Shown here: in pieces, positions 1-31,788 of the stretch | How the letters are laid out: every line of letters starts with the position of its first letter | Numbering within the stretch: position 1 is the stretch's first letter | From: a virus | Reading direction: 5' to 3' (one strand) | DNA length: 31,788 nt | IMG/VR virus record: IMGVR_UViG_3300042465_004729 | Location: 1-31,788 of that record | Position numbers and translations under genes: made by a program | The notes under the pieces: generated by a model | Seen by the model: the letters and a program-made list of their open reading frames with translations, nothing else | Told to the model about the DNA's origin: nothing | The model's database searches: none

Positions 1-856
1 TCAAATACTTGGTGTTCAGCATCCACATATGACTTGCTGTTGCGCTTGAACCGATACCACCGTCCAGAACAACATCAGAAGCCATACCAGCGCCGTAATA
101 CTTGAGTGAAGCAAAACCAGCTCCAGCAGTGCTGTTTCCACCATCGCTAATGCGCTGAATGCTTTGCAGCGATTGCAGGTACATACGATAGAAGATGTTA
201 TCAGCAACGATCAGATCAGGCTTGTCCGTACCCCGAATCAACTGAACAGCTAGTGAGTCCATGTAACCTTGAATGTTGGATGCTGATGTAGCCGATCCAC
301 CATCGGTAGCTCCACTGAACTTAACTGAACGCCAGAAGCTATAGGTAGCACGGTTAATGCCGCCGTATGTTCCAGTGCTTGGTGCATCAGGTACAGCAGC
401 GCCTAGCCCGGTCAGGTTCTTACCAGCGTTACCAGTACCATCGAGGTACAAGTCACCACTGATACGATTAGCCAATTGAGCTTCAGCAACATTCATACGA
501 CCGTCAAGCAGGTCAATGATTGCTTCTTTACCGCTGTTCTGAATCATCTCAAGACCGCTGATTGAAACAGCAGCAGCGTATTGGGTGATAGAGAATTGCG
601 CGGCGCTGATCGGGCTGTTTTGCGAAACATTCAATACTTCATAGCCCGAATAGCTATTGGTATTATTAGTTGCCGAATCTGAATACATGATTTCCTGAAG
701 GATAACATTCCCACCAGAAAAGGTTTTTACATTGCCACGATCTTTAAGGCGGCGCAGTAAAGCGTTGTTGTTTGTTACGTTGTCAGCTAGTTCACCCGTA
801 CGACTTTGAATGTTAGTCGCAATGATGTCTGAAACTGAACTATTGGCGAAGGCCAT
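1..856 (-). CDS. Major capsid protein, C-terminus cut by window edge
   Basis: The reading frame is open from an ATG at 856 to the left edge (285 codons, no stop), so the C-terminus is missing. The protein begins MAFANSSVSDIIATNIQ and contains NALLRRLKDRGNVKTFSGGN, FSITQYAAAVSISGLEM, a GTGNAGKNLTGL segment and DKPDLIVADNIFYRMY. I recognise this pattern from major capsid proteins of podovirus-like phages, presumably with the HK97 fold. It would form the icosahedral shell. The start has a strong GAGGAG ribosome site eight bases upstream. It lies directly downstream of the scaffold-like gene and in the same leftward unit as portal and terminase, as expected for a capsid gene. The family call rests on remembered sequence pattern and position; no search was run. 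Confidence 0.85.
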   Translation of the reverse strand, partial: MAFANSSVSDIIATNIQSRTGELADNVTNNNALLRRLKDRGNVKTFSGGNVILQEIMYSDSATNNTNSYSGYEVLNVSQNSPISAAQFSITQYAAAVSISGLEMIQNSGKEAIIDLLDGRMNVAEAQLANRISGDLYLDGTGNAGKNLTGLGAAVPDAPSTGTYGGINRATYSFWRSVKFSGATDGGSATSASNIQGYMDSLAVQLIRGTDKPDLIVADNIFYRMYLQSLQSIQRISDGGNSTAGAGFASLKYYGAGMASDVVLDGGIGSSATASHMWMLNTKYL

Positions 857-879
857 AATTTACTCCTCAGTTTAAGTTA

Positions 880-1845
880 TCAAAAACGCTCATCTAGGTT
901 AGCAAATTGCTCTACTAACATTGAGCGCCTATCTTGCGCTTTGGTCGTTGTCGATACCCCGGGTGTGGAGCTTTTAACGCTAACCGCTGCCGCCTTAGCA
1001 GCTTTCGCTGCTTTGTCTACCAGACCTATCTTTTGGACGTTTGCACTAGCCTGTTGGGCCTGTGTTTGTCTATCGTATAAGTCAGCGTCTAGGCGTAATG
1101 CCTTGTCGTAAGCCTCATCCAGCGTATTAGCCATACCGCCTTGTAGCAGTTGGATCATTGCTGGTCGAAGCTCCTCGAAATACTCTTTCTTTTGTGAGAA
1201 TGAGTCTATTTCGCCGTTCATAATCTTGCTAGATTCAGCTTCCTTCTCTTGCTTCCATTGCTGCATCTCGCCGCGCACTGAGTTTAACTCGTTGCGTAGT
1301 CCGTATACTATATCATGCTGCGGTGCTTGTTGCATACCATCCTGATTTGCAGCTCCCATACCATATTGCTCTCTCAACTGAGCAAAGTAGTATTCCTTTT
1401 CCTGTGGCGAGCCGTTGCGTAAGATGTTATCCGCTTGCAATAACCCGCTAATGGCTTCACTAGGTTTAATGCCTAGACCGTTTATCGTATTAAGGTACGG
1501 CTGTACTACCCGTTCCATCTCATCAGCGTACTGAGCTTTAGAGATAAGCGGCTCAACACCAGCCCTCATCTGCTCTTCACGTTGCCATGCGTATTCTTGT
1601 AGTTTTGGCGAGGCCGCCGCCCATTCCTCGTGGTAGTCCTTCTTCCATGATGCAGGCGCTCTTTGCCATACTGGAGGCTCTTCTACTACTTCTGGAGCTT
1701 CTACAGGTATTGTTGGCGCGTACTTGCCATCAGCACTGCGTACTCTCTCAGCCTTTGGCTCTGTCTCTAATTCATCAAACTGCTGTGCTAGTAGTTCTTT
1801 TCTGTCTATTACGTTTGTATCGGGTACTGACTCTGGCATATCCAT
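880..1845 (-). CDS. Putative capsid scaffolding protein
   Basis: This is a 321-aa highly charged, Glu/Gln/Ala-rich protein without membrane segments or cysteines. An acidic, proline-containing N-terminus (to about residue 60) is followed by a conserved-looking block, PVWQRAPASWKKDYHEEW, and long predicted helices (roughly residues 90-250). The end is Ser/Thr/Lys-rich and finishes with LVEQFANLDERF. The short element LxxQFxxLxE appears near both ends (LAQQFDELE and VEQFANLDE). Position between portal and major capsid protein, helical content and charge fit an assembly scaffold, which directs capsid-protein polymerisation and leaves the prohead. No protease gene is visible here. The start follows the previous stop directly (TAAATG). 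The role is inferred mainly from context. Confidence 0.6.
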   Translation of the reverse strand: MDMPESVPDTNVIDRKELLAQQFDELETEPKAERVRSADGKYAPTIPVEAPEVVEEPPVWQRAPASWKKDYHEEWAAASPKLQEYAWQREEQMRAGVEPLISKAQYADEMERVVQPYLNTINGLGIKPSEAISGLLQADNILRNGSPQEKEYYFAQLREQYGMGAANQDGMQQAPQHDIVYGLRNELNSVRGEMQQWKQEKEAESSKIMNGEIDSFSQKKEYFEELRPAMIQLLQGGMANTLDEAYDKALRLDADLYDRQTQAQQASANVQKIGLVDKAAKAAKAAAVSVKSSTPGVSTTTKAQDRRSMLVEQFANLDERF

Positions 1846-2187
1846 TTATTTCTCCCTGTGGGGGTTATTGGTAAACCTTTGGTTATCTCGCATACGATCC
1901 AGTAGCTTGTTGGCCTGATTATGCGACATATTTGCTAATTGTGCGCTTAATACTTCTCTGCGTGTATCTTTTACGACAGGTGCGCGGCTTGTCATAGTCT
2001 CGTTACCGACCTCAAAGCAGTTATGCTTCCTTAGATGCTCACGGTGCATAGCCCTGCCAGTAATCATTGTGCCATCAGCCATAGACTTGTAAGGAGCTAT
2101 GTCAGGCATGATGTAGACCTTAGCATCGTATCGCTCTGCGCCTACCTCTACAGCTTCCCCGTCTATATATACCCAAGACTGTCTCAT
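1846..2187 (-). CDS. Small conserved phage protein of unknown function
   Basis: This is a 113-aa protein. Its first half contains a recognisable block, MPDIAPYKSMADGTMITGR followed by HREHLRKHNCFEVGN, a pattern I have seen in short phage proteins located between portal and scaffold genes. The second half is basic and helical (MSHNQANKLLDRMRDNQRF). No catalytic motif is evident. Its ATG overlaps the portal stop codon (ATGA), so translation is probably coupled to the portal. Its stop abuts the scaffold start. A virion or head-assembly role is plausible from its place, but the function is unknown. Confidence 0.7.
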   Translation of the reverse strand: MRQSWVYIDGEAVEVGAERYDAKVYIMPDIAPYKSMADGTMITGRAMHREHLRKHNCFEVGNETMTSRAPVVKDTRREVLSAQLANMSHNQANKLLDRMRDNQRFTNNPHREK

Positions 2188-4298
2188 GATTGCCCCAGAA
2201 CAATAGCTACTTCAGTATTAGCGGCCTCTTCTGCCTCACGCACCTTGTCTACCTGTGCCTTTGCGCCTATCTCTGCGACCATGATGCGAGTAGATGAGTC
2301 TAGTTGTGCTTTGTAGCGATTAAACTGATCTAGGTACTGTAGCTCCTGCATCTTCATCTGTTGGCGCATCTGCTCTAGCTGTGCGTCTGCCTGTAGCTTC
2401 ATCTGCTCGATCTGCATATCTGCCTGTACTCGTGCCTGTTGAGCCTGTACGTCAATCTGAGCCTTCATCTGTGCCGCTTGTGCATCTGCTTGCAATCTAG
2501 CCTGATCGGTCTGCTGTTGGGCTTGCATTTTCATTTGTTCAGACTGCTGCTGCGCTTGCATCTTCATTTGCTCAGGATCAGGCTGCGGCTGTTGTGGCTG
2601 CTGTGATGCTGCCTTCATCTGTTCCAGTGCGGCATCCAGAGTACCCTCGATAGGCTCTGCTTGCTTAAACGCTCCTATGCCGAACTTCATCACCTCTACC
2701 AGCATTGGTATCATCTCAGGTGACTCACGGCCTACAGGTAAGGCTTGGCCTAAGAAGCCGCCAAACGCCTGTAGGAACTCCATACGGTTGCGCTTGTTCT
2801 GATCTTCATCCAACTGCACTAAGCTGTCAGCCTCTACGTCAATTCTAAAGTTAGCTAGTGGCGAGTCTTTAAGAAGCTCTATAGCCTGTGGTATCAACTG
2901 CTGATCTGCCTCAGACATCTGTTGTGCAGAAGCATATTGTAGCAACGTCTGTGGCTGGAACTTGGTACACATGATCTGCGCCTTGAGCTTAATCAGGCTA
3001 GACGCAAACAATGCTACCTCTTCCTGCATTGCTCTTAATCTTAGCCCTGCATACTGGCCTTTGATCTGTTGAGCAGTTGCAGTCTCGCTTGCACTGGTCT
3101 GACCACGAATAATGTCAGATATGCCTGTAATCTCGTAAATCTGGCTCTTTATGTCCTCTCTTGCCCGGTAGCAGTTGATGAGCGTAGCAGCTATGACATC
3201 AAGCGGCAGGATGTCGATACTACCCTTCAGCCCACCCTTCTCACTGAATGCCATCCACTTATCAACGGGTATCAGAGTATTATTGTCTCCCTCTGTGAGC
3301 AGACGTTGTAGCGTTGGCTGGCTTGCGTCATATACTCCTCGTACCCTTAGAGCCTTGACCAGACCATCAATTCTGTCGCTCAGAATGTCCAGCTCTGTAG
3401 CCTGATCTTGATACAGCACGAAGTCAGGTACAGGCACTAGAGAATCAGAGGTTAAAGTAGCGTACAGAGGCTTGCCACAAGGGAAAAAGCCTTCGACCTC
3501 GATGGGGTCATCACGCTCGTCTATGATGTAGTTGCTGTTCTTGCTAAACCAGTAGACCTTGCCGCTTTCCTTATCCCATAGCTCACATATCTTTGCGCGT
3601 GTATGCTCTTTGCTAGATTGACCATACGAAGTTAGTGTCTGTGGGCCGCTGTCCAAAGGTATCTTCTTTGCAGACTCCTCGCCAAAACGCTCTATAAGCG
3701 CCTCTCGCGTCATGTAAGCCCAGCGCCATACTACCGTGACCTCTTCCCATGTACGAGCTACTGAGTGACCAAAATCCTTCCAGTGAACGTAATCGGTAGG
3801 AGCGCACTCGTACTCAATCTCTTCGTATGTCTCTGCTGTATCGTTCTCTACCTCATCAGAGTCCTCAGTGACCTGTAGCCCATCTTCTGGCATATCACGC
3901 TCAATTAGATGTGGCTCGTAGCGTACCCATGCGACACCACGACCGCCTAAGAAGCGATCCTGTACCGCATTTTTCATGGTTGCACGGAAGTCTGGATAAT
4001 GCTCAATCTCGTAGTCAATAGCTCTCTGAATGATCTGTGAGGCAACACGACCTACTTGGTCATTGTCTCCAAACCTACGCGATACGTCAGCCATAGGCAG
4101 CTTAGAATAGACCGCTGGGATTAAGGTCTGTACGTTTGACCAGAGAATATTAAATTTTGCCGTCTCGTTAGAGTTCTGGCTGCGGTTATCATCTCTGTAG
4201 CGTTTAACGATCTTTGCAGAACGAGCCTCCCACTTCTTGAACTCGTTGTCATAGCTACCGATTACGTTCAGATATTTCTCAATTGGAGTTTCGGTCAT
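2184..4298 (-). CDS. Portal protein, P22-like
   Basis: This 704-aa protein has the length and pattern of podovirus P22-type portals, which form the dodecameric DNA gate at one capsid vertex and dock the terminase and tail. The N-terminal region contains RYRDDNRSQ and FNILWSNVQTLIPAVYSKLP, typical of the family start. The middle contains FLGGRGVAWVRYEP and a long wing/stem region. From about residue 576 the C-terminus becomes an unusual repetitive helix built on QMKMQAQQQ, QARLQADAQ and QMKLQADAQ units, which probably extends the barrel as a coiled coil (DNA about 2190-2573). The start overlaps the upstream stop (ATGA) and has an AGGAC ribosome site. The neighbours (terminase upstream, capsid downstream) agree with the call. 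Confidence 0.9.
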   Translation of the reverse strand: MTETPIEKYLNVIGSYDNEFKKWEARSAKIVKRYRDDNRSQNSNETAKFNILWSNVQTLIPAVYSKLPMADVSRRFGDNDQVGRVASQIIQRAIDYEIEHYPDFRATMKNAVQDRFLGGRGVAWVRYEPHLIERDMPEDGLQVTEDSDEVENDTAETYEEIEYECAPTDYVHWKDFGHSVARTWEEVTVVWRWAYMTREALIERFGEESAKKIPLDSGPQTLTSYGQSSKEHTRAKICELWDKESGKVYWFSKNSNYIIDERDDPIEVEGFFPCGKPLYATLTSDSLVPVPDFVLYQDQATELDILSDRIDGLVKALRVRGVYDASQPTLQRLLTEGDNNTLIPVDKWMAFSEKGGLKGSIDILPLDVIAATLINCYRAREDIKSQIYEITGISDIIRGQTSASETATAQQIKGQYAGLRLRAMQEEVALFASSLIKLKAQIMCTKFQPQTLLQYASAQQMSEADQQLIPQAIELLKDSPLANFRIDVEADSLVQLDEDQNKRNRMEFLQAFGGFLGQALPVGRESPEMIPMLVEVMKFGIGAFKQAEPIEGTLDAALEQMKAASQQPQQPQPDPEQMKMQAQQQSEQMKMQAQQQTDQARLQADAQAAQMKAQIDVQAQQARVQADMQIEQMKLQADAQLEQMRQQMKMQELQYLDQFNRYKAQLDSSTRIMVAEIGAKAQVDKVREAEEAANTEVAIVLGQS

Positions 4299-5914
4299 TT
4301 TCTGTCCTGTTGTCTAAGTGCTTCAGCTATTGCTTGAGGGTCTAACATCCCGCCAACACCTACACCAGCGAGAATGTCTGCTTCATGTCTACGCATTGGG
4401 TCAAAGGCTGCAAAGCGGGAACGAACTTGTGAAGGCTGAAATGGTATAACCACTTGATGACCATAAAGATCACCACCTTTACCACCCGTATCAATAATTC
4501 CTTGATAGCCTAATTTCTTTATCTGATCTGTTACCTTGTCTGGTATAGAAGTCCAAACATAAGAGTTATCACCCTTAGCTAAGTCTTGTTCTAACTGATT
4601 CACCCATTCTTTAGGCGTATATCTAGCATCTTTTGCCCACTCGTCAGAACCAGATGTTTTTAGTCTTGTCTTATCTTTTGCAAACGCTTCTTTTAACGCA
4701 GGTATGACTGTGCTTCTAATCTCTTCAACATTACTTGTCTTTAATGGGTTATTTATCATAGCCTTGCCTGTCAACACACCTTGTGCAGATGTCCACGGAG
4801 CATTGGCCTGACTAATTTCGTGCGGGTATCCAGCTAATTTGTAAATATCAGCTAGTTCAGATGGGGCATACACATCTAACATACCGCTTTCTCCGTACAC
4901 GCTTCTTAGTGCGGCTAATGGGTTTCCTTTAGCTGCCTTTAATTCGTATTCAAAATGGCTAGGAGAGAATGGCGCTCCTTTTGACGTTGGATGCAATGTC
5001 CAAGCACCCTCTGCCTCTTCTGGGTTTTTATACCCAATTCTACGAGACTTATCTAAAATATCAGTTTTAACTTCTGGCGATAAATGATTCCAGCTTTGTT
5101 CTACTGTGTATGGATTTTTCCCTCTGAACCCTAGTGACTTAGGAGATACTTGAAAGTATTGGTCTAATCCACCTATGTCATCAGCCATTCTGCTAGTGTC
5201 TTGTTTGTTCATAGCGTAACCAGATGCAACAGGTGGTGTGTCTGTACCAAATGGCATAGGCCCAGATGTAGCTCTTTTAGGGTCTAAATTTTTACCAGAT
5301 AGCAATCTGTCTAATCTTTGTGTGCCATGCAAATAGTCTACCGCACCCATAGCAGCAGCTCTATCCATACCAGTATTACTAGATGGCAAAGCAAGTCCAC
5401 CCTGCTCCTTTGGTAGCGCAGCATTTCTCTGGGCTGTGTCGTGCAGTATCTCGAACTCTGTCTTAGGTCGCTGCGGCATAGACGCGCCTTCTGGCACTAT
5501 GCTCATTCTTGTATCAGGCATAAGCCTTGCAAATCCCGTTTTGTTCTGTACCTGTTCAGCTAGAGTTTTTAGAGCAGCTTCACCACCTTTTTGTATAAAA
5601 GGCCGCATTGCCCCGCCTAACGCAACAGTATCAACTACTTCTGGCCTTAGCGTTGTAGTCTGTCCTCTGCCTGTAGTTATGCGCCCACCGTAGCTTAGAT
5701 CGTCTAGCAGTCTGTTGACGTTCCTTAGCGGCAGCAGATCACCACCACGCATACCGCCAAATAATGGATCGCGCTCAGGTACTACATATCTGTCGGCTTG
5801 ATCTGATAAATAGCCAGCAGCGTCAGCAACAGCGCCAAAAAACCTATTACGAGGCTGTTTAGTTACTGAGTCTTGCCTAGCTAAGGCTTTGGCTAGTTCT
5901 TTAGCGGAGGGCAT
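4295..5914 (-). CDS. Putative ADP-ribosyltransferase-like head-module protein
   Basis: This is a 539-aa protein encoded just upstream of the portal. Around residues 192-240 it reads VDYLHGTQRLDRLL, then TSGPMPFGTDTPPVASGYA. This resembles the HGT and Tyr elements of PARP/diphtheria-type ADP-ribosyltransferase folds. The C-terminus has GYQGIIDTGGKGGD (about 469-482) followed by VVIPFQPSQVRSRFAAFDP (about 488-506). That tail is like the end of ART domains found in large phage polyvalent and MuF-type proteins. The region between is soluble and without clear motifs. Such enzymes can be packaged and injected to modify host proteins. Activity here is inference: I see His196, Tyr233 and acidic residues but cannot assign a catalytic Glu. 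It overlaps the 88-aa gene upstream and the portal downstream. Confidence 0.55.
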   Translation of the reverse strand: MPSAKELAKALARQDSVTKQPRNRFFGAVADAAGYLSDQADRYVVPERDPLFGGMRGGDLLPLRNVNRLLDDLSYGGRITTGRGQTTTLRPEVVDTVALGGAMRPFIQKGGEAALKTLAEQVQNKTGFARLMPDTRMSIVPEGASMPQRPKTEFEILHDTAQRNAALPKEQGGLALPSSNTGMDRAAAMGAVDYLHGTQRLDRLLSGKNLDPKRATSGPMPFGTDTPPVASGYAMNKQDTSRMADDIGGLDQYFQVSPKSLGFRGKNPYTVEQSWNHLSPEVKTDILDKSRRIGYKNPEEAEGAWTLHPTSKGAPFSPSHFEYELKAAKGNPLAALRSVYGESGMLDVYAPSELADIYKLAGYPHEISQANAPWTSAQGVLTGKAMINNPLKTSNVEEIRSTVIPALKEAFAKDKTRLKTSGSDEWAKDARYTPKEWVNQLEQDLAKGDNSYVWTSIPDKVTDQIKKLGYQGIIDTGGKGGDLYGHQVVIPFQPSQVRSRFAAFDPMRRHEADILAGVGVGGMLDPQAIAEALRQQDRK

Positions 5915-6167
5915 TTTTTCTAGCCATCATTCTAGCTCTAGCTTGTTCTGCGAAGGTGTCCAGTGACGGGTCTACTGCTGGTGCGCCAATTAATCTAGCT
6001 TTAGCCTGTTCACCGTATGCGTCCATTGCTTGGTATGCAGGGTTAGTTGCAGATAGAGCAGCAGACTGCTGTGGCGTAATCTCAACGCCATTGACCGTCT
6101 CACTCAACAAAGTACGCTTTGGCGTATAGGTCTGTAGTCCAGCAGCTAGTTGTTTAGGACTAGGCAT
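5901..6167 (-). CDS. Small hypothetical protein in head module
   Basis: This is an 88-aa protein of unknown function, helical and without cysteines. Its N-terminus MPSPKQLAAGLQ resembles that of the downstream ART-like gene (MPSAKELAKALA). The C-terminal half repeats an Ala/Arg helix motif, YGEQAKARL and FAEQARARM. It starts by a TAATG overlap with the preceding gene and overlaps the next gene by 14 bases. Tight placement between terminase and portal suggests a virion or head-assembly accessory protein. No family is recognised. Confidence 0.6.
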   Translation of the reverse strand: MPSPKQLAAGLQTYTPKRTLLSETVNGVEITPQQSAALSATNPAYQAMDAYGEQAKARLIGAPAVDPSLDTFAEQARARMMARKNALR

Positions 6168-6490
6168 TATGCTGAGAATATGCCTACAGCCATAACCTCA
6201 ACACCTGCTCCTGTCGTTACTTTCCATGCACCAGTAGTAGATGCAACGTTCATCTCGATATTGTAGACATTGATACCTGTGCCGCATGATGCAGGTAGCA
6301 CTGTATGGGTCAATATGCCTACGCCTGTTCCGTCAACTATCAGGACATTGCCTGTAGCCGCTGTAGTCACTGTACAGATGATTCTATGCAGATAATCACC
6401 TGCTGCACCTGTGCCGCCTAAGACTTGTGCTGATGCGCTTGCTGCAACGTGTTCGTACTGGTATCTATAGGGATTTACTATGCCGCTCAT
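6167..6490 (-). CDS. Small beta-rich protein, possible head decoration or fibre
   Basis: This is a 107-aa Gly/Thr/Val-rich protein, likely all beta strand. It contains VNPYRYQYEHVAASASAQVL, GAAGDYLHRIICTVTTAAT and WKVTTGAGVEVMAVGIF. The pattern resembles short beta-sandwich proteins that phages encode beside terminase and portal genes and that decorate the capsid or form small head fibres. The start overlaps the terminase stop (ATGA). No enzymatic motif is present. The decoration role is inferred from composition and neighbours. Confidence 0.6.
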   Translation of the reverse strand: MSGIVNPYRYQYEHVAASASAQVLGGTGAAGDYLHRIICTVTTAATGNVLIVDGTGVGILTHTVLPASCGTGINVYNIEMNVASTTGAWKVTTGAGVEVMAVGIFSA

Positions 6491-7824
6491 ATTCTGCCTC
6501 TCTTAGGTTGATTTGCTTGCGCCCACACATCGTTAAGTGTTGCTGTGTTTTGCTCTCCTACCATTAGCGGTTTAGCTGCATCAGGTTGTCTGACTCGCGG
6601 CTCTGACCGCCAAGCTATTGATAACATTCGGAAAGCGTCTGCCGGATGACTACACCAATCATGTCGTGGTGTCTGCCGAAACGCCTTCTTGTCCTCATCG
6701 TACTCTCTTTGATACTGACGTAAAGCCTCGATACCTTCACTGCACTTGTCTGCATCAAACCAGCACTGCGGCAGCACCTTTCTGACAGCCTGTATACCGT
6801 CTTGCACTGACAGATCTGGCACGATAGCTAGGCTATTGATGCCAAAATGTACCGCTAATTGCTCAATTACTGACTTACCAGCAGCCGCCAATGTCTTAGC
6901 TCGTGCATCATGAGGTAAATAGTGCTTACCGAAATTATACGGCCTTGACAGGATATTTGCAGCAATTTCATCAATATTAGCACCAGAAACGGCGTAATAA
7001 TCAATTATATGTACTTCATCGCGAATTACTTGATAGAACCAGACTGCCGTATCGTCTCTATAACCGAGGTCGAATGCAGTGTGGACAGGCACGTTATTGT
7101 CGTAATTGACTTTGGTGACGCGCCCTTGCTCTGTAGCCTCTCGCATCTCTGTACCGTAGTACGCTCCTAAAATGCTTGCCTCGAATGAGCATTCCATCTC
7201 TTGTAGATATTGATCTTCTGATAGCTGTGCTTTGGCGGCATTCAGCTCTCCTTCTGGCAATAACTTACTGTCAGATGCCTTGAGTGCCATGCAAAACCAC
7301 TCACTAGGTATTCTCTGAGCCGTTTTGTAGATATCCCAGAACTGGTTTTTACCCTTCGGAGTGCCAGCAAATACACACCAACCCTGCCTGTCTGACAGCG
7401 CAGGACGTATTACCGACCCCCACACGCTGGGCCTGAAATCACCGTACTCATCTAGGAAACAGCCATCGAAGCCCAGTCCGCGCATCGCATCGGCATTATC
7501 AGCGCCAAAGATGCTTATCTTTGCTCCATTGAGCAAAGTAATAAATAATTCGGCCTCGTTAGCTGATTTCATAATAGGACGAGCGTAGTGCTTTAAGTAT
7601 TGCCAAGCTACAGATTTTCCCTGCGATCTATAGGGCGTGACGTAGGCAAAGTGAGGCCACGGACTCTGGCATTCTGCCGCAGCACGAATTAAATCGTTGG
7701 TCGCTGCGACCGTTTTCCCTGCGCGCCTGTGAGCAATTAGACAAGCCCATCTCTGGGTGCGATTGTGGAACGGCATGAACGCCAGCCGGGGCTGGTAGTC
7801 CATTTCTATTTCGGTGCTTTCCAT
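6487..7824 (-). CDS. terL: Terminase large subunit
   Basis: This is the packaging motor ATPase and nuclease, 445 aa, the usual size. The Walker A-like loop is AHRRAGKT (residues 31-38), Walker B is GCFLDE (121-126) and the coupling motif is FAGTPKG (152-158). The RNase-H-like nuclease domain begins at HTAFDLGYRDDTAVW (249-262, with Asp252), has acidic IIDYYA near 275, and ends with the conserved HDWCSHPADAFRML. This motif set fits the Terminase_6 type. The protein cuts concatemeric DNA and drives it through the portal. The gene overlaps the small-subunit gene by 19 bases and is followed by head genes on the same strand. The call is secure. The packaging strategy (cos, pac or repeats) cannot be told from the window. 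Confidence 0.95.
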   Translation of the reverse strand: MESTEIEMDYQPRLAFMPFHNRTQRWACLIAHRRAGKTVAATNDLIRAAAECQSPWPHFAYVTPYRSQGKSVAWQYLKHYARPIMKSANEAELFITLLNGAKISIFGADNADAMRGLGFDGCFLDEYGDFRPSVWGSVIRPALSDRQGWCVFAGTPKGKNQFWDIYKTAQRIPSEWFCMALKASDSKLLPEGELNAAKAQLSEDQYLQEMECSFEASILGAYYGTEMREATEQGRVTKVNYDNNVPVHTAFDLGYRDDTAVWFYQVIRDEVHIIDYYAVSGANIDEIAANILSRPYNFGKHYLPHDARAKTLAAAGKSVIEQLAVHFGINSLAIVPDLSVQDGIQAVRKVLPQCWFDADKCSEGIEALRQYQREYDEDKKAFRQTPRHDWCSHPADAFRMLSIAWRSEPRVRQPDAAKPLMVGEQNTATLNDVWAQANQPKRGRI

Positions 7825-8099
7825 TTTATCGTGATTTCTACTGGCCCTTCATCCTTGCCAGTGAGTTCTGTCCGGCTCAATTTTGGTACATGGTACTCGA
7901 TCATGTCGGTGTAACACTGGAAAGCCTTTAATGGGCCTTCGGTCTCAGCGATAGCGTCCAACCAAATCTGCACTCGATGAGCATTACCATCAACAAACCG
8001 GGCAATAGCCTCTCTGGCAAGGATTGTAGACTTGTTAGCAACCCCTTTAGGTCTACCCGGCCCTGCCACAGATATTTTGTGTTTTTTTAATCCCATCAT
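7806..8099 (-). CDS. Terminase small subunit-like DNA-binding protein
   Basis: This 97-aa protein starts basic and has the signature GRPKGVANKST, followed by AREAIARFVDGNA, a tryptophan-bearing WLDAIAETEGPLKAF helix and YHVPKLSRTELTG. This GRPKG-type pattern is common in small phage proteins encoded just before terminase large subunits, and I take it as the packaging-initiation subunit. It would bind the viral DNA start site and recruit the motor. The end overlaps the terminase start by 19 bases. Two adjacent ATG codons (8099 and 8096) are possible starts. Neither has a clear ribosome site. Confidence 0.8.
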   Translation of the reverse strand: MMGLKKHKISVAGPGRPKGVANKSTILAREAIARFVDGNAHRVQIWLDAIAETEGPLKAFQCYTDMIEYHVPKLSRTELTGKDEGPVEITIKWKAPK

Positions 8100-8108
8100 A
8101 TATATCGC

Positions 8109-8234
8109 TTATTTTTGCTTAAATTTTAATCGACACGGCAAGCATACACCGTGAATCAACTTGCTACTATAGCGACCACAAAGATCGCAATCTCCTGATT
8201 TTACAGGATGATTAATGTGCAGTGCGTATTTCAT
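8109..8234 (-). CDS. 41-aa zinc-finger-like small protein, overlapped start
   Basis: This short reading frame begins at ATG 8234, inside the end of the 65-aa gene (23-base overlap), and fills the gap before the terminase small subunit. It encodes MKYALHINHP..., then GDCDLCGR and HGVCLPCRLK, i.e. two CxxC pairs 13 residues apart, and a lysine-rich end. That is a credible zinc ribbon, typical of tiny phage DNA- or protein-binding factors. Without it, 8100-8211 would be an unexplained gap in an otherwise packed operon. No strong ribosome site is visible upstream, so translation would depend on coupling with the overlapping gene. The four-cysteine pattern is the main support. Confidence 0.55.
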   Translation of the reverse strand: MKYALHINHPVKSGDCDLCGRYSSKLIHGVCLPCRLKFKQK

Positions 8235-8409
8235 TGAGTCTAATAGCTGGGAGTTTAGCTGCTTCTATCACATCGCCCAAGTATTGAATGGTGTCCTGCC
8301 GAGTCATTCCTTGAATTACTGCTGGAAAGCTGCTGACTGGCACTCCATTAGAATCACATACTATCTCGTGCATTGCGTATCCTGCGTGTGTTCGCACCAT
8401 GCGTATCAT
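8212..8409 (-). CDS. 65-aa hypothetical protein (full-length member of a duplicated pair)
   Basis: This is a 65-aa protein of unknown function starting MIRMVRTHAGYAMHEIV and ending LNEIRTAH. Its first 22 residues are nearly repeated by a separate 22-codon reading frame at 8775-8843. Its start overlaps the upstream stop as ATGA, so it is likely coupled to the 119-aa gene. No domain is recognised. The middle (QGMTRQDTIQYLGDVIEAAKL) looks helical. It sits in a cluster of very small leftward genes ahead of terminase. Confidence 0.6.
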   Translation of the reverse strand: MIRMVRTHAGYAMHEIVCDSNGVPVSSFPAVIQGMTRQDTIQYLGDVIEAAKLPAIRLNEIRTAH

Positions 8410-8765
8410 GCTAGAAATTTCAGCTTGTAGATGGTGCTGTCGATTAGTTGCGCTATCTCATCTATTATATTCTGTAGCTCTGAGTCTTGCGGTAGCTTCT
8501 TTCTTTCATATTCAACATACTTACTTAGACTTGTCAGATACTTTAGTGGCGGTGTAGGTAGTAAGTAATACTTCTCATAATCGCTAATGATCCCGTAGCA
8601 ACCTTGATACGCCTCTACGAATGAATCTACTAGATCTTCTACTTCCTCATAGTACATACCTAGCGCAACGTGTTCGCTATAGCTTTTGGTCTGGAAGTGC
8701 AGTATGTGAGCGTTAGTAATGCTGTGCAGTAGTGTTAGTACGAATTGTTGTGGTGAATGACTCAT
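8406..8765 (-). CDS. Small helical protein, DUF5856-like
   Basis: This is a 119-aa helical protein with the pattern LLHSITNAHILHFQTKSYSE, then LGMYYEEVEDLVDSFVEAYQG. It resembles a phage family, which I believe is DUF5856, that looks like a minimal ferritin/Dps-type four-helix protein: the spaced His, Glu, Asp and Gln residues could be ligand positions. The biological function is not known to me. A clear ribosome site, TAGGAGAG, lies just before the start and overlaps the stop codon of the 22-codon frame upstream. Its end overlaps the next gene as ATGA. The family name is from memory and moderately sure. Confidence 0.6.
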   Translation of the reverse strand: MSHSPQQFVLTLLHSITNAHILHFQTKSYSEHVALGMYYEEVEDLVDSFVEAYQGCYGIISDYEKYYLLPTPPLKYLTSLSKYVEYERKKLPQDSELQNIIDEIAQLIDSTIYKLKFLA

Positions 8766-8774
8766 TTATCTCTC

Positions 8775-8843
8775 CTAGTTATTTGATTTTGTAACGATCT
8801 CGTGCATTGCGTAGCCGCTATGTGTCTTGACCATTCTAATCAT
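8775..8843 (-). CDS. 22-codon truncated paralogue of the 8212-8409 gene
   Basis: A short frame encodes MIRMVKTHSGYAMHEIVTKSNN and then TAG. It matches the N-terminus of the 65-aa protein (MIRMVRTHAGYAMHEIVCDS) at about 17 of 22 positions. The DNA shares the 17-mer TACGCAATGCACGAGAT while other codons differ. Its ATG overlaps the stop of the winged-helix-like gene as ATGA, exactly as the full-length copy overlaps the 119-aa gene. Its stop lies within the ribosome site of the next gene. It is either a decayed duplicate, a leader peptide for coupling, or a functional micropeptide. Sequence drift with retained frame argues that the peptide has been kept. Confidence 0.5.
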   Translation of the reverse strand: MIRMVKTHSGYAMHEIVTKSNN

Positions 8844-9058
8844 GATCTGCTCTTGTGCTGATAGGCCCAGACTTGTCTAGGCCCAGCACCCTCATTGTCT
8901 ATCTTGATTCGATCTACCGAACCCTGCCGGTAGAGGTAGGCAACTGCCATGCTAATCTCCGCAGAGGTTAAGTCAAGTATTTTTTTGATTTGCGACAGGG
9001 TGATAAGCCCTTGAGTGTTTGAGATTAGTAGTCGAATACTCGAGACCGCCCTAGCCAT
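8840..9058 (-). CDS. Small winged-helix-like DNA-binding protein
   Basis: This is a 72-aa protein with the arrangement SSIRLLISNTQGLITLSQIKK, ILDLTSAEISMAVAYLYRQG and SVDRIKIDN...RQVWAY. It reads as a helix, a turn, a recognition helix and a beta-hairpin wing, like small phage and archaeal winged-helix regulators. It may control the late leftward genes or host genes; the target is unknown. It overlaps the upstream gene by eight bases, and its stop overlaps the 22-codon frame. The fold assignment is by eye. Confidence 0.55.
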   Translation of the reverse strand: MARAVSSIRLLISNTQGLITLSQIKKILDLTSAEISMAVAYLYRQGSVDRIKIDNEGAGPRQVWAYQHKSRS

Positions 9059-9281
9059 GTATCACCACCGCAATCAGAGTAACCAACCCACCAACGGTAG
9101 CAACTACCACAACCTTTACCCACAAAAGGAAAGCCCTATCGTCATCTTGCCATGTAGACGACCTGTAGCCTCCTACAAGCCCTCGGGGAGCATTTAGGTA
9201 GGGTAGGTATCCATCGTGAGACTTATTGCGTTCTACGCCCTCTCTGAGCGTTCTAGGGCTAGTATCGTAGTTAGAGTTCAT
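9051..9281 (-). CDS. Small single-pass membrane protein
   Basis: This is a 76-aa protein. The first 50 residues are polar (SPRTLREGVERNKSHDGYLP, then a Gly/Ser/Trp-containing linker with WQDDD). The C-terminus is one hydrophobic span, LLWVKVVVVATVGGLVTLIA, ending VVIHG. The topology is probably a cytoplasmic N-terminus with a tail anchor. The function is unknown. The start is a TAATG overlap with the preceding gene. Confidence 0.5.
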   Translation of the reverse strand: MNSNYDTSPRTLREGVERNKSHDGYLPYLNAPRGLVGGYRSSTWQDDDRAFLLWVKVVVVATVGGLVTLIAVVIHG

Positions 9282-9517
9282 TAGAAGTCACCTCTGTTTA
9301 GCGGTTCAGCCTGTCCGTGACGCGGATCGTCTAACACCTCGTCCAAGCCTTGATTCTGTTCTTGCTCTCGGTTGTGGTACAAGGCTTCCTCATATTCCCT
9401 AACGATTGCCGTGTAGGAGTCCAGCAGGTTCCTTTTGGTTTCATTGTCTGCTCGGGAAAAGCTAATGACCAACCTAGCTGCTCCGACTTGAAACGCTGTA
9501 ATTTCGATAATATCCAT
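9281..9517 (-). CDS. Small hypothetical helical protein
   Basis: This is a 78-aa protein. A first half that looks structured (MDIIEITAFQVGAARLVISF) is followed by a charged helix, TKRNLLDSYTAIVREYEEAL, and an acidic, disordered-looking tail. The start has a good GGAGC ribosome site that overlaps the stop of the 41-aa membrane protein upstream. An alternative frame (9331-9561) is open, but it lacks the ribosome site and has a composition unlike the neighbours. No function can be assigned. Confidence 0.55.
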   Translation of the reverse strand: MDIIEITAFQVGAARLVISFSRADNETKRNLLDSYTAIVREYEEALYHNREQEQNQGLDEVLDDPRHGQAEPLNRGDF

Positions 9518-9526
9518 TTTATGCTC

Positions 9527-9652
9527 CTAGCAAGATTGTGAGAGGTAGGAAGTGAAGGCAATCGCCATCACCACGATAATAATTACGAGCCAAGGTGTCG
9601 GCTCGAAAGGTGGTCTTGCCCGCCTCGGGAAGAACTCGTCATATTTACTCAT
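9527..9652 (-). CDS. 41-aa membrane protein, first gene of the leftward unit
   Basis: A short frame encodes MSKYDEFFPRRARPPFEPTP followed by the hydrophobic segment WLVIIIVVMAIAFTSYL and SQSC. A GGAG ribosome site stands seven bases before the ATG, and the gene begins about 45 bases after the likely start of the promoter at 9705-9732. A positively charged, proline-rich N-terminus and one membrane span suggest an N-in small membrane protein. The function is unknown. It could be an early membrane-acting phage peptide or a pinholin-like protein. Confidence 0.55.
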   Translation of the reverse strand: MSKYDEFFPRRARPPFEPTPWLVIIIVVMAIAFTSYLSQSC

Positions 9653-9704
9653 TTTGCATCTCCAGATTTGTGATCTCTCAGTCCCAGTGACCTCGATAGA
9701 TAAG

Positions 9705-9732
9705 ATATTAAACCATTCCTAATATATGTCAA
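9705..9732 (-). promoter_or_regulatory. Sigma70-type promoter for the leftward small-gene/terminase unit
   Basis: On the minus strand a perfect TTGACA (9727-9732) is followed after 16 bases by TAATAT (9705-9710). Transcription would start near 9698 and run leftward into the 41-aa gene. No phage RNA polymerase gene is seen, so the host polymerase probably reads it. Confidence 0.6.
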
Positions 9733-9796
9733 GTTTTTATTGCAGGGTCGCAAGGGTGCAATCGGTCGCGATTTTCCTTATACCGCTATTACACGT

Positions 9797-9844
9797 AATT
9801 TCTCTCTGTTATACCAAAGCTATAGTTCTAACAGAGAGAGAATT
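9797..9844. repeat. Inverted repeat in the 9653-9983 non-coding region
   Basis: The arms AATTTCTCTCTGTTA (9797-9811) and TAACAGAGAGAGAATT (9829-9844) pair over 15 bases with one extra G, around a 17-base centre. The centre and right edge contain GCTATAGTTCTA (9819-9830), which also occurs on the opposite strand at 12611-12622 in the repressor control region. The rest of 9653-9983 is AT-rich, especially 9885-9935, and holds the leftward promoter and the primase terminator. It is a candidate operator or origin region. Confidence 0.5.
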
Positions 9845-9948
9845 TACTCTATGGGACAGTTTTTACTATTTATTGCAACCTTTGAGACCTTTTATATAAA
9901 AAGATAATAAAAATAAAGAGTTAAATAGGGTATCAATGTTGGGGCGCA

Positions 9949-9978
9949 ATAAAAAAAAGTCGCAATCATTGCGACTTT
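9949..9978 (-). terminator. Rho-independent terminator after the primase-helicase gene
   Basis: A 10-bp perfect stem (9956-9965 with 9969-9978; arms AAAGTCGCAA and TTGCGACTTT) has a three-base loop. Read on the minus strand it runs into a stretch of eight T. It starts six bases after the primase stop codon and separates this unit from the late leftward genes. Confidence 0.85.
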
Positions 9979-9983
9979 CCCCA

Positions 9984-12374
9984 TCAAAAAGGGATATTTT
10001 CATAATCCGCGTCATTTTTTGCAGAATGATATTCCCTCACAATTTTTTTAATTTCCGGCAGGGGCGCGATATGTTTCACCCAAACGTAGTGATTACGCCC
10101 CGAAACTTTTACAACTCTACCCCCAATCGGTGAATATCCTTTCTCCGACAATATGCTACTAAGTGTCCTAGTTTTGGGTAATTCGCCGCCCATCCCTCTC
10201 ACAAGATTGTTCAACCATGTTACATCTACAATGTCATCATTAATGACTGAACAGGTATTTTCGGCAATAGCATCATCAACCATATCCCGTTCAGGAGATA
10301 CGCTAAGTGCCTTCATCTCCAACCTTGCAGCAGTCTCCGGCGCTCGCCCTTGCGGATCGAAAGAACTAGGTATTTTCCAATCCAGCAAGAACCTAGCGAT
10401 TGAGCCAGCGTTAGCCCTTGCCGAATCGAACAGAGTATCGAAGTACACCCTAGCAGCGTTCTGACCCCCTAGCTCACTAAACAACTGCTCCTCACTCTGC
10501 ACCCTGCTAAACAGCGCACAGTAACGGCGATCACCGTCCTGCAATGGCACAGCGTCCTTGTGATTAGTCAGCAGGAAGTAAGAGGTGAAGTTTGGCACTG
10601 TACGATGATCGCGGCCCTTCTCCTCGATCTGGATCGTAGCGTTAGAGATAATAGGCTTGAGCTTATCCAGAATTTCATACTTATTAGTGCCTGCAATGCG
10701 TATCTCCTCGACCACTGTGACCAGTGATCCCGTAGCCCAGCCAGTAAAGCGACCAGAGATAGCCTGAGTATCTAGCGACTTGACGTTAGTACCCATGAGC
10801 ATTTCAAAGACGTTCCCAAAGTACGACTTGCCTGACCCTTGAGCGCCTTGGAGCAGCATGGCCCAGCCGACACGCTTGCCTTGGTGCTGGTAGATGTATG
10901 CCATCCAGTTGATGAGTAACTCCCGTTCGACCTCGGACTCAAGGGTAAAGCGAACGTGAGCCATGAACAGATCAACGCCAGCCTGACCTACACTATCAAT
11001 CACATCCACGGGTCGCACACCCTTGGCACTAAAGCTGTTCATCATGCGCTTGCCCTCGTACTCAAAGAACTTAGACGCTCGGGGAAAGAACATGGTGTCT
11101 ACAACGGTCGGCAACCTATACTCGACTAGCGCAAGCTGGGAGGCTGCCTTCTCAGCGATAATGCACTCGACCTCACGGTCGAACTTGGCATTGAAAGCCT
11201 CGCGCCGGATGTCGTAGTCACTGACCTCGAAGTTAGCGAAGGAGCAGGTGTTCTCAACGTACACCCAGTCCTTTAGCCATGCTGGAGGACTGCCGCCATC
11301 AGCGGCCTGAGCTTTTTTTGATGGCTGCACCTCCTTACTAATGGCGGTCTTTGTAACCTTGTTGAGTTTACCGAAGCCATCAGCTAGTTCAGAGATAACC
11401 CCAGAGCGTTGCGCTGGGGGGAGGATGTGACCGGGCATTGATATAATGCGCTTCTTAAAATCATTGAATTGCTCGAAAGTCTCAACATTACTGGCATCAT
11501 CGAGGAGCTTCTCAAAGGCGTTGGGGATTGCGGTAATACCCCCTGCCTGCTTGACGTGGTAGATGATGCTTGCCATCGTGACTGGCTTATCACTACCGCC
11601 AAAAGACTTCCACTTAGCCTTCATCTCGCCATCATCAAAGCGTTCAGCATCGAGCTTAGACCACGCCACCCACCGAGCAAATCCCACCTTAGAGCCTAAG
11701 AACTGATGGTAGAGCGCCATGCCACACTTGAGCCATGCGTCATAGTCCAGCCCGGTAGCGGGGTAGGCTGACAGCGTTGCGTCTACCTCTACGTCCGTTA
11801 TGTCTAGGGGTAACGCTGCAACCATCGCGGAGAGGTCATCCAGCTCCTCAACTTTTGGTGTAGCTATAAAGTCAGGGACGGGATAGAACTCGCCATCACC
11901 CACCATTGACCATACGTCAGCACCAGCAACCATCGATGGAGTGTACATAAGCTGATTAGGCTTGAAGCTGCACTCGTCCAGAGGTATGCCTAAACTAGCA
12001 CCCACAGAGCGAGAAAGTACGCGGTACTCATCACCTGTGATCTCACGGGATAACGGTATAACTATCCGCAGTCGAGGGGAGGCCACAGTGTGGCTATGCG
12101 TGGAGTAAGCAGCGAAAGCGCAGTCGAGGTTCATCGTCAAAAGATACTCGATGCTATCCAGCGTCATACCCGCGTTATCGACATCGAACGTCAAGAGCGT
12201 TCGAGCTATTAACTCAGAATCCTCTCTAACATCACGCTGGAAGTGACCGCCTACAAAGAACTTCTTACCCTTGTCACCCACTGCGTGGGTAGTTAACTTT
12301 GCAGATAGGTCAGACCACGCGATCTCTACATTTTTAACTTTTCCCTTGTTTTCACCGCCAGTGGCGATCTTCAT
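9984..12374 (-). CDS. Primase-helicase (PrimPol / PriCT-2 / DUF5906-type)
   Basis: This is a replication protein of about 796 aa. The N-terminus resembles an archaeo-eukaryotic-type primase: LLTFDVDNAG (Asp near 65 and 67) and STHSHTVASPRLRIVIPL (near 92-109). A PriCT-2-like domain follows (about 200-280, with DYDAWLKCGMALYH and KWKSFGGSDKPVTMASI). The C-terminus is an SF3/DUF5906-like ATPase: Walker A GAQGSGKS (near 511-518), acidic TVVEEIR (near 554-560), FLLTNHKDAVPL and DGDRRY with the likely arginine finger. It should both prime and unwind phage DNA. I chose ATG 12374, which overlaps the repressor stop (TGATG) and has GAAGG six bases upstream. A GTG at 12377 is an alternative. A strong terminator follows. 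Confidence 0.88.
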   Translation of the reverse strand: MKIATGGENKGKVKNVEIAWSDLSAKLTTHAVGDKGKKFFVGGHFQRDVREDSELIARTLLTFDVDNAGMTLDSIEYLLTMNLDCAFAAYSTHSHTVASPRLRIVIPLSREITGDEYRVLSRSVGASLGIPLDECSFKPNQLMYTPSMVAGADVWSMVGDGEFYPVPDFIATPKVEELDDLSAMVAALPLDITDVEVDATLSAYPATGLDYDAWLKCGMALYHQFLGSKVGFARWVAWSKLDAERFDDGEMKAKWKSFGGSDKPVTMASIIYHVKQAGGITAIPNAFEKLLDDASNVETFEQFNDFKKRIISMPGHILPPAQRSGVISELADGFGKLNKVTKTAISKEVQPSKKAQAADGGSPPAWLKDWVYVENTCSFANFEVSDYDIRREAFNAKFDREVECIIAEKAASQLALVEYRLPTVVDTMFFPRASKFFEYEGKRMMNSFSAKGVRPVDVIDSVGQAGVDLFMAHVRFTLESEVERELLINWMAYIYQHQGKRVGWAMLLQGAQGSGKSYFGNVFEMLMGTNVKSLDTQAISGRFTGWATGSLVTVVEEIRIAGTNKYEILDKLKPIISNATIQIEEKGRDHRTVPNFTSYFLLTNHKDAVPLQDGDRRYCALFSRVQSEEQLFSELGGQNAARVYFDTLFDSARANAGSIARFLLDWKIPSSFDPQGRAPETAARLEMKALSVSPERDMVDDAIAENTCSVINDDIVDVTWLNNLVRGMGGELPKTRTLSSILSEKGYSPIGGRVVKVSGRNHYVWVKHIAPLPEIKKIVREYHSAKNDADYENIPF

Positions 12375-12583
12375 CACGCGCCTTCTTTATCAGGAGCAAC
12401 CAGATATACTGCACGAAAAGCACTATTACCCATCGACCGTTCAATGCGTATAGCCTGAGCTGGTGGGAAATACCCCGCCTTTACCCAGTGCGAAACGGAA
12501 CCCTCTGTAACACCCAAAGCCTTTGCGAGTTTCCGCTGTGAGCCGTAATGTTTAATGATCTTCATCATTAGTATGTTTTGCAT
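12374..12583 (-). CDS. Cro/YdaS-like repressor
   Basis: This is a 69-aa helix-turn-helix protein. MKIIKHYGSQRKLAKALGVT followed by EGSVSHWVKAGYFPPAQAIR is the classic Cro/YdaS-type arrangement, with ERSMGNSAFRAVYLVAPD after it. The frame is open further upstream (to 12640), but those codons lie inside the operator palindrome. ATG 12583 has GGAG six bases before it, so it is preferred. It most likely binds the palindrome at 12614-12667, repressing its own promoter and/or the rightward replication operon. It is translated just before the primase gene, whose start overlaps its stop. Confidence 0.8.
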   Translation of the reverse strand: MQNILMMKIIKHYGSQRKLAKALGVTEGSVSHWVKAGYFPPAQAIRIERSMGNSAFRAVYLVAPDKEGA

Positions 12584-12613
12584 CTTGTTCTCCATAAGTT
12601 GTTTTGGAAGTAG

Positions 12614-12667
12614 AACTATAGCATAAGACAAATAAAACACATAAATTATTTGTCTTATGCTATAGTT
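12614..12667. promoter_or_regulatory. 22-bp perfect palindrome with two divergent extended -10 promoters (operator)
   Basis: The arm at 12614-12635 is exactly repeated in inverse at 12646-12667 around a 10-base centre. Each arm read outward contains TTTGTCTTATGCTATAGTT, with an extended -10 (TG-C-TATAGT; rightward 12658-12666, leftward mirrored). One arm faces the repressor-primase genes and the other faces the replication operon. No good -35 is seen at the usual distance. Symmetry suggests that one repressor controls both directions. Confidence 0.7.
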
Positions 12668-12699
12668 TAATCTCCAACCACAAATAAAAGGAAACTAAA

Positions 12700-12993
12700 A
12701 TGACAATCGAACAACTACTCACCGCGCTAATCGCGTCCGTTGATGCCAATACAGCAGCAATACTCGCCCAAAAATTACCGCCTTTGCCTGCTTCTATTCC
12801 GGCACTTGATAAAACTGTCACCGCCGAGGACTTGCAATCTCTGTGTACTACCATCGTGCGGAATGACCGCACTAAAAAGCAACAGATCGTAGCGGCACTG
12901 GCGGCATATGACAACGCCAAGCTAATTTCGGACATCCCTGCCATACATTACGGAGCGATCAAAGCAAAGCTGGAGGCGATCAGTGAACACTAA
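12700..12993 (+). CDS. Hypothetical protein, first gene of the rightward replication operon
   Basis: This is a 97-aa Ala/Leu/Ile-rich helical protein without cysteine pairs. It includes IEQLLTALIASVDANTAAIL, a proline-rich link (LPPLPASIPALD) and LQSLCTTIVRNDRTKKQQIV. No family is recognised. It is the first product made from the switch promoter, with ribosome site AAAGGAAA before the ATG, and it overlaps the DUF2800 nuclease gene by 11 bases. It could be an early regulator or a partner of the recombination proteins, but nothing in the sequence decides this. Confidence 0.6.
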   Translation: MTIEQLLTALIASVDANTAAILAQKLPPLPASIPALDKTVTAEDLQSLCTTIVRNDRTKKQQIVAALAAYDNAKLISDIPAIHYGAIKAKLEAISEH

Positions 12994-14110
12994 GGCACAC
13001 GCTAGGTTCTCAGCATCAGGAAGCGCCAAGTGGTTTCTGTGCGCTGGATCAATCGAAGCAGAAAGCGGCTTACCAAACAAGAGCAGCATCTACGCCGATG
13101 AGGGTACAGCCGCCCATGAACTAGCGGAGATATGCTTAACAATGGGCGAGCGAGCGTCTGAGTGGGTGGATAAACAACTCATTGACAATAATGCGGTTAC
13201 TGTCACTCAGGAGATGGCCGACTATGTGCAGGTCTATGTTGACTACGTTAAATCAAAAAAAGGAACGGTGCTAGTTGAGCAGTACGTTGACTTCAGCCAT
13301 GTCGCGCCGGATGGTTTTGGGACGTGCGATGCCCTCGTGATGGATAACGATACGCTGCACGTTATTGATCTGAAATATGGCAAAGGTGTCCGCGTTGAAG
13401 CAGAACATAACACACAAGCACTGCTATACGCGATAGGTGCAATTGATAGCCATAGCTGGGTGGCATTCAAAACCATTGTAATTACCATCGTGCAGCCACG
13501 CCTAGACCATATAAGTGAGTGGGAGTTAACCATTGATGAGGTTAACGCTTGGGCAGAGAGGCTTACGCAAGCGGCTGAACGGGCAGCGCAACCTAACGCA
13601 CCGCGTACCCCGGGCGAGAAGCAGTGCCAGTGGTGCAAGGCCAAGCCGACCTGTCCTGCGCTGAAGGGGTTTACTGAGCAGGCGATGATGAGTCAGTTTG
13701 ATGATCTATCACCAGCCAACCCTGACACCTTGACCGACCAGCAACTACGGAAAGCCCTTGAGAGCAAGAAGTTGATCGTGAGCTGGCTGGACGCAGTAGA
13801 GAGCCTAGTCTCCGAGCGGCTAGAGTCAGGCAAATCCTTCGAGGGCTTCAAGATGGTCGAGGGTAGGTCGAACAGGGCATGGATAGATGATGATCGTGCA
13901 GCATCAGCCCTGAGTGATCTGCTGGGGTCGGATGCCTTCGAACACAAGCTACTCAGCGTTGCCAAAGCGGAAAAGGCGGTTGGTAAGGGTAACAAGGAGA
14001 TAATCGACAGCCTCTCGACCAAGCCGCAGGGTACGCCAACGCTCGTGCCGGAGAGCGATAAACGACCAAGCTGTATCGTTTCCGCAAAAGACTTTGAAAT
14101 AATAATTTAG
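12983..14110 (+). CDS. DUF2800 PD-(D/E)XK nuclease with probable Fe-S cluster
   Basis: This 375-aa protein starts with GTG (GGAGG six bases upstream, inside the previous gene). MNTKAHARFSASGSAKWFLC with GTAAHELAE is the DUF2800 opening and resembles Cas4/AddB/RecB-family nucleases. The nuclease core is GFGTCDALV (Asp116), VIDLKYGKG (Asp129, Lys131) and NTQALLYA (Gln145). Four cysteines are arranged as in Fe-S nucleases of the Cas4/AddB group: Cys20, then Cys215, Cys218 and Cys224 in CQWCKAKPTC. It probably processes DNA ends during phage recombination or replication, with the following single-strand-binding protein. The Fe-S cluster is inferred from the cysteine spacing. Confidence 0.85.
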   Translation: MNTKAHARFSASGSAKWFLCAGSIEAESGLPNKSSIYADEGTAAHELAEICLTMGERASEWVDKQLIDNNAVTVTQEMADYVQVYVDYVKSKKGTVLVEQYVDFSHVAPDGFGTCDALVMDNDTLHVIDLKYGKGVRVEAEHNTQALLYAIGAIDSHSWVAFKTIVITIVQPRLDHISEWELTIDEVNAWAERLTQAAERAAQPNAPRTPGEKQCQWCKAKPTCPALKGFTEQAMMSQFDDLSPANPDTLTDQQLRKALESKKLIVSWLDAVESLVSERLESGKSFEGFKMVEGRSNRAWIDDDRAASALSDLLGSDAFEHKLLSVAKAEKAVGKGNKEIIDSLSTKPQGTPTLVPESDKRPSCIVSAKDFEIII

Positions 14111-14122
14111 TTCTGCTATACT
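14094..14122 (+). promoter_or_regulatory. Sigma70 promoter for the single-strand-binding protein gene
   Basis: TTGAAA (14094-14099), a 17-base spacer and TATACT (14117-14122), preceded by TG (extended -10), overlap the end of the nuclease gene. The start would be near 14129, giving a leader of about 42 bases before ATG 14171. This allows extra production of the binding protein, which has its own terminator. Confidence 0.65.
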
Positions 14123-14170
14123 TCTCTTGTCGGTTTCACAACGACATAAAAACCAAAATAAGGAAATAAA

Positions 14171-14683
14171 ATGACAACTAAAATTAAAAATGTACGTCTC
14201 TCCTTCCCATCGTTATTCCGCAAGGCTTCGTTTCAAGGTGTTGAGACTAAGTATGAAGGCACTTTCTTGCTGGATAAGACCGAGCATCGTGCAGCGATTG
14301 ATGAGATAAGCAAGGCAATTGCTGAGATGCTTAAAGAGCATAAGACCAAGCTCTCCCCCGACAAGATTTGCCTGAAGGACGGTGATGATGTTGAGTACGA
14401 GGGTTATGCTGGCACGATGACTCTGAAGGCAAGCAACAAGAATCGCCCCCTCGTTATCGGCAAAGACAAGTCACCACTGGCTGAAGATGACAATGTTATC
14501 TACAGTGGTTGCTACGTTGATGCGATAATTACTCTCTGGTTTCAGGACAACGGCTTTGGCAAGCGCATTAATGCCAGTCTTGAGGGCGTTCAGTTTAGGG
14601 GTGATGGTCAACCGTTCGGTGACGGTGGCGCTAAAGTAAGTGTAAGTGATTTTGACGTTATTGATGAGAATGACGAGTTTTAA
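14171..14683 (+). CDS. Single-stranded DNA-binding protein, DUF2815-type
   Basis: This 170-aa protein contains KIKNVRLSFPSLFRKASF, YEGTFLLDKTEH, NRPLVIGKDKSPL and GCYVDAIITLWFQDN. It ends with an acidic tail (DFDVIDENDEF). This is the DUF2815 pattern, which has an OB-fold like T7 gp2.5. The acidic tail is typical of single-strand-binding proteins that recruit partners. It would coat displaced strands for the phage polymerase, helicase and nucleases encoded on either side. It has its own promoter, an AGGAAA ribosome site and a strong terminator, fitting a protein needed in large amounts. Confidence 0.88.
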   Translation: MTTKIKNVRLSFPSLFRKASFQGVETKYEGTFLLDKTEHRAAIDEISKAIAEMLKEHKTKLSPDKICLKDGDDVEYEGYAGTMTLKASNKNRPLVIGKDKSPLAEDDNVIYSGCYVDAIITLWFQDNGFGKRINASLEGVQFRGDGQPFGDGGAKVSVSDFDVIDENDEF

Positions 14684-14690
14684 TTAATAC

Positions 14691-14716
14691 CTCCCACCCT
14701 TCGGGGTGGGGTTTTT
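14691..14716 (+). terminator. Rho-independent terminator with UUCG-type loop
   Basis: The stem CCCACCC (14693-14699) and GGGTGGG (14704-14710) encloses a TTCG loop and is followed by GTTTTT. It lies eight bases after the binding-protein stop and 19 bases before the polymerase ATG. It probably attenuates rather than fully blocks transcription into the polymerase unit, because no new promoter is evident before 14735. Confidence 0.85.
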
Positions 14717-14734
14717 AACTTATAGGACACCCCT

Positions 14735-16504
14735 ATGCTTATTCTCGATACCGAGTGCTTCTCGGACTATTGGCTTGTCTCAATGCTTAAACTAGAGACT
14801 GGCAAAATCCGTCACTTTGAATTACACGATAGCTCAAAGCTCGACACCAAGCTAATTATCGGATTTTTGAAGTCCGACACAATCGTCACTTTTAATGGCA
14901 ACAACTACGACCTACCCCTGCTGAGTGCGGCAATGGCAGGCTACGACAACGCACAGCTAAAAGCCTTGAGCGATAGCATTATCGGCTCAAAACTCCCAAG
15001 CTGGTCGATCCTCAAGAATCATAAATTCGCACTATTAAAACTAGACCACATTGACCTGTTCGATGTTGCCATCGGGCAGTCCAGCCTTAAAATCTACGGT
15101 GGTAGATTACACGCCCCCAAGATGCAAGACCTACCGATTGAGCCATCGGCCTCAATAACGGCATCAGATCGCTCCCTGCTGCGAGAGTATTGTGAGAACG
15201 ACCTCCACACCACATCCCTGCTGTTTAACGAGCTACGGCCTCAAATTGACCTGAGAGCAAAGATGTCTGACAAGTACGGCATGGACTTACGCTCTAAGAG
15301 TGATGCCCAGATTGCTGAGAAAATTATACTGGATGAAGTCAGCAGGGTAACTGGTAATCAATACGGCAAGACTGTCTACTCTGACACTGCTACCTTCAAG
15401 TACATTGATCCTCAAATAGTGACGTTTAAGAGGGGGCAGTTAAATGAGATTTTCGTTAGGATTTTAGAGCATCCGTTCACGCTTGGTGGGAATGGAGCAG
15501 TTACCATGCCCGGCTGGTTGCGTGATACCAAGATCAGAATTGGAGATACCGAGTACCAGATGGGCATAGGTGGCCTGCACTCCTGTGAGAAGTCTAAGTA
15601 TTTTTGTTCAGACAAAGATTATGCGCTTTTTGATCTGGATGTGTCCTCATACTACCCCAGCATAATACTACAGCAGCGGCTTGCGCCTAAAAGCATGGGT
15701 GCGCCGTTCCTCGCAGTCTATCAGCGCATCGTTACCAGTAGGCTTGCCGCTAAGAAGGCTGGCGATACCGTCACTGCCGATGTACTCAAGATTGCAGTCA
15801 ACGGAAGTTTCGGCAAGCTGGGCAGTAAGTATTCGGCCCTGTTTGCCCCTGAGCTATTGATCCAGACCACGATCACGGGGCAGCTATGCCTGCTGATGCT
15901 GATTGAGCGACTCGAGGAGGTCGGAGCTAGGGTTGTAAGCGCCAACACTGACGGGGTGGTGATCTACTGCCGCAGGGGTCTTGAGCATAAGTGCAAGGAG
16001 GTCGCGTTCGACTGGGAGCTAGATACCTCGTTCACCTTAGAGCGCACTGACTACAAGGCGATTGGAATCCGTGACGTTAACAATTATGTGGCTGTAAAGC
16101 AGGATGGCAAGACTAAGGGCAAGGGCGTGTTCGCACCAGCGAGCCTTGCCAAGAACCCTGATCGGCAGATCGTGGCTACAGCAGTTGCACAGCTATTGGC
16201 GAAGGGTACACCCATTGAGCAAACAATAAAGGACTGCAAAGATATTAGGCAGTTTGTGACTATCCGCAGGGTGCAGGGCGGTGCGATCTGGCGTGATGAG
16301 AAGTTGGGTAAGGCTGTACGCTTCTACCACAGCAACGCGGTACACGCCGATCAGTACATCCACTATGCCACTAACTCTAACCGAGTGCCTAACAGCGCGG
16401 GTACACGACCATTGATGCAGCTACCCGCTGAGTTCCCAAGCGATGTTCACCACGCCTATTACATAGCAGAAGCTAAAAACTTACTAGGAGAGATCGGATG
16501 TTAG
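14735..16504 (+). CDS. DNA polymerase, compact family-B-like with 3'-5' exonuclease
   Basis: This 589-aa replicative polymerase has an N-terminal DEDDy exonuclease: LILDTE (Asp5, Glu7), FNGNNYDLP (53-61) and YCENDLHTT (152-160). A GIGGLHS element (277-283) precedes palm motif A, LFDLDVSSYYPSII (299-311). Motif B is LKIAVNGSFGKLGS (351-364). Motif C is SANTDGVV (402-409), where the usual DTD is NTD. These are family-B, not family-A, signatures. It is shorter than cellular family-B enzymes (about 750 aa or more) and lacks an N-terminal domain before Exo I, which lies at residue 3. It should copy the phage genome with the primase-helicase and DUF2815 protein. Its end overlaps the VRR-NUC gene by seven bases. 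Confidence 0.88.
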   Translation: MLILDTECFSDYWLVSMLKLETGKIRHFELHDSSKLDTKLIIGFLKSDTIVTFNGNNYDLPLLSAAMAGYDNAQLKALSDSIIGSKLPSWSILKNHKFALLKLDHIDLFDVAIGQSSLKIYGGRLHAPKMQDLPIEPSASITASDRSLLREYCENDLHTTSLLFNELRPQIDLRAKMSDKYGMDLRSKSDAQIAEKIILDEVSRVTGNQYGKTVYSDTATFKYIDPQIVTFKRGQLNEIFVRILEHPFTLGGNGAVTMPGWLRDTKIRIGDTEYQMGIGGLHSCEKSKYFCSDKDYALFDLDVSSYYPSIILQQRLAPKSMGAPFLAVYQRIVTSRLAAKKAGDTVTADVLKIAVNGSFGKLGSKYSALFAPELLIQTTITGQLCLLMLIERLEEVGARVVSANTDGVVIYCRRGLEHKCKEVAFDWELDTSFTLERTDYKAIGIRDVNNYVAVKQDGKTKGKGVFAPASLAKNPDRQIVATAVAQLLAKGTPIEQTIKDCKDIRQFVTIRRVQGGAIWRDEKLGKAVRFYHSNAVHADQYIHYATNSNRVPNSAGTRPLMQLPAEFPSDVHHAYYIAEAKNLLGEIGC

Positions 16505-16764
16505 AAAAGACAATTGAAGCCGCCCTAATCAAGCGCGTGAAGGCACTTGGCGGCATGGCTGAGAAGTTCACCAGCCCGAACAAGCGCAGTGTGCCTGACA
16601 GAATAGTGACGTTACCCCTCGGCGTTATCATTTTCGTAGAGCTAAAAGCACCCGGCAAACTGCCGACAGAGCTACAGCAACGTGACCATGATATACGCCG
16701 AGGTCTTGGCTGCGATGTGCGCGTGATTGATAGTATAGAGGGTTGCAATGCTTTCCCGGGCTGA
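16498..16764 (+). CDS. VRR-NUC domain nuclease
   Basis: This 88-aa protein is a minimal VRR-NUC fold. It has an N-terminal helix (EKTIEAALIKRVKALGG), the catalytic series SVPDRIV (Asp34), IFVELKAPG (Glu48, Lys50) and LQQRDHDIRR (Gln60/Gln61), and a closing GCDVRVID. VRR-NUC proteins cleave branched or structured DNA. In phages this stand-alone type is commonly followed by an SNF2-like helicase, as here. It starts inside the polymerase stop (ATGTTAG) and overlaps the helicase by 17 bases, so the three are probably translated together. Confidence 0.9.
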   Translation: MLEKTIEAALIKRVKALGGMAEKFTSPNKRSVPDRIVTLPLGVIIFVELKAPGKLPTELQQRDHDIRRGLGCDVRVIDSIEGCNAFPG

Positions 16765-18082
16765 CCTCCACGAGTTTCAGCAGAACGCCATCTCCTTCAT
16801 AAAGCGAGAGAAACGATGCTTGCTGGCGATTGAGATGGGTCTGGGCAAGACGGTATCAACCCTGACCGCCATCTCTGACCTGCTCGACTCCTTCACTATA
16901 CACAGGGTGCTGGTCATCGCACCATTGAGGGTATCGAACTCGATCTGGAAGCAGGAGGCGGCAAGCTGGGAGCATACCTCACACCTGAAGGTGAGTATCT
17001 GCACAGGTAGTGAGCGAGAGAGACTTAGTGCGTTGATGCAAACGGCTGACATATATGTTATTAATCGTGAGAACGTGGAATGGTTGGTACGAATACGGTC
17101 TTGGGACTTTGACTGCGTGGTTATTGATGAGAGCGACTCGTTCAAGAACTCGTCAAGTAAGCGTTTTAAGGCATTGCGTAAGGTCATACCCGATACCACC
17201 CACATGATCCTTCTCAGCGGTACGCCATCACCTAGCGGCTTGGCTGACCTCTGGGCGCAGCTCTACCTAATCGACTTCGGGCAGCGGCTTGGGCGTACAG
17301 TAACAGCATTCAGACAACGCTTTTTTGAGCAGGATTACTTTGGGCATACATGGTCGATTCGTGAGGGATCTGCTGCCAAGATATACGCACTGCTTGCCGA
17401 CAAGGTCTTGTCCATGCAGTCTGCCGACTATCTCCAGCTACCAGACAGAATAGACCTAGTGCAGAGAGTTGATCTATCAGAAAAGTCGCTGGTGGCGTAT
17501 CAGGACTTTGAAAAGACCCTGCTCTCAACCTTACCCGATGGTGAGGAGGTTGAGGCGGTGAACGCAGCGGTTCTCGCTGGTAAGTTGTTGCAGTACGCCA
17601 ATGGCGCGGTCTACACAGACGAGCATCGCAACTGGTCTCTCGTCCACGACACCAAGATCGAGGCACTAGCTGAGATTCTTGAGGCGAACGAGGGGGAGAA
17701 CATCCTTGTTGCCTACAACTATAAGAGCGACCTAGAGCGACTGCAAAAGCACTTCCCGCAGGGGGTAGTCCTCGACAAAAACCCAGAGACAGTTAGCCGC
17801 TGGCAGCGGGGTGAGATTGGATTAATGTTCGCTCATCCTCAGTCTGCTGGGCATGGTCTGAACCTACAGGCTGGTGGGTGTATCTCAGTCTGGTTTGGGA
17901 TGTGCTGGTCGCTGGGCAACTACCAGCAGTTCAACGCTAGGCTACACAGGCAGGGTCAAGGCCGACCTGTTCGCATAATTCACTTGATTGCTACGGGTAC
18001 GATTGACGAACGGGTAATGGATGTGCTGAGACAAAAAGACGCAGTTCAGACTAATTTACTCAAAGCATTAAAAAGTATTTGA
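16748..18082 (+). CDS. SNF2-type DNA helicase/translocase
   Basis: This 444-aa superfamily 2 ATPase has a Q-like start (LHEFQQNAISFI), Walker A MGLGKT (30-35), APLRVSNSIWKQE, box II VVIDESDSFKN (125-133) and LSGTP (156-160). The second half has LVAYNYKSDLERL, AGHGLNLQAG and the arginine-finger motif QFNARLHRQGQ. This matches the short SNF2-related helicases of phages and lacks the insertions of eukaryotic chromatin remodellers. It probably remodels forks or recombination intermediates with the VRR-NUC and DUF2800 nucleases. It ends just before a regulatory leader (18083-18207). Confidence 0.92.
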   Translation: MLSRADLHEFQQNAISFIKREKRCLLAIEMGLGKTVSTLTAISDLLDSFTIHRVLVIAPLRVSNSIWKQEAASWEHTSHLKVSICTGSERERLSALMQTADIYVINRENVEWLVRIRSWDFDCVVIDESDSFKNSSSKRFKALRKVIPDTTHMILLSGTPSPSGLADLWAQLYLIDFGQRLGRTVTAFRQRFFEQDYFGHTWSIREGSAAKIYALLADKVLSMQSADYLQLPDRIDLVQRVDLSEKSLVAYQDFEKTLLSTLPDGEEVEAVNAAVLAGKLLQYANGAVYTDEHRNWSLVHDTKIEALAEILEANEGENILVAYNYKSDLERLQKHFPQGVVLDKNPETVSRWQRGEIGLMFAHPQSAGHGLNLQAGGCISVWFGMCWSLGNYQQFNARLHRQGQGRPVRIIHLIATGTIDERVMDVLRQKDAVQTNLLKALKSI

Positions 18083-18207
18083 CTTTAGCAAAGCTAAAGA
18101 CCATCCTATGCTATAGTGCAATTAATCATCTCTCCAGATGATGTATCGTGCGCGAAATAGCCTAGTGCTGACAAAAGTTTTGATGCTTAATTGAAACAAG
18201 CTATATT
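18083..18207 (+). promoter_or_regulatory. Intergenic control region: palindrome, extended -10, hairpin, second promoter
   Basis: CTTTAGC-AAA-GCTAAAG (18083-18099) is followed by TATGCTATAGT with an extended -10 (TATAGT at 18112-18117), the same core as in the 12.6-kb operator arms. A hairpin ATCATCT-CTCC-AGATGAT (18125-18142) would form at the start of that RNA. A second possible promoter is TTGATG (18180-18185), 16 bases, TATATT (18202-18207), placed directly before the AGGAG site and ATG 18223. Confidence 0.5.
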
Positions 18208-18222
18208 TTTTAGGAGATTAAA

Positions 18223-18639
18223 ATGGAACACTATTACCCGGTAGGTGGACAGTATTGCAAGCTGACTGGCAAAGGCTCACTGGCAGGCATAGCCGATGAC
18301 ATCCTCAACATCAGTAAGAATCATAGGGAGAGAAAGGATCGTGAGGCTATAGCAAGGACAATGAGAACGGTCGAGATGCGCGATTACAAGCGTGAGAGCC
18401 GTGCCAAGCCCATCAAGCGCATGACGATGGCGATGCTGGACATCATCAAATATATCAAAAAATGGCCCGGTACTAGGCGCAGTGACCTGCTCAATAAGCC
18501 GCTGGGAGGCGATACAATCTCTCCATCTAGTCTTGGGGCTAGTCTAGCAGCCCTCGTCCAGCGTGGGATGCTTAAAACCAACGGCTTTACCCATAACCGC
18601 CGGTTCTTTGTAACGGGGGTCACAGATGATAAAAAATAA
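18223..18639 (+). CDS. Putative winged-helix DNA-binding protein
   Basis: This is a 138-aa basic protein. The N-terminus (MEHYYPVGGQYCKLTGKGS) is followed by a very charged helix rich in Arg/Lys (about residues 35-65). The C-terminal part resembles a winged helix: MAMLDIIKYIKKWPGTRRSD, LLNK, LGASLAALVQRGMLKTNGF and NRRFFVTG. The last piece looks like the beta-wing after the recognition helix. It may regulate the downstream lysis and methyltransferase genes. It has its own likely promoter and a strong AGGAG site. The family is not recognised. Confidence 0.6.
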   Translation: MEHYYPVGGQYCKLTGKGSLAGIADDILNISKNHRERKDREAIARTMRTVEMRDYKRESRAKPIKRMTMAMLDIIKYIKKWPGTRRSDLLNKPLGGDTISPSSLGASLAALVQRGMLKTNGFTHNRRFFVTGVTDDKK

Positions 18640-18748
18640 ATTTATGAGACGTTTTAGCTACCACGAGTGGTTGATGATCGGCATAGCCGTTACTCCGATA
18701 GTGGTGATTCTAGTCATAATTGGGTATCTCATAGGACTCATGCTATAG
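18626..18748 (+). CDS. 40-aa membrane protein, possible holin
   Basis: A short frame starts inside the end of the previous gene (ATG 18626) and encodes MIKNKFMRRFSYHEW followed by two hydrophobic stretches, LMIGIAVTPIVVILVIIGYL and IGLML. These may form one long or two short spans. It lies nine bases before the ATG of the SleB-type hydrolase, whose ribosome site AGGAGG overlaps its TAG stop. A tiny basic-N-terminal membrane protein directly before a cell-wall hydrolase is a holin candidate, but size alone does not prove it. Confidence 0.5.
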   Translation: MIKNKFMRRFSYHEWLMIGIAVTPIVVILVIIGYLIGLML

Positions 18749-18757
18749 GAGGCTTTA

Positions 18758-19123
18758 ATGGCTGAAATGCTATTGTGGTTAACGATGACAGTATGGTTTG
18801 AAGCTCGTGGAGAGCCTGAGCATTGTCAGGTAAAGGTAGCGCAGGTCGTACTAAACAGGATGACAGATGGAGATATAAAGAAGGTTATCCTAGCCCCGCG
18901 TCAATTCTCATGGGTGCAAGACAAGATGCAGGACGGAGTGCTGAAGCCAGAACATAGACCTAACAAAGAATCGGCAGCATGGAAGAAGTCAGAGGAGTCT
19001 GCTAGGACTGCGATATACTCTACCGAGAAGTTCGATGCAACGCATTTTCACTCCAAGTCGGTAAGCCCGAATTGGGGATTGAAGTTTTACAAGACCTGTG
19101 GAAACCACCATTTTTATGTGTGA
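18758..19123 (+). CDS. SleB-type cell wall hydrolase
   Basis: This 121-aa protein is a compact member of the SleB/Hydrolase_2 family, which cuts the glycan strands of peptidoglycan. Diagnostic elements are WFEARGEPEHCQVKVAQVVL (with the Glu of EARGE near residue 15), NRM, PRQFSWVQ and the C-terminal ATHFHSKSVSPNWG with NHHFYV. It has no signal peptide, so export would need a holin; the 40-aa membrane protein upstream is a candidate. Its position in the rightward, probably early operon is unusual for an endolysin. A second hydrolase, of the M15 type, lies in the late lysis cassette. It could also be a virion-associated enzyme. Confidence 0.88.
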   Translation: MAEMLLWLTMTVWFEARGEPEHCQVKVAQVVLNRMTDGDIKKVILAPRQFSWVQDKMQDGVLKPEHRPNKESAAWKKSEESARTAIYSTEKFDATHFHSKSVSPNWGLKFYKTCGNHHFYV

Positions 19124-20153
19124 ACATCCAAAGACAATGCACCTTTTCGCCGGGGTCGGTGGAGGTATTCTTGCTGATTTAATTTTAGGCCACGAACCTA
19201 TCGTGGCGGTCGAATGGGATAAATATGCTTGCAAAATTCTTAGAGAACGAGTTGCCGATGGATGGTTCCCCGGAATGTCAGTGTGGGAAGGGGACGTTAG
19301 ACTGTTCGATCCATCCGAATACGCGGGGCGAGTGGATTGCATCCATGCAGGATTCCCTTGCCAAGATATTAGTGTCGCTGGAAAGCAGGCCGGACTTGGA
19401 GAAGGCACTAGGTCAGGGCTTTACCGAGAAGTCTTGCGAATCGCTGGCGTGGTACGACCAAGATACATCTTCTTGGAAAACGTATCAGCGATCCTTTCTA
19501 ACGGACTGGGAGTCGTACTCGGAGACTTGGCCTCGATGGGGTATAACTGTAAATGGCTCTGCATTAAGGCATCCGATGTGGGCGCACCGCATGGGCGCGA
19601 CAGATGGTTTGCACTTGCCGAACGGAAAGGACTTCCACCACACGCCGAACACAACGGGGATGGACGGGGGGAGCAACAGCAGGAGGGCATTGAAGGCGCG
19701 GCTGAATTGGCCGTCACCAAACACATCTCCGACTCGCCCGCAAGAGGGCAATGTCAGGATGTTAAGAGCGAAAGTTTTGGCCGGAGAAATGACGGAAGCG
19801 GAAGCGGCAGCGATGTTAAACGGCAAATCACCATTTCAGGCGCAAGGCAAGATTCAACAATGGCCCACGCCAACAGCGCACAATGCGAAGGAAACGAACG
19901 CTCCGAGCGAGTCGAACAGAAACACTCCAACACTAGCAGCGGAAGTTGGTGGAAAACTGAACCCCTCGTGGGTCGCGTGGCTCATGGGGTTCCCGATAGA
20001 GTGGGTAAACTCAAAGGGCTAGGAAACGCCCAAGTACCACTACAGGCCGCAGCAGCATGGCGGCTTTTAACGATTAAGTCTGGGCTAGGGGGACATCCCG
20101 AAAATGTCTTGCGGGATTCTGCGGCGGGAAACCCAGTTAATCTCGATAGATAA
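19116..20153 (+). CDS. C5 cytosine-specific DNA methyltransferase
   Basis: This protein is about 345 aa from ATG 19116, which overlaps the hydrolase stop. The frame is open back to a GTG at 19098. Motifs are in canonical order: I FAGVGG (19146-19163), catalytic PCQDIS (19356-19373), VI LENVS (ENV at 19476-19484) and VIII ASDVGAPHGRDRWFALA. After a variable stretch come WWKTEPLVGRVAHGVP and the motif X-like GLGNAQVPLQAAAAW (GNAQVP at 20022-20039). The enzyme would methylate C5 of cytosine in a specific site on phage DNA, probably against host restriction; no cognate nuclease is seen. Most of the gene is overlapped in the +1 frame by a second plausible coding sequence. Confidence 0.93.
   Translation: MCEHPKTMHLFAGVGGGILADLILGHEPIVAVEWDKYACKILRERVADGWFPGMSVWEGDVRLFDPSEYAGRVDCIHAGFPCQDISVAGKQAGLGEGTRSGLYREVLRIAGVVRPRYIFLENVSAILSNGLGVVLGDLASMGYNCKWLCIKASDVGAPHGRDRWFALAERKGLPPHAEHNGDGRGEQQQEGIEGAAELAVTKHISDSPARGQCQDVKSESFGRRNDGSGSGSDVKRQITISGARQDSTMAHANSAQCEGNERSERVEQKHSNTSSGSWWKTEPLVGRVAHGVPDRVGKLKGLGNAQVPLQAAAAWRLLTIKSGLGGHPENVLRDSAAGNPVNLDR
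19225..20022 (+). CDS. Overlapping +1-frame protein of a methyltransferase-associated phage family
   Basis: This frame is open for 265 codons inside the methyltransferase gene. Its product has blocks I recognise from separate phage/prophage proteins found with methyltransferases: SLAKILVSLESRPDLEKAL, YDQDTSSWKTYQRSFL, ETWPRWGITVNG, WPTPTAHNAKETNAPS, RNTPTLAAEVGG and LNPSWVAWLMGFPIEW. The SSWKT codons (19468-19482) overlap the ENV codons of the methyltransferase. The LMGFP block overlaps the VGRVAHGVP block. The stop TAG lies within the codons for GLGN. The true start may be ATG 19225 (weak GGGA site), 19258 or 19345; the family-like part begins near the last. The function is unknown. A chance open frame would not be expected to carry these motifs. 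Confidence 0.7.
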   Translation: MLAKFLENELPMDGSPECQCGKGTLDCSIHPNTRGEWIASMQDSLAKILVSLESRPDLEKALGQGFTEKSCESLAWYDQDTSSWKTYQRSFLTDWESYSETWPRWGITVNGSALRHPMWAHRMGATDGLHLPNGKDFHHTPNTTGMDGGSNSRRALKARLNWPSPNTSPTRPQEGNVRMLRAKVLAGEMTEAEAAAMLNGKSPFQAQGKIQQWPTPTAHNAKETNAPSESNRNTPTLAAEVGGKLNPSWVAWLMGFPIEWVNSKG

Positions 20154-20167
20154 CCGCCTGACTTATT

Positions 20168-20338
20168 ATGACAACACGCTTTTGTATGCAGTGCCAGAAG
20201 TCTATTTATGTTCCTGACGGCGATGTTAGCGAATGGAAGCCTGTCTACAACAAGCTGGGAAAAGTGACTAGACGAGTCTGCCCTGCGTGTGCTGCTGGCC
20301 GAAAGAAGTTTGACTCTACAGGCGTGTACAAGAAGTAG
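20168..20338 (+). CDS. 56-aa zinc-ribbon protein
   Basis: A short frame after the methyltransferase encodes MTTRFCMQCQKSIYV, a polar middle (SEWKPVYNKLGKVTRR), VCPACAAGRKKF and an end YKK. Two CxxC pairs about 30 residues apart form a plausible zinc ribbon. It may bind nucleic acid or be a small regulator. It is the last gene of the rightward block and its stop lies in an inverted repeat facing the spanin gene. No family is assigned. Confidence 0.6.
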   Translation: MTTRFCMQCQKSIYVPDGDVSEWKPVYNKLGKVTRRVCPACAAGRKKFDSTGVYKK

Positions 20339-20376
20339 TTATAGCAATTTATATACTAAAACAGGTATAACTACTT
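20333..20376. terminator. Inverted repeat between convergent genes, possible bidirectional terminator
   Basis: AAGTAGTTATA (20333-20343) and TATAACTACTT (20366-20376) are perfect inverted arms around 22 bases. The stop codons of both convergent genes (TAG of the zinc ribbon and TAG of Rz) lie at mirrored places in the arms. The stem is AT-rich and lacks a long T run, so termination is only a possibility. Confidence 0.35.
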
Positions 20377-20877
20377 AATTAACGACTGCTCTCTGACCCA
20401 TTCTTGTAGACTGGAGAGAGTGGTAGAGTTTTCGTGGCAGATACCGTAATTCCTGATGACTGTTTCGAGAGCGTCTGTAGCGGTAACGGCTTGAGCTTTA
20501 ACGGTTCCCTCATCAGAATCTCTGGTGGTGTCGGAAACCGCATTGTAGACGGCATTGTTGTGGAGCATCCTCCAACCGCCAGACAAATTAACAGTATCTT
20601 GTACATAGATTGGTATCTCCTTTATGATCGTTCTGCTCTTTCCTTGAACAATCTGTACTCTGTCCACATACTTTGTGACCGTTTGATCTGAAACCACAGC
20701 CTGTTTGATCCCTGTCTCAATTGAGTGGGCTTGCGCCTTGATCTGAGCCTCATAGCAGCCACTTACTCCGATTTGGTGACCCATGTATAGACCAGCAGAA
20801 AACAATGCAGCAGCGAGCGTTGTACAGATAGCAATTTTACTACTTAGAGATAGTGCCTGTAATCCAGCCCATATCAT
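20371..20877 (-). CDS. Rz: Rz-like inner-membrane spanin
   Basis: This 168-aa protein has an N-terminal signal anchor, ALSLSSKIAICTTLAAALFS, followed by AGLYMGHQIG. A long polar region follows, including IKAQAHSIETGIKQAVVSDQ and KYVDRVQIVQGKSR, which is probably helical and periplasmic. This is the topology of i-spanins, which join the outer-membrane partner to fuse the membranes in the last step of lysis. The decisive evidence is a lipoprotein gene nested in another frame of its 3' half, as in lambda Rz/Rz1. The gene is the last of the late leftward block and is separated from the M15 peptidase gene by the inserted homing endonuclease. Confidence 0.8.
   Translation of the reverse strand: MIWAGLQALSLSSKIAICTTLAAALFSAGLYMGHQIGVSGCYEAQIKAQAHSIETGIKQAVVSDQTVTKYVDRVQIVQGKSRTIIKEIPIYVQDTVNLSGGWRMLHNNAVYNAVSDTTRDSDEGTVKAQAVTATDALETVIRNYGICHENSTTLSSLQEWVREQSLIK
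20379..20606 (-). CDS. Rz1: Rz1-like outer-membrane spanin lipoprotein, nested in Rz
   Basis: This 75-aa frame lies wholly inside Rz (it starts 271 bases in and ends eight bases before the Rz end). It begins MYKILLICLAVGGCSTT, a short lipoprotein signal with lipobox VGGC, so Cys14 would be lipidated and the mature protein would start there. The mature part is proline-rich (MRFPTPPEILMREPLKLKPL), as in Rz1 o-spanins. An AAGGAG ribosome site lies upstream with a rather long gap. Together with Rz it would form the membrane-spanning complex of a Gram-negative phage. Confidence 0.82.
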   Translation of the reverse strand: MYKILLICLAVGGCSTTMPSTMRFPTPPEILMREPLKLKPLPLQTLSKQSSGITVSATKTLPLSPVYKNGSESSR

Positions 20878-20926
20878 GGTTTGAAAGTTCGCTTTTTTAA
20901 GAGTAATTTCTTAATGGTAAGGTGCT

Positions 20927-20955
20927 TTGACACTAGTTAAATGTTCCTGTATTAT
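20927..20955 (+). promoter_or_regulatory. Strong sigma70 promoter of the HNH gene, nearly leaderless
   Basis: TTGACA (20927-20932), exactly 17 bases, then TATTAT (20950-20955). The expected start (about 20961-20963) coincides with the ATG at 20963, and no ribosome site precedes that ATG. The mRNA would be leaderless or nearly so. Confidence 0.7.
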
Positions 20956-20962
20956 TGTGCAT

Positions 20963-21499
20963 ATGGAAATATGGAAAACAATACCCGGATTGCCAAGTAT
21001 ATATGAAGCATCTTCTGAAGGAAAGATACGGAGGTTGCAAAATACAAGGCCTCTTATCTCTAGATGGGGTGGGCATATTATTTGTAAAAGATATCCAAAA
21101 AAAGTTTTGGTATGTCAAAAACCATCAAAAAAAGGGTATTTAAGGCATCGTATCAATCATAAAACACATTTTGCCCATAGACTAATTGCTATTACATTTA
21201 TAGAAAACGTAAAAAATGCCCCGCAAGTTAATCATAAAAATGGGATAAAAACTGACAATAGGGCAGACAATCTTGAATGGGTTACTAATATGGAAAATAG
21301 AACTCATGCGGTAATTAACGGTCTTGTGGCAGAAGGAGAGAGATGTGGAAACGCAAAGCTAAATATTGAAAGTATTGCAGAAATAAGAAAGCTATATGCA
21401 AACGGGGTTTCTCAGAAAAAAATAGCAAACAATTATGGGATTATTCAGCAAACAGTATCTGTGATAGTTAGATATAAATCATGGAAAAAATGTGCGTAA
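20963..21499 (+). CDS. HNH homing endonuclease (NUMOD4-HNH)
   Basis: This 178-aa free-standing homing endonuclease has an N-terminal NUMOD4-like part, MEIWKTIPGLPSIYEASSEG followed by KIRRL. Its HNH core is HRLIAITFI and VNHKNGIKTDNRADNLEWVT (about residues 72-108), followed by a helix-turn-helix (AEIRKLYANGVSQKKIANNY). It cuts a target site and spreads by repair. It is the only rightward gene in this late leftward region and is clearly more AT-rich than its neighbours, signs of recent insertion. The frame is open back to 20927, but those codons are the promoter, so ATG 20963 is preferred. Its 3' end overlaps the convergent M15 peptidase gene by 21 bases. Confidence 0.9.
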   Translation: MEIWKTIPGLPSIYEASSEGKIRRLQNTRPLISRWGGHIICKRYPKKVLVCQKPSKKGYLRHRINHKTHFAHRLIAITFIENVKNAPQVNHKNGIKTDNRADNLEWVTNMENRTHAVINGLVAEGERCGNAKLNIESIAEIRKLYANGVSQKKIANNYGIIQQTVSVIVRYKSWKKCA

Positions 21500-21889
21500 T
21501 CCAGAAATTGGTTTTCTAGATGAGAGATGTGTCCAAGATTTTGTAGATGCTGCTTGCTCTCGGTACAGATCGTACTTGATTAAAGAGTCAGGATTTTTAT
21601 CAATCCAGAGGTCAAGATGATCGCCTTTATCATAAATATCAACAGCTTGTGCAGTCTTGTGCGCTGACTTGGATGATCCAGTTAGAGATGTTGGAAGTCT
21701 GAATCCTCCATCACCACCTTTATTGCCAGATATTTGAGTGCCAGTCTTAGGATTATTCTCTAAGATTTCTTTAGTATCAGTTGTGTACGCAGCTAGTAAG
21801 TTATTCACCCTGTATAGTAAAGTTAAAGCGTTTAGATTGTATTCATTAGGGTGAGGCTTATCACCAAAGTAGTCTTGTAGCGTAATCAT
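21479..21889 (-). CDS. M15-type peptidase endolysin
   Basis: This 136-aa protein resembles Peptidase_M15_3 (D-Ala-D-Ala carboxypeptidase-like) phage endopeptidases. SAHKTAQAVDIYD gives the zinc-binding His and Asp (HxxxxxxVD arrangement). WTHLSSRKPISGLRTFFP provides the second His and the typical ending. It would cut peptidoglycan peptide bridges. There is no signal peptide, so export would need a holin. The start overlaps the holin-like gene stop (ATGA). The C-terminus looks intact although the endonuclease gene overlaps it from the other strand. Confidence 0.85.
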   Translation of the reverse strand: MITLQDYFGDKPHPNEYNLNALTLLYRVNNLLAAYTTDTKEILENNPKTGTQISGNKGGDGGFRLPTSLTGSSKSAHKTAQAVDIYDKGDHLDLWIDKNPDSLIKYDLYREQAASTKSWTHLSSRKPISGLRTFFP

Positions 21890-22074
21890 CGTATCGGCTC
21901 ACTCGTAAAGAATCTAAGCACCATGTTGCCAGCACTACTAATAAAGACCATAACGGCATACGCTATCGGTGGGATGACTGTAGAGAAGGTCTGTGCAGCA
22001 AGCTCAATTAGTGCCAGTATTAAGACTAAAACTCCATTCCACCAGAGTGTTTTTGACTGATGAGCCTTTTTCAC
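21886..22074 (-). CDS. Holin-like two-span membrane protein
   Basis: This 62-aa protein starts at a GTG that overlaps the upstream stop (GTGA). A basic start (KKAHQSKTLW) is followed by the hydrophobic segment WNGVLVLILALIELAAQTF, a short turn with TVIPP, a second span IAYAVMVFISSAGNMVLRFF and a charged end. Two spans, small size and direct coupling to the M15 peptidase gene make it the best candidate for the holin that times lysis. No specific holin family is assigned. Confidence 0.7.
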   Translation of the reverse strand: MKKAHQSKTLWWNGVLVLILALIELAAQTFSTVIPPIAYAVMVFISSAGNMVLRFFTSEPIR

Positions 22075-22304
22075 TTGTCTGCTTTCGTATCTAGCTTATC
22101 GAATAACTTTTCTAGCGTCAGATCAATCTTATCAAAGCGGCACTGGATGTCATCTTTTCGGCTGTAGTGTGATGGTAGGCAGATCTCAATATGTTTAACG
22201 TCTGCTTTAAGCCTATCTACTGCATCATAAAGCGTTCTGTAGAGCCAACCTATCGTAGCGAGTACAGCACCAGCGCCAACATTAATAAGAGTCTGAGCAT
22301 CCAT
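22071..22304 (-). CDS. Small membrane-anchored coiled-coil protein of the lysis cassette
   Basis: This 77-aa protein has an N-terminal hydrophobic segment (LINVGAGAVLATIGWLY) followed by a soluble helical part, YDAVDRLKADVKHIEICLPS and DDIQCRFDKIDLTLEKLFDK. Proteins with an N-terminal anchor and a coiled tail with the HIE(I/V)xLP-like turn commonly sit beside phage holins; their role is unclear, possibly an antiholin or spanin-like accessory. It abuts the preceding stop and overlaps the following gene. Confidence 0.65.
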   Translation of the reverse strand: MDAQTLINVGAGAVLATIGWLYRTLYDAVDRLKADVKHIEICLPSHYSRKDDIQCRFDKIDLTLEKLFDKLDTKADK

Positions 22305-22463
22305 TTACACCATCCAAACAATAAGGCCAAGAATGACCAATACTATCAGAATAGTGCGCTTGGAGGACTTAATTATGTCAAGTGCATGGTCTACGGTGGA
22401 GTCAACCTTAATGATCTCCTCATCAATCTTAGTGACTACCTTCTTAGCTTTGTCTTTAATCAT
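22305..22463 (-). CDS. 52-aa tail-anchored membrane protein
   Basis: A short frame encodes MIKDKAKKVVTKIDEEIIKV, more polar residues, then the hydrophobic end TILIVLVILGLIVWMV. It begins in an ATGA overlap with the 21-aa frame upstream and ends directly before the next ATG (TAA then ATG). The C-terminal span and charged helical N-terminus suggest a cytoplasmic domain tethered to the membrane. It could be a lysis-timing protein. No family is recognised. Confidence 0.6.
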   Translation of the reverse strand: MIKDKAKKVVTKIDEEIIKVDSTVDHALDIIKSSKRTILIVLVILGLIVWMV

Positions 22464-22525
22464 GCTGACAGCGCCTTGAGTTCATCCAGCGTTGTAGCCT
22501 TATCTGCTACTACGATTGAACTCAT
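22460..22525 (-). CDS. 21-aa micropeptide linking two genes
   Basis: A strong GGAGG site precedes an ATG at 22525. The frame encodes MSSIVVADKATTLDELKALS, then Ala and TGA. It overlaps the genes on both sides by ATGA. The good ribosome site and perfect packing suggest real translation, either as a coupling leader or a functional micropeptide. Confidence 0.4.
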   Translation of the reverse strand: MSSIVVADKATTLDELKALSA

Positions 22526-22683
22526 GCTACCTCCTTATCTGCTGGTTCAGGCGTGTTGCCTTCTTCAAGCCACTTTAAAAAGGCTTGGTTAGTTTGGGTG
22601 TTGACAAATTCATTACTTTCTTTTGTATCGTCAATTACTTTTGCCCAAAGCATATCTTTATTTATATATTTATAAGTAATCAT
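22522..22683 (-). CDS. Small protein after the tail fibre, tail-assembly-like
   Basis: This 53-aa protein runs from ATG 22683, preceded by GGAG. A longer frame to 22710 would extend into the fibre gene. It begins MITYKYINKDMLWAKVIDDT and ends with FLKWLEEGNTPEPADKEV. The W-x-x-EGNTPEPAD ending is familiar from short proteins encoded after phage tail fibres, sometimes linked to fibre assembly. That role is inferred from the tail motif and position only. Confidence 0.6.
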   Translation of the reverse strand: MITYKYINKDMLWAKVIDDTKESNEFVNTQTNQAFLKWLEEGNTPEPADKEVA

Positions 22684-22684
22684 T

Positions 22685-24406
22685 TTATAACTCCGCAGAC
22701 GCATCAACATAAGAAGTTGTACTTACATCCATTACAACAGCAGTCCCAGCAACCATACCTGACCCTGTTCTTGAAACTTGAGTACAATAAAGAGGACCAG
22801 TAGACATAGCTACGTTAAATGTAGTAGTTACAGCAGCAGGATTAGCAGCAGCATCATATAATCTAAAGTTGCCAATTGTTGAAGTCGTAACAGTTGATGG
22901 AGCTGCTCTCATAGGAATTGGTGGATAACAAAGTACTCCAAAAGCATTAGTAGCAGAAAATGCTTGCAATGTTGCTACATAACCACTTTGAAAAATAGTT
23001 TTGAAATAATATCTTTGGCTTAAAGCTAATTCTGTTCCATAAGGTCTGTAATCAAACGAAGTAGCTGTTGAGCCTTTTTCTAGTTGAACATTACCAACTG
23101 TCCAAGTTAGACCCGCTGTTAAAGCGCCTACAGTAAACAGAATCTGTATTCCTTTTGTAGCTGCCGCTGGAATACTGATATTTGCAGAGAAGTTAGCGAC
23201 TGTTGCGCCTACTGTAAATGTTCCTGTAGCAATTGAGGTAACTGTTGGGCTTGCCAATGAGCCAAACGTATCTGCTGTTGTGGTGGCATAGTACGCTGTC
23301 CAAGTGACTGTAGTCAGTGTTGCTGATATACCTAAGTCTGCTGATAGAGTACAAGTAGAGCCAGCCAAATCATAAGAGTTCTTTTGCTCAATACGTTGAC
23401 CAAATCCGACCGCTGTAACAGATGCAGCACCAGTAAACCTGTATCTATTTTGGGTTACTGTTGGGGTTGTTGCCCCAGCTACTTGCTGACCTGTGACGTT
23501 TGCGCCTGTGCAGTATCCATACCATCTATCAACAGAGTACGCTAAAGCCCCAGCAGCAGTAAATGTCTGTGATGCCCCAGCATTTCTCTGGTCAATCACC
23601 ATCCCACCATTGATGATGCGGTTCTTGAAGCCAAATGTGTTTGGTGTGTTTATACTGTCGCTCACCGCTAGTGTAGTTGCAGTTGCCGCGCCTAATACTG
23701 GAGTTACCAAAGTAGGACTCGTAGACATAACTACGTTGCCCGTACCAGTCATTGTATTGCTTACTAGACCCTTAGAAGCGCCTGTAAATACAGGTAGTGA
23801 AGCGGTTAGGCTAGATACTATTGGCTGTGCTGTGAAAGTAGCTACACCAGTTACACCTAGAGTTCCTGAGACTTTAAGATTGGTAAATGAGTTGCCGTTA
23901 ACCAATTGGAATCTAGTACCATCATAGATAATCTCGACCGCCTGACCTGCAACCATATCAGCAGCGACTAGAGCAGTAGTACCAGTCCTAGTAATTGCTT
24001 TAGCGCCAAGACCATCAACATTGATAGTTACAGCGCCAGTATTCGTGTTAGCTACGACAAAGCTAAACTGGTTGCCTGTAGCATAAGCTGTCAGTGCTGG
24101 TGAGGTCGTGCCTGTTATGGTGTCAGTCCCCGCCGCCGTGATGAATGTTGCGCTACCTCCCTGCACTTGATCGAGCCTAGCAGCATCAGAGGCTACAGTA
24201 CCAGCGGCAAGATTCGTGATCTTAAACGCGCCCATGCCAATGTTGGCGGTAGGAGTAGACTGACCATCCTTAGTCAGCGCTGTAGTCAGACCAGTCGCTA
24301 AGTCTGCCGTTAGATTGTTAAATGTTGTACTGGAGATGGTTGTACCAGTAACGACCGGTTGCCCAGCCGTGTTTATTGTGAATACCCCGCTTCCGTTATA
24401 ACTCAT
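22685..24406 (-). CDS. Tail fibre / receptor-binding protein
   Basis: This 573-aa Thr/Ala/Gly-rich beta-structured protein opens with MSYNGSGVFTINTAGQPVVT and TTFNNLTADLATGLTTAL, a common start of phage fibre proteins that dock to the tail. GMGAFKITNLAAGT and repeated NTNTGAVTINVDGLG-type strands follow. The C-terminal half, from KNRIINGGMVIDQRNAG (about residue 260), resembles the beta-sandwich adhesion part of many fibres (VDRWYGYCTGANVTGQQ, LEKGSTATSFDYRPYGTEL). It would recognise the host surface. The overlap with the upstream gene is ATGA. Confidence 0.82.
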   Translation of the reverse strand: MSYNGSGVFTINTAGQPVVTGTTISSTTFNNLTADLATGLTTALTKDGQSTPTANIGMGAFKITNLAAGTVASDAARLDQVQGGSATFITAAGTDTITGTTSPALTAYATGNQFSFVVANTNTGAVTINVDGLGAKAITRTGTTALVAADMVAGQAVEIIYDGTRFQLVNGNSFTNLKVSGTLGVTGVATFTAQPIVSSLTASLPVFTGASKGLVSNTMTGTGNVVMSTSPTLVTPVLGAATATTLAVSDSINTPNTFGFKNRIINGGMVIDQRNAGASQTFTAAGALAYSVDRWYGYCTGANVTGQQVAGATTPTVTQNRYRFTGAASVTAVGFGQRIEQKNSYDLAGSTCTLSADLGISATLTTVTWTAYYATTTADTFGSLASPTVTSIATGTFTVGATVANFSANISIPAAATKGIQILFTVGALTAGLTWTVGNVQLEKGSTATSFDYRPYGTELALSQRYYFKTIFQSGYVATLQAFSATNAFGVLCYPPIPMRAAPSTVTTSTIGNFRLYDAAANPAAVTTTFNVAMSTGPLYCTQVSRTGSGMVAGTAVVMDVSTTSYVDASAEL

Positions 24407-26043
24407 TGATTTTGCTCCTTTATTTGTTGCATCTGATATAACGCATTAGCTAGAATGCGTGGGTCAACCTTATTAACTCCGGGTATTCTCTGTAATGCGT
24501 CAGCACCAGCCCTACCTGCTCCAGCAACTCTACCTGCGGCAAGTGCAGCTTCTCCAGCAAGTCTAGGAGATTGAGCAGCTAGTAACGGTAAAACAGAAGG
24601 ATTAAAGAACGCTGCTACACCTGTTCCAGTTGCTCCTAGAGCTTGTAATCCTCGTGGTGTCGGAGAGTTCAGTGCTTGCCCTGCCAATGCTGGCATTAAA
24701 TCTTTACCGCCCATTTGCTCTAACTGCCTTGCTAGAGCCTGACGATTGCCGTAATTTGTGTTTACGTTGTTTCTCATGAGAGATTGCAGCTTTCTCATAG
24801 CGGTATCAACAGAAGATTTTTGTCCTAACGACAACGCTCTCTCTATCTCTTTTATCTGGTCAGAGGCAGCAACGTAGTCTTTCATGGTCTTAGCGTACTC
24901 AGGCGCTTGCTTTGTTATCTCAGACTTGATTGAATTATAAACATCACCGCCTACCATTCTCGCTGTTTTTGCCTCGAATGGGATACTTTCCACAATCCCA
25001 CCTATTTTCTGCTTTAGCGCATCCATCCCTTCTGGGGTATGGTATTGAGCAGGGTCTAGCTTATTCCAATCACCTATCTCTTTTTGCATAGATGATAGTG
25101 CTTCTGCTGCTTGTGGGTTCTTTACTTGCGATCCGTACATTACCTTATCTTTTGCATCGGCTAAGGATTTATTAATGCCAGTAAAATCAATTACCTCTTT
25201 ATTTCCTCGAACAGACTGCATATTCTTGTTGTATTCAGCAGACTTCATTTTTTGCATAACTGACAAATCAGCTTTAGCCGCATCCAGAACATCAGTCATA
25301 GGCACATTACCACGCATATTGCCGGAAAACTCAGCAGCTTTAGAACCTCCGGCTCTTCCAGCTCCATAAGCCTGTTTAATCGCTTCAGAACCCGCTCCAG
25401 TGGTGTTTCCAAGTAAAGCCGCAGCAGTAGAGCCTACACCTCGTGTAATCGCTCCAGCGCCCCTTGCCACGTTAGCCAATGGGTCTACTGCTGATGCAGA
25501 ACGCTTTAAGCCTTCAGCTAGTCTCGACATACCCGGTACTCGTGCAGCGACTGCGCCACCGCCAGTGAGAACAGAGGCAGCATCAGCAGCAACACCTGCT
25601 GGGTCTGTAGCTAGAGCTTCTTTAAAGCCCGGCATACTGCCGTATCTCTCTTTGTAGAATTGACCTACTCTGGAGGCCATCTCTTGCGATGGTTTATCTG
25701 CACCGATTGCGTTTACAAGTGATTCTGGCAAAGCGTTCTGTATTGCACCAGCGCCTAAGTCAACAAGGCTTCTTGCTGTTTTAACAGGACTCATAACAGC
25801 TTCAGCTACACCGCCAATTAGCTTACCTGTTGATGGGATAAGATTCTGTACAGCACTTCCAGCAACGCCACCCCATGATCGCTCTGGTTTTGGCTGTGCA
25901 TTACCACCGTCTATATTGGTAATAGCCTTACCATGTTCTTGCGTAGCACGTTGATGCACCTGATCTGGTGTTACGTTGTCAGGTACACCAGCATATTGGT
26001 GCGATGTGCCATCATCAAAGGTAATCGTTATATTTCTTGGCAT
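24403..26043 (-). CDS. Putative internal virion / DNA-ejection protein
   Basis: This 546-aa protein begins MPRNITITFDDGTSHQYAGV followed by PDNVTPDQVHQRATQEHGK, a short fold often found at the N-terminus of large phage virion proteins. The rest is Ala/Gly-rich helix with hydrophobic patches (GGVAGSAVQNLIPSTGKLIG, VARGAGAITRGVGSTAAALL) and charged coiled parts. It has no lytic motif. Place between fibre and tail genes, size and amphipathic helices fit an ejection (pilot) protein that enters the host envelope with the DNA. The role is inferred. Confidence 0.55.
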   Translation of the reverse strand: MPRNITITFDDGTSHQYAGVPDNVTPDQVHQRATQEHGKAITNIDGGNAQPKPERSWGGVAGSAVQNLIPSTGKLIGGVAEAVMSPVKTARSLVDLGAGAIQNALPESLVNAIGADKPSQEMASRVGQFYKERYGSMPGFKEALATDPAGVAADAASVLTGGGAVAARVPGMSRLAEGLKRSASAVDPLANVARGAGAITRGVGSTAAALLGNTTGAGSEAIKQAYGAGRAGGSKAAEFSGNMRGNVPMTDVLDAAKADLSVMQKMKSAEYNKNMQSVRGNKEVIDFTGINKSLADAKDKVMYGSQVKNPQAAEALSSMQKEIGDWNKLDPAQYHTPEGMDALKQKIGGIVESIPFEAKTARMVGGDVYNSIKSEITKQAPEYAKTMKDYVAASDQIKEIERALSLGQKSSVDTAMRKLQSLMRNNVNTNYGNRQALARQLEQMGGKDLMPALAGQALNSPTPRGLQALGATGTGVAAFFNPSVLPLLAAQSPRLAGEAALAAGRVAGAGRAGADALQRIPGVNKVDPRILANALYQMQQIKEQNQ

Positions 26044-26045
26044 AA

Positions 26046-27209
26046 TTATTTATTCCAGTTAGATACCGTTGCGCCCGTTGCACCTTGACCGACTGGAGTA
26101 GGGGCTGGTGTAGCTGCTTTGGGCATTCCGAACATCTTCTCAATATTATTCAATGCTGCATGGTTAGATTCTATATCAACGCCAGTGTCTGTAGCAGTCG
26201 TTAGCCATAAATTCAGTTCTGCATTGGAATTTATTTGCGTTGCGCTCATTCCAGTAGCTTTCATAATTTGCTGCAATAACAATGGGCGCGTCATTTTGAT
26301 TTCATTTCTTATAGATTGCGCTTTAGTTCCTGCTAAATTACTTACAGCTTGCCCCGTTCCACTTGACGCAATGCCTGCCGACAAGTTATCCATAAGTGAA
26401 TTTTGAGGGTTCGTTATTGCTTTTGAAACATCGAGCTTGTTATATCCAGTTCGCAATTGATCCACAATTGAACTTACATTCTCCCTACCCGTTTCCTGTG
26501 CTGAATTTGCCTTAATTGTCTTTGCATCTGCTGGGCCACCTCTTATTGATTCCAAATCTCCACTAGGAGTAAATCTATAACCAGCAGGCGCAGTAGGTTG
26601 CTTGTTTCTTGCATCTTCCCTAGCAGCTTTGCGATCATCAGCCCTAATCTTTATATCTTCCTGTCTCTCTTTCACTCTTGTTGCTTCAGTTGCCACTCTC
26701 TCAGCAGTCCTAGCCTCATCCTGCGCCATAGCATTTTGACGTTCGATTTGCATACGTCCAATATTTGCTGCATCTGGGTTGCCGCTTCCAATGGCACTCA
26801 ATGCGTGAGCGTACATCTGTCCGGGGGATTTTGGAGTAGAGATGGTTGCTGGTGTACCGTAATCTCCCGGGCCGCCAGAAGGCCCTGCACTAAGTGTTGG
26901 CTCATACCCTTGCAGATGGGCAGCAACCTCTGCCTTGCGCCGTTCCTGTTCAGCAGCCATCTTCTGTTCAGCAGCAGCCTTCTCACTAGCATACGACTTG
27001 TCCATCTGATTCTGCTGATAGCCAGCTAGTAAAGCAGCAGTTAGCTTTGCAACGCCTTGCATTGGGTGTATGTCAGCCTCAATACCTTTATAACTAGCAC
27101 GTTCAATTGGTGCAGCAGCCTGATCCTGTAGCATTCTGGCGTACTGATTACGCCGATACATATCGGCAACATCTTGTGAATTGAAGTTAATGAATTGGTT
27201 ATCTGCCAT
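26046..27209 (-). CDS. Putative internal virion protein, coiled coil
   Basis: This 387-aa protein has an Ala/Gln/Glu-rich helical middle (KAAAEQKMAAEQERRKAEVA, AERVATEATRVKERQEDIKI). The C-terminal block, IRNEIKMTRPLLLQQIMKAT with GMSATQINSNAELNLWL, looks conserved. A Pro/Gly linker separates the parts. With the genes on both sides it probably makes the set of internal virion proteins used by podoviruses for DNA ejection. No enzyme motif is seen. Confidence 0.55.
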   Translation of the reverse strand: MADNQFINFNSQDVADMYRRNQYARMLQDQAAAPIERASYKGIEADIHPMQGVAKLTAALLAGYQQNQMDKSYASEKAAAEQKMAAEQERRKAEVAAHLQGYEPTLSAGPSGGPGDYGTPATISTPKSPGQMYAHALSAIGSGNPDAANIGRMQIERQNAMAQDEARTAERVATEATRVKERQEDIKIRADDRKAAREDARNKQPTAPAGYRFTPSGDLESIRGGPADAKTIKANSAQETGRENVSSIVDQLRTGYNKLDVSKAITNPQNSLMDNLSAGIASSGTGQAVSNLAGTKAQSIRNEIKMTRPLLLQQIMKATGMSATQINSNAELNLWLTTATDTGVDIESNHAALNNIEKMFGMPKAATPAPTPVGQGATGATVSNWNK

Positions 27210-27211
27210 GA

Positions 27212-27628
27212 CTATCTCCTAAACGCACTCATAAACTTGCCACCTAATTGAGACGCTCCTCTACCGAATGCAGAAGCACCCTCCTGCAATTGATTGCCTA
27301 ATCTTTTAGTAGCACCAAACATTCCACGCTGCGCTTCAAGTGGTGCGCTTGGATTCCATCCCATCTCAGAGCCACCACCGGGAGCATTGTAGCTTTTCAT
27401 AATTTGCCCAGCCTGTTGCTGCTGTGGCGTTTGCGGTTCACGCATGAGCATACCGTTTCTTACTTGCTGATCGAATGCGTTAGAAAATGATCCGCCTTCT
27501 TGATCCGCGCCATATCGTCTAAGCCTATCTGCTAGAGATTGACGTTTCTGCTGTTGAGTTCCAACAGCCTGAGGTTGTTGCATCTCACCCGGTTGCTGAA
27601 TCTGGAAATTTACGATTCTGTTTGCCAT
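27212..27628 (-). CDS. Small Gln-rich virion-associated protein
   Basis: This 138-aa protein is rich in Gln, Gly and Arg (MQQPQAVGTQQQKRQSLADR, TPQQQQAGQIM). A C-terminal amphipathic Gly/Ala/Phe segment (GASAFGRGASQLGGKFMSAF) could insert into membranes. No family is recognised. It lies between the internal virion gene and the PP-loop enzyme gene with only two bases between stops and starts. Confidence 0.5.
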   Translation of the reverse strand: MANRIVNFQIQQPGEMQQPQAVGTQQQKRQSLADRLRRYGADQEGGSFSNAFDQQVRNGMLMREPQTPQQQQAGQIMKSYNAPGGGSEMGWNPSAPLEAQRGMFGATKRLGNQLQEGASAFGRGASQLGGKFMSAFRR

Positions 27629-27630
27629 AA

Positions 27631-28314
27631 CTACCTCATTAGCTCAACGATTGGAATGATTGTACCCTTTAATTTGCTCATGTTTAACGCATACTTATCA
27701 TATAGTTCTGGATGGTTAACTTTAGTCCATTCAACCCTATCTGCTGAGTCCTTCATAAAGCCTGTGCAGTCGTAACAGTCAAGACTTGTATGGTTTAAGC
27801 TAAAGTGTTCGGGCAGTTGACCGCGTTGCGTTGCCACAAAATCTAATACCTGTTTGCTAGTCCACTTCTCTATAGGCTGTATGTACTCAATGCCGTCTAC
27901 AACTACTCCATGCCTAGACTCGCTCTTAAACGAGTCATCATTACGCTGCCCTTTAATTAGCTGAGTAATGCCTCTTTCTTTTACTGCGTTCAGTAGTGGG
28001 AATGCTATATTCTCAGTGCAGCAGTTTAAGTAACTTTGAATCAGAACATCTTTCTTACCAGATACACTGATTGCATCTAAGGTATTAGCAATTGGCACGA
28101 TGTCGCTAGGTATGCCATTAGCGTCAATCTGAGCTTGTTGATCTACATTAATCTCAATGAATTCAACAGCTTCCGCCCTAATCTCTTCTACAAGAGCCAT
28201 CGTCTCAGGATATGTTTTTCCAGTGTTAACAAAGAAAACAATAGGGTTCTTAGCTTTGTACAAATACCAGCAAGCTAGAGAATCTTTACCGCCTGAGAAA
28301 GCTAGTCCTAGCAT
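27631..28314 (-). CDS. PAPS reductase-like PP-loop protein
   Basis: This 227-aa protein has the PP-loop SGGKDS (residues 7-12) at its N-terminus, then VFFVNTGKTYPET, as in phosphoadenosine phosphosulfate reductase and related ATP-pyrophosphatases. A CC pair (NCCTEN) and a CYDC pair near the C-terminus (SLDCYDCTGF) may hold a metal or Fe-S cluster. No other sulfur-assimilation gene is present. In phages such proteins may modify DNA, tRNA or a virion component, or support host sulfur metabolism; the substrate is unknown. It is embedded in the virion operon with TAATG overlap to the repeat protein upstream. Confidence 0.82.
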   Translation of the reverse strand: MLGLAFSGGKDSLACWYLYKAKNPIVFFVNTGKTYPETMALVEEIRAEAVEFIEINVDQQAQIDANGIPSDIVPIANTLDAISVSGKKDVLIQSYLNCCTENIAFPLLNAVKERGITQLIKGQRNDDSFKSESRHGVVVDGIEYIQPIEKWTSKQVLDFVATQRGQLPEHFSLNHTSLDCYDCTGFMKDSADRVEWTKVNHPELYDKYALNMSKLKGTIIPIVELMR

Positions 28315-29702
28315 TACATCATAGCAGCGCCACCTAATGAGCCACCAAGACTCATTAAGCCGCTTGTAAGGTTATTTTTAGCTTGCTGTCTGATGCCGTA
28401 CTGATCCATCTGACCTTGAAACGTATCTTGTACGCCTTGATAGATTGGAGCAGCAGCAATATTAGCGCCTTGATAGCCTTGAAACTGCGGCATCTGTATC
28501 TGTGATCCACTCATTAAGCCCGTGATCTGATTCAATGGCTGGTTACGCAGTGCAAGTTGCTGATCTAAACTCTGTTGCTGTGCTGTATTGCCAAACTGAG
28601 CCATACCTAGTTGCTGATTGTAGTTTTGTGCAATAGCAGCGTTTTGAGCAGTCTGTGCAGCTAATTGGTTTTGATAGTCTTGCTGGAGCGCCGTATTGCC
28701 CATGCCAGCATTCTGCAAAGCAGCGTTAAACTGTGATTGCTGCGCTTCATTACCAAATTGAGCCATACCTAACTGCTGGTTGTAGTTTTGAGCAATGGCT
28801 GCATTCTGAGCAGTTTGCCCGGCTATTTGGTTTTGATAATTCTGTTGAAGCGCAGCGTTTCCTAATCCAGCATTCTGCAATCCAGCATTAAATTGAGCTA
28901 GTTGAGCTTCATTACCAAACTGACCTTGTGCCTGTGCCTGTCCAAAACCTTGCTGATTCATCATTGCATCAAGATTAATACCTTGTGCAGCGGCCTGTAG
29001 CTCTAAGTCATTCCTGTTCTGACCCATAGTACGCATTTCATTGTTGTAAGCCTCGCCACCAGTGACTAGACCTTGATTTGCAAGACGCTGCCTTGTTGCA
29101 TTCTCATTCTGTGTTAACTGAGGCTGTAGCCTAGACATAATTGCTTGCTGGCCTGTCATACCAGCGTTTACAGGCATTGCTGCTATTCCTGACGTATCAA
29201 TACCTTGCCGTAGATTAGGGCCAGTAACATACCCTTGTGCATTGCCTGCGGTAAATGCTGATTGATTGACAGGAATAGGTGTATCTATACCTTGCTGAAA
29301 AGTAGGGCCAGCTACAGACCTCTGCGCGTTTCCAGCATTGTATGCAGCTTGATTAACTGGTGAAATTGACTCTGCTATGCTTGTATCAATGCCCGGCAGG
29401 TTGGGGTTAAACGGCGTGCCTAGTATGGTTTTAGCTTGTCCAACACCTTGCTGACCTAGTTCTGCAAGTGATCTCTCTACACCTTGTTGTGCGTTTAAGG
29501 TAGCTTGAGCGTCTGGTGTTAGACTCTGACGAACAGTAGGTATATCACCCTCGTAGCTAATAGTCTGACTGCCTAATGGCCCGTAGATGTTAGGATTGCC
29601 TAACTTTGCCGAAGCTCTAGCAGCATCTACGTTAGCCGCACCTTGTGCTACGGCAGCGCCAGCATAGTCTGGTACTGGCGGTGGAGATGATTGCTTACCC
29701 AT
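28314..29702 (-). CDS. Repetitive Gln/Asn/Ala-rich virion protein
   Basis: This 462-aa protein has an N-terminus, GKQSSPPPVPDYAGAAVAQG, that resembles a group of podovirus virion proteins. Residues about 114-170 carry a roughly 29-aa repeat (VNQ...AGNAQ...GP...QGIDT). Residues 261-385 carry a 54-aa repeat (QFGNEAQ...FNAGLQNAG...QNAAIAQNYNQQLGMA). The C-terminus has a Gly/Ser/Leu-rich, possibly membrane-active end (LTSGLMSLGGSLGGAAMM). It probably belongs to the ejected internal proteins or the tail. No enzymatic motif is seen. Confidence 0.6.
   Translation of the reverse strand: MGKQSSPPPVPDYAGAAVAQGAANVDAARASAKLGNPNIYGPLGSQTISYEGDIPTVRQSLTPDAQATLNAQQGVERSLAELGQQGVGQAKTILGTPFNPNLPGIDTSIAESISPVNQAAYNAGNAQRSVAGPTFQQGIDTPIPVNQSAFTAGNAQGYVTGPNLRQGIDTSGIAAMPVNAGMTGQQAIMSRLQPQLTQNENATRQRLANQGLVTGGEAYNNEMRTMGQNRNDLELQAAAQGINLDAMMNQQGFGQAQAQGQFGNEAQLAQFNAGLQNAGLGNAALQQNYQNQIAGQTAQNAAIAQNYNQQLGMAQFGNEAQQSQFNAALQNAGMGNTALQQDYQNQLAAQTAQNAAIAQNYNQQLGMAQFGNTAQQQSLDQQLALRNQPLNQITGLMSGSQIQMPQFQGYQGANIAAAPIYQGVQDTFQGQMDQYGIRQQAKNNLTSGLMSLGGSLGGAAMM
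28548..28922 (-). repeat. Tandem 162-bp coding repeat (two full copies and a partial third)
   Basis: Codons 261-314 and 315-368 of the repetitive virion protein are close copies. A partial third begins at codon 369 (QFGNTAQQQS). The period is exactly 54 codons, so expansion or contraction keeps the frame. Confidence 0.75.
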
Positions 29703-30099
29703 ACTTGCCTCCTAAAAATTTACATTTATCTTTCAACAGCGTAAAAAATATCATATCACCGTTACTTCTCTTTATTCTAGCCTCTTCAGTGAAGCCCATA
29801 TTCTTTACTAGCTTAATGCTTTTATCGTTCTCTTCAGTGATCGGCACTACTATTTTCTCTACGTTACATACTATAAACGGATAGTTAAATATCGCAGCTA
29901 TGAATGTCTTATTCATTCGCCCTGCTACTGCAATATGACAGGTAATGGTGGTGTCCATAAAGCTCTCATAGATCACCCCTGCAACTATCTGTCCTTCTCG
30001 TTCCAGCCCTATGGCTGATGAATTGCAATGATACGATCCTGTGGTCTGTTCTGCTACCCATACACCAACAGAATCGCCTTGTACTATATGCCAGCCCAT
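29695..30099 (-). CDS. GNAT-like acetyltransferase of the virion operon
   Basis: This 134-aa protein has the strand-helix pattern of short phage GNAT proteins: LEREGQIVAGVIYESF, a Met/Arg-containing turn (HIAVAGRMNKTFIAAIFNYP), IVVPITEENDKSIKLVKNMG and FTEEARIKRSNGDMIFF. The NDKSIKLVKNMGF element is like the acetyl-CoA-binding C-terminal part of N-acetyltransferases. It overlaps the tail-protein gene upstream by 16 bases and the repeat-protein gene downstream by eight. The target is unknown. GNATs in podovirus tail operons may modify phage or host proteins. Confidence 0.7.
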   Translation of the reverse strand: MGWHIVQGDSVGVWVAEQTTGSYHCNSSAIGLEREGQIVAGVIYESFMDTTITCHIAVAGRMNKTFIAAIFNYPFIVCNVEKIVVPITEENDKSIKLVKNMGFTEEARIKRSNGDMIFFTLLKDKCKFLGGKYG

Positions 30100-31628
30100 C
30101 CAGTTTGATAAACTACGTCAGTTGCCGCCCATTCAAGTTGCAAGGTCTGAGATGCGCTTTTAAGGTGTATACCGCCGCAATACCCAATCCCCGTAATCCC
30201 TTGAAAGTTATTAGTAATCATTAGTCCTTGTCCCCATGCTGACGCATCCCATGTGCCTATGTCCCACAACCCATACGAGCTAGGAGAGTAAGACAGTGCT
30301 GCTGTAGGATCAGATATATCGTAGTCAATGTTCATTGAGACTAGGATAGAAGGCAGTCCGTCCGTAAATATAGAAGGTCTAGCTCTAGTAAAGTATTTCT
30401 TTACACCACGTTGCTCAAAGTAGTTAAACGCTTGCAGCACGTTAGTATTAATGTCTGTTGCATTGTCTGCATAGGTTGTGTCCCAAGCCCTGCCTACAAC
30501 GCCATTGCCGCCAAAGTAGGGATTATCTCCGAACGATTCCCAGCAGTTGGCTTCCCAGCCTTGAAACTTGCACCAAGACTTTGTAATCGTGTTCATTACA
30601 TACTGCTCTTGATTGTTGCCCTCATCGACAGGTACATTTACCCATACAGCGTTATTCTTAGCTGAGTAATGTATCTGCCAGCCAAAGTGGTCTGCATAGA
30701 GCGTTGTGGCGGTTGTAATCGCTCCCTGTATCTTGTTACTCAAAGCGACGCGCGGATCGAGCCTAGAGCTTTGTAGTGATGCTGCGAGAGGCATTAATCC
30801 ATCGTATGTAAGGATTAGAATGTCACCGCCGTACTTCATGAAGCAGCGATCACCAATTGGTGCGCCTAGCTTCCATACGCCAATCAATGCCCAAGTAGCA
30901 GAACTAGCTGGGTCTGTGCCTGAGTACACGATGACCTCGCCATTGCTGGTTATAAATACTAGGTTGTCATCAACCCCATATCCAGCGTCAATCGTCCATG
31001 TAGCCACATCTGTAATGTGACCGCCAAACTTAGCAATAGAGCTTAGATCGAGAGTTTGTGCTGCTCCACCGACTGCATTAGTTGGCAAGTACCAAGCCTT
31101 TAATGAGTTCTTTTGCGTAAACCATACCCTGTTCTTGAACAGAGTTATATTATCTAGTGTTGTACTTGTAACGCCTGTTATAGCGATAGGCGATACAGCA
31201 GTAATAGAGGCCCATGTAGTGCCATCAAATAGCAATGGAGCGTCTACACCATTGACTAGATATAGATAGCTACCGCCGCCAGTCGTGACATTGATGAATT
31301 CCCATCGAGCGTTTGTTAAGCCTACCTTTACAGGCGCGCCTACTGCACCAGCAGAAGTAACGTCATATATCTGTGTTCCGGCAATTGCGTACAGCTCCTC
31401 ACCCGTGCCAGTTGAGTAGTTCATCAAAGTCTCAACCTGACCAGTTATGCCTGTGGCGTGGTTAGAGTACCCGCCGCGTAGAACTACGTTTGAATAGGAT
31501 GGAAAGAAGTTAATTAACTCGACAGCATCGGTAGGTTCCATGTTCGCAATAGAATCACGAGCATTCCAGCCACCTACTGGAGCAGGTACAGAAGCTACTT
31601 GTGCAGCGGTCTTTTGTGCTGGAAACAT
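30084..31628 (-). CDS. Virion structural protein, probable tail/connector beta-propeller
   Basis: This 514-aa beta-rich protein starts with VPAPVGGWNARDSIANMEPT, DAVELINFFPS and VVLRGGYSNHATG. I recognise this opening from large podovirus tail or stabilisation proteins. Repeated strand-turn units (VTSAGAVGAPVKVGL, LYLVNGVDAPLLFDG, NLVFITSNGEVIVYSG) suggest a propeller. Trp/Asp blocks end the protein (SYGLWDIGTWDASAWGQGL). It probably belongs to the head-to-tail connector or tail tube. The start is a TAATG overlap with the partial gene at the right edge. Confidence 0.72.
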   Translation of the reverse strand: MFPAQKTAAQVASVPAPVGGWNARDSIANMEPTDAVELINFFPSYSNVVLRGGYSNHATGITGQVETLMNYSTGTGEELYAIAGTQIYDVTSAGAVGAPVKVGLTNARWEFINVTTGGGSYLYLVNGVDAPLLFDGTTWASITAVSPIAITGVTSTTLDNITLFKNRVWFTQKNSLKAWYLPTNAVGGAAQTLDLSSIAKFGGHITDVATWTIDAGYGVDDNLVFITSNGEVIVYSGTDPASSATWALIGVWKLGAPIGDRCFMKYGGDILILTYDGLMPLAASLQSSRLDPRVALSNKIQGAITTATTLYADHFGWQIHYSAKNNAVWVNVPVDEGNNQEQYVMNTITKSWCKFQGWEANCWESFGDNPYFGGNGVVGRAWDTTYADNATDINTNVLQAFNYFEQRGVKKYFTRARPSIFTDGLPSILVSMNIDYDISDPTAALSYSPSSYGLWDIGTWDASAWGQGLMITNNFQGITGIGYCGGIHLKSASQTLQLEWAATDVVYQTGWAGI

Positions 31629-31788
31629 TAGTTCTGCGTTCCGTAGCCGGTGTCAGGCAGATTATCATATCCTATGAGGACTGTACCCGGTCTTGGAGCA
31701 AACGATAGATTAGCTGAACTCTGATCTTGAGCCATAACGACTTCAAGTTCTGTCAGGAAGTTTCTATACATAGCCGTAGTATCGAAGC
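31628..31788 (-). CDS. Partial gene at the right edge, probable virion protein
   Basis: Only the last 53 codons are inside the window. They read FDTTAMYRNFLTELEVVMAQ, then DQSSANLSFAPRPGTVLIGY and DNLPDTGYGTQN. The stop overlaps the start of the tail protein (TAATG). Direction and coupling place it in the late virion operon. The family is not recognised from this fragment. Confidence 0.55.
   Translation of the reverse strand, partial: FDTTAMYRNFLTELEVVMAQDQSSANLSFAPRPGTVLIGYDNLPDTGYGTQN

Follow-up and report, generated by a model that had tools for sequence, protein, structure and literature searches.

Two overlapping reading frames in a viral contig very probably encode a two-subunit C5-cytosine methyltransferase

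In a viral contig of 31,788 nucleotides (IMG/VR record IMGVR_UViG_3300042465_004729, positions 1 to 31,788, referred to here as the window), which carries portal, terminase, primase, exonuclease, DNA polymerase and helicase genes, a methyltransferase gene and a second frame nested in it, here alpha and beta, overlap. This overlap proves to be genuine: each frame is coding, is conserved and is under selection. In all likelihood the product is a single C5-cytosine methyltransferase of the M.EcoHK31I type, made of two overprinted polypeptides, with beta supplying the target-recognition domain (TRD) and motif IX. An earlier note on this DNA had raised the idea that the second protein is a partner of the methyltransferase, and in this it judged the locus rightly.

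Layout of the locus

Beta lies wholly inside alpha, in its +1 frame, and the 265-codon ORF reported in the earlier note has exactly the coordinates given below. The features to which we refer are as follows.

19098-20153, + strand: alpha ORF, C5-cytosine methyltransferase large (catalytic) domain, motifs I-VIII and X
19225-20022, + strand: beta ORF, +1 frame, nested in alpha, with an N-terminal block, a TRD-like region and a putative motif IX
19146-19166, + strand: alpha motif I, FAGVGGG (AdoMet binding), G16 invariant and F11, G13 and G15 at least 90% (A4 numbering)
19350-19373, + strand: alpha motif IV, GFPCQDIS (catalytic Cys), G79, P81 and C82 invariant
19473-19484, + strand: alpha motif VI, LENV, over beta SSWKT, E121 and N122 invariant
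19575-19607, + strand: alpha motif VIII, DVGAPHGRDRW, H159, R161 and R163 invariant
19947-19994, + strand: alpha WWKTEPLVGRVAHGVP, over the putative beta motif IX
20016-20039, + strand: alpha motif X, GLGNAQVP, G303 and N304 invariant, beginning at the beta stop codon (20020-20022)
19468-19482, + strand: beta SSWKT, over alpha LENV
19522-19542, + strand: beta ETWPRWG block, overlapping alpha VI-VIII
19861-19908, + strand: beta WPTPTAHNAKETNAPS, a +1 frame block
19608-19956, + strand: beta TRD-like variable region, swapped between close relatives
19957-20004, + strand: beta putative motif IX, LNPSWVAWLMGFPIEW, over alpha WWKTEPLVGRVAHGVP, W252 and M254 invariant (n=94 sequences)

The blocks quoted in the earlier note are all present at the expected places in both frames, and the two codon overlaps to which it pointed, ENV with WKT and VGRVAHGVP with WVAWLMGFP, are those of LENV with SSWKT and of WWKTEPLVGRVAHGVP with LNPSWVAWLMGFPIEW. 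The beta frame is open from a stop at 19186, for 277 codons, with ATG 19225, 19258 or 19345 as candidate starts, the first of which gives the 265-residue protein; for alpha, ATG 19116 or 19137 is the likely start and GTG 19098 the first possible one. Upstream lies a cell wall hydrolase-like gene (18758-19123; PF07486, 1.1e-15), the end of which runs into the 5' part of the alpha ORF.

Alpha matches phrog_363 (6e-64) and, over residues 12-228 only, the C5-cytosine methyltransferase family PF00145 (2.8e-37), and contains motifs I, IV (PCQ), VI (ENV), VIII and X of that family. The TRD and motif IX are absent from the alpha frame between VIII and X; motif IX and a selected variable region lie in the +1 frame instead, so that the statement that alpha keeps all motifs stands for I-VIII and X and falls for the other two. 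The AF2 model of alpha (numbered from 19116) points the same way: pLDDT is mostly above 90 over about residues 1-170, corresponding to the catalytic fold, and 84-95 over the C-terminal helix with motif X (residues 301-320), while residues 176-290, the stretch over which beta is selected, are predicted to be disordered (pLDDT 40-50). With this model, Foldseek returns M.HhaI as the best match, in an alignment of 170 columns that ends at motif VIII. Across 19608-19956 the alpha frame is unconserved and probably disordered filler.

Beta matches phrog_1008 (3.2e-20, residues 39-263), annotated 'DNA methyltransferase', a name that hides a non-catalytic partner, and has encoded relatives in 82 phage records; the database check proposed in the earlier note had this outcome. 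Its C-terminal end, LNPxWVxWLMGFP, we read as motif IX by pattern and position. A profile of the fused proteins described below aligned with PDB sequences only over its N-terminal catalytic part (about query columns 1-185), and the homology to canonical motif IX is accordingly one of pattern and position, not of profile. Likewise, since beta alone gives a low-confidence AF2 model (pTM 0.26) with no match among PDB structures, and its profile has no methyltransferase match among PDB sequences, it is by motif IX, position and the fused homologues that it is assigned to the small domain.

Coding status of the second frame

Conserved alpha codons by themselves would make the +1 frame look conserved, for which reason beta was compared with shuffles in which the synonymous codons of alpha are permuted and the alpha protein is held fixed. 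In the window, beta reaches 205.7 bits; the shuffles give 84.9 bits (SD 11.0), with 125.9 as the highest of 2000, and only 0.05% of them have an open frame. The resemblance between overlapping blocks that the earlier note had stressed is therefore in part automatic (84.9 of 205.7 bits, about 40%), and the rest, far above chance, is selection. Across the relatives, the real beta exceeds every shuffle in 201 of 201 loci tested, where the profile used for the IMG/VR loci had been trained on those from GTDB and vice versa; the N part, over alpha VI-VIII, does so in 163 of 177 loci and the C part in 176 of 176. The gain in the beta frame is 0.9-1.6 bits per column around the ETWPRWG block (alpha columns 101-150) and is largest, about 3 bits per column, at alpha columns 271-290, which correspond to motif IX. 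Frequent stops, for which the earlier note had suggested looking in related loci, do not occur: the beta frame is stop-free over alpha columns 91-270, where several hundred stops would be expected across the set.

As a control, we examined 20 canonical C5 methyltransferases that consist of a single chain and come from the same bacterial class. None has an open +1 frame and none scored above its shuffles; in the 95 codons after PCQ they carry a mean of 4.1 stops, against 4.7 expected.

These results bear on the simplest alternative, namely that the +1 frame is open by accident and its resemblance to other proteins is a shadow of conserved methyltransferase codons. Such shadows exist, as the shuffles retain about 85 of 206 bits and a locus with no open beta (L230, from the 274-genome search described below) still gives a weak 27-bit match, an alpha-only shadow full of stops. 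As an account of beta, however, accident is refuted by the shuffle, pN/pS and canonical-methyltransferase tests and keeps practically no probability: beta exceeds every shuffle in all 201 loci, the probability of an open frame in the window is 0.0005, beta pN/pS is 0.18-0.22 where that of alpha exceeds 1, and the canonical enzymes show the pattern in 0 of 20 cases.

Selection along the gene

Codon-position substitution counts in the second half of the gene are blurred by TRD exchange, and pN/pS was hence estimated from closely related pairs, in windows with at least 65% nucleotide identity. At motif I, alpha alone is constrained (pN/pS 0.15, against 1.06 in the +1 frame); over motifs VI-VIII both frames are (alpha 0.36, beta 0.74); in the TRD the constraint is on beta (0.18) and alpha is free of it (2.38), and the same holds at motif IX (beta 0.22, alpha 1.47); and at motif X constraint is back on alpha (0.26, against 1.03 in the +1 frame). 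Selection is thus relayed along the gene from alpha to both, to beta and to alpha again, and the measurement of constraint per frame for which the earlier note had called finds beta constrained at the TRD and motif IX. Together with the overlap in all 202 loci described below, the shuffles and the negative control, it bears out the overprinting of two conserved proteins that the note had suggested.

The TRD region is, in addition, exchanged between lineages as a cassette within the overlapping gene, with I-VIII nearly unchanged. Among pairs from L001-L202 with 85-97% nucleotide identity over I-VIII, the TRDs (alpha columns 160-270) are less than 40% identical in 94 of 211, the pairs not being mutually independent.

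Distribution and arrangement of relatives

Searches seeded with beta collected 202 loci, drawn from IMG/VR, from bacterial and archaeal genomes of GTDB, from phages and from a single plasmid, and in every one of them beta overlaps alpha in the same relative frame (+1). In the loci examined the register is locked at both ends, with the SWKT block beginning 5 nt before ENV and WLMG 44 nt before GNA. A second search, through 274 Gammaproteobacteria genomes and without the motif-IX seed, gave matches in 11 genomes, the centre genome among them, and alpha overlaps each match in the same relative frame. A stand-alone beta was found in none of the 202 loci and, convincingly, in none of the matches among the 274 genomes. 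The stand-alone family invoked in the earlier note finds no place in these data, and neither do homologues of the +1 product outside the overlapping frame; the 'separate phage proteins' that it placed next to methyltransferases are the same beta, either staggered over the 3' end of alpha, as in Mycobacterium phage Eagle (gp78/gp77), Firecracker (gp6/gp5) and Heather (gp35/gp36), or nested and annotated twice, as in Paenibacillus phage Jacopo (gp56/gp57).

Three arrangements of the same parts can be told apart: 1) the nested form of the window; 2) a staggered form (L036, L042, L046, L095, L096 and L111), in which alpha ends after motif VIII and beta extends to carry motif X; and 3) fused actinophage proteins (IrishSherpFalk gp71, Yorick gp69, Philonius gp55 and others), in which one chain runs I-VIII-TRD-IX-X in the canonical order. 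In the fused homologues the C-terminal half of beta sits in-frame between VIII and X, with motif IX between TRD and X. Matches to PHROG_1008 extend to the betas of staggered loci and to the N-terminal beta frame of IrishSherpFalk. The variants with alpha cut after VIII and X in beta, and those fused as I-VIII-TRD-IX-X, support the division of labour between the two chains.

The staggered form also bears on whether alpha and beta might be one polypeptide, made by programmed frameshifting, in which I-VIII would be read in the alpha frame and, after a slip, TRD and IX in that of beta. Here a single shift would yield a canonical I-X enzyme, and selection does pass from alpha to beta just past motif VIII. 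The nested form, the window included, would nevertheless need two shifts to regain motif X; beta is selected upstream as well, over alpha VI-VIII, a constraint not called for by a shift after VIII; and the known precedents are two separate polypeptides. We consider frameshifting very improbable overall, and a frameshift fusion unlikely for the nested form.

The fused form bears on another alternative, that beta is an independent protein, with an anti-restriction or a regulatory role for instance, and that the methyltransferase on which it is overprinted does not need it. The N block of beta is under selection of its own and is kept as an open +1 frame in 7 of 7 fused actinophage forms, in which TRD and IX are in the alpha frame. 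Set against this, alpha has neither TRD nor motif IX, motif IX stands at the end of beta, X is found in beta in those loci whose alpha is without it, the C-terminal half of beta is in-frame between VIII and X in the fused homologues, and no convincing beta was found without an overlapping alpha; an independent beta is, in our estimation, extremely improbable. That all seven fused forms keep the N block open is nonetheless left unexplained by a simple small-domain reading, and the block may do more than complete the small domain.

The fused actinophage methyltransferases of L038 (2273-2806), L209 (2095-2631), L210 (2329-2847) and L213-L216, with TRD, IX and X in the frame of alpha, keep an open +1 frame of 102-178 aa that contains a SETWP or SETLP block.

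A two-subunit enzyme and its precedents

In the reading that we favour, one methyltransferase from two overprinted chains, alpha would be the catalytic large domain, with the AdoMet site, the PCQ nucleophile, ENV and motifs VIII and X, and beta, the translation of which would begin internally in the +1 frame, would provide the missing small domain, that is, TRD and motif IX. The N-terminal block of beta (SWKT to ETWP) would probably dock on alpha, and the two chains would assemble into a single active enzyme for which beta chooses the target. The second protein, for which the earlier note had left the function blank, thus most likely supplies TRD and motif IX. Orphan phage methyltransferases usually protect phage DNA from host restriction, and this enzyme, too, probably shields phage DNA in this way. 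We infer the physical assembly, the part of beta as specificity subunit, the methylation activity and the anti-restriction role.

In M.EcoHK31I the gene for the smaller chain lies within that for the larger, in another reading frame, and methylation in vitro takes both chains. This two-polypeptide C5 methyltransferase (YGGCCR; Lee et al. 1995, cited in PMC3404938) divides its motifs between the chains, with I-VIII and X in the larger one and motif IX in the smaller polypeptide only, and its TRD is placed, by prediction, in the larger subunit (PMC3404938). The window resembles it in layout, in that alpha has I-VIII and X, motif IX is found only in the smaller chain, and the beta gene is nested in an alternative (+1) frame (19225-20022 inside 19098-20153). 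It differs in that the TRD of the window is in beta, by selection and predicted order, whereas that of M.EcoHK31I is reported in the larger subunit, and in that M.EcoHK31I belongs to a restriction-modification system. M.AquI (CYCGRG), the other two-polypeptide C5 methyltransferase compared, has I-VIII in alpha and the distal TRD, IX and X in beta (PMC3404938), a split shared by the six staggered loci above (IX and X in beta); the window differs from it in that alpha holds X and beta is nested. Natural two-polypeptide C5 methyltransferases are thus already known and the kind is not new, while the descriptions that we found do not extend to the breadth, to the relay of selection or to a TRD in beta. 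Both frames are already annotated as DNA methyltransferases in Jacopo (gp56/gp57, nested) and in Arthrobacter phage ArV1 (ArV1_067a/067b, staggered); a search of the open-access literature found no published analysis of this overlap in phages.

A wider reading, which we advance only tentatively, is that these loci form a widespread, ancient class of C5 methyltransferases whose coding is relayed between reading frames (from alpha to both, to beta and back to alpha), with a second-frame specificity module exchanged as a dual-frame cassette and a conserved beta N block with a function of its own, kept even in actinophages with TRD and IX in the alpha frame. If it is true, the overlap ties catalysis and specificity into one inseparable unit. 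The locus is a clear case of a long same-strand overlap along which purifying selection visibly moves from frame to frame, and the nested, staggered and fused forms are natural rearranged versions for comparison. Since annotation often stops at one frame, many methyltransferases of this sort stand in databases without the probable specificity subunit, and neither cloning alpha by itself nor predicting motifs from it would succeed. In L041, L233, L032 and L033, just one frame is annotated and the gene table is without beta.

Variant and interrupted loci

Some loci depart from the three arrangements. In L090, L123 and L166, alpha has an in-frame stop between VIII and X, with X open downstream in the same frame; these are possibly three-piece enzymes, decayed copies or sequencing errors. 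In L003, alpha and beta shift frame at one place (around 3230), as a single indel or assembly error would give, and in L232 (3003-3764), in a prophage of E. coli PCP07014, both frames are interrupted close together in a gene annotated as a pseudogene with an internal stop. L026, L224, L225, L229 and L233 form a divergent overlapping subfamily in which alpha seems to be without motifs II-III, with a short step from FAGIGG to PCQ, and in two of them, L026 and L233, EQV replaces ENV.
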